Assembly: GCA_903913865.1 (NCBI GenBank)
Contig: CAIWMU010000250.1
Coordinates: 1-53,303 of the forward strand
Direction of reading: 5' to 3'
DNA: 53,303 nt
DNA from: an uncultured Verrucomicrobia subdivision 3 bacterium
GTDB lineage: Bacteria > Verrucomicrobiota > Verrucomicrobiia > Limisphaerales > UBA8199
This document shows, one piece after another, positions 1-53,303 of this stretch. The notes below the pieces were generated by a model that did no database searches, was not told the origin of the DNA, and saw only the letters and a program-made list of their open reading frames with translations. Every line of letters starts with the position of its first letter. Positions within the stretch are counted from its first letter, which is position 1. The translations under genes were made by a program, and so were the position numbers.

Positions 1-124
1 CAAAACTGCCCTGAATGCAAGAAATGGGTGCAGAAGACCTACCTTCCAGACAAAACTGAAAACGTCAGACCCAGAGGAAAGCCCTGTGGAATAAGGAGCG
101 CAGAAGATTTATGTCGCGCATATT

Positions 125-922
125 ATGCGCAGGTGTATAGCCTACCAATACACCCGCAAGCCGCCCCTCACCCTTCGCCCCAGACCGAACGTCATCATCC
201 GGCTCTGCTCCATCGAATGCTGCTTTGCCCATTCGTTGGAGGACTGCAAATCGAAGGAAAACGCACAGTTTCGGGACGATATCATTGCCTGGCAACCGGT
301 CGCTCCCCTGCTCTACATATGGGATTACACGCCCAATTTCGGCCATTACCAGCAGCCCTTCCCGAACCTTGACTCCCTCCAGCCGAACGTGAACTTCTTT
401 GTGGATCACCATGTGAAGGGCTTGTTCGAGCAAGGAAACTATTCCCCCGGCGGCATGGGGGAGTTGGGACCGCTTCGTGCCTACCTGCTGGCAAAGCTCC
501 TCTGGAATCCAAAAACAGATCTCGCGCGGCACCGTCAGGAATTCCTGCAGGCCTGGTATGGAAAAGCGGCACCAAAGGTCGGAGCGTTTCTTGACCTCAT
601 GCAGGATCAGGTTCGGGGTAAGGACATCCACGCCCACATTTTCGACCGACCCCAGCGCGCCTATCTAAAGGCGGACTTCCTGCGGACAGCTGATGAAATT
701 CTCGCAACCGCGGAAGCAGCAGCTGAAACCGACATCCAGAAATTCCATGTGGCAGTCACACGCCTGCCGGTCTGGTATGTTCAAATCTCCACCGGAGAGG
801 TCAAGGGGGAGGCGCTGGAAAGCTTGCGATCCCGTTTTCTGCAAGTTGCCAGAAAAGCAGGCATTTCCAACATCAGCGAATCCAAGAGCTTGGACGAGTG
901 GGAGAAATCCTTCAAAAAATAG
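125..922 (+). CDS. DUF4838-domain protein, C-terminal part (5' end missing or frameshifted)
   Basis: This is the C-terminal half of a DUF4838 protein, a family found beside glycoside-degrading enzymes and assumed to act on polysaccharides; no reaction is established. The family signatures are clear: AYQYTRKPP near residue 6, RLCSIECCFAH near 25, LYIWDY near 63, and GLFEQGNY followed by LRAYLLAKLLWNP near 100-128. The proper start is outside the window or lost. The expected upstream Cys-x2-Cys segment (NCPECK, bases 4-21) lies in frame 1 while the rest is in frame 2, and frame 2 has a stop at 92-94. The gene is therefore either frameshifted near bases 25-125 (a pseudogene) or the sequence has an error there. 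The first ATG at 125 is only where the open frame begins. It converges on the Nudix gene. Identity is secure; intactness is not. Confidence 0.72.
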   Translation: MRRCIAYQYTRKPPLTLRPRPNVIIRLCSIECCFAHSLEDCKSKENAQFRDDIIAWQPVAPLLYIWDYTPNFGHYQQPFPNLDSLQPNVNFFVDHHVKGLFEQGNYSPGGMGELGPLRAYLLAKLLWNPKTDLARHRQEFLQAWYGKAAPKVGAFLDLMQDQVRGKDIHAHIFDRPQRAYLKADFLRTADEILATAEAAAETDIQKFHVAVTRLPVWYVQISTGEVKGEALESLRSRFLQVARKAGISNISESKSLDEWEKSFKK

Positions 923-970
923 CGTCAGGCTCGGCGGTGTAGCGCTGAGCCAAAGTCATCGCATCCCCCC

Positions 971-1468
971 TCAGAGGTTCATCTTCGGCCAGATGAACCT
1001 GAGGGCGGATGCAAATTCAGTCGGACATCGGGTTATTCTTTGAGTCAATTCCGCCGGCTCGAGCCATTCCCCGCGTTCGATCTCATCGCGATTTATTTCG
1101 ATGGTCGCATCCCAGAGACAACGGTAAACCCATACATGCTCGCAATCCGTTTCCTCGCACGGGCCCAACTTGAATAACTTTGTTGGAGTGCTCCCCAGAT
1201 CAAACCCAAGTTCTTCCCTTAGTTCCCGGCGCGCACTTTGATCGTAGTCCTCCCCTGAATCCACGTGACCGGAGGAGGAGGTGTCCCACAAGCCGGGTTG
1301 GCGGTCTTTGGAGAGGGATCGCTTTTGGATGAAGACCTGTCCGGTTGAATTGAAAACAAAGATATGAACGGCGCGGTGAAGCAACCCAAGACGATGCACT
1401 TCGGAACGGGCAAGTTGCCCGATCACGTGATCGTTCTCATCAACGACGTCAAAAATTTCTTCGCTCAT
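971..1468 (-). CDS. Nudix hydrolase (YfcD/IPP-isomerase-like)
   Basis: A 165-aa Nudix hydrolase expected to cleave a nucleoside diphosphate linked to another group, with Mg2+ bound by the Nudix box. The box is complete: GHVDSGE, seven residues, then RELREELGF (about residues 91-113). The surrounding sequence, with VHIFVFNSTGQVFIQKRS before it and a WLEPAEL segment after it, resembles the YfcD and isopentenyl-diphosphate-isomerase-like group of unknown substrate. I use the ATG at 1468 because it overlaps the stop of the upstream phosphatase gene as ATGA; a TTG two codons earlier is possible. It is the last gene of the queE-to-Nudix operon and is probably translated by coupling. The substrate cannot be read from the sequence. 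Confidence 0.88.
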   Translation of the reverse strand: MSEEIFDVVDENDHVIGQLARSEVHRLGLLHRAVHIFVFNSTGQVFIQKRSLSKDRQPGLWDTSSSGHVDSGEDYDQSARRELREELGFDLGSTPTKLFKLGPCEETDCEHVWVYRCLWDATIEINRDEIERGEWLEPAELTQRITRCPTEFASALRFIWPKMNL

Positions 1469-2151
1469 TTGCAAAACTCCGCCAGTGCACGCATCTGACC
1501 CTCGGATGGCCGTATCCCCGGGCGTTTTTGACGCATCATCTCAACAGCAGCGCCGGGTGATCCCGCCCGGGCCTCCCGCAGCAGGTAGGCTGCTGCGAAC
1601 GTCGCGCTGCGGCCATGGCCAAGGGCACAATGCACATAAACGGGCCCGGAGGAAAGTCTCTGGATGATAAAGTCCACTCCCACGTTCAATTCTCCCATCG
1701 TGGGGTCGCTCCGGTCCAACAAAGGGATGCAAAGGTAACTGGCTGAGGAACGCAGGAAATGCACTTCTGAAAACTCTGCTGTCAAATCCAGCACACTCAG
1801 GATTCCACGCTCCTTGAACCGAGCCTCATCTCCGGACAACAGGCGTCCTCCAACAAACAGACCGGGAGCCACCTCATCAAAAGGGGTTTCCCGGGTGATC
1901 CACCGGAAAATGGAGAACGTGGTCCAATTCAGCAAATGGTAGGGCCAGAACAGGAAATAACTCGAGGCCATCAACTGGCCCCCCCGGCGTTTCCCCAGCA
2001 CCCCGGGCCAGCGACGGAGATAGGCCATGCCAACGAGCAGCAAGCCAACTCCACCCACCCCCATGAAACTTTGCCCAGCCATGCCGTTCCAACTCAGCGA
2101 CAGGGAAAAGAGGGCGATCCCGCCAAGGATAAACAGGATCCCCAGTTTCAA
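1465..2151 (-). CDS. Membrane-anchored dual-specificity/tyrosine phosphatase-like protein
   Basis: A 228-aa protein with two N-terminal hydrophobic segments (about residues 4-20 and 28-45) and a third hydrophobic patch near 65-82, followed by a dual-specificity phosphatase domain. The active-site P-loop is intact as HCALGHGRS (about 175-183), giving the Cys nucleophile and Arg. The expected upstream acid is probably in PLLDRSDP (near 144-151). The domain begins with EVAPGLFVGGRLLSGDE, typical of DUSP-like proteins in bacteria. It should act at the cytoplasmic membrane on a phosphoprotein or another phosphate ester; the substrate is unknown. The start is a TTG overlapping the rsmA stop (TTGA), with a GGAAAGG ribosome site about 8 bases upstream. 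It lies between rsmA and the Nudix gene. Confidence 0.83.
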   Translation of the reverse strand: MKLGILFILGGIALFSLSLSWNGMAGQSFMGVGGVGLLLVGMAYLRRWPGVLGKRRGGQLMASSYFLFWPYHLLNWTTFSIFRWITRETPFDEVAPGLFVGGRLLSGDEARFKERGILSVLDLTAEFSEVHFLRSSASYLCIPLLDRSDPTMGELNVGVDFIIQRLSSGPVYVHCALGHGRSATFAAAYLLREARAGSPGAAVEMMRQKRPGIRPSEGQMRALAEFCK

Positions 2152-2999
2152 TCCGGTGCCTTTCCGCAGAGCTTCCGGGTCAATTGCACAAACAGCCCCA
2201 AGCTCACCCGCTCAGCACGGATCCCCACCGGTATTCCCAGTTCCATAAAGGCCGACTCAAGCCTCGGGCCATCAAATTGAGCCCGGAGCAGTTTGAGCAT
2301 CATCTTCCGACGTTGTGAAAAGCTTGTTTTGACGACTTTGACGAAACAGGATTGAAGCTCCGGCCCACTGAGCAGCAGAGGGTTCCTGCGCACCAGCACC
2401 ACACAGCCGGACTCAACATCCGGCTCCGGGAAGAAACAACTGGCAGGAATCCTGAACCAGGCCTTGGCCTCATAATGAAGGCCCACAAGAAGTGAAAGCA
2501 GTCCGTAATCGTCCTGCCCCTCCTTCGCACAGAGACGGCGCACCACTTCCAGTTGCAGGGTGGTTACAATCCGGGCAGGTCCCTGCGGTGCCAGGGCCAA
2601 TTCCACAAGAATCGGAGAGGCCACGGAGTAGGGAAGATTCGATACCACTTTCCATCCGGACCAATCCCTGACTGTCCCCTTCAAATAACCCAACGCATCC
2701 CCATGCAGCAACTCCAGCCCCTTCCCGGGTTCCAGCCGTTCGGCGAATCGCTGCTGCAAGAACTGGACAAGGCGAAGATCCTTTTCGATCGCAAAAACAG
2801 TTCCGACCTGCCCCATCAACTGTTCGGTCAGTGGCCCCATTCCCGGTCCGATCTCCAAAACGGAGTCCGCCGCAGTCAACTCGGCACCACCGACGATCCG
2901 TCGCAACTGGTTGCCATCGTGCAGAAAGTTCTGGCCCAGGGACTTGGTGAGCTGGATTCCCCCTTCTGTAAGGGCCGCCTTCATTTCGGAAAGATTCAT
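2148..2999 (-). CDS. rsmA: 16S rRNA (adenine1518/1519-N6)-dimethyltransferase RsmA/KsgA
   Basis: A 283-aa enzyme that dimethylates two adjacent adenines in the 3' hairpin of 16S rRNA during 30S subunit maturation, using S-adenosylmethionine. The family signatures are in order: LTKSLGQNFLHD near the N-terminus, the SAM-binding loop VLEIGPGMGPLTEQL (about 47-61), the catalytic SNLPYSVASPI (near 120) and the C-terminal TSFSQRRKMMLK. Length is normal for the family. I chose the ATG at 2999, just before the conserved N-terminal block. The longer open frame would add 71 residues overlapping the upstream aminotransferase and looks artificial. The chosen ATG overlaps the stop of a 38-aa small ORF as ATGA. 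Confidence 0.95.
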   Translation of the reverse strand: MNLSEMKAALTEGGIQLTKSLGQNFLHDGNQLRRIVGGAELTAADSVLEIGPGMGPLTEQLMGQVGTVFAIEKDLRLVQFLQQRFAERLEPGKGLELLHGDALGYLKGTVRDWSGWKVVSNLPYSVASPILVELALAPQGPARIVTTLQLEVVRRLCAKEGQDDYGLLSLLVGLHYEAKAWFRIPASCFFPEPDVESGCVVLVRRNPLLLSGPELQSCFVKVVKTSFSQRRKMMLKLLRAQFDGPRLESAFMELGIPVGIRAERVSLGLFVQLTRKLCGKAPD

Positions 3000-3112
3000 C
3001 GTAAAAACGCCGCCCCCAACCCGCCCAGACCGTGCTGTTTCGGGTTCTTCGAGTCCATCCCGGCATTGGTGCCGGGGCGGGTCCCGATCTGTTGTCTGTT
3101 CGCAATCATCAT
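2996..3112 (-). CDS. Small 38-aa ORF between aminotransferase and rsmA
   Basis: A short reading frame not matching any family I recognise. It overlaps the aminotransferase stop at its start (ATGA at 3109-3112) and the rsmA start at its end (ATGA at 2996-2999), so it fills the junction exactly. Its ATG is preceded by AAGGAGGTGG about nine bases upstream, the strongest Shine-Dalgarno sequence in this operon, whereas rsmA itself has no comparable site. The peptide is basic and glycine-rich (KNPKQHGLGGLGAAFLR at its end) with no membrane segment. It may be a real small protein, or a leader whose translation delivers ribosomes to rsmA. Coding is supported by context only. Confidence 0.5.
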   Translation of the reverse strand: MMIANRQQIGTRPGTNAGMDSKNPKQHGLGGLGAAFLR

Positions 3113-4401
3113 GGTGCATCCACCTCCTTTTGCAGGGCGCGGAGCATCTGCTCAATCTGATCCCTGGAAACCACCAGCGGTGGCGTGAATCCAAGGACAT
3201 TCGAGTGCTCACCCTCCGGCAGCATGATATATCCAGCGTGAAGCATTTTCTTCATCAGCTTGATGACGAAGCCCGTTGCCGGATCGCCAGAAGCGGTTCG
3301 AAATTCAAGTCCCGCCATCAAACCCATCCCCCTTGGTTCGCAAGTTATCCCAGTGCCTGGACAATGAATGCTCCGCAAGCCGGATAGCAGGGTCGAGCCC
3401 ATGCGGGCGCTTCGCTGGACCAGCCGCTTGCTGCGGATCTCTCCGATCTGCGCCAAAGCCATGGCGCACCCCACCGGGTGGCCGAGGAATGTGCTCGTAT
3501 GGATGGCCTCCCCATCCGAAGGGGGCCAGGCATCCATCACCTCCACCCTGCCAACGCAGGCCGACATCGGAAAACCGCCGGTCAAAGCCTTCCCGAGGCA
3601 GATCAAGTCCGGGATGACCTGTTCGTGTTCACAGGCAAACCACTTTCCGGTTCGCCCGAAACCGGTGTAAATCTCATCCAGCACCAGCAGGGTTCCCGCC
3701 TTCCGACAGAGCGCGGCAACCTCCGAAAGGAAACCGGGGCATGGAATCCGGATGCCGCCCCGGGCCTGAATTGGCTCCAACAGCACGGCACCGATCCTGC
3801 CGGAATTCAACAGTTGCTTGAGGCTCCCGAGACTCCGGCTTGACTGCCCCGATGCACTCGGGAATGGGAGGAAGGATCCAAATTCACGGATCTGGTCCAG
3901 GAACGGGGTGCGGAAATGGTCCCGGTGCGTCACGCTCAAGCTGCCGTAGCCCAGCCCGTGGTAGCCACCCTCATAGGCCACCACCCCGGGCTTGCCGGTC
4001 GCAAGCCGGGCTGTCTTGATGGCCGCCTCCACCGCCTCAAATCCCGAGTTGCAGAAAATGACCTTCCCCGTTTCATCCCCCCATCGCTCGTAGGTCAACC
4101 GGCTTAACTCACGCGCAAGCCGGGCTTTCAGCGCATGGGGATGCACATCCCCCATCGCATGCAGGAGAACATCCATCTGATCCTTGCCTGCCCTCACCAC
4201 TTTGGCGTTCGCATGGCCGGCCGCCGCCACCCCGAAGGCCGCTGTAAAATCCAGATAGCGATTTCCATCCTCATCCCAGACGTGCATGCCCCGGGCCCGC
4301 TCCCAGACGATCGGCCAGCCGCCCTCCGGATCGCAGAAAGTGATGTTGCGCGACTCGTATTCCTTGAGCTGTTTAAGAACCTTGGATGGGCGTTTACTCA
4401 T
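3109..4401 (-). CDS. Class III pyridoxal-phosphate aminotransferase
   Basis: A 430-aa fold-type I, class III (ornithine/GABA/acetylornithine-like) aminotransferase. Conserved features are the GNRYLDFTAAFGV block near 46-58, the phosphate-binding CNSGFEAVEAAIKTAR (near 115-130), EGGYHGLGYGSLSVT, LLVLDEIYTGFGRTGKW containing the Asp that holds the pyridine nitrogen, and the Schiff-base lysine in LGKALTGGFPMSA. The motif HTSTFLGHPVGCA follows. It should transfer the terminal amino group of an omega-amino acid or related amine; the substrate cannot be fixed from sequence, and neither queE nor rsmA points to one. It starts 10 bases after queE, with GGAAC upstream of the ATG. Confidence 0.9.
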   Translation of the reverse strand: MSKRPSKVLKQLKEYESRNITFCDPEGGWPIVWERARGMHVWDEDGNRYLDFTAAFGVAAAGHANAKVVRAGKDQMDVLLHAMGDVHPHALKARLARELSRLTYERWGDETGKVIFCNSGFEAVEAAIKTARLATGKPGVVAYEGGYHGLGYGSLSVTHRDHFRTPFLDQIREFGSFLPFPSASGQSSRSLGSLKQLLNSGRIGAVLLEPIQARGGIRIPCPGFLSEVAALCRKAGTLLVLDEIYTGFGRTGKWFACEHEQVIPDLICLGKALTGGFPMSACVGRVEVMDAWPPSDGEAIHTSTFLGHPVGCAMALAQIGEIRSKRLVQRSARMGSTLLSGLRSIHCPGTGITCEPRGMGLMAGLEFRTASGDPATGFVIKLMKKMLHAGYIMLPEGEHSNVLGFTPPLVVSRDQIEQMLRALQKEVDAP

Positions 4402-4411
4402 CTTGTTCCAG

Positions 4412-5152
4412 TCAGACGCCGCGTTGCTCCGGGGGCCAGATCACCTTGTGCATCTGAACCTGAAACCGCACAGGCAGGGCATCCGCGATGATTCGCTCCA
4501 CCAGCTCGAGTCTTGTGATCAGGCTGATGTGTGGGGAAAGGGGCTTGAGCGAGGGATCCTGCTGCTCAGGCTCCAATGGTTGGGCCCAGGAAAAGAGCAC
4601 GGGACACCGCTCGGCAAGCCGGAGGGTTTGCAACTGCTTCTTCGCCCAGAGGTAATCATCTTCGGAAGTGATCACAAACTTGATCTCGTCCCGTGCGTTC
4701 AGCAGGGGGATGTTCTCCCAACGGTTGCGCGCCGCCTCACCGCTTGCGGGACACTTGATATCCACAATCCTGTGAACCCTTGGATCAACCCCCGAAATAT
4801 CGAGTGCTCCGCTCGTTTCGAGAAGCACCGTGTAACCGTGGTCACACAATGCTGACATCAGCGGAAGCGCCAACTTCTGCGCCAGAGGCTCCCCTCCGGT
4901 CAGTTCCACCTGGGGCAACCTGCCAGCCAGCGTTCCCGGCCCCTGCTTGTAAGGCTGTGCCAGGCGGTTGCACTCGCTCACCACCTCTGTGACAGTCATC
5001 CTCCTGCCCCCGGAGAACGCATAAGCACTGTCACAATAGGAACACCTCAGGGGACATCCCGTCAGCCGCACAAAGATGCACGGCAGCCCGGCATGGGTGC
5101 TTTCCCCCTGCAGGCTCAGGTAAATTTCGTTGATAACCAGTGTTCCCGTCAT
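4412..5152 (-). CDS. queE: 7-carboxy-7-deazaguanine synthase QueE
   Basis: A 246-aa radical-SAM enzyme that converts 6-carboxytetrahydropterin to 7-carboxy-7-deazaguanine, the ring-contraction step towards queuosine. The N-terminus has the QueE signature INEIYLSLQGEST. The cluster motif is GCPLRCSYCDSAYAF (C-x3-C-x2-C, near 32-46) and the SAM-contact motif is ELTGGEPLAQ near 83-92, followed by LLETSGALD. No other queuosine gene (queC, queD, queF) is in the window. It is the first gene of a six-member minus-strand operon, divergent from the ATP-cone kinase, so its promoter must lie in 5153-5324. Confidence 0.92.
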   Translation of the reverse strand: MTGTLVINEIYLSLQGESTHAGLPCIFVRLTGCPLRCSYCDSAYAFSGGRRMTVTEVVSECNRLAQPYKQGPGTLAGRLPQVELTGGEPLAQKLALPLMSALCDHGYTVLLETSGALDISGVDPRVHRIVDIKCPASGEAARNRWENIPLLNARDEIKFVITSEDDYLWAKKQLQTLRLAERCPVLFSWAQPLEPEQQDPSLKPLSPHISLITRLELVERIIADALPVRFQVQMHKVIWPPEQRGV

Positions 5153-5324
5153 GGGAAAAGGCTAGCGGATGCAGCAGGAATAATCCACCTGAGATTCCCC
5201 AGCCAACGTGGGGAATTGAACATGGAATCGGGTCAAATCGCAGGTTCCAGCCATGCTGGCATCACGCCCTCCCCGTCACTGCAAACTGGTTGTTTCCATT
5301 CCAGTGAAGTGCCATCTTTGGGTG
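5153..5324. other. Divergent intergenic region, queE / ATP-cone kinase
   Basis: This 172-base spacer must hold promoters in both directions. Two dyads are visible: TTCCCCA (5195-5201) pairs with TGGGGAA (5209-5215) across a 7-base loop, and CCAGCCATGCTGG (about 5249-5261) is a near-palindrome. Neither is followed by a T-run, so they look like operator or leader elements rather than terminators. I could not assign a convincing -35/-10 pair. Confidence 0.4.
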
Positions 5325-6785
5325 ATGTCGGTTCAAAATCGTATTGTCAAAGTTCAGAAACGGAATCGGGCCCTGGTCCGGTTTGATGAGGAGCGTATCC
5401 GCAGGGCGATTCTCCGGGCTGCGGGATCCATCGGGGGGTTCCGGCATGATCTACTTCCGGGAATCAATGACCGCATTTTTGATCTTTGCCGTTCGGATGA
5501 TGAGATTGCCCGGTTCCTTTCCGATATCGTGGTGGTCTGCCTGAATTCGGATGTCAGGCATCTGACTTCGAATTTTCCACCGACCATAGAAACGATCCAG
5601 GATGAGGTGTTGCACACCCTGCACAGCTATGGCTTCCAAAACACGGCGGATGCCTTTGCCTGCTATCGCTGGGGACGCCACTGGCTGCGGGAAGGTTCAA
5701 TCACAAATTCTGCATTTGGGGGTAACGGGTTCCCTGCCAAGGGAATACAGGACACTCTCGAGACCAACGAAAAGCTCGGATGCCACACGGTGGAGGGTCT
5801 GAATGAGATCGTCCGGACCGGCCGCACACGAACACTGGTGGAGTCCTCCCTCGCAGCGTATGAGGCATCTCTCGACGAGGCAGAGGCCAAGGTTATCGGC
5901 CGCATCAACGCGGGGGATCCGCTCCGGATGATCTGGGTGAGCGGACCCAGTTCCTCGGGCAAGACCACGACGACGGTGAAGCTGACTGAGCGGCTTCGGA
6001 GGAAGGGGTTGCGATTCCTGATGCTCAATCTGGACGATTATTTCTGGTCCCTTGTCGAACATCCCACGGATTGGATCAACGACAGGAATTACGAAACCCC
6101 CGAGGCGATGGACATTCAGCTTCTCAACCAGCATCTCAAGGAGTTGCTGGAGGGGAAGACGATCGAAAAGCCTGTTTACAGCTTTAAGGAGGGGCGACGG
6201 CTGGCACCCAAGCCTATCAGGCTTGAGCCTGACCAGATCCTGCTTCTCGATTGTTTGCATGGGCTTTATCCGCCAATCACCGAGGGGATTGATCCCAAGT
6301 TCCAGTTCACCCTTTACATCGAAAATCAGAACGCCCTCCTCGAAGGGGATGGATCGGACCGCAGGCTGACCCGTTTTACCGATGTGCGACTTCTGAGGCG
6401 GATGCTCCGCGATGCCAGACATAGAAACCATTCCCCCCTGCTCACGCTTCTGCATTGGCATTATGTGCGTGTGGGGGAACTCTTCAGCATCATCCCTCTG
6501 TCCGGGCTGGCGGATCATGTGATTAACGGCGGATTCCCTTTTGAACTGCCCGCCCTGAAACCGTTCTTTGATGGGCCGGGTTCCCTTCTCCCAAGAATAG
6601 AGGACCTTCTCCCCTACCCCGGCTTCCTGGATGCCCACATCCGTCTGGACCGGCTCCGATCATTGTTGGATTCCATTGCAGGGCTGCCCATGGAGCAACT
6701 CACGGGGCTGGACTTGATCCCGGGGGATGCCCTGCTCAGGGAGTTTATCGGAGGCAGTACCATCCAAATTCCACACAACGAGTGA
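5325..6785 (+). CDS. ATP-cone domain fused to uridine kinase/phosphoribulokinase-like P-loop kinase
   Basis: A 486-aa two-domain protein. Residues about 5-95 form an ATP-cone (RIVKVQKRNRALVRFDEERI, then IRRAILRAA), the nucleotide-sensing module of ribonucleotide reductases and NrdR. After a linker, residues about 180-430 form a uridine-kinase/phosphoribulokinase-type P-loop kinase: Walker A in VSGPSSSGKTTTTVKL, then LMLNLDDYFW and a Walker-B-like ILLLDCLHGLYP. It probably phosphorylates a nucleoside or sugar with ATP, with the cone giving allosteric response to ATP/dATP; the substrate is unknown. The ATG at 5325 sits just before the cone; an upstream in-frame ATG-like start at 5253 would add a 24-residue tail without family features. 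It is monocistronic, divergent from queE. Confidence 0.82.
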   Translation: MSVQNRIVKVQKRNRALVRFDEERIRRAILRAAGSIGGFRHDLLPGINDRIFDLCRSDDEIARFLSDIVVVCLNSDVRHLTSNFPPTIETIQDEVLHTLHSYGFQNTADAFACYRWGRHWLREGSITNSAFGGNGFPAKGIQDTLETNEKLGCHTVEGLNEIVRTGRTRTLVESSLAAYEASLDEAEAKVIGRINAGDPLRMIWVSGPSSSGKTTTTVKLTERLRRKGLRFLMLNLDDYFWSLVEHPTDWINDRNYETPEAMDIQLLNQHLKELLEGKTIEKPVYSFKEGRRLAPKPIRLEPDQILLLDCLHGLYPPITEGIDPKFQFTLYIENQNALLEGDGSDRRLTRFTDVRLLRRMLRDARHRNHSPLLTLLHWHYVRVGELFSIIPLSGLADHVINGGFPFELPALKPFFDGPGSLLPRIEDLLPYPGFLDAHIRLDRLRSLLDSIAGLPMEQLTGLDLIPGDALLREFIGGSTIQIPHNE

Positions 6786-6920
6786 CGCCGGGTGTGATCT
6801 GCACGCCGGGTCGGGACCTGAATTCAGGCTCCGTAATCCATTGTCTATTCGGTGTCTGTGCTTGAAGCGTGGACATCAGTTCGGAATGGTTTCCCGTGCC
6901 CCAACCCTTCCTCCCCAAAA

Positions 6921-6960
6921 CAATGCGGGGGCAATCCTGTGGACTGCCCCCGCAACATTG
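6921..6960 (-). terminator. Rho-independent terminator of the giant repeat protein gene
   Basis: TGCGGGGGCA (6924-6933) pairs perfectly with TGCCCCCGCA (6945-6954), and the flanks CAA/TTG extend the stem. On the minus strand the stem is followed by TTTTGGGG, a short T-tract. It lies 27 bases past the stop of the giant gene. A stem this G+C-rich may also block readthrough from the plus-strand kinase gene. Confidence 0.75.
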
Positions 6961-6986
6961 GCTCGATGATCTGCCCTGGGTTTTAA

Positions 6987-9900
6987 TCAAGGATAGACCA
7001 ACCGATAGAACACTGTGGGGTTCACCGGATCAAGCGGAACAGCCACGGAGTTCACTGTGGTGGAACCTGGCACGGTGACCCAGTTGGTGCTGATGCCGAC
7101 GGCCACGGAGTTGGTCTGAACCTCCAGGCGCCATCCGGTGTGGTCGGACGGCCAGGAGATGTTCAAGTTGCCGCCGCTGACAACCGCAGTGATGTTGGTC
7201 GGGGTCGTGTTGACTCCCAGGACAGCGGTGATGCTGCCATCGATGGCAAGACTGTTGCTCCAGGTCAGAGGCGGTGGGAGTGTGGGCAGGGAGATGGAGC
7301 TGAAACTTCCCAGCCGATCCACGGCGCTGAAGAGCTTGAACCTGGTGCCAGCTGCCGGTGTGGCGCCGAGGTTGTTGACCGTCAGAGTGCCTCCATATGT
7401 CACGGTGCTGGCACTCGCCACCCTGTCACAGGTAGCGGCACCGCCATCCATCTCCATGAAGGTGGAGGAACCGGCACCGAGTGTGAGGGGACTGTTTATC
7501 GTGAGCATGCCAATGGCGTTTACGCCCGGCCTGAGGAAGCTGCCGGTCTGGAGATCAACAGGGCAGTTGATCGTTCCCGTTCCACCAAGGGTTGAGCCAG
7601 AGGCAACCACGACCGCATTGGCGGCAGGCAGGGAACCATTGACGAATAGCTTACCTGAGTTCACGAATGTGGGCCCGAGGTAGGTGCTGGCTCCCGAGAG
7701 GGTCAACGTTCCGCCATTGACCCGAACCACGGCGTTTCCGCTGATGACGCCACCGTAAGTCAGAGCCCCCGCCCCGATCTTCGTAAAATCCTGGTTCGCC
7801 GTGCCGCCACCGGGATTCCAAGTCAGGCTGGCGCCCGCGTTTTGGATGTCGATGTAACCGCCACTGCCGCTATCCATCCATATGGTGCGGGTCATCGTCT
7901 CACTGCCGCTGCCGGTGTAGCGCAGGGTGCTGCCAAACTTGATTGCGACATAGGCAGTGCCGAGGTTGGTGACTGCGGCCACCTGCAGGGTCAGCGGCTG
8001 CTGCAGCTCAAACCCACCGGAGAAGGTGTTTGCTCCTGTCAGCGTCATGGTGCCGTTGGTTCCCCGTGGGTAGATGGTTCCCGCACCACTGATCAAGCCC
8101 CCAATGGTGACGGGGTTCACGGTGTCCTGAATTCCATCGCCGTTGTTGTCGCCGAACATGTCCAGATAGGTCGGGTTATTCACCGCGTTGAGCGTGTGGG
8201 ACAGGGTCATGGGCGAATCAAACCGGACCGTGCTGCTGGCGGCGGGAATCAGAATGTTTCCGGGAGCCCCCAGGGCATCCGCTGTGAGGGCCAGAGTTCC
8301 CCGGTTCAGGAAAATTCTGGATGCGACAAAGTCATTCGCCGGATTGCTCAAGCGGATCACGCCGACTGCCCCGGAACTGTTGTCGAACCAGTTTGTCATG
8401 CCCACGAAACCGCCGCTGATCCTGCCCGAGAGGGTGAAGATGCTGCTCGCATCCCTACCTTGAATGGCAACGTTCGTGATCGTTGAGGATGGCAGAACAA
8501 TCGAATTTGCCACAACGCCGCCACTGGAGACGTTGATTTCCAGCGGGCGGAGCACATTCGTGGCAAAGAAGAATGCGTTGGTGGCAAGGCTCGCGTAGCC
8601 TGTTCCGTTGATCGTGACGCTACCGGTTCCCAATGCTGATGGATTCCTTACAAGCAACGCAGCCGTTCCGACCGCACCTGCTCCAAGCGTACTGGCTGGG
8701 GCGTTGCTGATCACTGTCCCACCTGAGTAGGTGTTCGCATTTGAGAGGGTTATCGCAGCCGTCCCGCCATCAATCCACAGCGCGCCCGGACCGGAGATGA
8801 CGCCGGAGAAAACCTGCGGCAGGCTGTTGTTGAAGACCGATGCGGAACTGATCTGAACCGGCCCGAGCCAGGTCGGGGTGCTGTTGCGGCTCGCCATCTT
8901 GGCGCCATCCAGCTCGATCGGCATGTTGATTTGCCGTGCGCCATAGGCTGAGAGGGTCGCCCCGGGTTTCACGAAATTCGTGGTGGTGGCGGTCCAGGAG
9001 TTCGTTTGATCATAGCTTTCGTAGAAGAATGTTCCGTTTGAGACCGTGATGCTGCTCAGGTTGGTGAGGGTCTGAACACGCATGTTGATCGTGCCATCGC
9101 CAACCTTGGTGAGGGAGAACCCTTTACCATCCACCTTGCTGTTGACGGCCGGCCCGATATCCCAGCGGGTGTTCGCCCCTGCGCCGAGGACGGAATCCGC
9201 ATTGAGGGTCAAGTTGGAGACGTTCGCATACTCATAGATGTCGTAGGTCTCATTCCTGAGAGCGCCCTGCCCGTCAGGTCCGGGACCGGCGATGACGAAG
9301 TCATGCCCCCGCCCAATGACATTGTCGTTCATTCCACCGAAGTTGAACGCGGCTCCGTTGGCAACCGTGACGGTAGTCGCATTGACATAGGAATCATTGA
9401 TGCCAAGGGCGAGTGTTCCGGCGTTGACATTCACCGGGCCGGCCAACTCATTGACTGTTCCCAGAGTGGTGGTTCCGGTATTGTTCTTGGTGATGCTTCC
9501 CACACCGGTGATCTTACCACTTCCGATGATCGAGTAGTTGTTAATGCTGTCAAAGGTGATGCTGGACGGAGAAACGGATCCTACGATGCTGACGCTGGTG
9601 TTCGCCGTCGTCCGGGTATCATCAAAGCGGACGGCGTCCAACTGGTTGAAGTTGGTGTTGGAACTGCCATCAAACCAGTTCACCGAGGTCGTCTCATAAT
9701 CCCAGGCATTCGCACCGCTATCACCCTGCCACACCAGGCTGTTGCCCGGCGCATTGAACGTCACTTTGACGGCCTTGCTGGCGGTATCGATACTGAAAGT
9801 CGCGAGACTGCCCGAATAATTGGTCAATCCGGCGGCTGTCCCGGACAGGCTTCCGGTGTATTTGATCAGGGTGTAAGTTCCCGAGGCGGGCAACCCGTTG

Positions 9901-12900
9901 AGGAACGTGAAGTTGACAGCTGTTGCAACATCGCTCAGGGAGAGGTTGCCGTTCACCTGGATGAGGTCGTTGGCTGTGCCTCCCACGGCCGTTGTGTTCC
10001 CTAGTTTAAACGTCAGGCTCCCGGCACCACTGACGGAGAGGCCACCGGACACGGTCAGGGTTCCCACAGAAGTCCCCATGCGGATTACTGTGCCCGAATT
10101 GTCAGTCACATTGCCAACAACCGTGCCGCTGCCTTGCAGGATCTGATTGGCGGCCATGGTCCAGGCTCCCGGTGAGGAAATATCGAGCGTCGTGCCGGAC
10201 TCCAGGGTGATGGCTCCTGAATTGGTCAAGACACTGGCAGGACCCGACAGGACGAGGGATCCACCGTTGACGGTCACGGCTCCATTCGGCCCAAACCCGT
10301 TTGTGACCTTCATCCGCCCAGCGCCATTCTTGGTCAAACTGTAATTGGCGGCGGCCTGTGTGATCGGTGCGGTGACCAAAAGATCATCCTGAGCAGCACC
10401 ATCAGCGACGGTGAACACCGTGTTCCCCTGACGCAAGTAGAGACTTGCTCCTGCGATTACGGAACTGTTTGCGCTTGCCAGGACATTGACAGCTGCGCCT
10501 GTGCCAAGGTCAATACGACCCCCCACGTTGGTGGCAGCCACATAGGCACCATTCATGTTAACCACAGAATTGTTCCAGAAGGTCAGGTTGTTTCCGGGTG
10601 TGTGAATCAATGATGCGCCATTCAGAGTGAGGTTGGTGACCTGGGAAGATCCGCCGTTGTATCCCAGCGAGTCGTTGTTTTGTGAGAGCAGGAGTGTTCC
10701 GGGTTGCATCGTGACCGATCCACGAATGACTCCGCTTCCCCCACCAGCCCGGAGGGCCAGAACACCACCATTTACGGTGACACCTCCCTGATTGGTGCTC
10801 AATCCGGTGAGAGCCAGGACGGAACTCCCATTCTTTACCAATGCCAGGGTCTGCGGCCCACCATCAGCAAATGTGCCTGTGAACAAGGCATCACTCGATG
10901 GATTCACTGTCAGCGTGGCCGGGGTGGTCAGGCTGCCGTTCTGGACGGATCCCGCAACGGGGGATGCGATGTCGGTCACTGAACTGCTCTGTCCATTCAA
11001 CTTGAGATTTCCGCCGTTGATGATAAGGGGGATGCCAGCAGGCAACGCATTGGCGTTATCCAGCCAGAGTGTTCCCGGGCTGACTCGAAGAGCGGAAAAG
11101 CTGTTCGGAGAGCTCGGGGCGAGCGACAGGAAGCCGGAGGCGTTAAGTCCGAATTCAGCCTCGTAGGCTCCGCTGATGGTCCCGGAAATCACGTTGGAAA
11201 GAGCGTTGTCGTATGCACTGATTCTGGTATTTCCATTCAGTGTGATCGGCCCGGCCCAATTCATGCCGTTCTGGAGCCGCAGAGCTCCAACATACCCGGC
11301 GCTTTCCTGCCACCCTGCCCCTGAAAGTGACAGGGGAATGCTTGCAACCGAGCTGAAACTTGCAGCGACAGCATAGATCTGGCTGCCGGTCGGGACAGTG
11401 ATGATGGCGGGATTACCCAATCCCATACCGCCGATGGCGCTATAAAGCCGCACGTTGGAAAGGCTGACTGGCCCGGTGAAGGTGTTGGTGCCGGCCAACT
11501 GATAGGAGCTCTGACCAATATAGCCAACTCCCAGGAAGTTGATCGCACCGTTGCCCGTATGTGGCGCATTGAGGACCGGGGAGCCTGCCCGGTTGTAGAC
11601 CAGAGTCCCGAAGTTGTTGATTGGACCGTTGCCAAGCAGTCCGCTGTCAGCTGCCAGGCCGTTGCCGACTTGAACAGTTGTTCCAGGATTGATTCTTGCC
11701 CCGCCATAAAAAGTGCTGTTTCCCAGAACAGTCAGAACACCCGAACCCGCCTGCGTGAAGCTACCGGGCCCGCTGATGAGGCTGGAGGAAACCGATGCAT
11801 CGGAACGGTTGAACACCAGCGATCCGAAGTCGGCGATGTTTCCGGCGAGTGTGCCACTTGTGCCGCCATTGCCCACTTGAATTGTCCCCGAGTTCAGAAC
11901 TGTGGTTCCAAAGGCGTTGCTGTTTGCAAGGGTCAATGTTCCAGACCCGCTCTTGACCAGATTGCCGACGGTGGTGATGGCTCCACCGGACAGGGAATAG
12001 TCGCCGCTGGAGTTCACCGTCACGCTCGCTGGCGTCATGTCGGCAGCAAGTGTCACATTCGGAGTCCCAATACCGTTGGCGTCGAAAACGACGGCATCAT
12101 TCTGAAGGTAACTCGATGCGACGTTCCCGTTCAGCCAGTTCGCATCGGCGTTGGAGTTCCAGAAGTTGTTCACATCCCCGCGCCAGACCAGTGCGGCGTT
12201 GGAGCCGGAGAAAGTCACCTGGACACGCTTCGGATTGGTCTGATCCAGATTGACGGAATAGCGTGTGGGGTTGGCGTAAGTCAGGCTGCCGGTCCGGGTC
12301 CCCCAGTTTGTAATGATCGTGTAGGTGCCGCCGTTATAGGGTATGCCGCCGAGGAAGTTGAGAGCCAATGGTGTGGCGGCGTCCAAGGTCAGGTTCCCCT
12401 TAACGGTAAGGAGGTCGCTTGTGGCGGCGGTGGAAGAGAGGTCTATGGCCACGGAAGCTCCGGCCGTGAGGGTCACATTGCTGGCCGTGAGGGTTCCCGT
12501 CGCGAGTGTGGCACCTGCCGAAATGGCACCCGGTGCCTGCACATTGATGTTTCCGGAGAAGGTTCCGGATCCCTGTAGCGTCCCTGCCTGAACGGTCAGT
12601 GCCCCCGTGGATGAGGATGCCCCATTGAGATTCAAAGCCCCTGCGCCGGTCTTGCTAATGGCACCGGCTCCAATGCAAGGTCCACTCAAGGTGATGGCAT
12701 AGGGACCGGTGTCGAACGTCACAGTCCCTGCCAGAGTATTCGTGATGGCGCTGGTCCAGTTTGCAATCGAGCCCAGAGTGCCACCCGCAAGGTTCATCGT
12801 GTAGGGAGCAAATCCATTGATTCCCCCGGCACCCACCAGAATCGTGCCGTTTGTCACATTGAGGAAGCCACCGCCTGTTGCACTTCTCCCGTTCACATCA

Positions 12901-15554
12901 ATACGTGAAACGGTTGCAACGCCCCCCAACATATTCCACACACCGGTCCCATCAATGCCCAGGGATATCCGGGCATTCGGCCCACCCGTGATCACCAACT
13001 GGCCGCCGGACATGGTGTAGGTGCTTGTTTCCGTAGGCCAATGACCCAACCGCATCGGACCTTCCGTCTCGGTCAGGTCTGTAATGGTGAGCGCCCCACC
13101 AGTCTGGGTGACGTTCCCATTATAACTGCCTGTTTGACCTGCAAACAACCGTCCAACGGTGACCTTGTCACCATCAGCGACTACAAGTTCCGGTCTGCCA
13201 GCAGTCCCGTTGTTATTGCCGACTTCTATGGCGGCAGTCCCTACGAGATTGACATTACCCAACCGGACTGAGTTGGTCCCGAACAGCTGAATTCCGCTGG
13301 TTCCGGTGATTGGCCCACGGATATTTGTCGAGTTGGTGCCACGGATTCCCAGCAGTCCATAGTTCGTAATTGATCCCGGGAATCCAGCGGAACCAGACGT
13401 GATATTGCCGAGTTGAATACCACCGTTGCTGATGGTGAGACTTCCTGTGAAGGTGTTCGATACCGCCGTGACCACTGTCCCGGCCCCGAACTTGACCATC
13501 TTCCCGGTGCCACTCACGGGGCTGGATAGCGTCGGAGAATCAGAACGGTTGAACACGAGCATGCCGTTATTAACAATAGCCCCTGCCCCGGGTAGACCGG
13601 ATGTTGCGCCGTTGCCGACCACCATCGTTCCGCCTTCGATGCGGGTCGTGCCAGTCTGATCATTGTCCGTCAGGAGAAGAAGACTTCCCGTATTGCTCTT
13701 CACCAGGCTCGCGTTGCCGGTGATTTTACCGCTGCCAGCCAGTGTGTAATCCTTCGTTGCATCCACGAGGACTGATGACGGGGTTACCGGAGTGACGATA
13801 TTAACCGAGGGGGAGGAACTCCCTGTGTCATTCAGGATTACGTTGTCCGCCTGATAAAACCGATCCGTCAAGCCTCCCTTCAACCAGTTCGGGGTGGAAA
13901 CGATATCCCAATAGTTGTTGATGGCATCCCCCTTCCAGACCAGAGCCGCCGGATTGCCGCCCACAATGACTTTGATCGCGCTTGCGCTTGTGTCGTTTGT
14001 GAAGGTAAAGGTGTAGCGGGTCGGGGCGGACGCCAGGGTGTCCACTATGACCGAGGGCCCGTTGTAATTGACGTATTTGACCAAAGTATAAACGCCACCC
14101 ACCACAGGGGCCCCGTTCACGAATCCAAAACTGACGGTGTTGGTCGCAATTCCCGATCCTGCGAGTGTGAGATTTGTCACCACGAGCAGATCATTGGCCC
14201 CACCCGCCGTCGTCGTGTTTGCCAGATCAATGTTCAGCGACAGATTCCCACTCAGGTAAAGAGAGTCGAAGGTGAGGGTGCCCGCCGCGCCGTTCCCCCC
14301 GGGGGTAATAATCGCCGGACTATTGTCGCTGAAGCTCCCGAGGATGGTGCCGGATCCGGCCAGCATCTGGTTTGTGTTCAGGGTGAATCCGACTGTGGTC
14401 ACATCCAGAACAGCCCCGCTCCCGACGTTGATCAATGGTGTCCTTCCCACTGCCTGTGCACTGCTCAGACGCAGTGTGCCTGCGTTCACGATTGTCGAAC
14501 TCTGGTAGGTGTTGTCGGTGGACAAATCGAGGATGCCCGCACCGTTCTTGATCAACCCCGCGTCAGTGGCATAGGTTGTCCTGGCAATCACACTTGCCAC
14601 GGTCAAAGTGTCTCCTGCCCCCACATTAAAGATCGTCCCGCCGGTTTGCCCGAGGGTCACATTGCCACCGGAGATTGTGGAAGAGGATCCGTTGCCCGGG
14701 GTGCTCACGCCATAATCGAGGTTCCAGTTGCCGTAGTCATTCCGGGCTGTCGATGCCCCCAAGGTTCCCCCGTTCAGCGTCAATGCAGCCATGTGTCCGG
14801 ATCGATCTCCGGTGGAGACGGTGCCGCCGGCATTGATCGTGACGCTGCGTGGTGGGGCCACCGTCGCCCCCTGCCCCAGGAGCGCATTGTCCATGTTCAC
14901 TGAGACCATGCCTCCGTTGTTCACCACTAAATTGCCGCTACCCACACTGCCGTTGCCTGCGGCGTTGGCACTATTTGCATTGACTGTACCCATATTGACG
15001 GTCAGTCCGCCCGCATAGGTGTTTAACGCTGCGAGTGTGAATGTTCCGTTTCCGGATTTGGTGATTCCCGTTGTTCCCGATACCACGCCCGCCAGAACCA
15101 GATCGCCTTCCCCAACAACCGCAAGGGGATAGGATCCCAAACTGGTTGTGTTGGAGACGGAAAGTGAACTCCCGGGGGCAACATCGCAATTGACTGCTGC
15201 GCTCAGCGTGATCGGCATGTAGAGAACATTATTCCCCCCAATATTGGTAAGTCCGCCCACGGACAAGTTGTTGCCGTAAATCCAGAAATCACCATTTGCA
15301 AATTGAAGCCATCCGGCGGAAAGGCCGGTCAGATCGTTCGTATTGATCGTCTGATTGTTTCCGCTGAGAATGATGTTGTCCCCATTTACAGGGGCGGCAC
15401 CAGACCAATTCCCAGCCGCCGACCAGTTCGCAGTGGCGTCTCCCCCGGACCAGATTATGTCCGCAGCCCGCGAGACTTGCTGGGCAAAGGATGCTCCAAT
15501 GGCAGCCACCAGACAGGACCGGAATAGTGGCCGGAAATAAATGGATTTCTTCAT
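6987..15554 (-). CDS. Giant secreted autotransporter-associated beta-strand repeat (PATR) protein
   Basis: A 2855-aa exported protein, probably a beta-helical surface or extracellular protein. Residues 1-30 form a Sec signal ending VSRA. The rest is glycine-, serine-, threonine- and asparagine-rich and contains at least eleven PATR-type repeats of the form K-x-G-x-G-T-L-x-L...NTY-x-G...V-N-x-G-T-L. Four larger modules are visible, each opened by a W-x-G-D...N-W block (Trp at about 35, 540, 1124 and 1942). The first three close with an NDLL...Y-T-L-I unit, and the fourth ends in a related degenerate form. The C-terminus ends FYRLVYP with no beta-barrel translocator and no PEP-CTERM motif, so it is not a classical autotransporter. 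I use the ATG at 15554 because the signal peptide starts there. Role in adhesion or polysaccharide binding is inference. A terminator follows. Confidence 0.9.
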   Translation of the reverse strand: MKKSIYFRPLFRSCLVAAIGASFAQQVSRAADIIWSGGDATANWSAAGNWSGAAPVNGDNIILSGNNQTINTNDLTGLSAGWLQFANGDFWIYGNNLSVGGLTNIGGNNVLYMPITLSAAVNCDVAPGSSLSVSNTTSLGSYPLAVVGEGDLVLAGVVSGTTGITKSGNGTFTLAALNTYAGGLTVNMGTVNANSANAAGNGSVGSGNLVVNNGGMVSVNMDNALLGQGATVAPPRSVTINAGGTVSTGDRSGHMAALTLNGGTLGASTARNDYGNWNLDYGVSTPGNGSSSTISGGNVTLGQTGGTIFNVGAGDTLTVASVIARTTYATDAGLIKNGAGILDLSTDNTYQSSTIVNAGTLRLSSAQAVGRTPLINVGSGAVLDVTTVGFTLNTNQMLAGSGTILGSFSDNSPAIITPGGNGAAGTLTFDSLYLSGNLSLNIDLANTTTAGGANDLLVVTNLTLAGSGIATNTVSFGFVNGAPVVGGVYTLVKYVNYNGPSVIVDTLASAPTRYTFTFTNDTSASAIKVIVGGNPAALVWKGDAINNYWDIVSTPNWLKGGLTDRFYQADNVILNDTGSSSPSVNIVTPVTPSSVLVDATKDYTLAGSGKITGNASLVKSNTGSLLLLTDNDQTGTTRIEGGTMVVGNGATSGLPGAGAIVNNGMLVFNRSDSPTLSSPVSGTGKMVKFGAGTVVTAVSNTFTGSLTISNGGIQLGNITSGSAGFPGSITNYGLLGIRGTNSTNIRGPITGTSGIQLFGTNSVRLGNVNLVGTAAIEVGNNNGTAGRPELVVADGDKVTVGRLFAGQTGSYNGNVTQTGGALTITDLTETEGPMRLGHWPTETSTYTMSGGQLVITGGPNARISLGIDGTGVWNMLGGVATVSRIDVNGRSATGGGFLNVTNGTILVGAGGINGFAPYTMNLAGGTLGSIANWTSAITNTLAGTVTFDTGPYAITLSGPCIGAGAISKTGAGALNLNGASSSTGALTVQAGTLQGSGTFSGNINVQAPGAISAGATLATGTLTASNVTLTAGASVAIDLSSTAATSDLLTVKGNLTLDAATPLALNFLGGIPYNGGTYTIITNWGTRTGSLTYANPTRYSVNLDQTNPKRVQVTFSGSNAALVWRGDVNNFWNSNADANWLNGNVASSYLQNDAVVFDANGIGTPNVTLAADMTPASVTVNSSGDYSLSGGAITTVGNLVKSGSGTLTLANSNAFGTTVLNSGTIQVGNGGTSGTLAGNIADFGSLVFNRSDASVSSSLISGPGSFTQAGSGVLTVLGNSTFYGGARINPGTTVQVGNGLAADSGLLGNGPINNFGTLVYNRAGSPVLNAPHTGNGAINFLGVGYIGQSSYQLAGTNTFTGPVSLSNVRLYSAIGGMGLGNPAIITVPTGSQIYAVAASFSSVASIPLSLSGAGWQESAGYVGALRLQNGMNWAGPITLNGNTRISAYDNALSNVISGTISGAYEAEFGLNASGFLSLAPSSPNSFSALRVSPGTLWLDNANALPAGIPLIINGGNLKLNGQSSSVTDIASPVAGSVQNGSLTTPATLTVNPSSDALFTGTFADGGPQTLALVKNGSSVLALTGLSTNQGGVTVNGGVLALRAGGGSGVIRGSVTMQPGTLLLSQNNDSLGYNGGSSQVTNLTLNGASLIHTPGNNLTFWNNSVVNMNGAYVAATNVGGRIDLGTGAAVNVLASANSSVIAGASLYLRQGNTVFTVADGAAQDDLLVTAPITQAAANYSLTKNGAGRMKVTNGFGPNGAVTVNGGSLVLSGPASVLTNSGAITLESGTTLDISSPGAWTMAANQILQGSGTVVGNVTDNSGTVIRMGTSVGTLTVSGGLSVSGAGSLTFKLGNTTAVGGTANDLIQVNGNLSLSDVATAVNFTFLNGLPASGTYTLIKYTGSLSGTAAGLTNYSGSLATFSIDTASKAVKVTFNAPGNSLVWQGDSGANAWDYETTSVNWFDGSSNTNFNQLDAVRFDDTRTTANTSVSIVGSVSPSSITFDSINNYSIIGSGKITGVGSITKNNTGTTTLGTVNELAGPVNVNAGTLALGINDSYVNATTVTVANGAAFNFGGMNDNVIGRGHDFVIAGPGPDGQGALRNETYDIYEYANVSNLTLNADSVLGAGANTRWDIGPAVNSKVDGKGFSLTKVGDGTINMRVQTLTNLSSITVSNGTFFYESYDQTNSWTATTTNFVKPGATLSAYGARQINMPIELDGAKMASRNSTPTWLGPVQISSASVFNNSLPQVFSGVISGPGALWIDGGTAAITLSNANTYSGGTVISNAPASTLGAGAVGTAALLVRNPSALGTGSVTINGTGYASLATNAFFFATNVLRPLEINVSSGGVVANSIVLPSSTITNVAIQGRDASSIFTLSGRISGGFVGMTNWFDNSSGAVGVIRLSNPANDFVASRIFLNRGTLALTADALGAPGNILIPAASSTVRFDSPMTLSHTLNAVNNPTYLDMFGDNNGDGIQDTVNPVTIGGLISGAGTIYPRGTNGTMTLTGANTFSGGFELQQPLTLQVAAVTNLGTAYVAIKFGSTLRYTGSGSETMTRTIWMDSGSGGYIDIQNAGASLTWNPGGGTANQDFTKIGAGALTYGGVISGNAVVRVNGGTLTLSGASTYLGPTFVNSGKLFVNGSLPAANAVVVASGSTLGGTGTINCPVDLQTGSFLRPGVNAIGMLTINSPLTLGAGSSTFMEMDGGAATCDRVASASTVTYGGTLTVNNLGATPAAGTRFKLFSAVDRLGSFSSISLPTLPPPLTWSNSLAIDGSITAVLGVNTTPTNITAVVSGGNLNISWPSDHTGWRLEVQTNSVAVGISTNWVTVPGSTTVNSVAVPLDPVNPTVFYRLVYP

Positions 15555-15875
15555 AGTGATTATTCTGTTTTGTAATTGCTGTTCTGAGAACCTTGACTCA
15601 CCCGGAATGCCGAACACGACATTCAAGCCCTACCCCAACAGATATGGAGTTCCCAGAAGTCACAAATGGATTTGATCTAACCCTAAAAACAATTTCTGAG
15701 AATGTCCATCCCCCATTTGGGGGATTTTGCTCCGAATTTTCAGCGATGTTCCCCGCCCGATTGCGTGGTTGGGATTCAACAGGCTGTGCAAATCGAAGAT
15801 CCCAATTCCTGCTCAGTCGGGGGATGGCTGGAAAAAATGTGGGCGAATGAGGAGATCCGGGGGTAGGATGTCGAC
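15555..15875. other. Divergent intergenic region, giant repeat protein / polA
   Basis: This 321-base spacer lies between divergent genes. A weak ribosome site (TAGGA) precedes the polA ATG. The short open frame within it (15593-15850) has no family features and no ribosome site, and I do not regard it as coding. No convincing -35/-10 pair or dyad was seen. Confidence 0.4.
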
Positions 15876-18749
15876 ATGTCTAAGAAATTGTTCCTATTGG
15901 ACGGCATGGCTCTGGTTTACCGCGCTCATTTTGCGCTGGCATCCCGGCCCATTTTCAACTCCAAGGGAGCGAACACATCCGCCCTGTTTGGTTTCACGCA
16001 AACGCTACTGGACATCAGGAAAAAGCAAAACCCAACCCATCTGGCGGTCGCATTCGACACCCAGGCACCTACCCAGAGGCACGTCGATTACCCTGAATAC
16101 AAAGCACACCGTGAAGCCATGCCGGAGGATCTGGCGGCCGCCCTGCCGCATGTGCGGCGCATGCTCGAGGCAATGCGGGTTCCGATACTGATCCTTGATG
16201 GCTATGAGGCCGATGACATCATCGGCACCGTTGTATCTGCCGCACACCTTGAGGGCTTCTCCTCATACATGGTGACATCCGACAAGGATTTCGGCCAGCT
16301 GGTCAATGGCGAGACATTCCTCTACAAACCAGGCCGTATGGGGGATTCAGTTGAGATCCTCGGGGTGGCTGAGATCCGGGCACGTTGGGGAATTGAGCAC
16401 ACCTCCCAGGTGGTGGATATTCTGGCACTGATGGGGGATAGTTCGGACAACATACCAGGTGTCCCGGGCATTGGTGAGAAAACGGCCATGAAACTGGTTG
16501 CCCAATTCGGCAGCTTGGAAAACCTTCTGGCGAACAGTGACAAGCTTACGGGTAAGATCCGGGAAAATGTTGAGAAGAACAGGGAGCTGGCGATCCTCTC
16601 AAAGCAACTGGCGACGATCATCTGTAATGTGCCCATTCCGTTCAAACTGGACGATTTGGAGGTAAAACCGTTCGATGACCAGAAGCTCGCCGACATGTTC
16701 GTCGAGTTTGAGTTTAATTCCCTCGGACGGCGTGTCTTCGGTGAGAACTTCAACCTGACTCAAAAAGCTGAGCCCCGACAATCTGTCATGACTCACACCC
16801 CCGGGGCATCGACACCGCAATTTACACTGGATGCTCCTTCGGATCCCACCGGTTTGACTGATGTCACAGTGGCTCAGTCAGGCTCAGCATCCAGGTCTGG
16901 ACCACCGGTTGGGACCACCCTGAAATCCATTCTTGAACTCCCGATTGAGCTGCGGACCGTCAACACTCCGGAAGAACTTCGCAGTATTGAGCAGGAGGCA
17001 GCGGATGGGGCATTCATTTCGATCCATACCGTTGCGGATGGACCGGACTCGACCGGCTCAAAAATGTCCGCATTCGCATTCAGTCTGGGTGGAAGATCCG
17101 GGTGTTTTGTTCCCCTGAATCGGCCTCAGGAGGAACGGCGTGGCTTCGTGGAGGCTCTAGGAGCGTTGCTGGGCTCGCCGCAACTGGAGATCATCGGCCA
17201 TGATTTGAAGCCCCATTTGATCCGGTTGAAGAATGAGGGGATCACCATCCGCGGCAGACTGTTCGACACCATGATCGCCCACAGTCTCGTGGAACCGGAG
17301 ATGCGTCACAGTCTCGACTATCTTTCCACGACCCTGCTTGGCTATGTGCCAATGCCAGTCACTGTTCCGGGGACTGCGGGGGAGTTGGATCTGGCAACAC
17401 CTGTCGAATTTTCAGACCGTGCCATGGCCGCTGTCGAAACCGCCATCCTCCAGAATGAGATCTCCGCAACCCTCAAGACTCTTCTGGAGGAGCGGGGCCA
17501 GCATCGCGTTTTTTATGAGATCGAATCCCCTTTGATACCGGTGTTGGCCGAAATGGAAATCTCAGGCATCCGGGTGGATGCCCACGCCCTGAATGAATTT
17601 GGAGCGCTCCTCTCACTTGAGATCAACCAGCTTGGATCCCGAATCCACAAGCTGGCGGAAGCCGGGGGCGTTGCTGATGCGGCCGAGTTCAACATTAATT
17701 CCCCCAAGCAACTGGGGCAGATTCTCTTCGAGAAGTTGAAAATCGGGCCAGCCCCAAAAAAGACCCGCACCGGTCAATACTCCACAGATGAACAGACACT
17801 GGCTGAATTGGCGCCTGACAATGAGATCATTCAGCTGCTGCTGAACCATCGGGCGGCGTCCAAACTGAAGTCCACTTACGCCGATGCGCTGCCCCTGGAG
17901 ATTTCACCCCGCACCGGGCGGATCCATACAACGTTCAATCAGGCCGCCACCTCCACAGGCAGGCTCAATTCGCAAAACCCCAACCTGCAGAACATCCCCA
18001 TCCGCACGGAGCGCGGTCAGGAGATCCGCAAGGCTTTCATCCCGGGGGATGGTTTCGATCTCCTGCTTTCAGCTGATTACAGCCAGATCGAACTCAGGAT
18101 CATCGCCGCCCTGAGCCAGGAACCAGCCTTGCTTGAGGCATTCAGGACAGGGGCGGATGTCCATACCACCACCGCTGCACGGGTTTACGGCGTCTTCCCG
18201 GAGATGGTGACACCCGAGATGCGGCGCAAGGCCAAGATGGTAAACTATGGAATCGCCTACGGAATCTCCGCTTTCGGCCTTGCCCAGCGGCTGCACATTC
18301 CCCGCAAGGAGGCGTCGGAAATCATCAACCAATATTTCAGCCAGTTCCCGGGCATCCAGCAATTCATGGATCAGACCGTCCGATTTGCCCGGGACCATGG
18401 CTACGTTGAAACCGTCACCGGACGCCGCCGACACCTCAGGGATGTCAATTCTTCCAATGCCACTGTTCGCGGCGCCGCTGAGCGCAACGCGATCAACGCG
18501 CCTATCCAGGGCTCGGCAGCGGACATGATCAAGCTGGCCATGATCAACATTCAGCAGGAACTCTCCCGGAGGGACCTGCGCAGTCGGCTCCTGCTCCAGG
18601 TGCATGACGAACTCGTGTTTGAACTTCCAAAGCAGGAGGAGACGGAATTGCGGTGCCTGGTGGAGGAAAAGATGCGGACCGCCATGCCTCTCCGGGTTCC
18701 CATCCTGGTGGAGATCGGGACTGGAAAAACCTGGCTTGAAGCACACTGA
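15876..18749 (+). CDS. polA: DNA polymerase I
   Basis: A 957-aa family A DNA polymerase for Okazaki-fragment maturation and repair. Residues 1 to about 290 are the 5'-3' exonuclease (LLDGMALVYRAHFA, AFDTQAPTQRH, GYEADDIIGT, DNIPGVPGIGEKTA). About 365-555 is the 3'-5' exonuclease fold, but its metal ligands are gone: the FDTET site reads ISIHT, the NLKYD site reads DLKPH, and the last Asp block reads AVETAILQ. About 580-957 is the polymerase with intact motifs A (DYSQIELR), B (RRKAKMVNYGIAYG) and C (VHDELVFE). It therefore resembles Taq-type enzymes without proofreading. A Ser/Thr/Pro-rich linker (about 300-350) joins the nuclease and exonuclease-like parts. It stands alone, divergent from the giant gene. 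Confidence 0.97.
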   Translation: MSKKLFLLDGMALVYRAHFALASRPIFNSKGANTSALFGFTQTLLDIRKKQNPTHLAVAFDTQAPTQRHVDYPEYKAHREAMPEDLAAALPHVRRMLEAMRVPILILDGYEADDIIGTVVSAAHLEGFSSYMVTSDKDFGQLVNGETFLYKPGRMGDSVEILGVAEIRARWGIEHTSQVVDILALMGDSSDNIPGVPGIGEKTAMKLVAQFGSLENLLANSDKLTGKIRENVEKNRELAILSKQLATIICNVPIPFKLDDLEVKPFDDQKLADMFVEFEFNSLGRRVFGENFNLTQKAEPRQSVMTHTPGASTPQFTLDAPSDPTGLTDVTVAQSGSASRSGPPVGTTLKSILELPIELRTVNTPEELRSIEQEAADGAFISIHTVADGPDSTGSKMSAFAFSLGGRSGCFVPLNRPQEERRGFVEALGALLGSPQLEIIGHDLKPHLIRLKNEGITIRGRLFDTMIAHSLVEPEMRHSLDYLSTTLLGYVPMPVTVPGTAGELDLATPVEFSDRAMAAVETAILQNEISATLKTLLEERGQHRVFYEIESPLIPVLAEMEISGIRVDAHALNEFGALLSLEINQLGSRIHKLAEAGGVADAAEFNINSPKQLGQILFEKLKIGPAPKKTRTGQYSTDEQTLAELAPDNEIIQLLLNHRAASKLKSTYADALPLEISPRTGRIHTTFNQAATSTGRLNSQNPNLQNIPIRTERGQEIRKAFIPGDGFDLLLSADYSQIELRIIAALSQEPALLEAFRTGADVHTTTAARVYGVFPEMVTPEMRRKAKMVNYGIAYGISAFGLAQRLHIPRKEASEIINQYFSQFPGIQQFMDQTVRFARDHGYVETVTGRRRHLRDVNSSNATVRGAAERNAINAPIQGSAADMIKLAMINIQQELSRRDLRSRLLLQVHDELVFELPKQEETELRCLVEEKMRTAMPLRVPILVEIGTGKTWLEAH

Positions 18750-18893
18750 ATCTGATCCTCCTGATCATGAATGGAGTGTTGTTGCGCATACCATGGGTGC
18801 CGGACCAAGCTGAAGCCAAGTTTGGGGGGGTGGTTTTTCCTGCAAATGCCCTTGCGTTTGGAGGCCTCCTCAACAATGATTTTCAGGATTTTT

Positions 18894-19982
18894 ATGGGAC
18901 ACGTAAAACTACATATTCCAGGACCGGTTGAAGTCAGCGAAAAGACTTTTCGGGCATTTTGCTCCCCGATGGTCGGCCATCGTGGCCAAGGGTTCAAGGA
19001 CCTCTATGCCCGCATCCAACCCCAACTCCAACAACTCCTATACACCAAACAGCTGGTTTACATCAGCACATCCTCCGCATGGGGAGTGATGGAAGGCGCC
19101 ATTCGGAACCTTGTCTCCAAAAAGGTTCTCAACTGCATGTGCGGAGCGTTCTCCGACAAGTGGCTGGATGTATCCCGGCGTTGCGGCAAGGAGGCTGAAG
19201 CTCTCCAGGTGCCATGGGGTTCCCCCATCCGGGCCGAGGATGTCGATCGCAAGCTCGCCACAGGCGGTTTTGACGCCCTTACCCTGATCCATAATGAAAC
19301 CTCCACCGGGGTTATGAGTCCGCTCGCAGAGATCGCGGCGCTGAAGACAAAATACCCGGACGTGATGTTCATCGTGGACTCCGTCAGCTCCATGTCGGCA
19401 GTTCCGATCAAGTTTGATGAGCTGGGGATCGACGTTCTGCTCGCGGGGACGCAAAAGGCCTTCGCCCTGCCCCCCGGCGCGGCTGTGTTCGCCTGTTCCC
19501 CTGCCGCTCTCGCGAAATCCGCTGCAGCCGCCGATCGAGGCTATTACTTCGATTTTGTCGAGTTTCAGAAGAACGCCGAGCAAAGCATGACTCCCAGCAC
19601 CCCCAGCATCGGGCATGTTTATGCACTGGCATCCAAATTGGATGATATTTACACTGAGGGGCTGGATGCGCGCTTTGCCCGGCATGCCCGCACCAACCAG
19701 ATGACTCTGGATTGGGCGGCACGGCATGGCTTCACCCTTTTCGCGGAACCCGGGTTTGGCTCCATCACCCTCGCTTGCGTTAACAACGGGGCGAAGCCGG
19801 GCGGGCGAACCGTCGATGTGGCGAAGCTGCAGAAACTGGTCAAGGACCAGGGGTATCTCATTGATGGTGGCTACGGAAAGATCAAGGGAACCACATTCCG
19901 CATATCCAACATGGGGGATGAAACCCCGGAGAGCATGCAGTCGCTGCACGACGCACTGGATGTTGCCATGAAGTCACTCTGA
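18894..19982 (+). CDS. Class V aminotransferase (serine/alanine-glyoxylate aminotransferase-like)
   Basis: A 362-aa pyridoxal-phosphate enzyme of the class V family, closest in layout to alanine/serine-glyoxylate aminotransferases. It starts with HIPGPVEVSEKTFRA, has TSSAWGVMEGAIRN, HNETSTGVMSPL, the cofactor Asp in MFIVDSVSSMSAVPI and the Schiff-base lysine in LLAGTQKAFALPPG. The C-terminal FRISNMGDETPESM is the usual ending. It may interconvert glyoxylate and glycine with serine or alanine as donor; the pair of substrates is inferred. The ATG at 18894 is five bases after AGGA; an ATG at 18876 would add six residues. It is separated from polA by 144 bases that hold no other gene. Confidence 0.88.
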   Translation: MGHVKLHIPGPVEVSEKTFRAFCSPMVGHRGQGFKDLYARIQPQLQQLLYTKQLVYISTSSAWGVMEGAIRNLVSKKVLNCMCGAFSDKWLDVSRRCGKEAEALQVPWGSPIRAEDVDRKLATGGFDALTLIHNETSTGVMSPLAEIAALKTKYPDVMFIVDSVSSMSAVPIKFDELGIDVLLAGTQKAFALPPGAAVFACSPAALAKSAAAADRGYYFDFVEFQKNAEQSMTPSTPSIGHVYALASKLDDIYTEGLDARFARHARTNQMTLDWAARHGFTLFAEPGFGSITLACVNNGAKPGGRTVDVAKLQKLVKDQGYLIDGGYGKIKGTTFRISNMGDETPESMQSLHDALDVAMKSL

Positions 19983-20151
19983 AGCATCCATCGCTTAAGG
20001 TCCCCAGTCCTGTCATTCCTCCCCGGGGAAACGGGGCCTCACGGGCTCAGGCACGGTCAGAGCAGCACCTCCCCAAGTGGCGGACTCTAGATTGAGCAGT
20101 TGCCCGGGAGGCCGATGTGTTACACATTGGTTTCCCGTGGCAGCAATTGAG

Positions 20152-21135
20152 ATGCATACCCCATCATTGAGAGCAGAACCAGCCGGGCGTTCCCGGTTGA
20201 TGAGTGCTTTGGTGGTTTCTGTGCTGCTCCACATCCTTTGCCTCGGTACTTATACCTACGGCAAGAAACATCACGTGTGGGAGAGGATGCGAATGCCGCC
20301 ACGCCTCCAACCCCCTCTGCTCACCCAACTCCTGCAAAAGCAGCAGCCCCCGCCGCCACGCCAGGCGCAGGAGCCGCCTCTTATGTTCGTCCATGTGAGC
20401 CCGGCACAGGCTGTCGAAAGTCCGCCAGAGAAGGCCACCACTTACTCTGACAAAAATTCCCGTGCGGCAAATCCGGACCCCGCAAAGGACACCTCAATAC
20501 CAAAAATTTCGGGCCAGCAGGAAAAGGTGCTTCGCACGGAGGACGCGCCAAAGGAGAAGGAGAAGTTCGTGCCACTGCAGCCCACCCGCCCTGCCCCCGT
20601 GGCGCAGAAGCAGGAGGAGGAGGTCGAGCAGAAACGGATCACCGCGGGAGATCTTACCATTGCCCGGCCCGATCCGAATCCGACCCGGGATGATGGCAAG
20701 GCGACCCGGCCCCGGCCCCGCACAATCAAGGAGGCTCTGGCCCGCCAACCGAACAGCCAGGCATCCGGCCAGAAGATCAAACAGGATGGCGGTGTCCGCC
20801 AGCGTCTCGATATCTCCTCGCTGGACACGAAGATGACCGCATTCGGAGCCTATGATGCTGCGCTGGTGAATGCGGTGGAATCACGCTGGAACGAACTCCT
20901 GTATGAGAGGGACTATGCTTCGGACAGCCGCGGGAGGGTCGTTCTGCAGTTCAAACTTCATGCGGATGGGAGGATCAGCGATATGAGCGTCGCGGAGAAC
21001 ACGGCCGGTGAGGTGCTTGGTCTGCTGTGCCAAAAGGCAATCCTTGACCCTTCCCCCTACGCAGCCTGGCCCACAGACATGCGTCGTCTTGCCGGAGAGG
21101 TTCGAAACATCCAATTTACCTTTTATTACAACTGA
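20152..21135 (+). CDS. TonB/TolA-like energy transducer
   Basis: A 327-aa inner-membrane-anchored periplasmic protein. One transmembrane helix is at about 17-37 (LMSALVVSVLLHILCLG), then a proline-rich region (QPPLLTQLLQKQQPPPP) and a long charged spacer up to about 230. A TonB/TolA-type C-terminal domain follows (VESRWNELLY, GRVVLQFKLHADGRISDM, NIQFTFYYN). It probably transmits proton-motive force from the ExbBD motor encoded next to it to outer-membrane receptors or the Tol system. Start choice is uncertain: ATG 20152 is used, but a GTG at 20077 and the ATG of MSALVV also give complete helices. exbB begins 15 bases downstream. Confidence 0.82.
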   Translation: MHTPSLRAEPAGRSRLMSALVVSVLLHILCLGTYTYGKKHHVWERMRMPPRLQPPLLTQLLQKQQPPPPRQAQEPPLMFVHVSPAQAVESPPEKATTYSDKNSRAANPDPAKDTSIPKISGQQEKVLRTEDAPKEKEKFVPLQPTRPAPVAQKQEEEVEQKRITAGDLTIARPDPNPTRDDGKATRPRPRTIKEALARQPNSQASGQKIKQDGGVRQRLDISSLDTKMTAFGAYDAALVNAVESRWNELLYERDYASDSRGRVVLQFKLHADGRISDMSVAENTAGEVLGLLCQKAILDPSPYAAWPTDMRRLAGEVRNIQFTFYYN

Positions 21136-21150
21136 TCGCTGAATTGAATT

Positions 21151-21747
21151 ATGGAATACGTCGTATACGGATTGCTGGTGCTGACCTCAGTAGTGGGGAT
21201 GGCGTTTGTGATCGAGCGTGGGCTGGCTTTGCGCTGGGGCAAGGTCGTTCCGCCCGAGGTGGAGTCTGCGGTGGAGTCGTGCCAGTCATCGGAGGACATC
21301 CCGATGCTGCGCCGCGTCTGCCAGCAGCATGAATCTCCGATGAGCCGCCTTCTGCTGATGTCGATAGATCATCTCGATTGGCCGAAGGCGGATAATGTGG
21401 ATGCCATCCAGTCGCGAGCACGGCATGAAATCACCCGTCTGGAGCGCGGTCTTGTCGTGTTGGAGATCATCGTGGGTATCGCACCGCTTCTTGGTTTGTT
21501 GGGAACGATCGCCGGCATGATGACACTGTTCAGTGGGATCGGTCAGGCCGGGTTGAACGATGCGGCGCACCTTGCCCAGGGGATCGCCCTGATATTGAAT
21601 GCGACCTTGCTCGGCTTGCTGATCGCGATCCCTTCACTGATCTTCTGGAGCTACTACACCAAGAAAGTGGAGACCATTGCCGTGGAGATGGAGACCCTTT
21701 GCGCGGAATTCATTCGTCGCCAGTATCGTGATTCAGCAAGGAGCTGA
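21151..21747 (+). CDS. exbB: MotA/TolQ/ExbB proton channel family protein
   Basis: A 198-aa inner-membrane protein of the ExbB/TolQ family, the proton channel that powers TonB or TolA. A first hydrophobic helix is at about 3-20. The family core follows: RLERGLVVLEIIVGIAPLLG, then LGTIAGMMTLFSGIGQAG, then the last helices GIALILNATLLGLLIAIPS. The length is at the short end of the family. It sits between the TonB-like and ExbD genes, which supports the assignment. ExbB and TolQ cannot be separated by sequence alone. Confidence 0.9.
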   Translation: MEYVVYGLLVLTSVVGMAFVIERGLALRWGKVVPPEVESAVESCQSSEDIPMLRRVCQQHESPMSRLLLMSIDHLDWPKADNVDAIQSRARHEITRLERGLVVLEIIVGIAPLLGLLGTIAGMMTLFSGIGQAGLNDAAHLAQGIALILNATLLGLLIAIPSLIFWSYYTKKVETIAVEMETLCAEFIRRQYRDSARS

Positions 21748-21754
21748 GACCCAC

Positions 21755-22198
21755 ATGCGCTTCTTCATCAAAAAACGCCGACAGCCGCCGGGCATCATCA
21801 TTGTTGCGCTGATCGACATTCTGATCGTGCTCCTGATCTTTCTGCTCGTCACAACCACGCTCAAGCAGCAGCCGGCACTGAAATTGGCACTGCCGGAGTC
21901 CTCCCAATCTCAAAAACCCGGTGCAAGCGAGAAGACGCCCCTTGTGGTGACCATTGATCCTCAGGGAAATTTGCGACTGGGTCCAGATTCAAAGCCGGTG
22001 ACCGTTGACCGGCTGAAGCAGGAATTGAGCGCACTGGCAAGTAAGACCGCCGATATGCATCTGGCGATCAGCGCGGACAAATCGGCCCCATTTGGTCAGA
22101 TCGTGAAGGTCATGGATGCCGCAAAGGAAGCCGGGATCAAGACAGTTGACGCATTCACGAAGGGAGCAACTGCAGCTCCCCAGCCATCCAAGAGGTAG
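21755..22198 (+). CDS. exbD: ExbD/TolR family biopolymer transport protein
   Basis: A 147-aa partner of ExbB. One transmembrane helix is at about 14-34 (IIIVALIDILIVLLIFLLVTT), carrying the conserved Asp (ALIDILIVLL) that relays protons. A periplasmic domain follows (PLVVTIDPQGNLRLG, MHLAISADKSAPFGQIVKVMD), as in ExbD/TolR. The ATG at 21755 is preceded by AAGGAG about 11 bases upstream; the longer frame would run back into exbB. Last gene of the operon; a hairpin follows at 22304. Confidence 0.9.
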   Translation: MRFFIKKRRQPPGIIIVALIDILIVLLIFLLVTTTLKQQPALKLALPESSQSQKPGASEKTPLVVTIDPQGNLRLGPDSKPVTVDRLKQELSALASKTADMHLAISADKSAPFGQIVKVMDAAKEAGIKTVDAFTKGATAAPQPSKR

Positions 22199-22303
22199 GA
22201 CTCGACCAGAAGATTTAGGGTTTTTCGGACGGGTTGCTTCTAGCCCGCCCTGCACTCCTCAGGTCATCCGGTTGGTTTCCCCCCCGGAGAGTCGCAAGTC
22301 AAT

Positions 22304-22337
22304 AATATGGGAGGAACATGGATGTCCCTCCCATATT
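22304..22337. terminator. Hairpin between convergent exbD and asd
   Basis: AATATGGGAGG (22304-22314) pairs perfectly with CCTCCCATATT (22327-22337) around a 12-base loop. It lies between the ends of two convergent genes and probably terminates both. There is no long T-run on either side, so it is called on the stem and position alone. Confidence 0.6.
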
Positions 22338-22362
22338 GCTTCGATAACAGTGCCGGAGGTCA

Positions 22363-23370
22363 CTAAACCTTCAGCAGTTCCTCAGCGATCTGGACCGCGT
22401 TCAGAGCTGCACCCTTCAGGAGTTGATCTCCCGCAACCCAGAATGCAAGGCCGTTTTCCAAGGCACAATCCTTGCGAAGCCGACCCACAGCGCAATCGTA
22501 TTGTTCTGCAAGATAGAGCGGTAAAGGATATTGGTTCCGCGCAGGATCATCCACCATCTGGAGGCCGGGGGCGTTCCGCAGGACCGCCCTGGCAGCCTCA
22601 ACAGTCACCGGCTTCTCAAACTCTGCGCTCACAGCGACAGAGTGCGCCCGGTAAACCGGCACTCGCACACACGTCACGCTGGCGCGAAATGAGGGGTGGT
22701 GCATGATCTTTCTTCCCTCGTTCTCCATCTTCATCTCCTCCTTCGTATATCCGGTGGGGAGGAAGGAATCAACATGGGGGAGGACATTGAATGCAATCTG
22801 GTGTGGATAAACCTCGCGGGTCACGGGCTGACCGTGGACGATCTGATCGACCTGGCGCTCCAATTCTGCAATAGCCTTCGCCCCCGTTCCGGAAACAGCC
22901 TGATAGCTGGATGCGAAAATCCGCTTGCACCCGAAGGCTGCATGAAGCGGGTAGAGTGCCATCAACGTGATGGCCGTGGTGCAGTTGGGATTGGCTATGA
23001 TCCCCTTGTGCAGGCGAATGTCAGCTGCGTTGATCTCCGGGACGACAAGCGGCACATCCGCATCCATACGGAACGCACTGGAATTGTCAACGACCACACA
23101 ACCTGCTTTTACCGCAATCGGGCCAAATTCCCTCGAGATGCTCCCACCGGCGCTAAACAGGGCAATGTCGATTCCGTTGAACGAATCCTTGGTCAACTCC
23201 TTTACGGTGATTTCCTCACCACGAAAATTCAGCTTCTTCCCGACGGAACGGGCGGAAGCCAGCAGGGTCAATTGCCCCGCAGGGAAATGACGCTTCTCGA
23301 GCGTCTTGATCATTTCAAGGCCAACGGCACCCGTCGCACCAACCACGGCAACATGCGGATTTTGATTCAT
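22363..23370 (-). CDS. asd: Aspartate-semialdehyde dehydrogenase
   Basis: A 335-aa enzyme reducing aspartyl phosphate to aspartate semialdehyde with NADPH, on the way to lysine/diaminopimelate, threonine and methionine. The Rossmann motif VAVVGATGAVGLEMIKTL opens the protein. FSAGGSISREF and VDNSSAFRMDADVPLVVPE follow. The catalytic cysteine is in IANPNCTTAI (near 131) and the acid-base histidine in RVPVYRAHSVAV. Length matches the family. It is a single gene, convergent with the ExbBD operon. Confidence 0.96.
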   Translation of the reverse strand: MNQNPHVAVVGATGAVGLEMIKTLEKRHFPAGQLTLLASARSVGKKLNFRGEEITVKELTKDSFNGIDIALFSAGGSISREFGPIAVKAGCVVVDNSSAFRMDADVPLVVPEINAADIRLHKGIIANPNCTTAITLMALYPLHAAFGCKRIFASSYQAVSGTGAKAIAELERQVDQIVHGQPVTREVYPHQIAFNVLPHVDSFLPTGYTKEEMKMENEGRKIMHHPSFRASVTCVRVPVYRAHSVAVSAEFEKPVTVEAARAVLRNAPGLQMVDDPARNQYPLPLYLAEQYDCAVGRLRKDCALENGLAFWVAGDQLLKGAALNAVQIAEELLKV

Positions 23371-23640
23371 ATAAAGGCCGTGAAATATAACGATTGAAAC
23401 CGCAGGGTGTCAAACCAGACATGAACACAGATTTTGCCCAATCCAAAATCCACTTCTGGATGCCCGGCCGTCCCCATGGAGCGAAGAGTCTCGACTCTGA
23501 TTCTTCTGCACGGAGGTCCAGTGCGGGAGGCCGGGTGCCCCACGATGCCGGGCCATTATTCCAATCGGGTAGGAGGTGAGGGTTGGGCCATCTTCCGCAG
23601 TTGGAGGCGTGGTTGGTCGATTTTCGGGGCGTGAATCCAT

Positions 23641-23943
23641 CAAATCCCCAAGGAACTCGATGGTTTCTGGCCGGATTTGCGATGTAGAGCAGTGCGCACG
23701 CTGGAGATGTGGATGAAGGGCAAGGGACTTGGCACCTGTGCGGGCCATCTGGCGGCGGAGATGGGCACGATCAAGTCGATGGACGTGGTATCGCCGGTGC
23801 GGGTCGGGGAGGCGAGGGTTGAGATGCGTCTGCGCACGGTGTCCAAACCTGACCGGATGGCGGCCAAGTTGCTGGCCCGCCTGGGTTTGCAGCTGCCGGC
23901 ACGCAGCAAAATCATCGAAAATGTAGTGCAGAAAAACGGGTAA
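23641..23943 (+). pseudogene. Transposase C-terminal remnant (possibly IS1634-like)
   Basis: An open stretch without a proper start whose last residues (RLRTVSKPDRMAAKLLARLG, then LPARSKIIENVVQ) resemble the tail of a DDE transposase, perhaps IS1634-like. The assignment is from memory of such tails and is weak. The catalytic part is missing. It lies directly before the ISKra4 remnant, in a region with no intact gene. The 230 bases before it (after asd) hold nothing I can support. Confidence 0.35.
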
Positions 23944-23996
23944 AAATGTGCACAAACCGTTGAAAATCAACGAACCCACTTACAAAACTGCGGAAG

Positions 23997-24580
23997 ATGG
24001 GCTATGTCGGCGCGAATGAGTCGAGCACCCTTTTTGGCTGGCGTATCCACGCCGAAGCGCTGCGGCGAGGTCTGGGGCAGGCCATCACGGTTGTCGTGCT
24101 CACCGATGGCCAGCGCTACAACCGCACCAGCACCCAGACTCACTTCCCCCGCACGGTGCACATCGTCAGCCTGTTCCATGCCTGGGAGCATCTGACCCTG
24201 ATGGCCCAAAGCCTCAGGAGTCCGAAGGCTGAATCTCCCCCAAACCCTGGCGAGACCTGTTAGAGACCCGCGATATCGGGCGGCTGGTGGGCAAGGCTGG
24301 CAGAGATCTGCCGGGTGCGCCCGAAGCTGGAAAGGCCCTGAGCAAGGAACTGGGCTATTTTGAAAATAACGCCTCCTGCATGCGCCGCGCGGAATATCGT
24401 GAAAGACTCTTTTTCGTGGGTTCAGGTGTCGTCGAGCCCGGCTGTCGCACAGTCATCGGCGAGCGACTCAAACAATCCGGGATGCGCTGGTCGGTCCGGG
24501 GAGCCAATGCCATCATTGCCCTCCGCTGCTGTATTATCTCCGGTCGGTTTGAGGACATTGGGGCCTCTTGCTCCGGCTAG
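23997..24580 (+). pseudogene. ISKra4-family transposase remnant, frameshifted and truncated
   Basis: Two reading frames together give the C-terminal half of an ISKra4-family transposase. The first (from 23997) has VVVLTDGQRYN and HIVSLFHAWEHLTLMAQ, corresponding to the DGA-W...HA-EHL region. The second (to 24580) has APEAGKALSKELGYFENNA and then FVGSGVVEPGCRTVIGERLK and SGMRWSVRGANAIIALRCC, the family hallmark. The frame changes near 24230, and the N-terminal half is absent. No terminal inverted repeats were recognised. It is a dead element. Confidence 0.82.
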
Positions 24581-24679
24581 GCTCCCCCTTTTATCTCGTC
24601 CGCCCCTTTATCTCAGAAAGGACAGGTTTCGAACGGGCACCCAATCAAGGAATTACGGGTGACTGCCCCTCGAAAGCAG

Positions 24680-24714
24680 GATATCCCAACACGGTTAAGC
24701 CGTGTTGGGATATC
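24680..24714 (-). terminator. Perfect 15-bp hairpin downstream of hcp
   Basis: GATATCCCAACACGG (24680-24694) and its exact complement (24700-24714) flank the loop TTAAG. It lies 22 bases past the hcp stop, the right place for a terminator of that minus-strand gene. The T-tract beyond it is poor (CTGCTTTCG). It could also be a leftover inverted repeat from the adjacent insertion-sequence debris. Confidence 0.6.
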
Positions 24715-24736
24715 GAACCTGGGGTTATATGGCAGG

Positions 24737-26389
24737 TTATGCTGCAGGCTTCAATATGGCTTGGAGATCTGCGTCCACCCGGCCATTCGGCATCAGGTTG
24801 AACTTTTGCACAAGCACGTTGAGCACGGTTGGAGTGACAAAGGCTGGAAGGCTCGGCCCCAGCCGGATGTTCTTGATCCCCAGATAGAGGAGGGTCAGCA
24901 GGACGGCCACTGCCTTTTGCTCATACCATGAGATCATGAGCGATAGCGGGAGGTCGTTCACCCCGCAGTTAAACGCCTTGGATAGCGCTACCGCCACCTG
25001 CACTGCGGAGTAGGCATCGTTGCACTGGCCCATGTCCAGCAACCTCGGGATGCCGCCAATTGTTCCAAAATCCAGCTTGTTGAAACGATACTTGCCGCAG
25101 GCCAGAGTCAGGATGACGCAATCCTTGGGCACGGACTCGGCCATTTCCGTATAATAGTCACGGCCGGACTTTGCCCCATCGCATCCGCCGATCAGGAAGA
25201 AGTGTCGGATCGCACCGGTTTTCACGGCATCGATCACCTTGTCGGCCACGCCGAGGACCGCATGGTGACCAAACCCAACAAGAATGGTCTTATCAGAACC
25301 ATCCGTCTCGAAGCCGGGCGTGCTTAGTGCGGCCTCGATCAACGGGGTGAAGTCTCCATTTCCAATGTGGCGCACACCCGGCCATGCGACGCGGCCGGAA
25401 GTCATGATTCTGCCCTTGTAGCTGGTCTGTGGCTCCTGAATGCAGTTTGTGGTCATCAGGATTGCGCCAGGGAAGTCGGCGAACTCATCCTTCTGATCCT
25501 GCCACGCACCACCATAATTTCCCACGAGGTGCTTGAAGGCCTTGAGCTTGGGATATCCGTGAGCGGGAAGCATCTCACCGTGTGTGTAAATGTTGATCCC
25601 CTTTCCCTCAGTTTGCTTCAGCAGTTCCTCCAAATCCTTGAGGTCATGGCCTGAGACGAGGATTGCCTTGCCCTTTACGGGTTCCACGCGCACTGGCGTC
25701 GGCACGGGGTGGCCGTAGGCGTCTGTATGCGCGGTGTCGAGCATGGCCATAACCTTGAGGTTGATCTCTCCGCACTTGAGGGAGAGCCCCAGCAGGGCAT
25801 CCACTGTTGGATTGTCCTGCGCCAGATAATCCATAGCCTCATGGAAGAAGGCAAAGGTCTCTTCCGATTCGTGCCCCAGGACCCTTGCATGGTCCGCATA
25901 GGCCGCCGTCCCCTTCACTCCATACAGCAACAACTCCTGCAATCCGGCGAGGTCAGCACCGACCCGATCCCTGCGGTTTGGCAGCGAAATTGCATCCCCT
26001 TGTGCGACCAGTTCGGGAATGCTCAGCGCCGGAACCCAGAGGGCCGGACCTGAAACCGATTCCACCTCCACCCCGGCTCGGCTCGCCGCCGCCCGATAGA
26101 GATCGGCCGCCGCCTCGCGCACCTTCACACCCCGGTTCAGAACCGCCTGGATGCGGAGTGGATCAAAGTTGACGTTGGTCACAGTCGTAAAGAGCGCTTC
26201 AACAATGAAAATGTCGACAACCCGGTCCCTTGATCCGAGCTTGCCGGCTCGATGTGCGTATTGGGAAACCCCTTTCGCGATGTGGATGAGCAGGTCCTGC
26301 AGCACCGCTGAAGATTCATCCTTGCCGCACACGGCAAAATCCGTGCAGCCGGTGCCCCGTGTCGTCTGTTCACATTGATAACAAAACAT
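24737..26389 (-). CDS. hcp: Hydroxylamine reductase / hybrid-cluster protein
   Basis: A 550-aa hybrid-cluster protein. The family reduces hydroxylamine in vitro and is generally linked to nitric oxide and nitrosative stress under low oxygen. The N-terminal cluster motif is CYQCEQTTRGTGC...C (C-x2-C-x8-C-x5-C), the [4Fe-4S] spacing of anaerobe-type (class I) proteins. Hybrid-cluster ligands lie in SGHDLKDLEELL, THGEMLPAHGYPKL, MTTNCIQEP, IGGCDGAKSGRDYY and TLACGKYRFNK. Length is full. No hcr reductase gene is adjacent on its strand, but the redox gene set at 26792 lies divergently upstream. An FNR-like box sits about 100 bases before its start. Confidence 0.96.
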   Translation of the reverse strand: MFCYQCEQTTRGTGCTDFAVCGKDESSAVLQDLLIHIAKGVSQYAHRAGKLGSRDRVVDIFIVEALFTTVTNVNFDPLRIQAVLNRGVKVREAAADLYRAAASRAGVEVESVSGPALWVPALSIPELVAQGDAISLPNRRDRVGADLAGLQELLLYGVKGTAAYADHARVLGHESEETFAFFHEAMDYLAQDNPTVDALLGLSLKCGEINLKVMAMLDTAHTDAYGHPVPTPVRVEPVKGKAILVSGHDLKDLEELLKQTEGKGINIYTHGEMLPAHGYPKLKAFKHLVGNYGGAWQDQKDEFADFPGAILMTTNCIQEPQTSYKGRIMTSGRVAWPGVRHIGNGDFTPLIEAALSTPGFETDGSDKTILVGFGHHAVLGVADKVIDAVKTGAIRHFFLIGGCDGAKSGRDYYTEMAESVPKDCVILTLACGKYRFNKLDFGTIGGIPRLLDMGQCNDAYSAVQVAVALSKAFNCGVNDLPLSLMISWYEQKAVAVLLTLLYLGIKNIRLGPSLPAFVTPTVLNVLVQKFNLMPNGRVDADLQAILKPAA

Positions 26390-26485
26390 ATTTTTCTCAG
26401 TTAATTTTGAATTTCATTGTCGATGGTCCGGCGACCTGCCGGTCCCTTTACACGTATAGATTGCCACAGCCCTGCTCCAGATGAT

Positions 26486-26499
26486 TTGATCCAAGTCAA
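26486..26499 (-). promoter_or_regulatory. FNR/CRP-superfamily-type box upstream of hcp
   Basis: TTGATCCAAGTCAA matches the FNR consensus TTGAT-N4-ATCAA at nine of ten positions; the G in the second half-site also fits nitric-oxide-responsive family members. It is centred about 103 bases before the hcp ATG. A start 41.5 bases downstream would fall at about 26451, with TCTATA (26461-26456) near the right place for a -10. Control of hcp by FNR-family regulators is common in other bacteria. Effect on the divergent cluster is possible but untested. Confidence 0.55.
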
Positions 26500-26517
26500 A
26501 GAGTTGTGAAACTCTTT
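26498..26517. repeat. Perfect inverted repeat next to the FNR-like box
   Basis: AAAGAGTT and its exact complement AACTCTTT are separated by GTGA. The dyad overlaps the last bases of the FNR-like box, so two regulators could compete or cooperate here. It could also form a small hairpin in a transcript. Confidence 0.5.
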
Positions 26518-26791
26518 ACGACTGCTTCATGCTTCCGGGAGGGTCTTGGTTTGGGATAAGTGTTAGAAATATGTACTGCCGGTGTGGACATTGAATAGAC
26601 TTCACTAATCATTCCGAAGGGCGCATACATGGCACTCTGGACTGCGCCAGCATCAAGGCAGAAGTTCCAATGCGACTCCTCACTTTTCGTCATGGCGAGG
26701 GCAAAAAAAGTACAGCATTTGGCAAATCTGCTCTAGCAAGTTTTTCAAGGGAGCGCGATGCTAAGGGAAGAGCGACAATAGAGTTATTCCC

Positions 26792-27013
26792 ATGCGCGTT
26801 ATGCAGGAACCGAATCGAAGTAGGCGCGAGTTTTTTCGAGCCGCAGGTCGTTACACGCTGCTGACCTGTCTGGCGGTGGTCGGTGCTGTCGCGGGAACCC
26901 GAAAACAGACCTGTGTGAATCAGGGGATCTGCGGAGGGTGTGGGGAGTTTTCCCAGTGCAACCTCCCAGCCGCAGTTTCTGCAAAGAACACCCCCCGGAA
27001 CCCACGGTCATGA
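26792..27013 (+). CDS. Small twin-arginine, Cys-rich protein
   Basis: A 73-aa protein, the first gene of the redox cluster. Near residue 10 is a twin-arginine-type motif SRREFFRAAGRY followed by a hydrophobic stretch (TLLTCLAVVGAVAG). The short C-terminal part carries C-x5-C-x2-C-x5-C (CVNQGICGGC, then EFSQC), enough to hold an iron-sulfur cluster or a covalent link. It overlaps the next gene as ATGA (27010-27013). Start choice (26792 or the ATG at 26801) is open and the ribosome site is weak. Function unknown; position suggests a small exported partner or assembly factor of the following iron-sulfur proteins. Confidence 0.65.
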   Translation: MRVMQEPNRSRREFFRAAGRYTLLTCLAVVGAVAGTRKQTCVNQGICGGCGEFSQCNLPAAVSAKNTPRNPRS

Positions 27014-28086
27014 GACATGATTCCATGATGAAACGCCGGGGCTTCCTGAAAGCGGCCTCACGAGGAGTCGGTACGCTAGCTCTGGGGACTGTCGCCCTAA
27101 GTTCAACGTCCAAAGGGCTGGCTGACTCCGGCAAGGCCCCCAATCCCTTCGCGGTGGAACTGGATCACCTTCGAAAGGTGGATCCCAAGCTGGTTCTTTA
27201 TGAAACAGCGAACCTGTTTCCCGGACGCCAGACCGAACCACGCCGTTTTTGCGCTGCGGCCAACGGCCTGCTTTACGTTGCGGGTGGAAAAGCCGTTCGC
27301 ATTTTGGATTTGTCCGGTTCGGAAGTTCGCTCCATCCCCTGCCCTGACTCTGTTCGGGCGGTAGCAGTTGCGCCGGACGGCCTGATTTATGCGGCGATGT
27401 CCGATCACGTGGAAGTGTTCGATGCTGAGGGAAAGCCTGTCTCTACATGGACTTCCCCCGGGGAAAAAGCATGGTTTTCCGGGCTGGCCGCGGGCAAGGA
27501 TGATGTCTATGCGGCCGACGCAGGCAACCGTGTTGTCTGGCGTTACGACCGAAAGGGTCAGGTGCGCAACCGGATCGGTGTCAAGGATGCCGCTCGCGGC
27601 GTGCCGGGTCTCGTGGTTCCCAGCCCCTATCTGCAGGTTGCCTTGGGAAGGGATGGCCTGCTGCGGGTGAACAATAGTGGAAGGCACCAGATTGAGGTCT
27701 ATACACCTGAAGGGGATCTCGAATTTCATTGGGGGAAGGCAGGCGGTTCAATCGAGGGCTTTTGTGGCTGCTGCAATCCCATCGGGTTTGCCCTTCTTCC
27801 GGATGGACGGCATCTCACCTGTGAAAAAGGGGTCCCCCGTGTGAAGATTTATTCCGCCCAGGGGGAATTCGAGGGGGTCGTTGCCACGCCGGATTTGTTC
27901 CCTGAAAACTCCCGTCCCGGACAACCCCGCAGGTCAGATGGGATGCTGGGTGGGTTGGACGCCACTGTGGATGCGGCTGGTGTCATCTACGTCATGGATC
28001 TGGTCACCGGAGAAATCCGGTCCATGAAATTGAAGGCTCCGGCTCCCGGGACCACGGCGCCCCAATTCAAAAAGGAGAAGGCATGA
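27010..28086 (+). CDS. Twin-arginine-exported NHL-repeat beta-propeller protein
   Basis: A 358-aa protein with a twin-arginine signal (MKRRGFLKAASRGVGTLALG, residues 7-26) and a hydrophobic stretch to about 33. The mature part is a beta-propeller of NHL type, with repeats such as VRAVAVAPDGLIYAA, FSGLAAGKDDVYAADAGNRV and GRDGLLRVNNSGRHQIEVY. A Cys-rich loop GFCGCCNPIGFALLPDGR near 255-272 is unusual for an NHL domain and could bind metal or dock an iron-sulfur partner. The start at 27010 overlaps the small Cys-rich gene (ATGA), and its end overlaps the ferredoxin gene (ATGA at 28083). Export by Tat fits a cofactor-containing or pre-folded protein. Function unknown. Confidence 0.85.
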   Translation: MRHDSMMKRRGFLKAASRGVGTLALGTVALSSTSKGLADSGKAPNPFAVELDHLRKVDPKLVLYETANLFPGRQTEPRRFCAAANGLLYVAGGKAVRILDLSGSEVRSIPCPDSVRAVAVAPDGLIYAAMSDHVEVFDAEGKPVSTWTSPGEKAWFSGLAAGKDDVYAADAGNRVVWRYDRKGQVRNRIGVKDAARGVPGLVVPSPYLQVALGRDGLLRVNNSGRHQIEVYTPEGDLEFHWGKAGGSIEGFCGCCNPIGFALLPDGRHLTCEKGVPRVKIYSAQGEFEGVVATPDLFPENSRPGQPRRSDGMLGGLDATVDAAGVIYVMDLVTGEIRSMKLKAPAPGTTAPQFKKEKA

Positions 28087-28655
28087 GCACGGGGGCTTCT
28101 TCCGGAGGCCCGGTGAACCGCCGGCATTTTTTGCGCCAGGGGGCAAGGACAGCCGCGCTGGCTGGAGGGGGAGTGCTTCTCGGCCTTCTTGTGGGTCGCA
28201 CCAGTGCCCGGGGAACTGTCTGGCAGATCGATCCGCAGAAATGTGTTCGGTGCGGCAATTGCGCCACCAGTTGCGTTCTCAAGCAGTCAGCGGTCAAGTG
28301 CGTGCACGCGTTCTCGATGTGCGGATACTGCCAGCTCTGCACCGGCTACTTTGAGCCTGCGCCAAACGACCTGAATACCGGTGCGGAGAATTGCCAATGC
28401 CCCACTGCGGCGATCAGGCGAACCTACGTCGAGGATCCATACTACGAATATACGATTGACGAGAGACTCTGCATCGGTTGCGCCAAATGCGTCGAGGGGT
28501 GCAATCAATTTGGAAACGGATCGCTCTTCCTGCAAATCCGTCATGACCGATGCCTGAACTGCAACGAATGCGCGATCGCCAAGGTCTGTGCTGGTGACGC
28601 CTTCCGTCGTGTTCCGGTGAACCAGCCTTACCTGCTCAAGGCAATCAGCCACTGA
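28083..28655 (+). CDS. Twin-arginine-exported 4Fe-4S polyferredoxin
   Basis: A 190-aa extracytoplasmic ferredoxin. The Tat signal is NRRHFLRQGARTAALAGGG (about 12-30). Cys groups follow: KCVRCGNCATSC (about 57-68), CVHAFSMCGYCQLC, ENCQCPTAAI, LCIGCAKCVEGC and RCLNCNECAIAKVC, enough for three or four [4Fe-4S] clusters with somewhat non-standard spacing. Proteins of this layout (NapG, DmsB- or HybA-like) pass electrons between a membrane quinol or polyferredoxin partner and a periplasmic enzyme. It is coupled to the NHL gene by ATGA and lies one base before the membrane polyferredoxin gene, which is its likely partner. Confidence 0.9.
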   Translation: MSTGASSGGPVNRRHFLRQGARTAALAGGGVLLGLLVGRTSARGTVWQIDPQKCVRCGNCATSCVLKQSAVKCVHAFSMCGYCQLCTGYFEPAPNDLNTGAENCQCPTAAIRRTYVEDPYYEYTIDERLCIGCAKCVEGCNQFGNGSLFLQIRHDRCLNCNECAIAKVCAGDAFRRVPVNQPYLLKAISH

Positions 28656-28656
28656 C

Positions 28657-30057
28657 ATGCTGGAAGGACGTTCATTCTTCAATCAGGCAGCCAAGTCAAT
28701 GATTGGCTGGGCTGGGCTCGCATCTTGTGGTGCGGCTCCTCTGTTTCGCTCCAGTTGGTCCATCCTTGCGTGTTTTCTGTTTATCCTATCAGCGGCAGCT
28801 GAACCCCGTTTTCCACCACCTGAGTTTGTTGAAACGAACCATCAGGTTCCCACTATGACCACCCCCGGCCCGCGGGCTGCTTATTGGGAGTATGTGGATT
28901 CCCTGGTGCTCGCCACTGCTCTTGGCACAGCCCTCTGGCTGATCTACACCCGCCGCTCGCGCCGGGGATTGATCGCCCTTTCCATCTTTTCCCTGATCTA
29001 TTTTGGATTCTACCGGAAAGGCTGCATCTGCTCCATCGGGTCGGTTCAGAATCTGGCCATGGCGCTATTTGACAATGGATATGCAGCCCCGGTTTCTGCC
29101 ATCGCCTTTTTCGCCCTCCCTGTTGCCGTGGCGCTTTTTTCGGGGCGTGCATTTTGTTCGGGGGTCTGTCCCCACGGAGCACTGCAGGATCTGATTCTGG
29201 TCAAGCCGCTGAAGGTCCCCACATGGCTGGAACAGGGTCTGAGCGTCCTTCCCTTCATTTATCTCGGAGCCGGTGTGCTATTTGCCGCCACAGGCACCAC
29301 CTTCATCATCTGCCAGTATGACCCATTCGTGCCGATTTTCAGGATGAGCGGCAGAACCTTCATGGTTCTCTCCGGAGTCGCCCTTCTGGTCCTGGGGATG
29401 TTCGTTGGACGTCCCTATTGCCGCTTCCTCTGCCCATTTGGGGCGATCTTGAAGCTTGCCGGCACGGTTTCAGCCCGGCGCGTTCGTGTCACGCCGGACC
29501 TCTGCACACAATGCAGATTGTGCGAGGCTTCCTGCCCATTTGGTGCCATGCGGACTCCTGAAACCGGCCGTCCCGCCCCCCGGGATCTACCGTCTGAGAG
29601 GCGTCAGCTCACCCTGGCCCTGATGGTGACTCCGCTGCTGATCTTCGCAGGGGCGTGGGGGGGATTAAAGTTCAGTCCGACCGCGGCCATGCTGCACCCG
29701 AGTGTGAATCTGGCCCATGAGTTCCTTGCGAATCAGGGCAAGCCCGCCCCCACCGGGGCTCTCTCACCTGCGGACCTCGAATTACAGCGCGCGCGTCAGA
29801 ACCCCCGTGAGACTCTTGTCGCCTCCGCCAAGGTTCAACACCGTTTTGATATGGGAACAACCTTGTTCGGAGCCTGGATCGGCCTGGTCATCGGTGCCAA
29901 ATGGATCAGCCTGAGACTGCGACGCACCCGCACCGATTATGAGCCGGACCGGGGCGATTGTGTCGCCTGCGCCCGCTGTTTCGATTATTGTCCCAATGAA
30001 CTCGTCCGCCGGGGGGTGATTTCCCCGGTCAAGGAGCCCGCCACGACAACTTTATGA
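28657..30057 (+). CDS. NosR/NapH-type membrane polyferredoxin
   Basis: A 466-aa integral membrane iron-sulfur protein. Hydrophobic segments include residues about 34-48 (ILACFLFILSAAA), 82-96, 105-117, 140-156, 195-215 and 234-250. The hallmark motifs are FCSGVCPHGALQDL (near 168) and YCRFLCPFGAILKL (near 252), both C-x3-CP as in NapH, NosR and the CcoG group. Cytoplasmic-type ferredoxin motifs are CTQCRLCEASCPFGAM (near 287) and CVACARCFDYCPNE at the C-terminus. A loop KGCICSIGSVQNL near 121 resembles NosR-like proteins. It should carry electrons across or along the membrane between the ferredoxin and propeller proteins outside and the NADH-oxidoreductase proteins inside. It lacks the FMN-binding periplasmic domain of full NosR. 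It overlaps the next gene as ATGA. Confidence 0.88.
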   Translation: MLEGRSFFNQAAKSMIGWAGLASCGAAPLFRSSWSILACFLFILSAAAEPRFPPPEFVETNHQVPTMTTPGPRAAYWEYVDSLVLATALGTALWLIYTRRSRRGLIALSIFSLIYFGFYRKGCICSIGSVQNLAMALFDNGYAAPVSAIAFFALPVAVALFSGRAFCSGVCPHGALQDLILVKPLKVPTWLEQGLSVLPFIYLGAGVLFAATGTTFIICQYDPFVPIFRMSGRTFMVLSGVALLVLGMFVGRPYCRFLCPFGAILKLAGTVSARRVRVTPDLCTQCRLCEASCPFGAMRTPETGRPAPRDLPSERRQLTLALMVTPLLIFAGAWGGLKFSPTAAMLHPSVNLAHEFLANQGKPAPTGALSPADLELQRARQNPRETLVASAKVQHRFDMGTTLFGAWIGLVIGAKWISLRLRRTRTDYEPDRGDCVACARCFDYCPNELVRRGVISPVKEPATTTL

Positions 30058-31832
30058 GTGTGCAACGCAAGAAGATGGATCCTGCTCAATCCTGGATCAC
30101 GATGGGATGGCTGTCCGGAGTTTTTTGTACGGTTCTCGGCTTGATACTCTGCGTCGGCCACATCAGGACTATCACCGAGGATCCGTTCCACTCCCCCACT
30201 CTCAAGGAACTGAAAATCAGGCTTCGTGAGAACCCGAAGGATGAGGCGCTCAAGGTTAAAATTCGGGATCTCGACCTTTCACTCAGGGCAGGGTATTTCG
30301 AGCAGGTGACGCGGATGAACCTGGGGATCTGGATGCTCCTCGGGGGTGTTCCCGTTCTGATTTTTTCCTGCCGTAAGGTGCTGGCAATCCGGCGGCAGCC
30401 TCCGGTGCCAAGTGGAGAATACGAACCGGAAAGTCCGCACAGAGAGCGCGCGACATCACGCAGGGCTGTTGCAGCCATGGCAACCCTGATGGCGGTGGGA
30501 CTATGGGGGATCACCTCTTGTGGGGTCAGCCCCCTGCCCCGTTCAGAAAAGCAGATTGATGAAGCGCTTGCAACGGGGCAACCCGTCGTGGTTGAGATCT
30601 CTGCTGCCGACTATCTGAAAAGCTGGCCGAGGTTCCTTGGTCCACTGGGTAACAATTCATCGCCCGTTGCGAACCCGCCCGCCCGGTGGGAAACATCAAC
30701 CGGCTCGAACGTGCTGTGGAGGATTCCCTCACCGTCCTCCGGGTTCAATTCTCCCATCGCCTGGGGTGGACAGGTGTTCTTCTCAGGTGGAAGCGCTGCA
30801 AAACGTGAGGTCTTCTCGATCGACCTCAAGTCCGGGAAACTCATGTGGAGATCCGCTGTTTCCGCTCCTCCCATGCCCGGTCCTGCAACCAAAAAGGAAA
30901 TTCCTGAGTCGACAGGCTACGCCCCCTGCACCACGGCGACGGATGGTCGACATGTCTTCGCGATCTTTGCCAATGGCGAACTTGCGGCTTTCAATCTGGA
31001 TGGTTCCAGCGCGTGGGCAAAGAATCTGGGAATTCCGGATAATCCCTACGGGCACGCCAGTTCCCTCACAACTTGGAAGGACAGGCTCATAGTCCAATTC
31101 GATCAGGGTGAACCGGACCAGGGAAAGTCGCGACTGCTTTCAATAGAGGGCGGCACCGGCACTGTGATCTATGAGAAAACGCGCAAATTCGGGAGTTCGT
31201 GGGCTTCGCCACTGGTCTTCGAATCAGGTGGAAAGCCCCGTGTCTGCCTTCTATCTATCCCTCACGCAGTCACCTACGATCTCGAAACCGGTGAAGAACT
31301 GTGGAGGGCTGAATGCCTGAACGGCGAGGTGACCCCAAGCCCCATTTTCTCCTCCGGCACGGTTTTTGTAGCCAGTCCCACCGACAAGCTTCTTGCGATC
31401 CGGCCCGATGGCACGGGGGATGTGACGAAGACCCACATTCAATGGTCCGCTGAGGACAATGTTCCGGATGTGACCAGTCCTGCCGCGAACGACGAACTGA
31501 TTTTCACCATCAGCACTTCGGGCCAATTGACCTGCTTCGACCTCAAGGATGGTAAAAAGCAGTGGGAACACGATTTTGAAACAGAGTTTCATGCCTCCCC
31601 GGCAATTGCCGCAGGTCGGATCTACCTCTTCAGCCAGAAGGGGCGGGCCATCGTTCTGGAGGCGGGGCGGCAGTTCAAGGAAATCTTCCAGACCCAGATG
31701 GATGATTCATTCCATGCCAGTCCGGCATTCGTTGGTGATAACGTTATCCTTCGAGGACTCACTAATATCTGGTGCCTTGGGTCGGGAATCCCCAGTAGTG
31801 TTGGAACTGCAAAGCCGGCAGGCAAACCCTGA
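30054..31832 (+). CDS. Membrane-anchored PQQ-like beta-propeller protein
   Basis: A 592-aa protein. N-terminal hydrophobic helices lie at about 14-35, 93-106 and 140-156, followed by a PQQ-type (PF13360-like) beta-propeller from about 195 to 580. Propeller blades show alternating W-R / L-W-R ends and Asp-Gly loops (VFSIDLKSGKLMWRS, AFNLDGSSAWAKN, TYDLETGEELWRAE, CFDLKDGKKQWEHD). No CxxCH haem motif and no clear PQQ or metal ligands are visible, so it may be a binding or scaffold protein, not a dehydrogenase; bound cofactor is unknown. A Cys after the third helix (GITSCGVS) could be lipid-modified, though it is far from the N-terminus. It overlaps the polyferredoxin gene and sits two bases before the NuoEF fusion. 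Confidence 0.83.
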   Translation: MSVQRKKMDPAQSWITMGWLSGVFCTVLGLILCVGHIRTITEDPFHSPTLKELKIRLRENPKDEALKVKIRDLDLSLRAGYFEQVTRMNLGIWMLLGGVPVLIFSCRKVLAIRRQPPVPSGEYEPESPHRERATSRRAVAAMATLMAVGLWGITSCGVSPLPRSEKQIDEALATGQPVVVEISAADYLKSWPRFLGPLGNNSSPVANPPARWETSTGSNVLWRIPSPSSGFNSPIAWGGQVFFSGGSAAKREVFSIDLKSGKLMWRSAVSAPPMPGPATKKEIPESTGYAPCTTATDGRHVFAIFANGELAAFNLDGSSAWAKNLGIPDNPYGHASSLTTWKDRLIVQFDQGEPDQGKSRLLSIEGGTGTVIYEKTRKFGSSWASPLVFESGGKPRVCLLSIPHAVTYDLETGEELWRAECLNGEVTPSPIFSSGTVFVASPTDKLLAIRPDGTGDVTKTHIQWSAEDNVPDVTSPAANDELIFTISTSGQLTCFDLKDGKKQWEHDFETEFHASPAIAAGRIYLFSQKGRAIVLEAGRQFKEIFQTQMDDSFHASPAFVGDNVILRGLTNIWCLGSGIPSSVGTAKPAGKP

Positions 31833-31834
31833 CC

Positions 31835-34297
31835 ATGCGTGACGCAACGAAAAGCGAACCTTACCCATCGGTAGGACAGGGTCATCCTGATGGGCGGACG
31901 CCCAATGTTGGGCCAGTCGTGGATTTGCGCTATGCGGAAGAGTTGGTTGAGCGCACTGGATCGTCTCCCCACTCGGTGATTCCGATTCTGCAGGGACTGC
32001 AGGATCACTACGGCTACCTGCCGGGGGAAGCTCTGCTCAAGGTTTGTGAGTCAACCGAGATCACTCCCTCCGCAGTTGCGGGCGTGTCCTCCTTCTACGA
32101 CATGTTCCGGCACAAGCCGGTCGGCGAATCCATCGTCCGCGTCTGCTCCGGAACCGCCTGCCACGTCACCGGTGCGGAGCGGGTTGAGGCTGCTCTTCGC
32201 CGACATCTGCACATCCCGGATGGGGGGGACACTGATGCGAACGGCCTTTTCACCATTGAGAAGGTGGCCTGCCTCGGCTGTTGCACTTTGGCCCCGGTGG
32301 TGAAGGTGAACGAGCTGACTTTCGGTCACGTTAATCAGGAGAAAATTCCAGCTCTACTTCGGGAGGTGCAGGAATCTGTGGACGGGGAAGCACCTGCTAC
32401 TGAGGATCCCTGCGATCCTGCCGGTGGTCGGCCTGTGATCAATGTGGGATTGGGCTCCTGTTGCATGGCCAAGGGGAGTGACCAGCTGTTCGTGGCCCTG
32501 CAGAAGGACGTCGAGGAATCGAAGCTTGATGTGGTCATCAAGCGTGTGGGGTGTGTGGGGATCTGCCACCGCACACCGATGATTGAGGTGAAGGTGCCGG
32601 GCCGGGAGAGCGCTTTTTACGCTGGCATCAAGGCTGCCGAGTCTCGAAGCCTGATCCATCGTCACTTTGGTGCTAAGGGGATTTTCCACCGGGCAGCCCG
32701 GCTTTGGAACAAAGCAGTGGATGGCCTTCTGCTGGAGGAGAGTGTTGATCCCACCGAACTGTTCCGTGTTCATCCGAAGGAGCCGACGGTTTCCGCATTT
32801 CTGGACTACCAGATTCACATTGCCACCGAGCATTTTGGCAGGGCGGACCCCCTTGATCTCGATGAGTATGTTGCGGACGGGGGGTTCTCGGCGCTGGCCC
32901 GCTGCCTGGGCCGGAGCCTGGATGGGGCGAGTTCAAACGGGGGGAGGAACCCAGCGATTACTCCGGAAGAGATCATCACCATTATCCAACGTTCAGGTCT
33001 TCGTGGCCGGGGGGGAGCCGGATTCGCGACCGCTTCCAAATGGAAGCTAGCCGCCGCCCAGACCTCGGCCCAAAAGTTCGTCATTTGCAACGGCGATGAG
33101 GGAGATCCCGGAGCATTCATGGACCGGATGCTTCTGGAGTCGTTTCCCTTCCGGATCATCGAGGGGCTGGCCATCGCAGCGATCGCAATTGGTGCGCACG
33201 ATGGCATTTTCTACATTCGACACGAATATCCCCTGGCGGTCAGGCGGGTGAGGGCCGCCATCAAGCTTTGCCAGCAGCGTGGATGGCTCGGCGAGAAATT
33301 GATGGGGGCAGACTATCCGTTGAAGTTCACAATCAAGGAGGGTGCCGGTGCCTTTGTCTGCGGCGAAGAAACCGCGCTGATTGCATCGATTGAGGGATCT
33401 CGTGGAATGCCCAGGCTTCGGCCCCCGTTTCCAGCGCAAAGCGGCCTCTGGCAGAAACCGACGGTCATCAACAATGTTGAAACCCTCGCCATGGTTCCCT
33501 GGATCCTTCGCCACGGTCCCGTCAAGTTTGCGACCTACGGCACCTCAGCCAGCAAGGGCACCAAGGTTTTTGCCCTCGCAGGCAACGTTCAGCGTGGTGG
33601 ACTGATTGAGATTCCCATGGGCACCACGATCCGGCAGATCGTCGAGGACATTGGCGGTGGCGTTGCCCCCGGCAGGAAGTTCAAGGCCGTCCAGATCGGG
33701 GGGCCGTCCGGTGGATGTCTCCCTGCCCGGCTCGCGGACACGCCGGTTGATTTTGAATCCCTTCGCGATGTGGGCGCGATCATGGGTTCCGGCGGACTCG
33801 TTGTCCTGGACGACACTGCATGCATGGTCGATATCGCGAGGTATTTCCTGCAGTTCACCCAGAACCAGTCCTGTGGGAAATGCACGTTTTGCAGGGTCGG
33901 GACGCGTCGGTTGCTGGATATCCTCGAGGCGATTTGTGCGGGCAAGGGGCGGGCAGCTGATCTGGTTGAACTTGAGAAGCTCTGCAGGCAGGTCGGGGCG
34001 GGCAGTCTTTGCGGACTGGGGAAGACTGCGCCAAACCCGGTTCTCACAACCCTGCGCTACTTCCGCGATGAATACGAGGCACACCTTCAGGGTCGTTGCC
34101 CGGCGGGGAAGTGCCCGGCGCTCATCAAATATCATATCCGAGACAACTGCACGGGCTGCACCATCTGTGCGCAACGATGCCCCGTGGACGCCATCCCATC
34201 AACTCCCTACCAGCGGCACGTCGTGAACATGGAGAAGTGCACCCGCTGCGACTCGTGCCGACGCGTGTGCCCCTCCAATGCTGTGGAGATTGTATGA
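31835..34297 (+). CDS. NuoE-ferredoxin-NuoF-type fusion NADH oxidoreductase subunit
   Basis: An 820-aa cytoplasmic fusion. Residues about 30-165 are NuoE-type with [2Fe-2S] ligands in VCSGTACHVTG and ACLGCCTLAPV. Residues about 195-275 are a second thioredoxin-like [2Fe-2S] domain (GLGSCCMAKG, VGCVGICHRTP), as at the N-terminus of HydB/HndC-type subunits. Residues about 370-720 are NuoF: RGRGGAGFATASKWK for FMN, DEGDPGAFMDR for NADH, AGAFVCGEETALIASIEG, and the [4Fe-4S] motif SCGKCTFCRVGTRRL. The C-terminus carries two more [4Fe-4S] motifs (CTGCTICAQRCP, CTRCDSCRRVCP). It should move electrons between NADH and iron-sulfur carriers, as in electron-bifurcating hydrogenases and Stn-type transhydrogenases. 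It overlaps the next gene as ATGA. Confidence 0.92.
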   Translation: MRDATKSEPYPSVGQGHPDGRTPNVGPVVDLRYAEELVERTGSSPHSVIPILQGLQDHYGYLPGEALLKVCESTEITPSAVAGVSSFYDMFRHKPVGESIVRVCSGTACHVTGAERVEAALRRHLHIPDGGDTDANGLFTIEKVACLGCCTLAPVVKVNELTFGHVNQEKIPALLREVQESVDGEAPATEDPCDPAGGRPVINVGLGSCCMAKGSDQLFVALQKDVEESKLDVVIKRVGCVGICHRTPMIEVKVPGRESAFYAGIKAAESRSLIHRHFGAKGIFHRAARLWNKAVDGLLLEESVDPTELFRVHPKEPTVSAFLDYQIHIATEHFGRADPLDLDEYVADGGFSALARCLGRSLDGASSNGGRNPAITPEEIITIIQRSGLRGRGGAGFATASKWKLAAAQTSAQKFVICNGDEGDPGAFMDRMLLESFPFRIIEGLAIAAIAIGAHDGIFYIRHEYPLAVRRVRAAIKLCQQRGWLGEKLMGADYPLKFTIKEGAGAFVCGEETALIASIEGSRGMPRLRPPFPAQSGLWQKPTVINNVETLAMVPWILRHGPVKFATYGTSASKGTKVFALAGNVQRGGLIEIPMGTTIRQIVEDIGGGVAPGRKFKAVQIGGPSGGCLPARLADTPVDFESLRDVGAIMGSGGLVVLDDTACMVDIARYFLQFTQNQSCGKCTFCRVGTRRLLDILEAICAGKGRAADLVELEKLCRQVGAGSLCGLGKTAPNPVLTTLRYFRDEYEAHLQGRCPAGKCPALIKYHIRDNCTGCTICAQRCPVDAIPSTPYQRHVVNMEKCTRCDSCRRVCPSNAVEIV

Positions 34298-35853
34298 GTG
34301 GGGAAACATTCACCATCACCATCGACCAACGTCCGGTGGATGTCGTTGCGGGGGAAACCGTTCTAAAAGCTGCAGCCCGGATCGGGATCAAGATTCCGAC
34401 ACTCTGCTACCTTGAGAAGTGCGGTCCGCTGAATTCCTGCCAGGTCTGCCTGGTGAAGATCAACGGCAGGCTCGTTCCCTCCTGTGGAACCGTGAGTGAG
34501 GCGGGCATGTCCGTGGAAAGCGAGTCTGTCGAAGTTCACGAGGCCCGGCGAACTGCCTTGGAGTTGCTCTTTAGCGATCATGTCGGTGACTGCCTCGCCC
34601 CCTGCAACAGGCTTTGCCCGCTCCGGTTGAACATCCCTGTGATGCTTCGCGAGACCGAGGAGGGTCGGATCCAGCAGGCGATTTCGACCGTTTTCGAGGC
34701 CCTTCCCCTCCCCGGCGTGCTTGGGGCCCTCTGCCACCACCCTTGCGAGCAGGGCTGCCGGCGGGGGCAGTGGGATGATCCGGCAGCCATTCGTGCCATC
34801 GAAAAACATTTGGCCGATGAACATCGCCAGTCGAAAACCCCTTATATTCCCTCCCGCAAACCTGCCAGTGGCAAATCGGTGGTTATTGTGGGAGCCGGTC
34901 CGGCTGGACTTTCCGCTGCCTGGTCGCTGCTCCGTCAGGGCCATAGTGTTACCGTTGCTGATCGCCACTCGCAGGCAGGGGGAACTCTCACATCGGTTCC
35001 ACCCAGGCACCTTCCGGAGGAAGTTCTCGCTGGAGAAACAAGGCAACTTGCGAGCCTTGGACTCCAATTCCGGTTTGGCTCGGAGTTGGGACGGGATCTG
35101 ACACTCGATGGGTTGCTGCGGGGGTTTGATGCCGTCATCCTCGCCGTCGGGGGCATCACACCGGCTGAAGCCCAATCCTATGGCCTGGAATCGTCCTCCG
35201 CTGGTATCAAGGCTCAAGCGGAGACCTTCGAGACGAGTCGCAAGGCGGTATTCGCCTGCGGTCGGGCGGTCCGCGAAATGACTCAGGTGCTGCGGGCCAT
35301 CAGTGATGGCCAATCAGCGGCGACGTGTGTGAACCAGTTCCTGATGGGATCCCCCATACGCAAGACGCCCAAGCCGTTCTCCAGCATCATGGGTCGGGTT
35401 GGGCGGACGGAACTGAAGCTGTTCCTGCGATCGACGAGCACCAGTTCCAGCACAACACCATGCAATCCCAGTGCCGGTCTTGATCGCCGTGAAGCTTCTT
35501 TGGAGTCATCCCGGTGCCTTCACTGCGATTGCCGGTCTTCCGGCAGCTGCGCGCTCCAAACCTACGCCCAGACTTACGGAGTGGATGCCAGCCGATTTCG
35601 ATCACAACGCCGTAATTTCGAGCAGCAAGTCCAGCCGGGAGGAGTCATCTTCGAACCCGGGAAATGCATCCTTTGCGGGATCTGCGTCAAGTTGACTGAG
35701 ATCGCCCGGGAACCTCTGGGTCTCGCTTTTATCGGGCGTGGGTTTAACGTGCGGGTCTCTGCCCCATTTAACCGTTCCATTGAGGATGGACTCCGACAGA
35801 CAGCCGAGGAATGCGTCAAACATTGCCCAACCGGTGCCTTGTCATGGAAGTAG
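34294..35853 (+). CDS. NuoG-type 2Fe-2S/4Fe-4S domains fused to a GltD-like flavoprotein core
   Basis: A 519-aa cytoplasmic protein. Residues about 1-75 are a plant-type [2Fe-2S] domain (PTLCYLEKCGPLNSCQVCLV, VPSCG). About 90-170 is the GltD/Fer4_20 [4Fe-4S] domain (CLAPCNRLCPLRLNIP, LCHHPCEQGCRRG). About 190-370 is the FAD half of a GltD/NfnB-like core (VVIVGAGPAGLSAAWSLLRQ, then VFACGRAV...AISDGQSAA). The second GxGxx(A/G) motif that binds NAD(P)H in GltD and NfnB is missing: the chain goes straight from VILAVGGITPAE to the FAD-closing segment. The C-terminus (CLHCDCR, KCILCGICVK, CVKHCPTGALSW) matches the NuoG/HydA-type cluster domain. The start overlaps the NuoEF fusion. It probably completes a flavin/iron-sulfur complex with that protein. 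Confidence 0.9.
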   Translation: MSGETFTITIDQRPVDVVAGETVLKAAARIGIKIPTLCYLEKCGPLNSCQVCLVKINGRLVPSCGTVSEAGMSVESESVEVHEARRTALELLFSDHVGDCLAPCNRLCPLRLNIPVMLRETEEGRIQQAISTVFEALPLPGVLGALCHHPCEQGCRRGQWDDPAAIRAIEKHLADEHRQSKTPYIPSRKPASGKSVVIVGAGPAGLSAAWSLLRQGHSVTVADRHSQAGGTLTSVPPRHLPEEVLAGETRQLASLGLQFRFGSELGRDLTLDGLLRGFDAVILAVGGITPAEAQSYGLESSSAGIKAQAETFETSRKAVFACGRAVREMTQVLRAISDGQSAATCVNQFLMGSPIRKTPKPFSSIMGRVGRTELKLFLRSTSTSSSTTPCNPSAGLDRREASLESSRCLHCDCRSSGSCALQTYAQTYGVDASRFRSQRRNFEQQVQPGGVIFEPGKCILCGICVKLTEIAREPLGLAFIGRGFNVRVSAPFNRSIEDGLRQTAEECVKHCPTGALSWK

Positions 35854-35954
35854 GCGTGATCCTTCCTTTTACGGCAACTAAAATTGGGGGGCTGATTCGA
35901 TTTCTTGTGACGGGTTCTTTCAAGACTCGGGCAGCAGTCGCCAAGGAGGTGGGG

Positions 35955-36041
35955 ATGGAGAATCCCGCTGAAGAAAACGATCCACCACCCGAATCCAAGG
36001 TAAACATCGGCATCACGGTTCCTGTTGTCAATAGGAAATAA
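35955..36041 (+). CDS. Possible 28-aa ORF with a strong ribosome site
   Basis: A short frame that I do not recognise. Its ATG follows AAGGAGGTGGGG at near-ideal spacing, which is much stronger than the sites of neighbouring genes. The peptide starts MENPAEENDPPPESKVNIGI and ends VPVVNRK. A longer frame from 35844 overlaps the end of the previous gene but has no ribosome site. It may be a real microprotein, a leader for the DUF1257 gene 110 bases downstream, or chance. Coding evidence is the ribosome site only. Confidence 0.35.
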   Translation: MENPAEENDPPPESKVNIGITVPVVNRK

Positions 36042-36151
36042 TCATTTTTAAACTTGATCTTGAACAGGCCAAACCGATTTTGGAATTCCTCTGATTTTTG
36101 TGTGATGTTTTGGCCGCAACCCGGTCAAATCCAACAGAACAGGCAAAACAA

Positions 36152-36616
36152 ATGAGCGCAGTATGTATTTTGGCACCGGTGGTGGTGGCTGCATGGCCGG
36201 CGTTTAGCGCGGCGGTTGCGGCAGCCGCTGTTTCCCTTGGCTATCAGGTTTCCACGGAGATTGTCGTGGAACAGGAGGTCGCCTCTGGCACCAATGTTGT
36301 GAATCTTGAGATAGCCCAGAGCGAGCTGGTGACCGACCACCTTGGCCGCGAGCAGCGGATCCGCGTCAACCGGGATGGCGTGACCATCGTTTTCTCACGG
36401 GATGCCCGGGGTCGGGCCTCTCTGTGTGTAACCGGGGATGGGTTCGCCGAGGAAACCCTGCGGGCACTTGGTGAGGAACTGAGTGGCGCCGTGGTCCAGC
36501 AATATGTCTATCAGCGGTTGATGGATGAGATGAGGGCGAAGGGTTTTGTTGTGGTTGAGGAGCAGAGCGAAATAGACCGGACAATCAGGCTAAAGGTCCG
36601 CCATTGGGAGAATTAA
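36152..36616 (+). CDS. DUF1257 (Ycf35-like) family protein, divergent
   Basis: A 154-aa protein assigned to the DUF1257/Ycf35 family mainly by its C-terminus (YVYQRLMDEMRAKGFVVVEE, then DRTIRLKVRHWEN) and by the DUF2997 gene directly after it, the usual neighbour. The N-terminus (ILAPVVVAAWPAFSAAVAAA) differs from the common opening of the family, so this is a divergent member. Biochemical function is unknown; the pair normally accompanies an AAA ATPase of the Ycf46 type, which is absent here. The ATG at 36152 is chosen after a short AT-rich leader; an earlier start at 36098 adds 18 residues without family features. Confidence 0.68.
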   Translation: MSAVCILAPVVVAAWPAFSAAVAAAAVSLGYQVSTEIVVEQEVASGTNVVNLEIAQSELVTDHLGREQRIRVNRDGVTIVFSRDARGRASLCVTGDGFAEETLRALGEELSGAVVQQYVYQRLMDEMRAKGFVVVEEQSEIDRTIRLKVRHWEN

Positions 36617-36618
36617 AC

Positions 36619-36819
36619 ATGCCGCAACGCGAATACGAAATCACCATAGAAGCAAATGGCACGGTCCAGTTGCACGTCCAAGGCTACAAGGGTAAGTCCT
36701 GCATGGATGTGATCAAAGCCTTCGAAAAGATCGTGGGCGAACTGAAATCGGAGCAAAAGACAGGCGAATTTTACGAACCGGACGAGGTGGTCCAGTATCG
36801 GGTGGACCAGCGTCACTGA
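36619..36819 (+). CDS. DUF2997 family protein
   Basis: A 66-aa protein of the DUF2997 family, small partners of DUF1257 with unknown function. The family pattern is visible: an acidic beta-strand start (YEITIEANGTVQLHVQGYKG), then GKSCMDVIKAFEKIVGELKS and an acidic tail (EFYEPDEVVQY). The start is two bases after the DUF1257 stop, so the pair is one translational unit. Confidence 0.85.
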   Translation: MPQREYEITIEANGTVQLHVQGYKGKSCMDVIKAFEKIVGELKSEQKTGEFYEPDEVVQYRVDQRH

Positions 36820-36841
36820 TTCGAACAGGAAAAGATCCTGC

Positions 36842-37720
36842 ATGGGAAAACAGGACAGTTTGCCCAACTACTATCCGCCGCGTGCCAGGTGGTATTCGGG
36901 GGTTTTGAGCTTCGGGGATGCTCTGAAACGACGGTTGTGGTTCGACCGCATCCGCCTTCCCGCCGGGATCACTTTTCCCATGATCCTGATCAGCATTCTG
37001 GTTCCCGGATGGGGGTTTCGTCGGCTGGGCGGCAGGCTGGTGGCTGGCCTTGCAACGGCCGGATGCACTATTCTGGCGATGGTCTTCATTGCCTGCCTCG
37101 GTCAAAGAGTTGGAAACATGGCGTTTGGATTGCTTCTGGCGGCGCACACGGTCAGTGCCTATTTCATGATTCTGCCGCTGATTCTGGAGGCGCGATATTT
37201 ATACCGGGCGATGTGGATGCTCACTCTGCTGGCCATGCTGCTTCTGGGTGGCTACATGCCTGCGTTCAGCTATGTGCAGGAGCATTGGCTGCTTCCGATG
37301 TCCTACAAAGGGCGGGTGTTCGTCATCCGTCGGGAAACCGTTTTAAAGCAGATGCAACCTGGGGAAATGGTTGCGTTCTCGATTGAAGGAAGTGGCGGGG
37401 CGCATGAGGGGGTGCTGATCAGGGAGGGATTCGGCCTCGGGCGTGTACTTGGACGTGGGGGCGACGCGATGTTGTTCACATCCACGAACCTGCTGGTGAA
37501 CGGCATCCCCCTGCCCCGCGAAATTGACATGCCCATATCGGGGGAATGGATCGTGCCGGAAAAGCACTGGTTCATCTGGCCCGAATTTGATATGAGAGGG
37601 GGTCATCTGGCGCCGGAGTCCCTTTCAGGGGCTATCTTCCAGGTGGCGGATGTGTCGCAAAATCAACTGATCGGCAGGCCATTCAAACGCTGGTTTTTCC
37701 GGCGACAGTCACCTTTATGA
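36842..37720 (+). CDS. Membrane protein with degenerate S26 (signal-peptidase-like) domain
   Basis: A 292-aa protein with about four membrane helices between residues 40 and 145 (FPMILISILVPGWGF, LVAGLATAGCTILAMVFIACL, GLLLAAHTVSAYFMILPLIL, MWMLTLLAMLLLGG). Residues about 155-285 resemble the S26 fold: a V-x-G-R-G-G-D...L-L-V-N-G-I-P-L block and a later IVPEKHWFIWPEFD that aligns with VPEGHYFVLGDN. The catalytic Ser-Met and Lys-Arg positions are not present (the KR before the Gly-Asp step reads LGR), so it is unlikely to cleave peptides. It could bind hydrophobic segments or a pilin-like substrate. AGGAAAAG precedes the ATG, and the end overlaps the TPR gene (ATGA). Confidence 0.7.
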   Translation: MGKQDSLPNYYPPRARWYSGVLSFGDALKRRLWFDRIRLPAGITFPMILISILVPGWGFRRLGGRLVAGLATAGCTILAMVFIACLGQRVGNMAFGLLLAAHTVSAYFMILPLILEARYLYRAMWMLTLLAMLLLGGYMPAFSYVQEHWLLPMSYKGRVFVIRRETVLKQMQPGEMVAFSIEGSGGAHEGVLIREGFGLGRVLGRGGDAMLFTSTNLLVNGIPLPREIDMPISGEWIVPEKHWFIWPEFDMRGGHLAPESLSGAIFQVADVSQNQLIGRPFKRWFFRRQSPL

Positions 37721-38493
37721 GCCGCTTTGTTAATCTCGAGCTGGGTGGGACAGAGGACGGAGATCATCTGATCTCCGGCACTGTCGCTGTGAAGGATGAG
37801 GTTCACTATGCCGGGGAGGCGCGCAAGGCATACGAAAATGGCAACTTCGAGCAGGGCTTGCGCAACTACTCCAAAGTTCTTGAGTTCAACCCATCCAATG
37901 TTTCGGCATGGGCCGGGCAGGTGCGTATGCTGATAGAAGTGGGTGAATTTCGTGAGGCGAAGCTTTGGGCGGACAAGGCGCTTGAGCGGTTTCCCAACGA
38001 ACCTGAACTGCTTGCCGCCAAGGCTGTCGCGCTTGGTCGCTCCGGGGATCTTGATACAGCTCTCGCATTCTCTGATGCATCCATAGAGGAACGGGGGGAC
38101 ACACCCTACATCTGGCTCGCCCGTGGGGATGTGCTGTTGGCGAGGCAGGAGGGGCGTGCTGATTACTGCTTTGAGAAGGCCATCATGCTCTCCCCCCGCG
38201 ACTGGTTTGTCGCATGGCTCGCGGGGCGCATCAGGAGCTATCACAAACAATTTGCCCAGGCATTGAAGTTCCTGCAAAAAGCCCTTGAGCTGAATGCGAC
38301 CCACTTCCTGCTCTGGGTCGAGATTGGGATATGCCAGGAGCGCCTCGGCCTGCTGCAGCCAGCAGCACAATCTTACGCACAGGCGAGGGAGCTCGATCCC
38401 GGAAACCGTGAAGCAACCATGGGCGTCTCGCGCATTTCCAACACCAGTGTCTGGGGCAAATGCTGCTCAAAAATCAAAATTCTGTTCCAATGA
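37717..38493 (+). CDS. TPR-repeat protein
   Basis: A 258-aa soluble protein built largely of tetratricopeptide repeats, with no signal peptide. Repeat units are visible from about residue 30: AYENGNFEQGLRNYSKVLEF, GQVRMLIEVGEFREAKLWAD, AKAVALGRSGDLDTALAFSD, LARGDVLLARQEGRADYCFE, AGRIRSYHKQFAQALKFLQK and IGICQERLGLLQPAAQSYAQ. It probably holds a protein complex. The N-terminal 25 residues are not repeats. It overlaps the S26-like gene at its start and the PilT gene at its end (ATGA at 38490-38493). Confidence 0.85.
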   Translation: MSRFVNLELGGTEDGDHLISGTVAVKDEVHYAGEARKAYENGNFEQGLRNYSKVLEFNPSNVSAWAGQVRMLIEVGEFREAKLWADKALERFPNEPELLAAKAVALGRSGDLDTALAFSDASIEERGDTPYIWLARGDVLLARQEGRADYCFEKAIMLSPRDWFVAWLAGRIRSYHKQFAQALKFLQKALELNATHFLLWVEIGICQERLGLLQPAAQSYAQARELDPGNREATMGVSRISNTSVWGKCCSKIKILFQ

Positions 38494-39566
38494 TTAATCA
38501 CCCACTACTCGACCGTTATCTTTGCGGGGCGACCGATTGTGACGCTTCCGACCTGCACCTAGTGGTTGGTGTGCCTCCCGCCTTCCGTGTGAACGGGGAG
38601 ATTGTTCTCGGGGATGATGATGCGTTGACTGGATCAGATCTGGACGGGATTGCGGATGCGTTGCTCAATGAGGCCCAGAGGGCAAAATTTGAGCTGGAAT
38701 GGGAACTCTGCATCTCCCTGTTCCACGAAAGGGCGGGACGGCTCAGGGCCACATTTTACAGACGCAACGGGCATCCCGAGTTGAGCTTTCGCTTTTGCGG
38801 CGACAAAATTTCAACACGGCAGGCGCTCGGTCTCCCCGAACGGATTGACGAACTGGCACGCCGGCCCAACGGTCTTGTCCTTATCACCGGCCCCACAGGT
38901 GCCGGGAAGACGACCACCCTGAACTACATGGTGGATTTGATCAACAACGAACGGCGGTGCAAGATTGTAACCATCGAGGATCCGATCGAATTCGTGCACC
39001 AAAACCGCCGTGCCATCGTGGTGCAGCAGGAGGTGCTTACGGATGTCCGGTCGTATAACCGCGCGCTGATCCACGTCCTGCGGCAGGATCCTGACGTTCT
39101 AGTGGTCGGAGAGATGCGGGACTTCGAAGCCATCTCAACCGCGATCACCGCGGCCGAAACGGGACATCTGGTGCTTGCCACCCTCCATTCCCCCAGTGTT
39201 GCCAACGCACTGGAGAGGATCATCGGCGTTTTTGAGGGGAACATGCAGCGCCAGATCATCCTGCAGCTTTCAAATGCACTTCAGGGAATCATATGTCAGG
39301 ATCTGCTCCCCGCCGCCGACAGGACCCGCCGTGTTCTGGGTTATGAACTTGTGATCGCCAACGGCGCTGTCCGCAACCTGATTCGCGAGAATCAGATGCA
39401 CCAACTAGAGAATGTCATGCAGACTGGAAAGAAGGATGGCATGGTTCTCATGGACAATTGTCTACTTGATCTCTATTGCAAGTGCCAGATCAGTTACGAT
39501 ACGGCCATGAGCAGGGCCAGATACCCTGATCGTCTTGTCCGCCAAAAAGCGGAGAACCGCCAGTGA
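38490..39566 (+). CDS. PilT-type secretion/twitching ATPase
   Basis: A 358-aa hexameric ATPase of the type IV pilus/type II secretion family, closest to PilT retraction motors. The Walker A motif is ITGPTGAGKTTTLNYM (near 137-152), the Asp box VTIEDPIEFVHQ, Walker B VLVVGEMRDFEA and the His box GHLVLATLHS. The N-terminal half (DASDLHLVVGVPPAFRVNGE) is the PilT N-domain. The ATG at 38490 overlaps the TPR stop as ATGA; the track of residues before it (MLLKNQ...) reads from an earlier ATG at 38460. No pilB, pilC or pilin gene lies beside it, so its partner machine is elsewhere or it serves the DUF1257/S26/TPR set. Confidence 0.9.
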   Translation: MINHPLLDRYLCGATDCDASDLHLVVGVPPAFRVNGEIVLGDDDALTGSDLDGIADALLNEAQRAKFELEWELCISLFHERAGRLRATFYRRNGHPELSFRFCGDKISTRQALGLPERIDELARRPNGLVLITGPTGAGKTTTLNYMVDLINNERRCKIVTIEDPIEFVHQNRRAIVVQQEVLTDVRSYNRALIHVLRQDPDVLVVGEMRDFEAISTAITAAETGHLVLATLHSPSVANALERIIGVFEGNMQRQIILQLSNALQGIICQDLLPAADRTRRVLGYELVIANGAVRNLIRENQMHQLENVMQTGKKDGMVLMDNCLLDLYCKCQISYDTAMSRARYPDRLVRQKAENRQ

Positions 39567-39881
39567 TAGAGGCGTTGCGGCTTGGGAATTTCACCGACCC
39601 CCCCTGACCCGTGCAGATCCTGTCCTGCGTCACGTGAAGGGTAATCTCTCAACGGGGAATTCGATACCGTCAATCTGCACAAGACATGCCAGTCCCTTGA
39701 CACATCTGGTCGGGAATCGGGCCTGGCTCGCAGGGATTTAAAACGAGACATTTTCCGAGCCAGGGAACCATCCCTCGAAGGAGTCGGGAAGCAACGCTCA
39801 GGTCGGGTAATCAGGCAAAGAAAAAGGAGCCAAGCTGTGAAACTTGGCTCCTGCGAAAATGATCCTGACTTAAAGCAGTAG
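39567..39881. other. Intergenic region between convergent PilT and lipoprotein genes
   Basis: This 315-base spacer holds the lipoprotein terminator (39825-39852) and a second dyad: CCTGGCTCG (39722-39730) pairs with CGAGCCAGG (39756-39764) around a 25-base loop, with no T-run, which may end plus-strand transcription from PilT. I see no gene in it. Confidence 0.5.
39817..39852 (-). terminator. Rho-independent terminator of the DUF3568-like lipoprotein gene
   Basis: AGGAGCCAAG (39825-39834) pairs perfectly with CTTGGCTCCT (39843-39852) over an 8-base loop. On the minus strand it is followed by TTTTCTTTG, a classical T-tract. It lies 30 bases after the stop of the gene. Confidence 0.88.
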
Positions 39882-40277
39882 TTACCGGACCAACTTCAAA
39901 GCGATCTGCTTTTCCAATTCATGGGCGAGGTCAATATCGGTGGATCCACCCGCCGTCCGGGTCTGAACAATAACCGCGGTGGTTTTTGGATCAGTCGATT
40001 CCACGCGAATCCAAACCTTCCGCATGTTGACCCGGCCTTCAACGGTGCGAACCGCGTTGGTGGAGTCGTGAAGAATGCTCTCGTTAACCAGCGTGCCGTT
40101 GAACTTCACGACGGTTTTGGAAGCCTCATAAACCACATCCACCGACCGCTCATAGTAGCCGGTCACCCTGTCCTTTACGAACGGCACTGCGGCCGTTTTG
40201 CGGCCCGTAACCGTGCCAACACAACCGGCTGTGATCAAAGCCACTCCTAGCAAACCCATCAAAATCTTTGTTTTCAT
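39882..40277 (-). CDS. Small DUF3568-like lipoprotein
   Basis: A 131-aa lipoprotein. The signal (MKTKILMGLLGVALITAGC) ends in a lipobox ITAGC with Cys at 19. The mature part has GYYERSVDVVYEASKTVVKF, then NMRKVWIRVESTDPKTTAVI and a charged tail, the pattern of DUF3568-type proteins. The true function of such proteins is unknown. I chose the ATG at 40277, with GGGGGAA upstream; an earlier start at 40313 would push the signal inward. Confidence 0.8.
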   Translation of the reverse strand: MKTKILMGLLGVALITAGCVGTVTGRKTAAVPFVKDRVTGYYERSVDVVYEASKTVVKFNGTLVNESILHDSTNAVRTVEGRVNMRKVWIRVESTDPKTTAVIVQTRTAGGSTDIDLAHELEKQIALKLVR

Positions 40278-40395
40278 TTCCCCCAATGCAATCACATTCC
40301 CGACTTCCGTCAAGCCCGATCAGTCTAATGTCCCTCAAAAATAGGGAAAATAGTCTGTCATTTTCACCTGGGTTCACCACCCGAAACCGTGGTTT

Positions 40396-41265
40396 TCAGG
40401 GTTTCTCGTTCATGCTGCCACGGCGGTAACCCTTCAGGTCCAGGGTAACGTGAGCGTAGCCGACTGCCTTTATGGCCTCGGCAATTGCCGAGGGATTGCC
40501 GTGAGAGAGAAACTTGGAAAACTCTTCCGGGCCTACTTCGATCCTCGCCAGGTGGGTGAGGATAGTGGCATTGGATCCGGTGCCGCCGCTGTTTGGGAGA
40601 ACCTGGAATCCTGTCCCACCCAACTGATGATGCCGCACGCGGACATCGTAGAAACCAAGTTCCCTCAGGATGTTCTCAGCCCGCTCGACCATCCCCAGCT
40701 TCTCCACGGTGACGGCCTCTCCGTAAGGAATCCGGGAACTCAGGCAGGCCATCTGGGGCTTGTCCGCTGTGGGCAATCCCAACATGGCTGATAGGGCGCG
40801 AATGTCTGCCTTCGTCAGCCCGGCCTCCTTCAGGGGGGCCCTGACATCGAAGTTTGCCGCTGCTTTGGCTCCCGGACGGTGGTCCCCCACATCGCTCGCA
40901 TTCTCGCCATAGGCCAGCACTGCAAACCCTTCCGAGGCGGCCAGGGGGGCCAACTCGGTGAACAACTCATGCTTGCAGAAAAAACAGCGATTGTTCGGGT
41001 TGGACAGGTATTCGCTATTTTGAAACTCCCGGGTCTTGACGATGCGCACCGGAAAGCCAAAACGCTCTCCCAGTTCGAGAGCCTCCTCAAGTTCTTTTCT
41101 GGGAAGGCTCGGGGAGTCCGCGATGGCGGCAAGCGCACGTTCACCCAGGGTCTGTCGGGCCACATGTGCCAAAAAAACGGAATCCACACCGCCAGAATAG
41201 GCCACGAGGCAGGAACCGTAGCTTCGCAACAACCCGCGCAACCGCTCTAATTTCTCAGTTACCAC
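40396..41265 (-). CDS. larE: ATP-dependent sacrificial sulfur transferase LarE
   Basis: A 289-aa PP-loop protein. LarE adenylates pyridinium-3,5-biscarboxylic acid mononucleotide and gives up its own cysteine sulfur, or a cluster-bound sulfide, to build the nickel-pincer cofactor of lactate racemase-type enzymes. The PP-loop is YSGGVDSVFLAHVA (residues about 23-36). The sacrificial-cysteine region is QMACLSSRIPYGE, with a Cys in the conserved place. A C-x2-C pair is at CFFCKHELF. No larA, larB or larC is within the window, so the cofactor pathway must be completed elsewhere. Downstream of it lies the unrelated lipoprotein gene. Confidence 0.9.
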   Translation of the reverse strand: MVTEKLERLRGLLRSYGSCLVAYSGGVDSVFLAHVARQTLGERALAAIADSPSLPRKELEEALELGERFGFPVRIVKTREFQNSEYLSNPNNRCFFCKHELFTELAPLAASEGFAVLAYGENASDVGDHRPGAKAAANFDVRAPLKEAGLTKADIRALSAMLGLPTADKPQMACLSSRIPYGEAVTVEKLGMVERAENILRELGFYDVRVRHHQLGGTGFQVLPNSGGTGSNATILTHLARIEVGPEEFSKFLSHGNPSAIAEAIKAVGYAHVTLDLKGYRRGSMNEKP

Positions 41266-41366
41266 AACCGCAGATTGCCATCAATGGGGGGAATTGTCGA
41301 GGCTGCCCTCCGAGCCCAAGTCAACTGCCCATCCCGTTCCGCTACGGCAACCGTGGTCGGTCTGCC

Positions 41367-42041
41367 CTATCGCCAACCCTGAATCGAGTCGTATCGGAAG
41401 GTCATGTCGTTGGTCGAATAGCCTTTATACCATTTTACGTGGAGGTCCCCAAAAAGGATGATCTGCCCGTTGTTGTGAGCCTGCCATTCAACGGCTGGGG
41501 TGCCGTTGGCAGCCCCACCGACGCAATTCTGCGAGTAGTCGTCCTTGTCATCATCATCGACCAGAAAAAACTGGGCATTGTCGATGGTATCCCCGGATAG
41601 CACAAACGCGCTCGGGAACCTGATCAGCCTGCTGTTGACCGCAGCGCATTGGTTTGCAGCTGCGACGTATGCCGCACGAGTCCCGTTGAAATAGTTGAAC
41701 GGGGACTGGTTCTTGACCGGCAGCTGAATGTTGCCGGGACACTTAAAGATGTTGGTTCCCTGAAGGTAGGAGAACAGTTGCTGCATCCACCCATTTGTGG
41801 GGGCATTGGGATCCACATAGTTCCAGCGGATGGCCCCTCCGGAAAGCGGATATCGATCCTCGTTGTCATCTGCGAACATCCGCATCCCGATCCCGATCTG
41901 TTTCAGATTCGAGGTGCAACTCACAGTCCAGGCCTTTTGTCTGGCCTTGGACAACGCGGGAAGCAGCATGCTGGCGAGGATGGCGATAATGGCTATCACC
42001 ACCAGCAACTCAATTAGAGTAAATCCGCGTCTGGAGTTCAC
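41367..42041 (-). CDS. Type II secretion/type IV pilin-like pseudopilin (DUF1559-like)
   Basis: A 224-aa pseudopilin. The prepilin peptidase site is [21 protein letters not shown], with Glu at +5 and a 20-residue hydrophobic helix, followed by [20 protein letters not shown]. The C-terminal part has [19 protein letters not shown], the H...G-D-H pattern common to the many such proteins in Verrucomicrobia, Lentisphaerae and Planctomycetes. It is presumably exported through a type II secretion-like system. The start is GTG. It lies divergent from the DUF1080 gene. Confidence 0.88.
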
Positions 42042-42117
42042 CCCGGTTTAGATGCGCCAAAACAGGCTCTTATTCAACCTGTTTTTTTGATTGCGCCCCG
42101 GAGCCAGCCTCTATCCA

Positions 42118-42846
42118 ATGGCACTAATGAATTTTTCATTGAGCACTTTTCGAAAGGCACTCCGGTGCCTGGTGGTCATCGCAACATCATCCAGCTGCCT
42201 CGCGCTGGCAGGACAAAATGAGCTTGATGCGTCAGAGAAGGCTGCCGGGTGGCAACTGTTGTTTGATGGAGCGAACCTCCAGGGGTGGCATTCACCAGGC
42301 AAGACAACATTCCCGACCACCAATTGGAATGTTCAGGATGGTTGGCTCCACTGTCTTGGAAAAGGGGGGGGCGATCTTCTCTCCGAAGAACAGTTTGAGG
42401 AGTTCGAATTGACCTGGGAATGGCGCCTCTCTGTCGCGGGAAACAGTGGTGTGAAATACTTTGTTGCTGATGCGCGGAGCCCTCTGGGTCACGAATATCA
42501 GATCCTGGATGATGATGGCCATCCCGACGCAAAACTTGGCAACGGGAAACGAATTACAGCAAGCTTCTACGACGTGTTCGGCCCCCAGATCAAGGCTCCG
42601 GTCAACAAGCCCGGCGAGGTCAATTTCAGCAGGGTGCTTGTGAAAGGGAATCATGTGGAGCATTGGATCAACAAGGTCAAGGTTCTCGAATACGAGTGCG
42701 GCAGCCCGGCCACCTTGTCGGCAGTCCAGGAGAGCAAGTTTAAGAAGACACCAAACTTCGGTGAGCGTCTGAAAGGGCGAATCCTTGTTCAGGACCACAG
42801 TGCCGAGGTTTGGTTCCGGAACATGAAAATCCGGGTGATCAAATAA
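42118..42846 (+). CDS. DUF1080 (3-keto-disaccharide hydrolase-like) secreted protein
   Basis: A 242-aa exported protein of the DUF1080 family, which has a concanavalin-like fold and includes 3-keto-disaccharide hydrolases. A signal peptide covers about residues 1-31 (ending SCLALAG). The family opening is GWQLLFDGANLQGWH (about 43-57), followed by FELTWEWRLSVAGNSGVKYF, HEYQILDDDGHPDA and the ending GRILVQDHSAEVWFRNMKIR. The exact substrate is unknown. The ATG at 42118 is used; 42127 or an upstream TTG at 42091 are alternatives. Length is usual for the family. Confidence 0.88.
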   Translation: MALMNFSLSTFRKALRCLVVIATSSSCLALAGQNELDASEKAAGWQLLFDGANLQGWHSPGKTTFPTTNWNVQDGWLHCLGKGGGDLLSEEQFEEFELTWEWRLSVAGNSGVKYFVADARSPLGHEYQILDDDGHPDAKLGNGKRITASFYDVFGPQIKAPVNKPGEVNFSRVLVKGNHVEHWINKVKVLEYECGSPATLSAVQESKFKKTPNFGERLKGRILVQDHSAEVWFRNMKIRVIK

Positions 42847-43003
42847 CCCCGGATGACTGCGGGCACGGATTGTTTCGTAGGTGGAACATTCACAAGATCG
42901 TAATGGTCCGGGCGTCGTCCCTTCCTTAAGGTTTTTTGGCGGGTAGAGACCGTTCTGCCAGGCCATATCTGCCGTCGTCTCGCGTATCCATTCCGGAAAA
43001 ATT

Positions 43004-43930
43004 GTGCTGCCAGCCCTGCTGACAACGATCCTGTTTGCCACATCTGTGATGTGTGGTCACCGCTCCTCAAAGTTGCTGGGGGGCATGGAGGCCAATCTTT
43101 GGCGGGTGCTCACGGCCCTCGTCATGCTCGCGGCATACGCATTCACTCTCGGCGGCGGGATCTCAGGGCGGTCATTCCCTATGTTTCTCCTGAGTGGCTT
43201 GATTGGGATTGGGATTGGCGATGTGGCGTTTTTTCAGGCCCTTCCCCGTTTAGGGCCCCGACTTTGCAGCCTGCTTGCCCAGTGCCTCGGTGCACCCGTG
43301 GGAGCCCTGATCGAGTGGCTATGGCTCGGAACAACCCTGGGCCTGTGGCAAATTCTGTTCGCTCTTCTGGCATTGGTGGGCGTGGGGATCGCACTTGCGC
43401 CAAAAGGCGAAAAGGCGCATTCAAGAAGGGATCTGGCCATCGGAAGCTTGTTTGCTCTCCTCGCCGGCACGGGGAACGCCTTCGGAGCCGTTCTCAGCCG
43501 TAAGGCTTATGCCATTGCGGCCGATACCGGCCTTTCAGTGGATGGTGGAACGGCGGCATTCCAGAGGGTTTTGGGGGGTGTTCTGGTCTGCGGTCTGGCT
43601 TTCATGCTGGCCAGGCGCCACTCCCTGCTCCGGGCTGCTGGCGACCCGGAATTCAACCTCGTCAACTCAGCGGTGGGCCGCTGGCGCAAGGCCGGGCCTT
43701 GGATCATGGCCAACAGCATATCAGGCCAGACTTTGGGCGTGACCTGCATGCAATGGGCTCTGCAAACAACACCAACGGGAATCGTTCTCGCCATCGTTTC
43801 CCTGACCCCGATCCTGGTGATCCCTTTTGCCTTTGTTTTGGAAGGGGAACGCCCAAAACTGCTTTCGGTCATCGGTGGTGTTATTGCTGTGGCGGGAGTT
43901 CTGGGGCTGGTTCTTGTGAAGCATTCCTGA
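43004..43930 (+). CDS. EamA/DMT-family transporter
   Basis: A 308-aa inner-membrane protein with about ten helices in two EamA halves, the layout of drug/metabolite transporters. The first half includes FLLSGLIGIGIGDVAFFQAL and ILFALLALVGVGIALAP; the second includes WIMANSISGQTLGVTCMQWA and ALQTTPTGIVLAIVSLTPILVIPF. The substrate is unknown. The start is GTG, with GGAAAA before it. Its last 50 bases overlap the 3' end of the minus-strand ribbon-helix-helix gene. The 157 bases before it hold nothing I can name. Confidence 0.85.
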   Translation: MLPALLTTILFATSVMCGHRSSKLLGGMEANLWRVLTALVMLAAYAFTLGGGISGRSFPMFLLSGLIGIGIGDVAFFQALPRLGPRLCSLLAQCLGAPVGALIEWLWLGTTLGLWQILFALLALVGVGIALAPKGEKAHSRRDLAIGSLFALLAGTGNAFGAVLSRKAYAIAADTGLSVDGGTAAFQRVLGGVLVCGLAFMLARRHSLLRAAGDPEFNLVNSAVGRWRKAGPWIMANSISGQTLGVTCMQWALQTTPTGIVLAIVSLTPILVIPFAFVLEGERPKLLSVIGGVIAVAGVLGLVLVKHS

Positions 43931-44141
43931 TCTCCCCCCCTGTGGTGGAATTTTGATCGCGACCACCCGCCGCTCCGGCTTGCGGCCCAAGCCTTGCCCC
44001 CCCTTTCCTGCGGTTTACCGCCTGCTTGAGCAGGTACTCGATCTGCCCATTGACGCTGCGCAACTCCTCCTGTGCCCAGGCCTCCAGATCCGCCCGGAGA
44101 CCCGGGTCGATGCGCAGCAGGAATGACTTCCGGTCTGCCAT
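43881..44141 (-). CDS. Ribbon-helix-helix (Arc/HicB-like) DNA-binding protein
   Basis: An 86-aa protein. Residues about 4-45 form an Arc-type ribbon-helix-helix: strand KSFLLRIDPGLRADLEAWAQ, then RSVNGQIEYLLKQAVNRR. The remainder is a Gly/Ala/Pro-rich low-complexity tail. It starts five bases after the SPFH gene and is surely co-transcribed. It likely binds DNA as a dimer of strands and may regulate its own operon (see the GATATC repeat at 45194). Its 3' end overlaps the convergent EamA gene by 50 bases. Confidence 0.82.
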   Translation of the reverse strand: MADRKSFLLRIDPGLRADLEAWAQEELRSVNGQIEYLLKQAVNRRKGGARLGPQAGAAGGRDQNSTTGGEIRNASQEPAPELPPQQ

Positions 44142-44145
44142 GCGA

Positions 44146-45171
44146 TCAGGTGTAGAGGCTGCCTGTGTTGATCACCGGATGCACTTCCGATTCGGCACAG
44201 AGCACCACCATCAGGTTGCTCACCATCGCAGCACGGCGTTCATCATCCAGTTGGACAACGTGCTTCTCGGCCAATTCCTTCAAAGCCATGTCCACCATGC
44301 TCACAGCTCCATGCACAATCTTCTGCCGTGCTGCGATCACCGCCTCGGCCTGTTGGCGGCGCAGCATCGCTTGTGCGATCTCAGGAGCATACGCCAGATG
44401 TGTCAAACGGGCCTCCTCCACGAGCACCCCTGCCTTGTCCAACCGTGCCTGCAGTTCTCCCCTGAGCGCATGGGACACCTCGTCCACCCCACTCCGCAAA
44501 GTGACCTCGTTGTCCTCCCCGTTGTCATATGCGTAGGCATTTGCAAGGTGTCGCAGGGCCGACTCGCTCTGCACCCGCACATAATTCTCGTAGTCCTCCA
44601 CATCAAAAACAGCTTGGGCAGTGTCCTGCACCTTCCATACCACCACCGCTGCGATCTCAATTGGATTACCCCGCTTGTCGTTCACCTTCAACCGGTCACC
44701 GTTGAAGTTACGGGTCCGCAGGGAAATCTTGTAACGTGGCATTTTGACCTGCTCAGGGACCGGCGCCGGTTGATGAGACCCTGAGGATTGGGCCTGCAGG
44801 CGTGCCTGCCAGTTGATCCCATTTCCAGGCCCGCCCAGATAGAAGGGGTTTCCCCAGTGAAACCCATCATGACGCACCGTCCCCTTGTAGGCGCCAAAGA
44901 GGATCAGCACCCGGGCCTCGTTCGGTTGCAGAGTAAAGAAGCCCCGCAACATGACCAACCCAACGACTTCGCTGAGAATTGCAAACACCAGGAGGATCCA
45001 GTGCGGGTGGTCGTAACTCTTGATCCCGTCGATGATCGCATACAAGAGCAACCCGATGGATCCAAGGATGACGATGATGTTGATCGGCATCATCACCCAT
45101 CCGCTTTGAACGGTGGCGATGCGCTCGCGATTTTGAGATGTGGTTTCCACTTTCATGAGTTCTGTTTTCAT
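44146..45171 (-). CDS. SPFH/Band 7 domain membrane protein
   Basis: A 341-aa protein with two membrane helices near residues 28-48 ([20 protein letters not shown]) and 57-76 ([20 protein letters not shown]), followed by an SPFH domain ([20 protein letters not shown], then [55 protein letters not shown]). A coiled-coil tail follows ([20 protein letters not shown]). SPFH proteins form membrane rings and microdomains; its partner is unknown. ATG 45171 is used; a TTG at 45186 and an ATG at 45156 are possible. Confidence 0.88.
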
Positions 45172-45193
45172 AAGAGCTGTCTTCAAAACAAAC

Positions 45194-45210
45194 GATATCT
45201 CAATGATATC
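45194..45210. promoter_or_regulatory. Paired GATATC sites, candidate ribbon-helix-helix operator
   Basis: Two GATATC palindromes (45194-45199 and 45205-45210) are spaced by TCAAT, so their centres are 11 bases apart, one helical turn. They lie between the -10 box of the SPFH promoter and the gene start. Ribbon-helix-helix repressors commonly bind such tandem sites, and one is encoded in this operon. Confidence 0.5.
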
Positions 45211-45218
45211 ACTTTGCT

Positions 45219-45224
45219 ATTATA
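45219..45224 (-). promoter_or_regulatory. -10 box of the SPFH operon
   Basis: On the minus strand the hexamer reads TATAAT, a perfect -10 sequence, about 48 bases before the ATG at 45171. The -35 position has no good match, as expected for a promoter that is weak or activator-dependent. Confidence 0.5.
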
Positions 45225-45429
45225 ATTCAACCTTTCTTTTGTAGAGGGCAATAAACCAGCCGAACTCTTGATTCGTCGTAGATTCGCACCGGGTTCCCAA
45301 ACCGATGGAACTTTCGGGGGAGATTACTGCCCTGCGCAAGCTCTGGGACCGTCCCGCCCCCCTGCTCCAGCTGCCACAAAAACATGGCTTTTAGCCTTTT
45401 GCACATATATTGTGGTGGCAGGTTTGCGA

Positions 45430-45936
45430 ATGAAAAAAGAGAAAAAATCCATGTCCCCTGTGGTTGGTATCATCATGGGAAGCGATTCAGATTGGCCGAC
45501 GATGAAGGCGGCGGCCGATGTCTGTGATGATTTTGGCGTGCCTTCGGAAGTGCGGGTCATCTCAGCACATCGGACACCACAGGATCTGGCTGATTACGCC
45601 ACGCAGGCACACCTCCAGGGTATCAAGGTGATCATTGCCGGTGCGGGCGGTGCGGCGCATCTTCCAGGAGTCACCGCTGCATTCACACCACTGCCGGTCA
45701 TTGGCGTGCCCATCAACACCAAGAGCCTCAAGGGGCTCGACTCCCTCCTCTCCATCGTTCAAATGCCGGGAGGCATTCCGGTCGCGACCGTGGCCATTGA
45801 TGGGGCGAAGAACGCGGGATTGCTTGCGGTGCAGATCCTTGCTGTGGGCAACCCTTCCCTGCAGAAGAAAATGATCGAGTTCAAAGCACGTCTGGCCGAA
45901 GACTCGCGAGCCAAGAACCGCAATCTTACCCGCTAG
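45430..45936 (+). CDS. purE: N5-carboxyaminoimidazole ribonucleotide mutase PurE
   Basis: A 168-aa class I PurE, moving the carboxyl group of N5-CAIR to C4 in purine synthesis. Signatures are [16 protein letters not shown] (about 14-29), [30 protein letters not shown] and [17 protein letters not shown]. The ATG at 45430 is used; an ATG seven codons later (MSPVVGII) would also give a complete enzyme. No purK lies next to it. A strong hairpin follows at 45945. Confidence 0.94.
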
Positions 45937-45944
45937 CCCCCTTC

Positions 45945-45976
45945 CCTGCGCCTGGGATGGCACCATCCGGCGCAGG
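45945..45976 (+). terminator. Hairpin after purE
   Basis: CCTGCGCC (45945-45952) pairs with GGCGCAGG (45969-45976) and, after a 2-base bulge, GGATGG pairs with CCATCC. TATTG follows. It lies between purE and the next gene and is probably a terminator or transcript-stabilising stem; the T-run is poor. Confidence 0.55.
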
Positions 45977-45991
45977 TATTGAACGATCTGA

Positions 45992-48900
45992 ATGACTTCG
46001 TCACCCCACCCTGATGATGAGCCGACGCCGGGCGGGTTCGATCCCGGCAGGGAATCGGCCCTTTCGCCGTTTTCTTCTGAAAATGGAAATCGGGAGGCTA
46101 CCCGGGCTCTATTCCGGAATGTGGACTGGCTCACCTTCCTCATCACATTTCTATCCGTCTGGATTGGATACTACTTCACCCTTGCTCCTGAAGTAACTCT
46201 GGAGGATTCGGGCGAACTTGCCGTCGGCTCCTTTTACGCCGGGATCCCCCATCCCCCGGGTTACCCGGTTTGGACGCTTTACACGTGGCTATGGACGGTG
46301 CTTCTGCCGTTTGGGAATGTCGCATGGAGGGTGGCGCTCGGGGGCGCAACCGGAGGGGCGCTGGCCGCCGGGCTTTTGGGTTTGCTCGTTTCCCGGGGCG
46401 GCAGCCTCATGATCGAGGGGATTGAGGAACTGAAGGCGATGTCTGGCAGGTGGGAGAATGCCATCTGCATGGTCTCCGGATTTGTGGCGGGCAACCTGAT
46501 TGGATTCAACGGATTCATGTGGAGCCAGTCGGTGATTGTTGAGGTGTATCCATTGAGCGTGGCCTCATTCATGGTGACGATGGTCTGCCTGATGCGTTGG
46601 ATTTATTCTCCGCACAGGTATCGGTTCCTCTACCTCGCCATGTTCTTTTTCGGGATTTGCTTCACGAACCACCAGACACTCATCGTGGCAGCAATGGGGA
46701 TTGAGGTGGCGATCGCAGCGGCCGATTCCCGGATGGGGCGGAATCTGTTTCTTGGAAACAGCATCATCTACTTGGCGGGGTTGATCCTCAAGCAGCAGCA
46801 CCTGCTGGCAACTTTGGATCAAAATCCGGCGATCTTCAGCATTTTCAATGTTGTCGGGGTTTGTTCCATCGCAGCCTATCTCGGCTTTGTCTATTTCACC
46901 CGCCCCGGGGTTGCCGCTCCCGAATCCAGTGGCGGAGGGTTGGATCTGCTTCGGGACGGCGCCTTGACAGCCACGCTCCTGCTCGCAGCGGCCTCCACCA
47001 CCCTTGGCAAACCGGTGCTTCTCCTTTCTTTCGCAAGTCTGACAGCCTTTCTATGGCTGGCCTGGCGGTCCTGGAGCTCCGGTCGGGAATGGCTGGTGGT
47101 GGTTTTGTGCGGCCTATGCTGGCTTGCGGGTGCGGCATTCTATTTCTACATGCCCCTGGCGGGCATGACAAATCCTCCGATGCAATGGGGTTATCCACGA
47201 ACTGTGGAGGGCTTCATTCACGCCTTCACCCGGGGACAGTATGAAAAAGCCAACCCCACGGACATCATGGGCGATCCCCTCCGGTTCGTCACGCAGTTGA
47301 GCATGATGTTCTCCGGGATTGTCGAGGAGTTCAACTGGGTCTTCGTTTTCATGGCGCTCGTCCCCTTCTTTTTCTTCATGCGCCTGCATCGGCGTGAAAG
47401 GGCATGGCTGATCGGGGTGACCGCCATCTACCTGTGCCTGGGGGTTCTGCTGCTCATCCTGCTCAATCCCCCGCCTGACCGTGCCGCCCAGGAATTGGTG
47501 CGGGTCTTTTTCGGAGCCTCGCACACCATGATCGCCCTGCTCGTGGGCTATGGCACAACACTCGTGGCTGCTTACATGGCCACCCATTACGAGAGGTTCC
47601 GTTCCTGGGGGGTGATCGGAGGTTCCGTGGCAGTGGCACTTGCCCTTTACACGGTGTCCCAATTCATCAGCACCAAGTTCTTCGGGGAAATGGCGGAGGT
47701 GCCCCCCGGTCAGTTGGTGGCATTTGTGATCAGCGTCTTCACCAAACCGGATCAGTTCGGATTGTCAGTCTACGGTGGACTTCTTCTGATCCTGCTCTGC
47801 ATGGTTTTCGTCGTCGCGGTTGTGAAATATCGCAACAAGGCCCCCCTTGGGATAACGTTGGCGGTATTCGCCCTCATGCCCCTTTACTCCTTCATGACCC
47901 ACTGGTCCGACAACGAACAGCGGAACCATTGGTTCGGATACTGGTTCGGGCATGACATGTTCTCGCCCCCATTCAAAGGGGAGGATGGGAAACCCCTTTT
48001 CCCTGAGATGGCCAGGGATGCCATCCTCTTCGGTGGAACGGATCCGGGCCGCTTTTGTCCCACCTACATGATTTTTGCCGAGAGTTTCACTCCCCACAAG
48101 GAGCAGCCGGAACTGGATCAAAAATTTGATCGGCGGGATGTTTATATCATCACCCAGAACGCCCTGGCGGATGGCACCTACCTTTGCTACATCCGCGCCC
48201 ACTATAACCGCAGCCAGCAGATAGACCCGCCGTTTTTTCAGGAACTGGTCCGATCTCAAGAGGAGCGGGAGAAAGGTGCGAAAACCAACCTGCTTTCCAG
48301 TTCCATGCGCCCCCTCGATACTCATTTCACCGGCATTGGGGATCGCATGGAAATGGACCGGCGCACTTTCACCTCCTGGTTTCAGGAAGATCATTTTAAG
48401 AACCTCCCTGCTCTGGTGTCTCGATTGAAGGCTGGCAAGGATCAGGATCCCGTCTCAAAATTCATCCGCGAACAACTCAGCCCGCAGACCCGGGCGTTGG
48501 TCGATGCCGTTGAAGGTTCACCCGCCCTCCGTTCTGCGCTGACATCCGATTTTAATCGCATTCTGGAGCGGGAACTGAAGGTGATCCGGCAGCTGAGGGG
48601 GCTTGCCGATGATCGCCTCGCCGCAGAGGCCGGAACCCGCGGGGTTGAGTGGACAAACCGCATTCAACAGCTCGATCGTCAACTCAAGGACCTTTCCCGC
48701 ACAGAACCACTTTATACTCCGGAGAAGTTCAAGAACGTCGTCCTGTCCGACTACCTCAGGGGCTTTCTCTCTGAAAACCCACAAAGCCACACACGGATCC
48801 GGCTCAACCGTCTGCTTCTTGAGGCCGCATATCCTCAGGAAATAGCCACAAGCCTCGGGGGGATTTATCCGGACCGTGAGATCTATATTCCAAACCCGGA

Positions 48901-50368
48901 GGATTCCAGCCGCTGCTTCCAGGAATATGTGATGGATGCCCAGAGGCGCTTGGAATCCGGGCAACTCAAGCCCGGTGAGGACGTGCGGATTCAGGATGGA
49001 AAAGTGCAGGTCGGCGGTCAGGTGGCAGTCATGGCCATCAACGGTCTCCTGACCAAGGTCATTTTTGACAAGAACCCGAAAAACGAATTTTACGTCGAAG
49101 AGAGCTTTCCTCTGGATTGGATGTATCCCCACCTGACGCCGAACGGGGTGATCATGAAGATCAATCGGGAGCCACTGAAGGAGATGCCCGAGAATGTCAT
49201 AGCAAAAGACCACCGGTTCTGGCGGGAATATTCAAGCCGGTTGAGCGGAGATTTCATCGATTACAATACCAGCGTCAAGGAGATCACCGATTTCGTTGAG
49301 CGTGTTTATTTGCGACGGGACTTTACCGGGTTCAAAGGAGACAGAAAATTCATCCGGGATGATCAGGCTCAAAAGGCCTTCTCCAAGTTGCGCAGTGCCA
49401 TCGGTGGGGTTTACTCATGGCGCGCTGGAATGAGCAAACCGGGCTCCGGCGAGCACGAGCGGATGATGAAGGAAGCCGACTTTGCGTTGCGTCAGGCCTT
49501 TGCGTTCTGCCCCTTCAGCCCGGAGGCGGTCTTCCGCTATGTCACACTTCTGGCCGCGTCCCAGCGAATCGACGACGCGATTCTCATCGCAGCCACCTGC
49601 CGCCGGCTTGACCCATTCAGCGCCCAGATCTCCGAGCTGGAGAAGCGGTTGCGCTCGATGAAATCCCAACCCGGCACGGATCTCAACAACAGCGGCATCC
49701 ACCAGTTGGAAGAGGCGGTCAAAAAGGACTCAGCCAATTTTCAAGCCGGGCTGAATTTGGCCAGTGCCTACCTCCAGTCACAGCAAGCTGGCCGGGCCAG
49801 GCAGGTTCTGGATGACATTCTCAACCATCCCAAAGCCGGGGCAAATGCCCTGAGGGCCTTGATTCAGGCTTATCTCGCCATTGGGGAGACAAATCAGATC
49901 CAGACGGTGGTCACCCGGTTGGAGTCCCTCCACAAACTGGACCGGGGCAAGGATCTCCACGTCAGCCTTGGGCTGGCAGAGGGGTTTGCCCTCCTGCAAC
50001 GGCACAAGGAGTCCATGATCCTCCTTGATGAAGCCCTCAAAAACCCGGTGCTCGATCCAAACTCCGCCCTTTCCGCTGCACAACTCGCGGCTTCTGCCGG
50101 GGATTATGTGAGGCTGGAGCACGCCCTGGAAACGCTTACGCGGCTCGCACCTGATGCAGCAGAGGCATGGTTTGATCTGGCAGCCCTCCGTTCCAGCAGG
50201 GGCCAGATGGTCGAAGCCATGGCGTTGCTGAGCAAAGCTATTGATTTGAACCGCAACCGCTTACAGAAGGATCCAAAAGCCAGGGACCTCACAAGGGACA
50301 TTCGTGAGGATCCCCGTTTTGAACCCCTGCGGAACAATCCCGAATTCCAACGTCTGCTTCAAAAGTAG
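45992..50368 (+). CDS. DUF2723 multi-pass membrane protein with C-terminal TPR repeats
   Basis: A 1458-aa membrane protein. The DUF2723 family region is at about 45-230 (FLSVWIGYYFTLAPEVTLED, SGELAVGSFYAGIPHPPGYP), where Asp-Ser-Gly-Glu and HPPGYP match glycosyltransferase-C-like mannosyltransferases. About a dozen helices run on to about residue 640. A large soluble region of unknown fold (about 660-1170) follows, and TPR-like repeats fill about 1170-1458 (AVKKDSANFQAGLNLASAYL and ALETLTRLAPDAAEAWFDLA among them). It may transfer sugar from a lipid carrier to protein or lipid on the outer side of the membrane; donor and acceptor are unknown. It is longer than most relatives. The ATG at 45992 is preceded by the purE hairpin. 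Confidence 0.86.
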   Translation: MTSSPHPDDEPTPGGFDPGRESALSPFSSENGNREATRALFRNVDWLTFLITFLSVWIGYYFTLAPEVTLEDSGELAVGSFYAGIPHPPGYPVWTLYTWLWTVLLPFGNVAWRVALGGATGGALAAGLLGLLVSRGGSLMIEGIEELKAMSGRWENAICMVSGFVAGNLIGFNGFMWSQSVIVEVYPLSVASFMVTMVCLMRWIYSPHRYRFLYLAMFFFGICFTNHQTLIVAAMGIEVAIAAADSRMGRNLFLGNSIIYLAGLILKQQHLLATLDQNPAIFSIFNVVGVCSIAAYLGFVYFTRPGVAAPESSGGGLDLLRDGALTATLLLAAASTTLGKPVLLLSFASLTAFLWLAWRSWSSGREWLVVVLCGLCWLAGAAFYFYMPLAGMTNPPMQWGYPRTVEGFIHAFTRGQYEKANPTDIMGDPLRFVTQLSMMFSGIVEEFNWVFVFMALVPFFFFMRLHRRERAWLIGVTAIYLCLGVLLLILLNPPPDRAAQELVRVFFGASHTMIALLVGYGTTLVAAYMATHYERFRSWGVIGGSVAVALALYTVSQFISTKFFGEMAEVPPGQLVAFVISVFTKPDQFGLSVYGGLLLILLCMVFVVAVVKYRNKAPLGITLAVFALMPLYSFMTHWSDNEQRNHWFGYWFGHDMFSPPFKGEDGKPLFPEMARDAILFGGTDPGRFCPTYMIFAESFTPHKEQPELDQKFDRRDVYIITQNALADGTYLCYIRAHYNRSQQIDPPFFQELVRSQEEREKGAKTNLLSSSMRPLDTHFTGIGDRMEMDRRTFTSWFQEDHFKNLPALVSRLKAGKDQDPVSKFIREQLSPQTRALVDAVEGSPALRSALTSDFNRILERELKVIRQLRGLADDRLAAEAGTRGVEWTNRIQQLDRQLKDLSRTEPLYTPEKFKNVVLSDYLRGFLSENPQSHTRIRLNRLLLEAAYPQEIATSLGGIYPDREIYIPNPEDSSRCFQEYVMDAQRRLESGQLKPGEDVRIQDGKVQVGGQVAVMAINGLLTKVIFDKNPKNEFYVEESFPLDWMYPHLTPNGVIMKINREPLKEMPENVIAKDHRFWREYSSRLSGDFIDYNTSVKEITDFVERVYLRRDFTGFKGDRKFIRDDQAQKAFSKLRSAIGGVYSWRAGMSKPGSGEHERMMKEADFALRQAFAFCPFSPEAVFRYVTLLAASQRIDDAILIAATCRRLDPFSAQISELEKRLRSMKSQPGTDLNNSGIHQLEEAVKKDSANFQAGLNLASAYLQSQQAGRARQVLDDILNHPKAGANALRALIQAYLAIGETNQIQTVVTRLESLHKLDRGKDLHVSLGLAEGFALLQRHKESMILLDEALKNPVLDPNSALSAAQLAASAGDYVRLEHALETLTRLAPDAAEAWFDLAALRSSRGQMVEAMALLSKAIDLNRNRLQKDPKARDLTRDIREDPRFEPLRNNPEFQRLLQK

Positions 50369-50432
50369 GCCCGAAAGACTCATCAACCTGCCACCCCCAT
50401 TCCCCCATTGCACCGATCGTGTGCGCGAGTGG

Positions 50433-50461
50433 TTGCGGCGCATCATCCGATCGGTTACTTT
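50433..50461 (+). promoter_or_regulatory. Candidate promoter of grpE-dnaJ
   Basis: TTGCGG (50433-50438) and TACTTT (50456-50461) are separated by exactly 17 bases, giving a start near 50468 and a leader of about 45 bases before the grpE ATG. No CIRCE element (TTAGCACTC-N9-GAGTGCTAA) is present, so repression by HrcA is not indicated. Confidence 0.45.
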
Positions 50462-50513
50462 ACAGTGCCACTCTCTTAGAGCGAAGAGTTGTGGAATCAA
50501 GAAATCAAAGTGC

Positions 50514-51086
50514 ATGACAAACGACACTGAAACAGTAGCAGAGACACCGTCAAATCCCCCCGTGGAGGGAGTGAAACCCGAAACGGCAGAGACGGCCCCA
50601 ATACTCTCCCCGGAGCAGATTCAGCAGTTGCGCCAGCAGGCGGCCAAAGCCGATGAGAACTGGCAGCGCCTCCTCCGCAGCACCGCCGACTTTGACAATT
50701 ACAAGAAGCGGATGGCCAGGGAGAAGCAGGACTCGATCAAATACGCCAACGAGGGGTTACTGATGAAAATGATTCCCCTGCTCGACAATTTTGAGATGGC
50801 CATCGCGGCCACCAAGGGAAACACCGATGACGCCGTTCAATCTCTCCAGACCGGAGTGACCATGATCTTCCAGCAGTTGAAGACCACACTGGTTGAGGTG
50901 GGTCTTGAGGAGATCGACGCCACCGGGGCGGCTTTCGATCCCAACTGGCACGAGGCGGTATCCCAGACGGAAACCGCTGACGCGCCCGATGGGCATGTCC
51001 TCCAGCAGCTTCGTAAGGGTTACAAGCTGCGGGACCGCCTTCTGCGTCCTGCGACAGTCATTGTGGCTAAAACGCCGGTTGCCTGA
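50514..51086 (+). CDS. grpE: Nucleotide exchange factor GrpE
   Basis: A 190-aa GrpE, releasing ADP from DnaK. An acidic N-terminal region (to about 35) precedes a long coiled coil ([20 protein letters not shown], then [20 protein letters not shown]), followed by the beta-wing domain ([13 protein letters not shown], then [17 protein letters not shown]). The ATG at 50514 begins the normal-length protein; the open frame reaching back to 50304 overlaps the DUF2723 gene and has no features. dnaJ starts eight bases downstream. dnaK is not in the window. Confidence 0.95.
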
Positions 51087-51094
51087 TTCCTGAT

Positions 51095-52237
51095 ATGGCC
51101 AAAAGAGATTATTACGAGGTTCTCGGCGTCGATCGCGGGGCCTCTGCCGAAGAGATCAAGAAGGGCTACCGCAAGATGGCCGTCAAGTATCATCCGGACA
51201 AGAACCCGGGTGACAAGGCTGCCGAGGAGAGTTTCAAGGAACTCGGTGAAGCCTACGAGGTGCTCAGTGACCCGCAAAAAAAGCCCCTTTACGACCAGCA
51301 CGGTCATGCCGCCTTTGATCGGCGCACTGCCGCAGGATCGCGGGGAGGCGGGGCCGGATTTCACGATCCGTTCGACGTGTTCCGCGAGGTCTTTGGCGGC
51401 GGTGGCATTTTCGAGGATTTGTTCGGTGGTGGACGTTCCGACCCGTCTCAACCGCAGCGTGGCGATGATTTGCGCTATGACATGGAGTTGACCTTTGAGG
51501 AAGCTGCCCATGGGTGTGAGAAAGAGGTGACGATTTCCAAACAGGACGCATGCACAACCTGCTCTGGATCCGGTGCGGAAGCGGGGTCCCGCGCCCAGAC
51601 CTGCACCACCTGTGGGGGGCGGGGTCAGGTCATCTCCTCAAGGGGTGCCTTCAGCATTGGGCAGACGTGCTCGCGTTGCCGGGGTGCGGGAAGGGTCATT
51701 GACAAGCCCTGCAAAGCCTGCCGTGGGGAGGGACGTTCAGAGAAGTCCTCCACCATCAAACTTCGCATTCCTGCGGGTGTGGACACTGGCTCCCGGCTCC
51801 GCTCGGTGGGTAACGGCGAGGCGGGTCTTCGGGGTGGTCCCCAGGGGGATCTCTATGTGGTTCTGCACGTCAAGGCCCACGAATTGTTTCAACGGGATGG
51901 GGATGATCTGCTCTGCGAGGTTCCGATCAGCTTCGTGCAGGCGGCCCTGGGTGGCGAGGTGGAAGTGCCAACCCTCAGCGGAAAGGCATCCATCAAGGTG
52001 CCCGCAGGCACCCAGCCCGGCGTAACCTTCCGTCTCAAAGGCAAGGGCATGCGGAACATTCAAGGCTACGGCACTGGAGATCTGCATGTGCGCTTGAATG
52101 TGGAGGTGCCCACCCACCTCACCACGGCCCAGCGGACCAAACTCAGTGAATTTGCGGACCTCTGCAACGGCAAGGAGAGCCCGATCAGTCAGGGCTTCTT
52201 CGAGAAGGCCAAGCGCCTGTTCCAATCCGGAAGCTGA
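51095..52237 (+). CDS. dnaJ: Chaperone protein DnaJ
   Basis: A 380-aa type I (class A) DnaJ. The J-domain (residues 1-70) has the essential HPD in YHPDKNPGD. The Gly/Phe-rich linker covers about 75-125. The zinc-finger domain carries four CxxCxGxG units: [24 protein letters not shown] and CKACRGEG. The C-terminal substrate-binding domains follow, with [19 protein letters not shown] and [17 protein letters not shown]. It stimulates DnaK ATPase and holds unfolded proteins. It follows grpE closely and leads into rsmE. Confidence 0.97.
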
Positions 52238-52242
52238 GGCTC

Positions 52243-53019
52243 ATGCACAGGTTTTATCTGCCCCCTGAATGCTGCAAGGGCGGGGTTTTGCAACTTAAGG
52301 ATGGCGAGGCCCATCATGCGACCCGAGTCCTGCGGATTCAACAGGGGGAGACCGTCACAGTGTGTGATGGGGTCGGGCACCATATCATGTGCTCGGTGTT
52401 GGACGTCTCAAGAAACCGTGTCGATCTTCAGGTCAGGGAGGTGAAGACGACTCCAACCCCTCCATGGGAGTTGACTCTCCTTCAGGCCGTTCCCAAGGGA
52501 AAGCTTTTTGATTCCATCATTCAGAAAGCCACGGAATTGGGGGTTCACCGGATCGTCCCCCTGCTCTCAGAACGGGTTGCCCTGCAGGTGGATCCGGATT
52601 CGGTAACCCAGAAGACTGCCAAGTGGCGTCACGTGGCGATCGAATCCATCAAGCAGTGCGGATCAGGCTGGCTTCCCCGTGTTGAGGAACCGATCTCCCC
52701 TGCCCGCTTCGCCGCCCGTCAGGAGCCGTTTGACCTGCAGCTGGTCGCTGCCCTTCAACCGGAAAGTTGCCATCTTCGAGCCGTTCTTGACCAATACCAC
52801 GTCCGGGAGCAGCGTCCCCCGAAGTCGGTCTGCATCTGGGTGGGGCCGGAGGGGGATTTTACGCCGGATGAATATCGGTTGATCCGCCAGTGTGGTGCCC
52901 GGGCGATCACTCTGGGGCACCTGGTGCTCAGGGTTGAAACCGCATCAACCTACAGCCTTGCCGTTATCAATCACGAACTTCAGGCCCGGCACGATTTCGT
53001 GGTTTCCCGGACCTTTTGA
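52243..53019 (+). CDS. rsmE: 16S rRNA (uracil1498-N3)-methyltransferase RsmE
   Basis: A 258-aa SPOUT-class methyltransferase that modifies U1498 of 16S rRNA using SAM. The N-terminal RNA-binding part contains LKDGEAHHATRVLRIQQGET. The SAM/knot region has LLQAVPKGKLFDSIIQKATE, WVGPEGDFTPDEYRLI and LGHLVLRVETASTYSLAVIN, the family's signature loops. It starts six bases after dnaJ, an arrangement often seen for rsmE, and is probably the last gene of the grpE-dnaJ-rsmE unit. Confidence 0.94.
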   Translation: MHRFYLPPECCKGGVLQLKDGEAHHATRVLRIQQGETVTVCDGVGHHIMCSVLDVSRNRVDLQVREVKTTPTPPWELTLLQAVPKGKLFDSIIQKATELGVHRIVPLLSERVALQVDPDSVTQKTAKWRHVAIESIKQCGSGWLPRVEEPISPARFAARQEPFDLQLVAALQPESCHLRAVLDQYHVREQRPPKSVCIWVGPEGDFTPDEYRLIRQCGARAITLGHLVLRVETASTYSLAVINHELQARHDFVVSRTF

Positions 53020-53303
53020 GCTCAGAGCTGCGGTCCTGAATTCTCGATGGTGGTAAGGCATTTGGCACCAGCACAAAAATGACTTGTTTCGATGGAATCC
53101 ATCCCGGGAACCGCTCACTGGCCACTCTTCGGGACCCCTTCCGGATGCTCCCGGCAGCCAGGCTGATGTTCCCCCCTGACAGGCCGATAATCCCGGTGAG
53201 GGTTTCATTTGCAAATTGTTTTAGGTAAGAGGTTTACGTATACGTTTTAGTCTGCGTTTGTTGGGTTTTCCCAGAGACAACAACGGGGCCTTGAATTTTG
53301 GCA
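53020..53303. other. Region after rsmE, open to the window edge
   Basis: These 284 bases contain no gene I can support. A possible promoter facing out of the window is described separately at 53217-53245. Confidence 0.4.
53217..53245 (+). promoter_or_regulatory. Candidate promoter with palindromic operator ACGTATACGT
   Basis: TTGTTT (53217-53222) and TATACG (53239-53244) are 16 bases apart. The -10 is embedded in the perfect 10-base palindrome ACGTATACGT (53236-53245), the size and symmetry typical of LacI- or GntR-family operators. It probably controls a plus-strand gene beyond the end of the window. Confidence 0.4.

Follow-up and report, generated by a model that had tools for sequence, protein, structure and literature searches.

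A 38-codon open frame between an aminotransferase gene and rsmA that may relay translational coupling across inserted DNA

The window, by which we mean the whole stretch of 53,303 nucleotides analysed here, carries on its minus strand a compact run consisting of a radical SAM gene, a class-III aminotransferase gene (amt), a short open reading frame (ORF) and rsmA, in that order. The radical SAM gene (4412..5152; Pfam Radical_SAM, at the cut-off), which we take to be queE, lies 5' of amt and adjoins it in many relatives; amt itself (3109..4401) matches PF00202 with an E value of 6.5e-94, and rsmA (2148..2999), the gene for the 16S rRNA adenine dimethyltransferase, matches PF00398 with an E value of 1.4e-40, its start at 2999 having been placed by alignment to relatives. 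Between the two there is indeed, as a first-pass annotation of this DNA had pointed out, an ORF of 38 codons (2996..3112, ATG to TGA, 38 aa) with an ATGA overlap on either side: the amt stop TGA (3111-3109) shares bases with the ATG of the ORF, whose own TGA (2998-2996) shares bases with the ATG of rsmA (2999-2997). The stop-to-start spacing is therefore -4 nt at both ends, in the range of overlap or very short distance that termination-reinitiation calls for. With a stop codon on one side, a start codon on the other and an overlap with each neighbouring gene, the ORF also has the layout of the mycobacterial interspersed repetitive units (MIRUs), for which we assumed as criteria an ORF overlap on both sides and insertion at a pre-existing coupled stop-start junction. 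A dual-specificity phosphatase-like gene (1465..2151, minus strand; PF00782) meets the rsmA stop in a TTGA overlap 3' of rsmA and is followed by one more gene, presumably NUDIX-like, both at -4 on starts picked by our own gene finder; since the chain of overlaps runs on past rsmA, the ORF fills the sole break in it from amt onward. Elsewhere in the window (6987-15626, minus strand) there is a repetitive open frame of 2879 residues, which we presume to resemble a giant autotransporter-type surface protein.

The ORF is preceded by a Shine-Dalgarno (SD) site, AAGGAGGTGG (3120..3129, minus strand), which lies inside the C-terminal codons of amt and whose computed pairing energy, on the anti-SD letters that we assumed, is -14.3 kcal/mol. 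The corresponding values are -9.0 kcal/mol for rsmA, -3.3 for amt and 0 for queE, which bears out the claim that the best ribosome site of the operon belongs to the ORF; the companion claim, that rsmA lacks a good site of its own, holds only in part, because a G-rich GGGGGCGG 10 nt upstream of its start accounts for those -9.0 kcal/mol. A pairing of -13.5 kcal/mol is reached by none of 120 predicted starts (about 305 kb of the same genome) and by none of 420 random positions. A search for the 16S gene in the window's genome did not find it; in all five relatives in which one was found, out of six searched, the 16S 3' end reads GGATCACCTCCTTTCT and the anti-SD is intact. SD cores are scarce at predicted genes, with 0.06-0.12 per start in the window's genome and three related genomes of the order, and by comparison with these four genomes they are strongly enriched ahead of rsmA wherever amt and rsmA overlap directly in relatives (n=97): there are 0.59 cores per junction at -8..-18 against 0.04 at -22..-32, and GGAGG itself occurs at -18 to -5 in 19 of the 97. 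These cores fall in the same last amt codons in which the window has AAGGAGGTGG, and it follows from this match in position that the ORF begins at what is, in the direct junctions, the start site of rsmA. Across the 46 other gapped junctions, no excess of SD cores was found at the old site.

The junction in relatives was assembled from 110 loci and 120 further stretches, the latter drawn from 120 of 282 rsmA-bearing genomes; after the removal of 16 of these 230 that had no amt upstream and of 63 near-identical loci among the remaining 214, there were 151 deduplicated junctions, window included, with start codons assigned by homology and membership of one order established for part of the set. 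In 97 of the 151 (the window being counted in the denominator), amt and rsmA overlap directly by an ATGA of exactly 4 nt. The one same-genus genome compared (L002/L031) is among the direct cases, lacking the ORF while both neighbours are intact, so that the window's ORF occupies what its own genus and the wider set point to as a pre-existing coupled stop-start junction of the kind assumed for MIRU insertion. Judged from the frequencies in relatives, direct ATGA coupling from amt to rsmA is the commonest and probably also the ancestral state. The position at which amt ends is alike in direct and gapped loci (medians 430-432) and it is the rsmA start that is displaced, which implies that the gaps are added DNA; a truncated amt was considered as the source of the gaps and rejected, its length being unchanged. 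A FastTree tree, built on rows of uneven length, has 35 gapped-only clades and calls for at least 31 changes between the direct and gapped states. Gap lengths modulo 3 are skewed toward a remainder of 1 (n=26, against 15 for 0 and 6 for 2).

In the window, the comparison of junctions delimits about 113 nt of extra DNA (3000..3112) relative to the direct amt/rsmA overlap, the exact ends of which are ambiguous because ATGA is present on both sides. This insert is single copy, a search of its own genome returning, besides the insert itself, nothing more than a 16-nt match at E 0.76, and thus it is not an interspersed multi-copy repeat as a MIRU would be. A DNA search of 320 genomes gave only partial matches (23 others at E <= 0.01, the best at 9.7e-5 over 36 query positions), which we take to be chance. 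No local repeats or inverted repeats were reported in 2900-3250, the RNA fold of the region is no better than that of shuffled sequences (z -0.68), and a scan of 1-8000 against Rfam gave no match at E 1 or below. Many relatives carry between amt and rsmA a low-copy element resembling an inverted repeat, with arms like CACRGATG ... CATCYGTGTYYATCYGTGG and a left arm that often holds the amt stop. At least two hits of its ATCYGTG motif occur in 19 of 47 gaps, the gaps with the element including L035, L055, L061, L084, L085, L133 and L203; exact copies of the right arm number 3-9 in four of the eight genomes searched and were not found in the other four, among them the window's genome. The element may favour coupled junctions.

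For each gapped junction we then recorded, frame by frame, whether a stop codon occurs between the end of amt and the start of rsmA, with expectations taken from dinucleotide shuffles; the set comprised 47 junctions with gaps of 11-599 nt, the window among them, a single gap of 1313 nt being excluded. The frame that ends on the ATGA (or TGATG) of rsmA is stop-free in 34 of the 47 gaps against 19.3 expected, and the other two frames in 14 (19.1 expected) and 21 (19.3 expected). Relay ORFs, defined as ORFs whose start lies no more than 30 nt from the amt stop and which end on the rsmA start, are found in 30 gaps where 14.3 would be expected. The excess is present when the window is left out (33/46 open against 18.9; 29 relays against 13.7), in gaps with the ATCYGTG repeat (13/19 open against 6.5) and in gaps free of it (21/28 against 13.0), and also when each gapped clade contributes one junction (26.3/35 open against 14.5, with a largest P of 0.0002 over 200 draws; 22.9 relays against 10.8). 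The idea of a relay was formed on the first 33 junctions, and the 14 added afterwards, taken alone, go in the right direction weakly: the frame is open in 7 against 5.0 expected (P 0.15) and relays number 7 against 3.8 (P 0.02). In the interior of gaps shorter than 300 nt, obtained by trimming 15 nt at the amt end and 45 nt at the rsmA end, the relay frame has 8 stops and the other frames 21 and 15 (P 0.037), a weaker excess. A strict need for coupling predicts stronger SD sites for rsmA in relay-free gaps, and no such difference was found (mean -2.2 vs -2.8 kcal/mol).

Other junctions were compared as well. At queE-amt, which was treated by the same rules, a junction that played no part in forming the idea and that comes from the same genomes with less certain amt starts, the frame is open in 33 of 38 gaps against 24.0 expected (P 7e-5) and relays number 13 against 5.7; gap lengths modulo 3 show no skew there (14, 10 and 14 for remainders 0, 1 and 2). 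No overall excess was found among 241 background gaps (same strand, 40-300 nt, four genomes), a pool that includes gaps outside operons and relies on starts from our own gene finder (94 open, 101.1 expected; 28 relays, 23.8 expected), and one subset of it, gaps of 121-300 nt in a single genome, has 6 relays against 1.9 expected (P 0.004). For two further -4 pairs, rbfA-nrnA and batA-batB (gene names of the latter presumed), we used the 30 loci that scored best for each pair, out of 293 and 313 genomes in which a match was obtained, near-identical loci being kept. The nine rbfA-nrnA gaps are open in the relay frame in all nine cases and in a second frame equally in all nine, with 3 relays against 2.3 expected; the 11 batA-batB gaps have the frame open in 5 (3.2 expected) and 5 relays (0.9 expected), of which only one lies in the seven gaps below 200 nt, the four longer gaps holding frames of 117-151 codons. 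It is not clear that these two pairs extend the relay pattern. The long batA-batB frames, each a single one with ATGA at both ends in a gap of 346-448 nt (L337, L340, L341, L344), may represent an additional gene present in some lineages.

Is the ORF then a gene in its own right? The first-pass annotation had entertained a genuine microprotein and had named relatives with the frame lost and the neighbours intact as the observation that would speak against it; the same-genus genome and the 97 direct junctions of 151 are such relatives, and a lineage-specific microprotein now appears very improbable, in spite of the strong SD site and the clean start and stop. The 38-aa peptide has four other matches at E <= 0.1 in 196 genomes (best 0.0082), at loci with no rsmA or amt match, which we take to be chance; no homologue beyond chance was found by DNA in 320 genomes, nor any Pfam match, so neither the frame nor the sequence is kept in relatives as a conserved microprotein would require, the window's own species being represented here by one genome. 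With the codon table of its own genome the ORF scores 0.010 against -0.076 +/- 0.079 for shuffles of its own base composition (P 0.13), a comparison of low power at 38 codons, where real stretches of this length span -0.11 to 0.28 (5-95%) and overlap it. Some doubt about a non-coding reading persists because the codon table of the related amt and rsmA genes ranks the ORF frame top of the three (0.28, against -0.02 and -0.38). In relay gaps of 40-599 nt (n=25), relay frames score -0.115, close to the other two frames (-0.130 and -0.138) and far below the last amt codons (+0.26), and the relay peptides have little in common save repeat-derived pieces; that they were copied from the neighbouring genes was also rejected, a comparison with the products of the window's queE, amt, rsmA and phosphatase-like gene (dsp) giving no match at E 0.1. 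A coding alternative of another kind is that RsmA starts upstream at ATG 3119 (MHHDD...), with a 40-residue N-terminal extension and the strong SD site serving that start. The rsmA frame is open through the insert, its nearest upstream stop being 255 nt away, it scores the same as the ORF there (0.026 vs 0.010), and our gene finder, which uses the coding score only, picked ATG 3119 (323 aa). We nevertheless hold this to be quite improbable, given that AGGAGG lies only 3 nt from ATG 3119 and pairing at a spacing of at least 4 nt drops to -7.7 kcal/mol, that in alignments the RsmA proteins of relatives begin at the Met at 2999, and that stops close the rsmA frame in 33 of the 47 gapped junctions.

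More serious is the alternative that the right frame is open by accident, in DNA that was inserted or has drifted, and that rsmA is translated uncoupled from its own G-rich site. Taken alone, the window's ORF could be chance, as 52% of shuffles of the same composition and length are open too, both ATGA motifs could have been inherited from the ancestral junction or duplicated at it, and GGGGGCGG gives rsmA a site of -9.0 kcal/mol; moreover, the relay is missing in 17 of the 47 gapped junctions. What makes chance unlikely in our estimation is that the frame ending on the downstream start exceeds the other two both here and at queE-amt, unlike in the 241 pooled background gaps, an argument that favours the class and not each member of it. 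The frame excess could also be a leftover, if insertions inside the 3' end of amt had left old open amt codons beside rsmA, and the weakening of the excess once the 45 nt before rsmA are omitted is what this would produce; yet amt has the same length in gapped loci, no relay peptide matches the window's amt at E 0.1 (amt tails being short and variable), and the depletion of stops persists inside gaps below 300 nt (8 vs 21 and 15), leaving this explanation extremely improbable.

The reading that we prefer, with a probability of roughly 0.6, is that the ORF is a relay that keeps termination-reinitiation coupling going over inserted DNA, in which case the frame would matter and the peptide would have no role. 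The earlier suggestion of a coupling leader is thereby upheld indirectly, inasmuch as direct ATGA coupling is commonest in relatives and gaps are bridged above chance by frames that end on the rsmA start. To judge from the commonest state in relatives, the ancestor would have had an amt stop and rsmA start overlapping as ATGA, with an SD site within the last amt codons; the comparison of junctions shows that some 113 nt foreign to the junction came between its two halves, and the old SD site and start codon now open a frame of 38 codons whose stop falls exactly in the ATGA of the displaced rsmA start. Ribosomes leaving amt, together with those recruited by the strong SD site, would translate the relay frame and restart at rsmA. 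The absence of codon bias in relay frames, the constant length of amt and the dissimilarity of the peptides make it the simplest reading that what is retained would be an uninterrupted frame overlapping both neighbours, and not the peptide sequence. In the pairs tested in Haloferax volcanii and Escherichia coli, gaps of about 20 nt nearly abolish reinitiation according to the cited passages of PMC10666635, which could supply the pressure for relays.

A wider claim, that selection on DNA inserted at coupled junctions does no more than maintain a single open frame leading from the upstream stop into the downstream ATGA and that relay ORFs form a recurrent class unconserved in sequence, is one that we advance tentatively and regard as rather doubtful. 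If true, such a class would account for many of the orphan overlapping small ORFs in operons. Microproteins are a frequent proposal for small ORFs that have a good start site and stop-start overlaps with their neighbours, and this junction offers a counter-model: should the relay hold, missing sequence conservation would not mean missing function for such ORFs, and a test of frame openness across homologous junctions would detect them. The junction also illustrates how insertions could be accommodated in a coupled operon. A literature search returned no title dealing with relay ORFs that recur, without homology to one another, at homologous junctions, which is not proof of absence.

The direct amt/rsmA overlap of the relatives has the same architecture as the ATGA and TGATG overlaps at which termination-reinitiation is described in the passages cited from PMC6728339, PMC10666635 and PMC12548453, and the window departs from such direct coupling in that its two enzyme genes are joined via a short frame without coding bias. 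MIRUs, as portrayed in the cited part of PMC12548453, insert at start codons and contain an ORF of their own with -4 coupling; the window's ORF would work alike, but its insert is single copy, and because it is not repeated we do not regard it as a MIRU. The relays of relatives differ from MIRUs in being mostly unlike one another, some being built of the low-copy ATCYGTG repeat. A parallel in design is found in ribosome-delivering short ORFs and engineered bicistronic leaders (sections of PMC12548453 and PMC5995908), with which the window's ORF shares a short first frame, a stop-start overlap to a real gene and a strong SD site; it differs from them in being natural, in sitting within an operon and in being accessible to ribosomes from the upstream gene too. 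Lastly, the small intergenic ORF ahead of a Mg2+ transporter gene in Salmonella (PMC8092293) likewise lies between operon genes and promotes downstream translation, as the window's ORF is proposed to do; that ORF is presented in the cited portion as translation-aborting, which sets the two cases apart.
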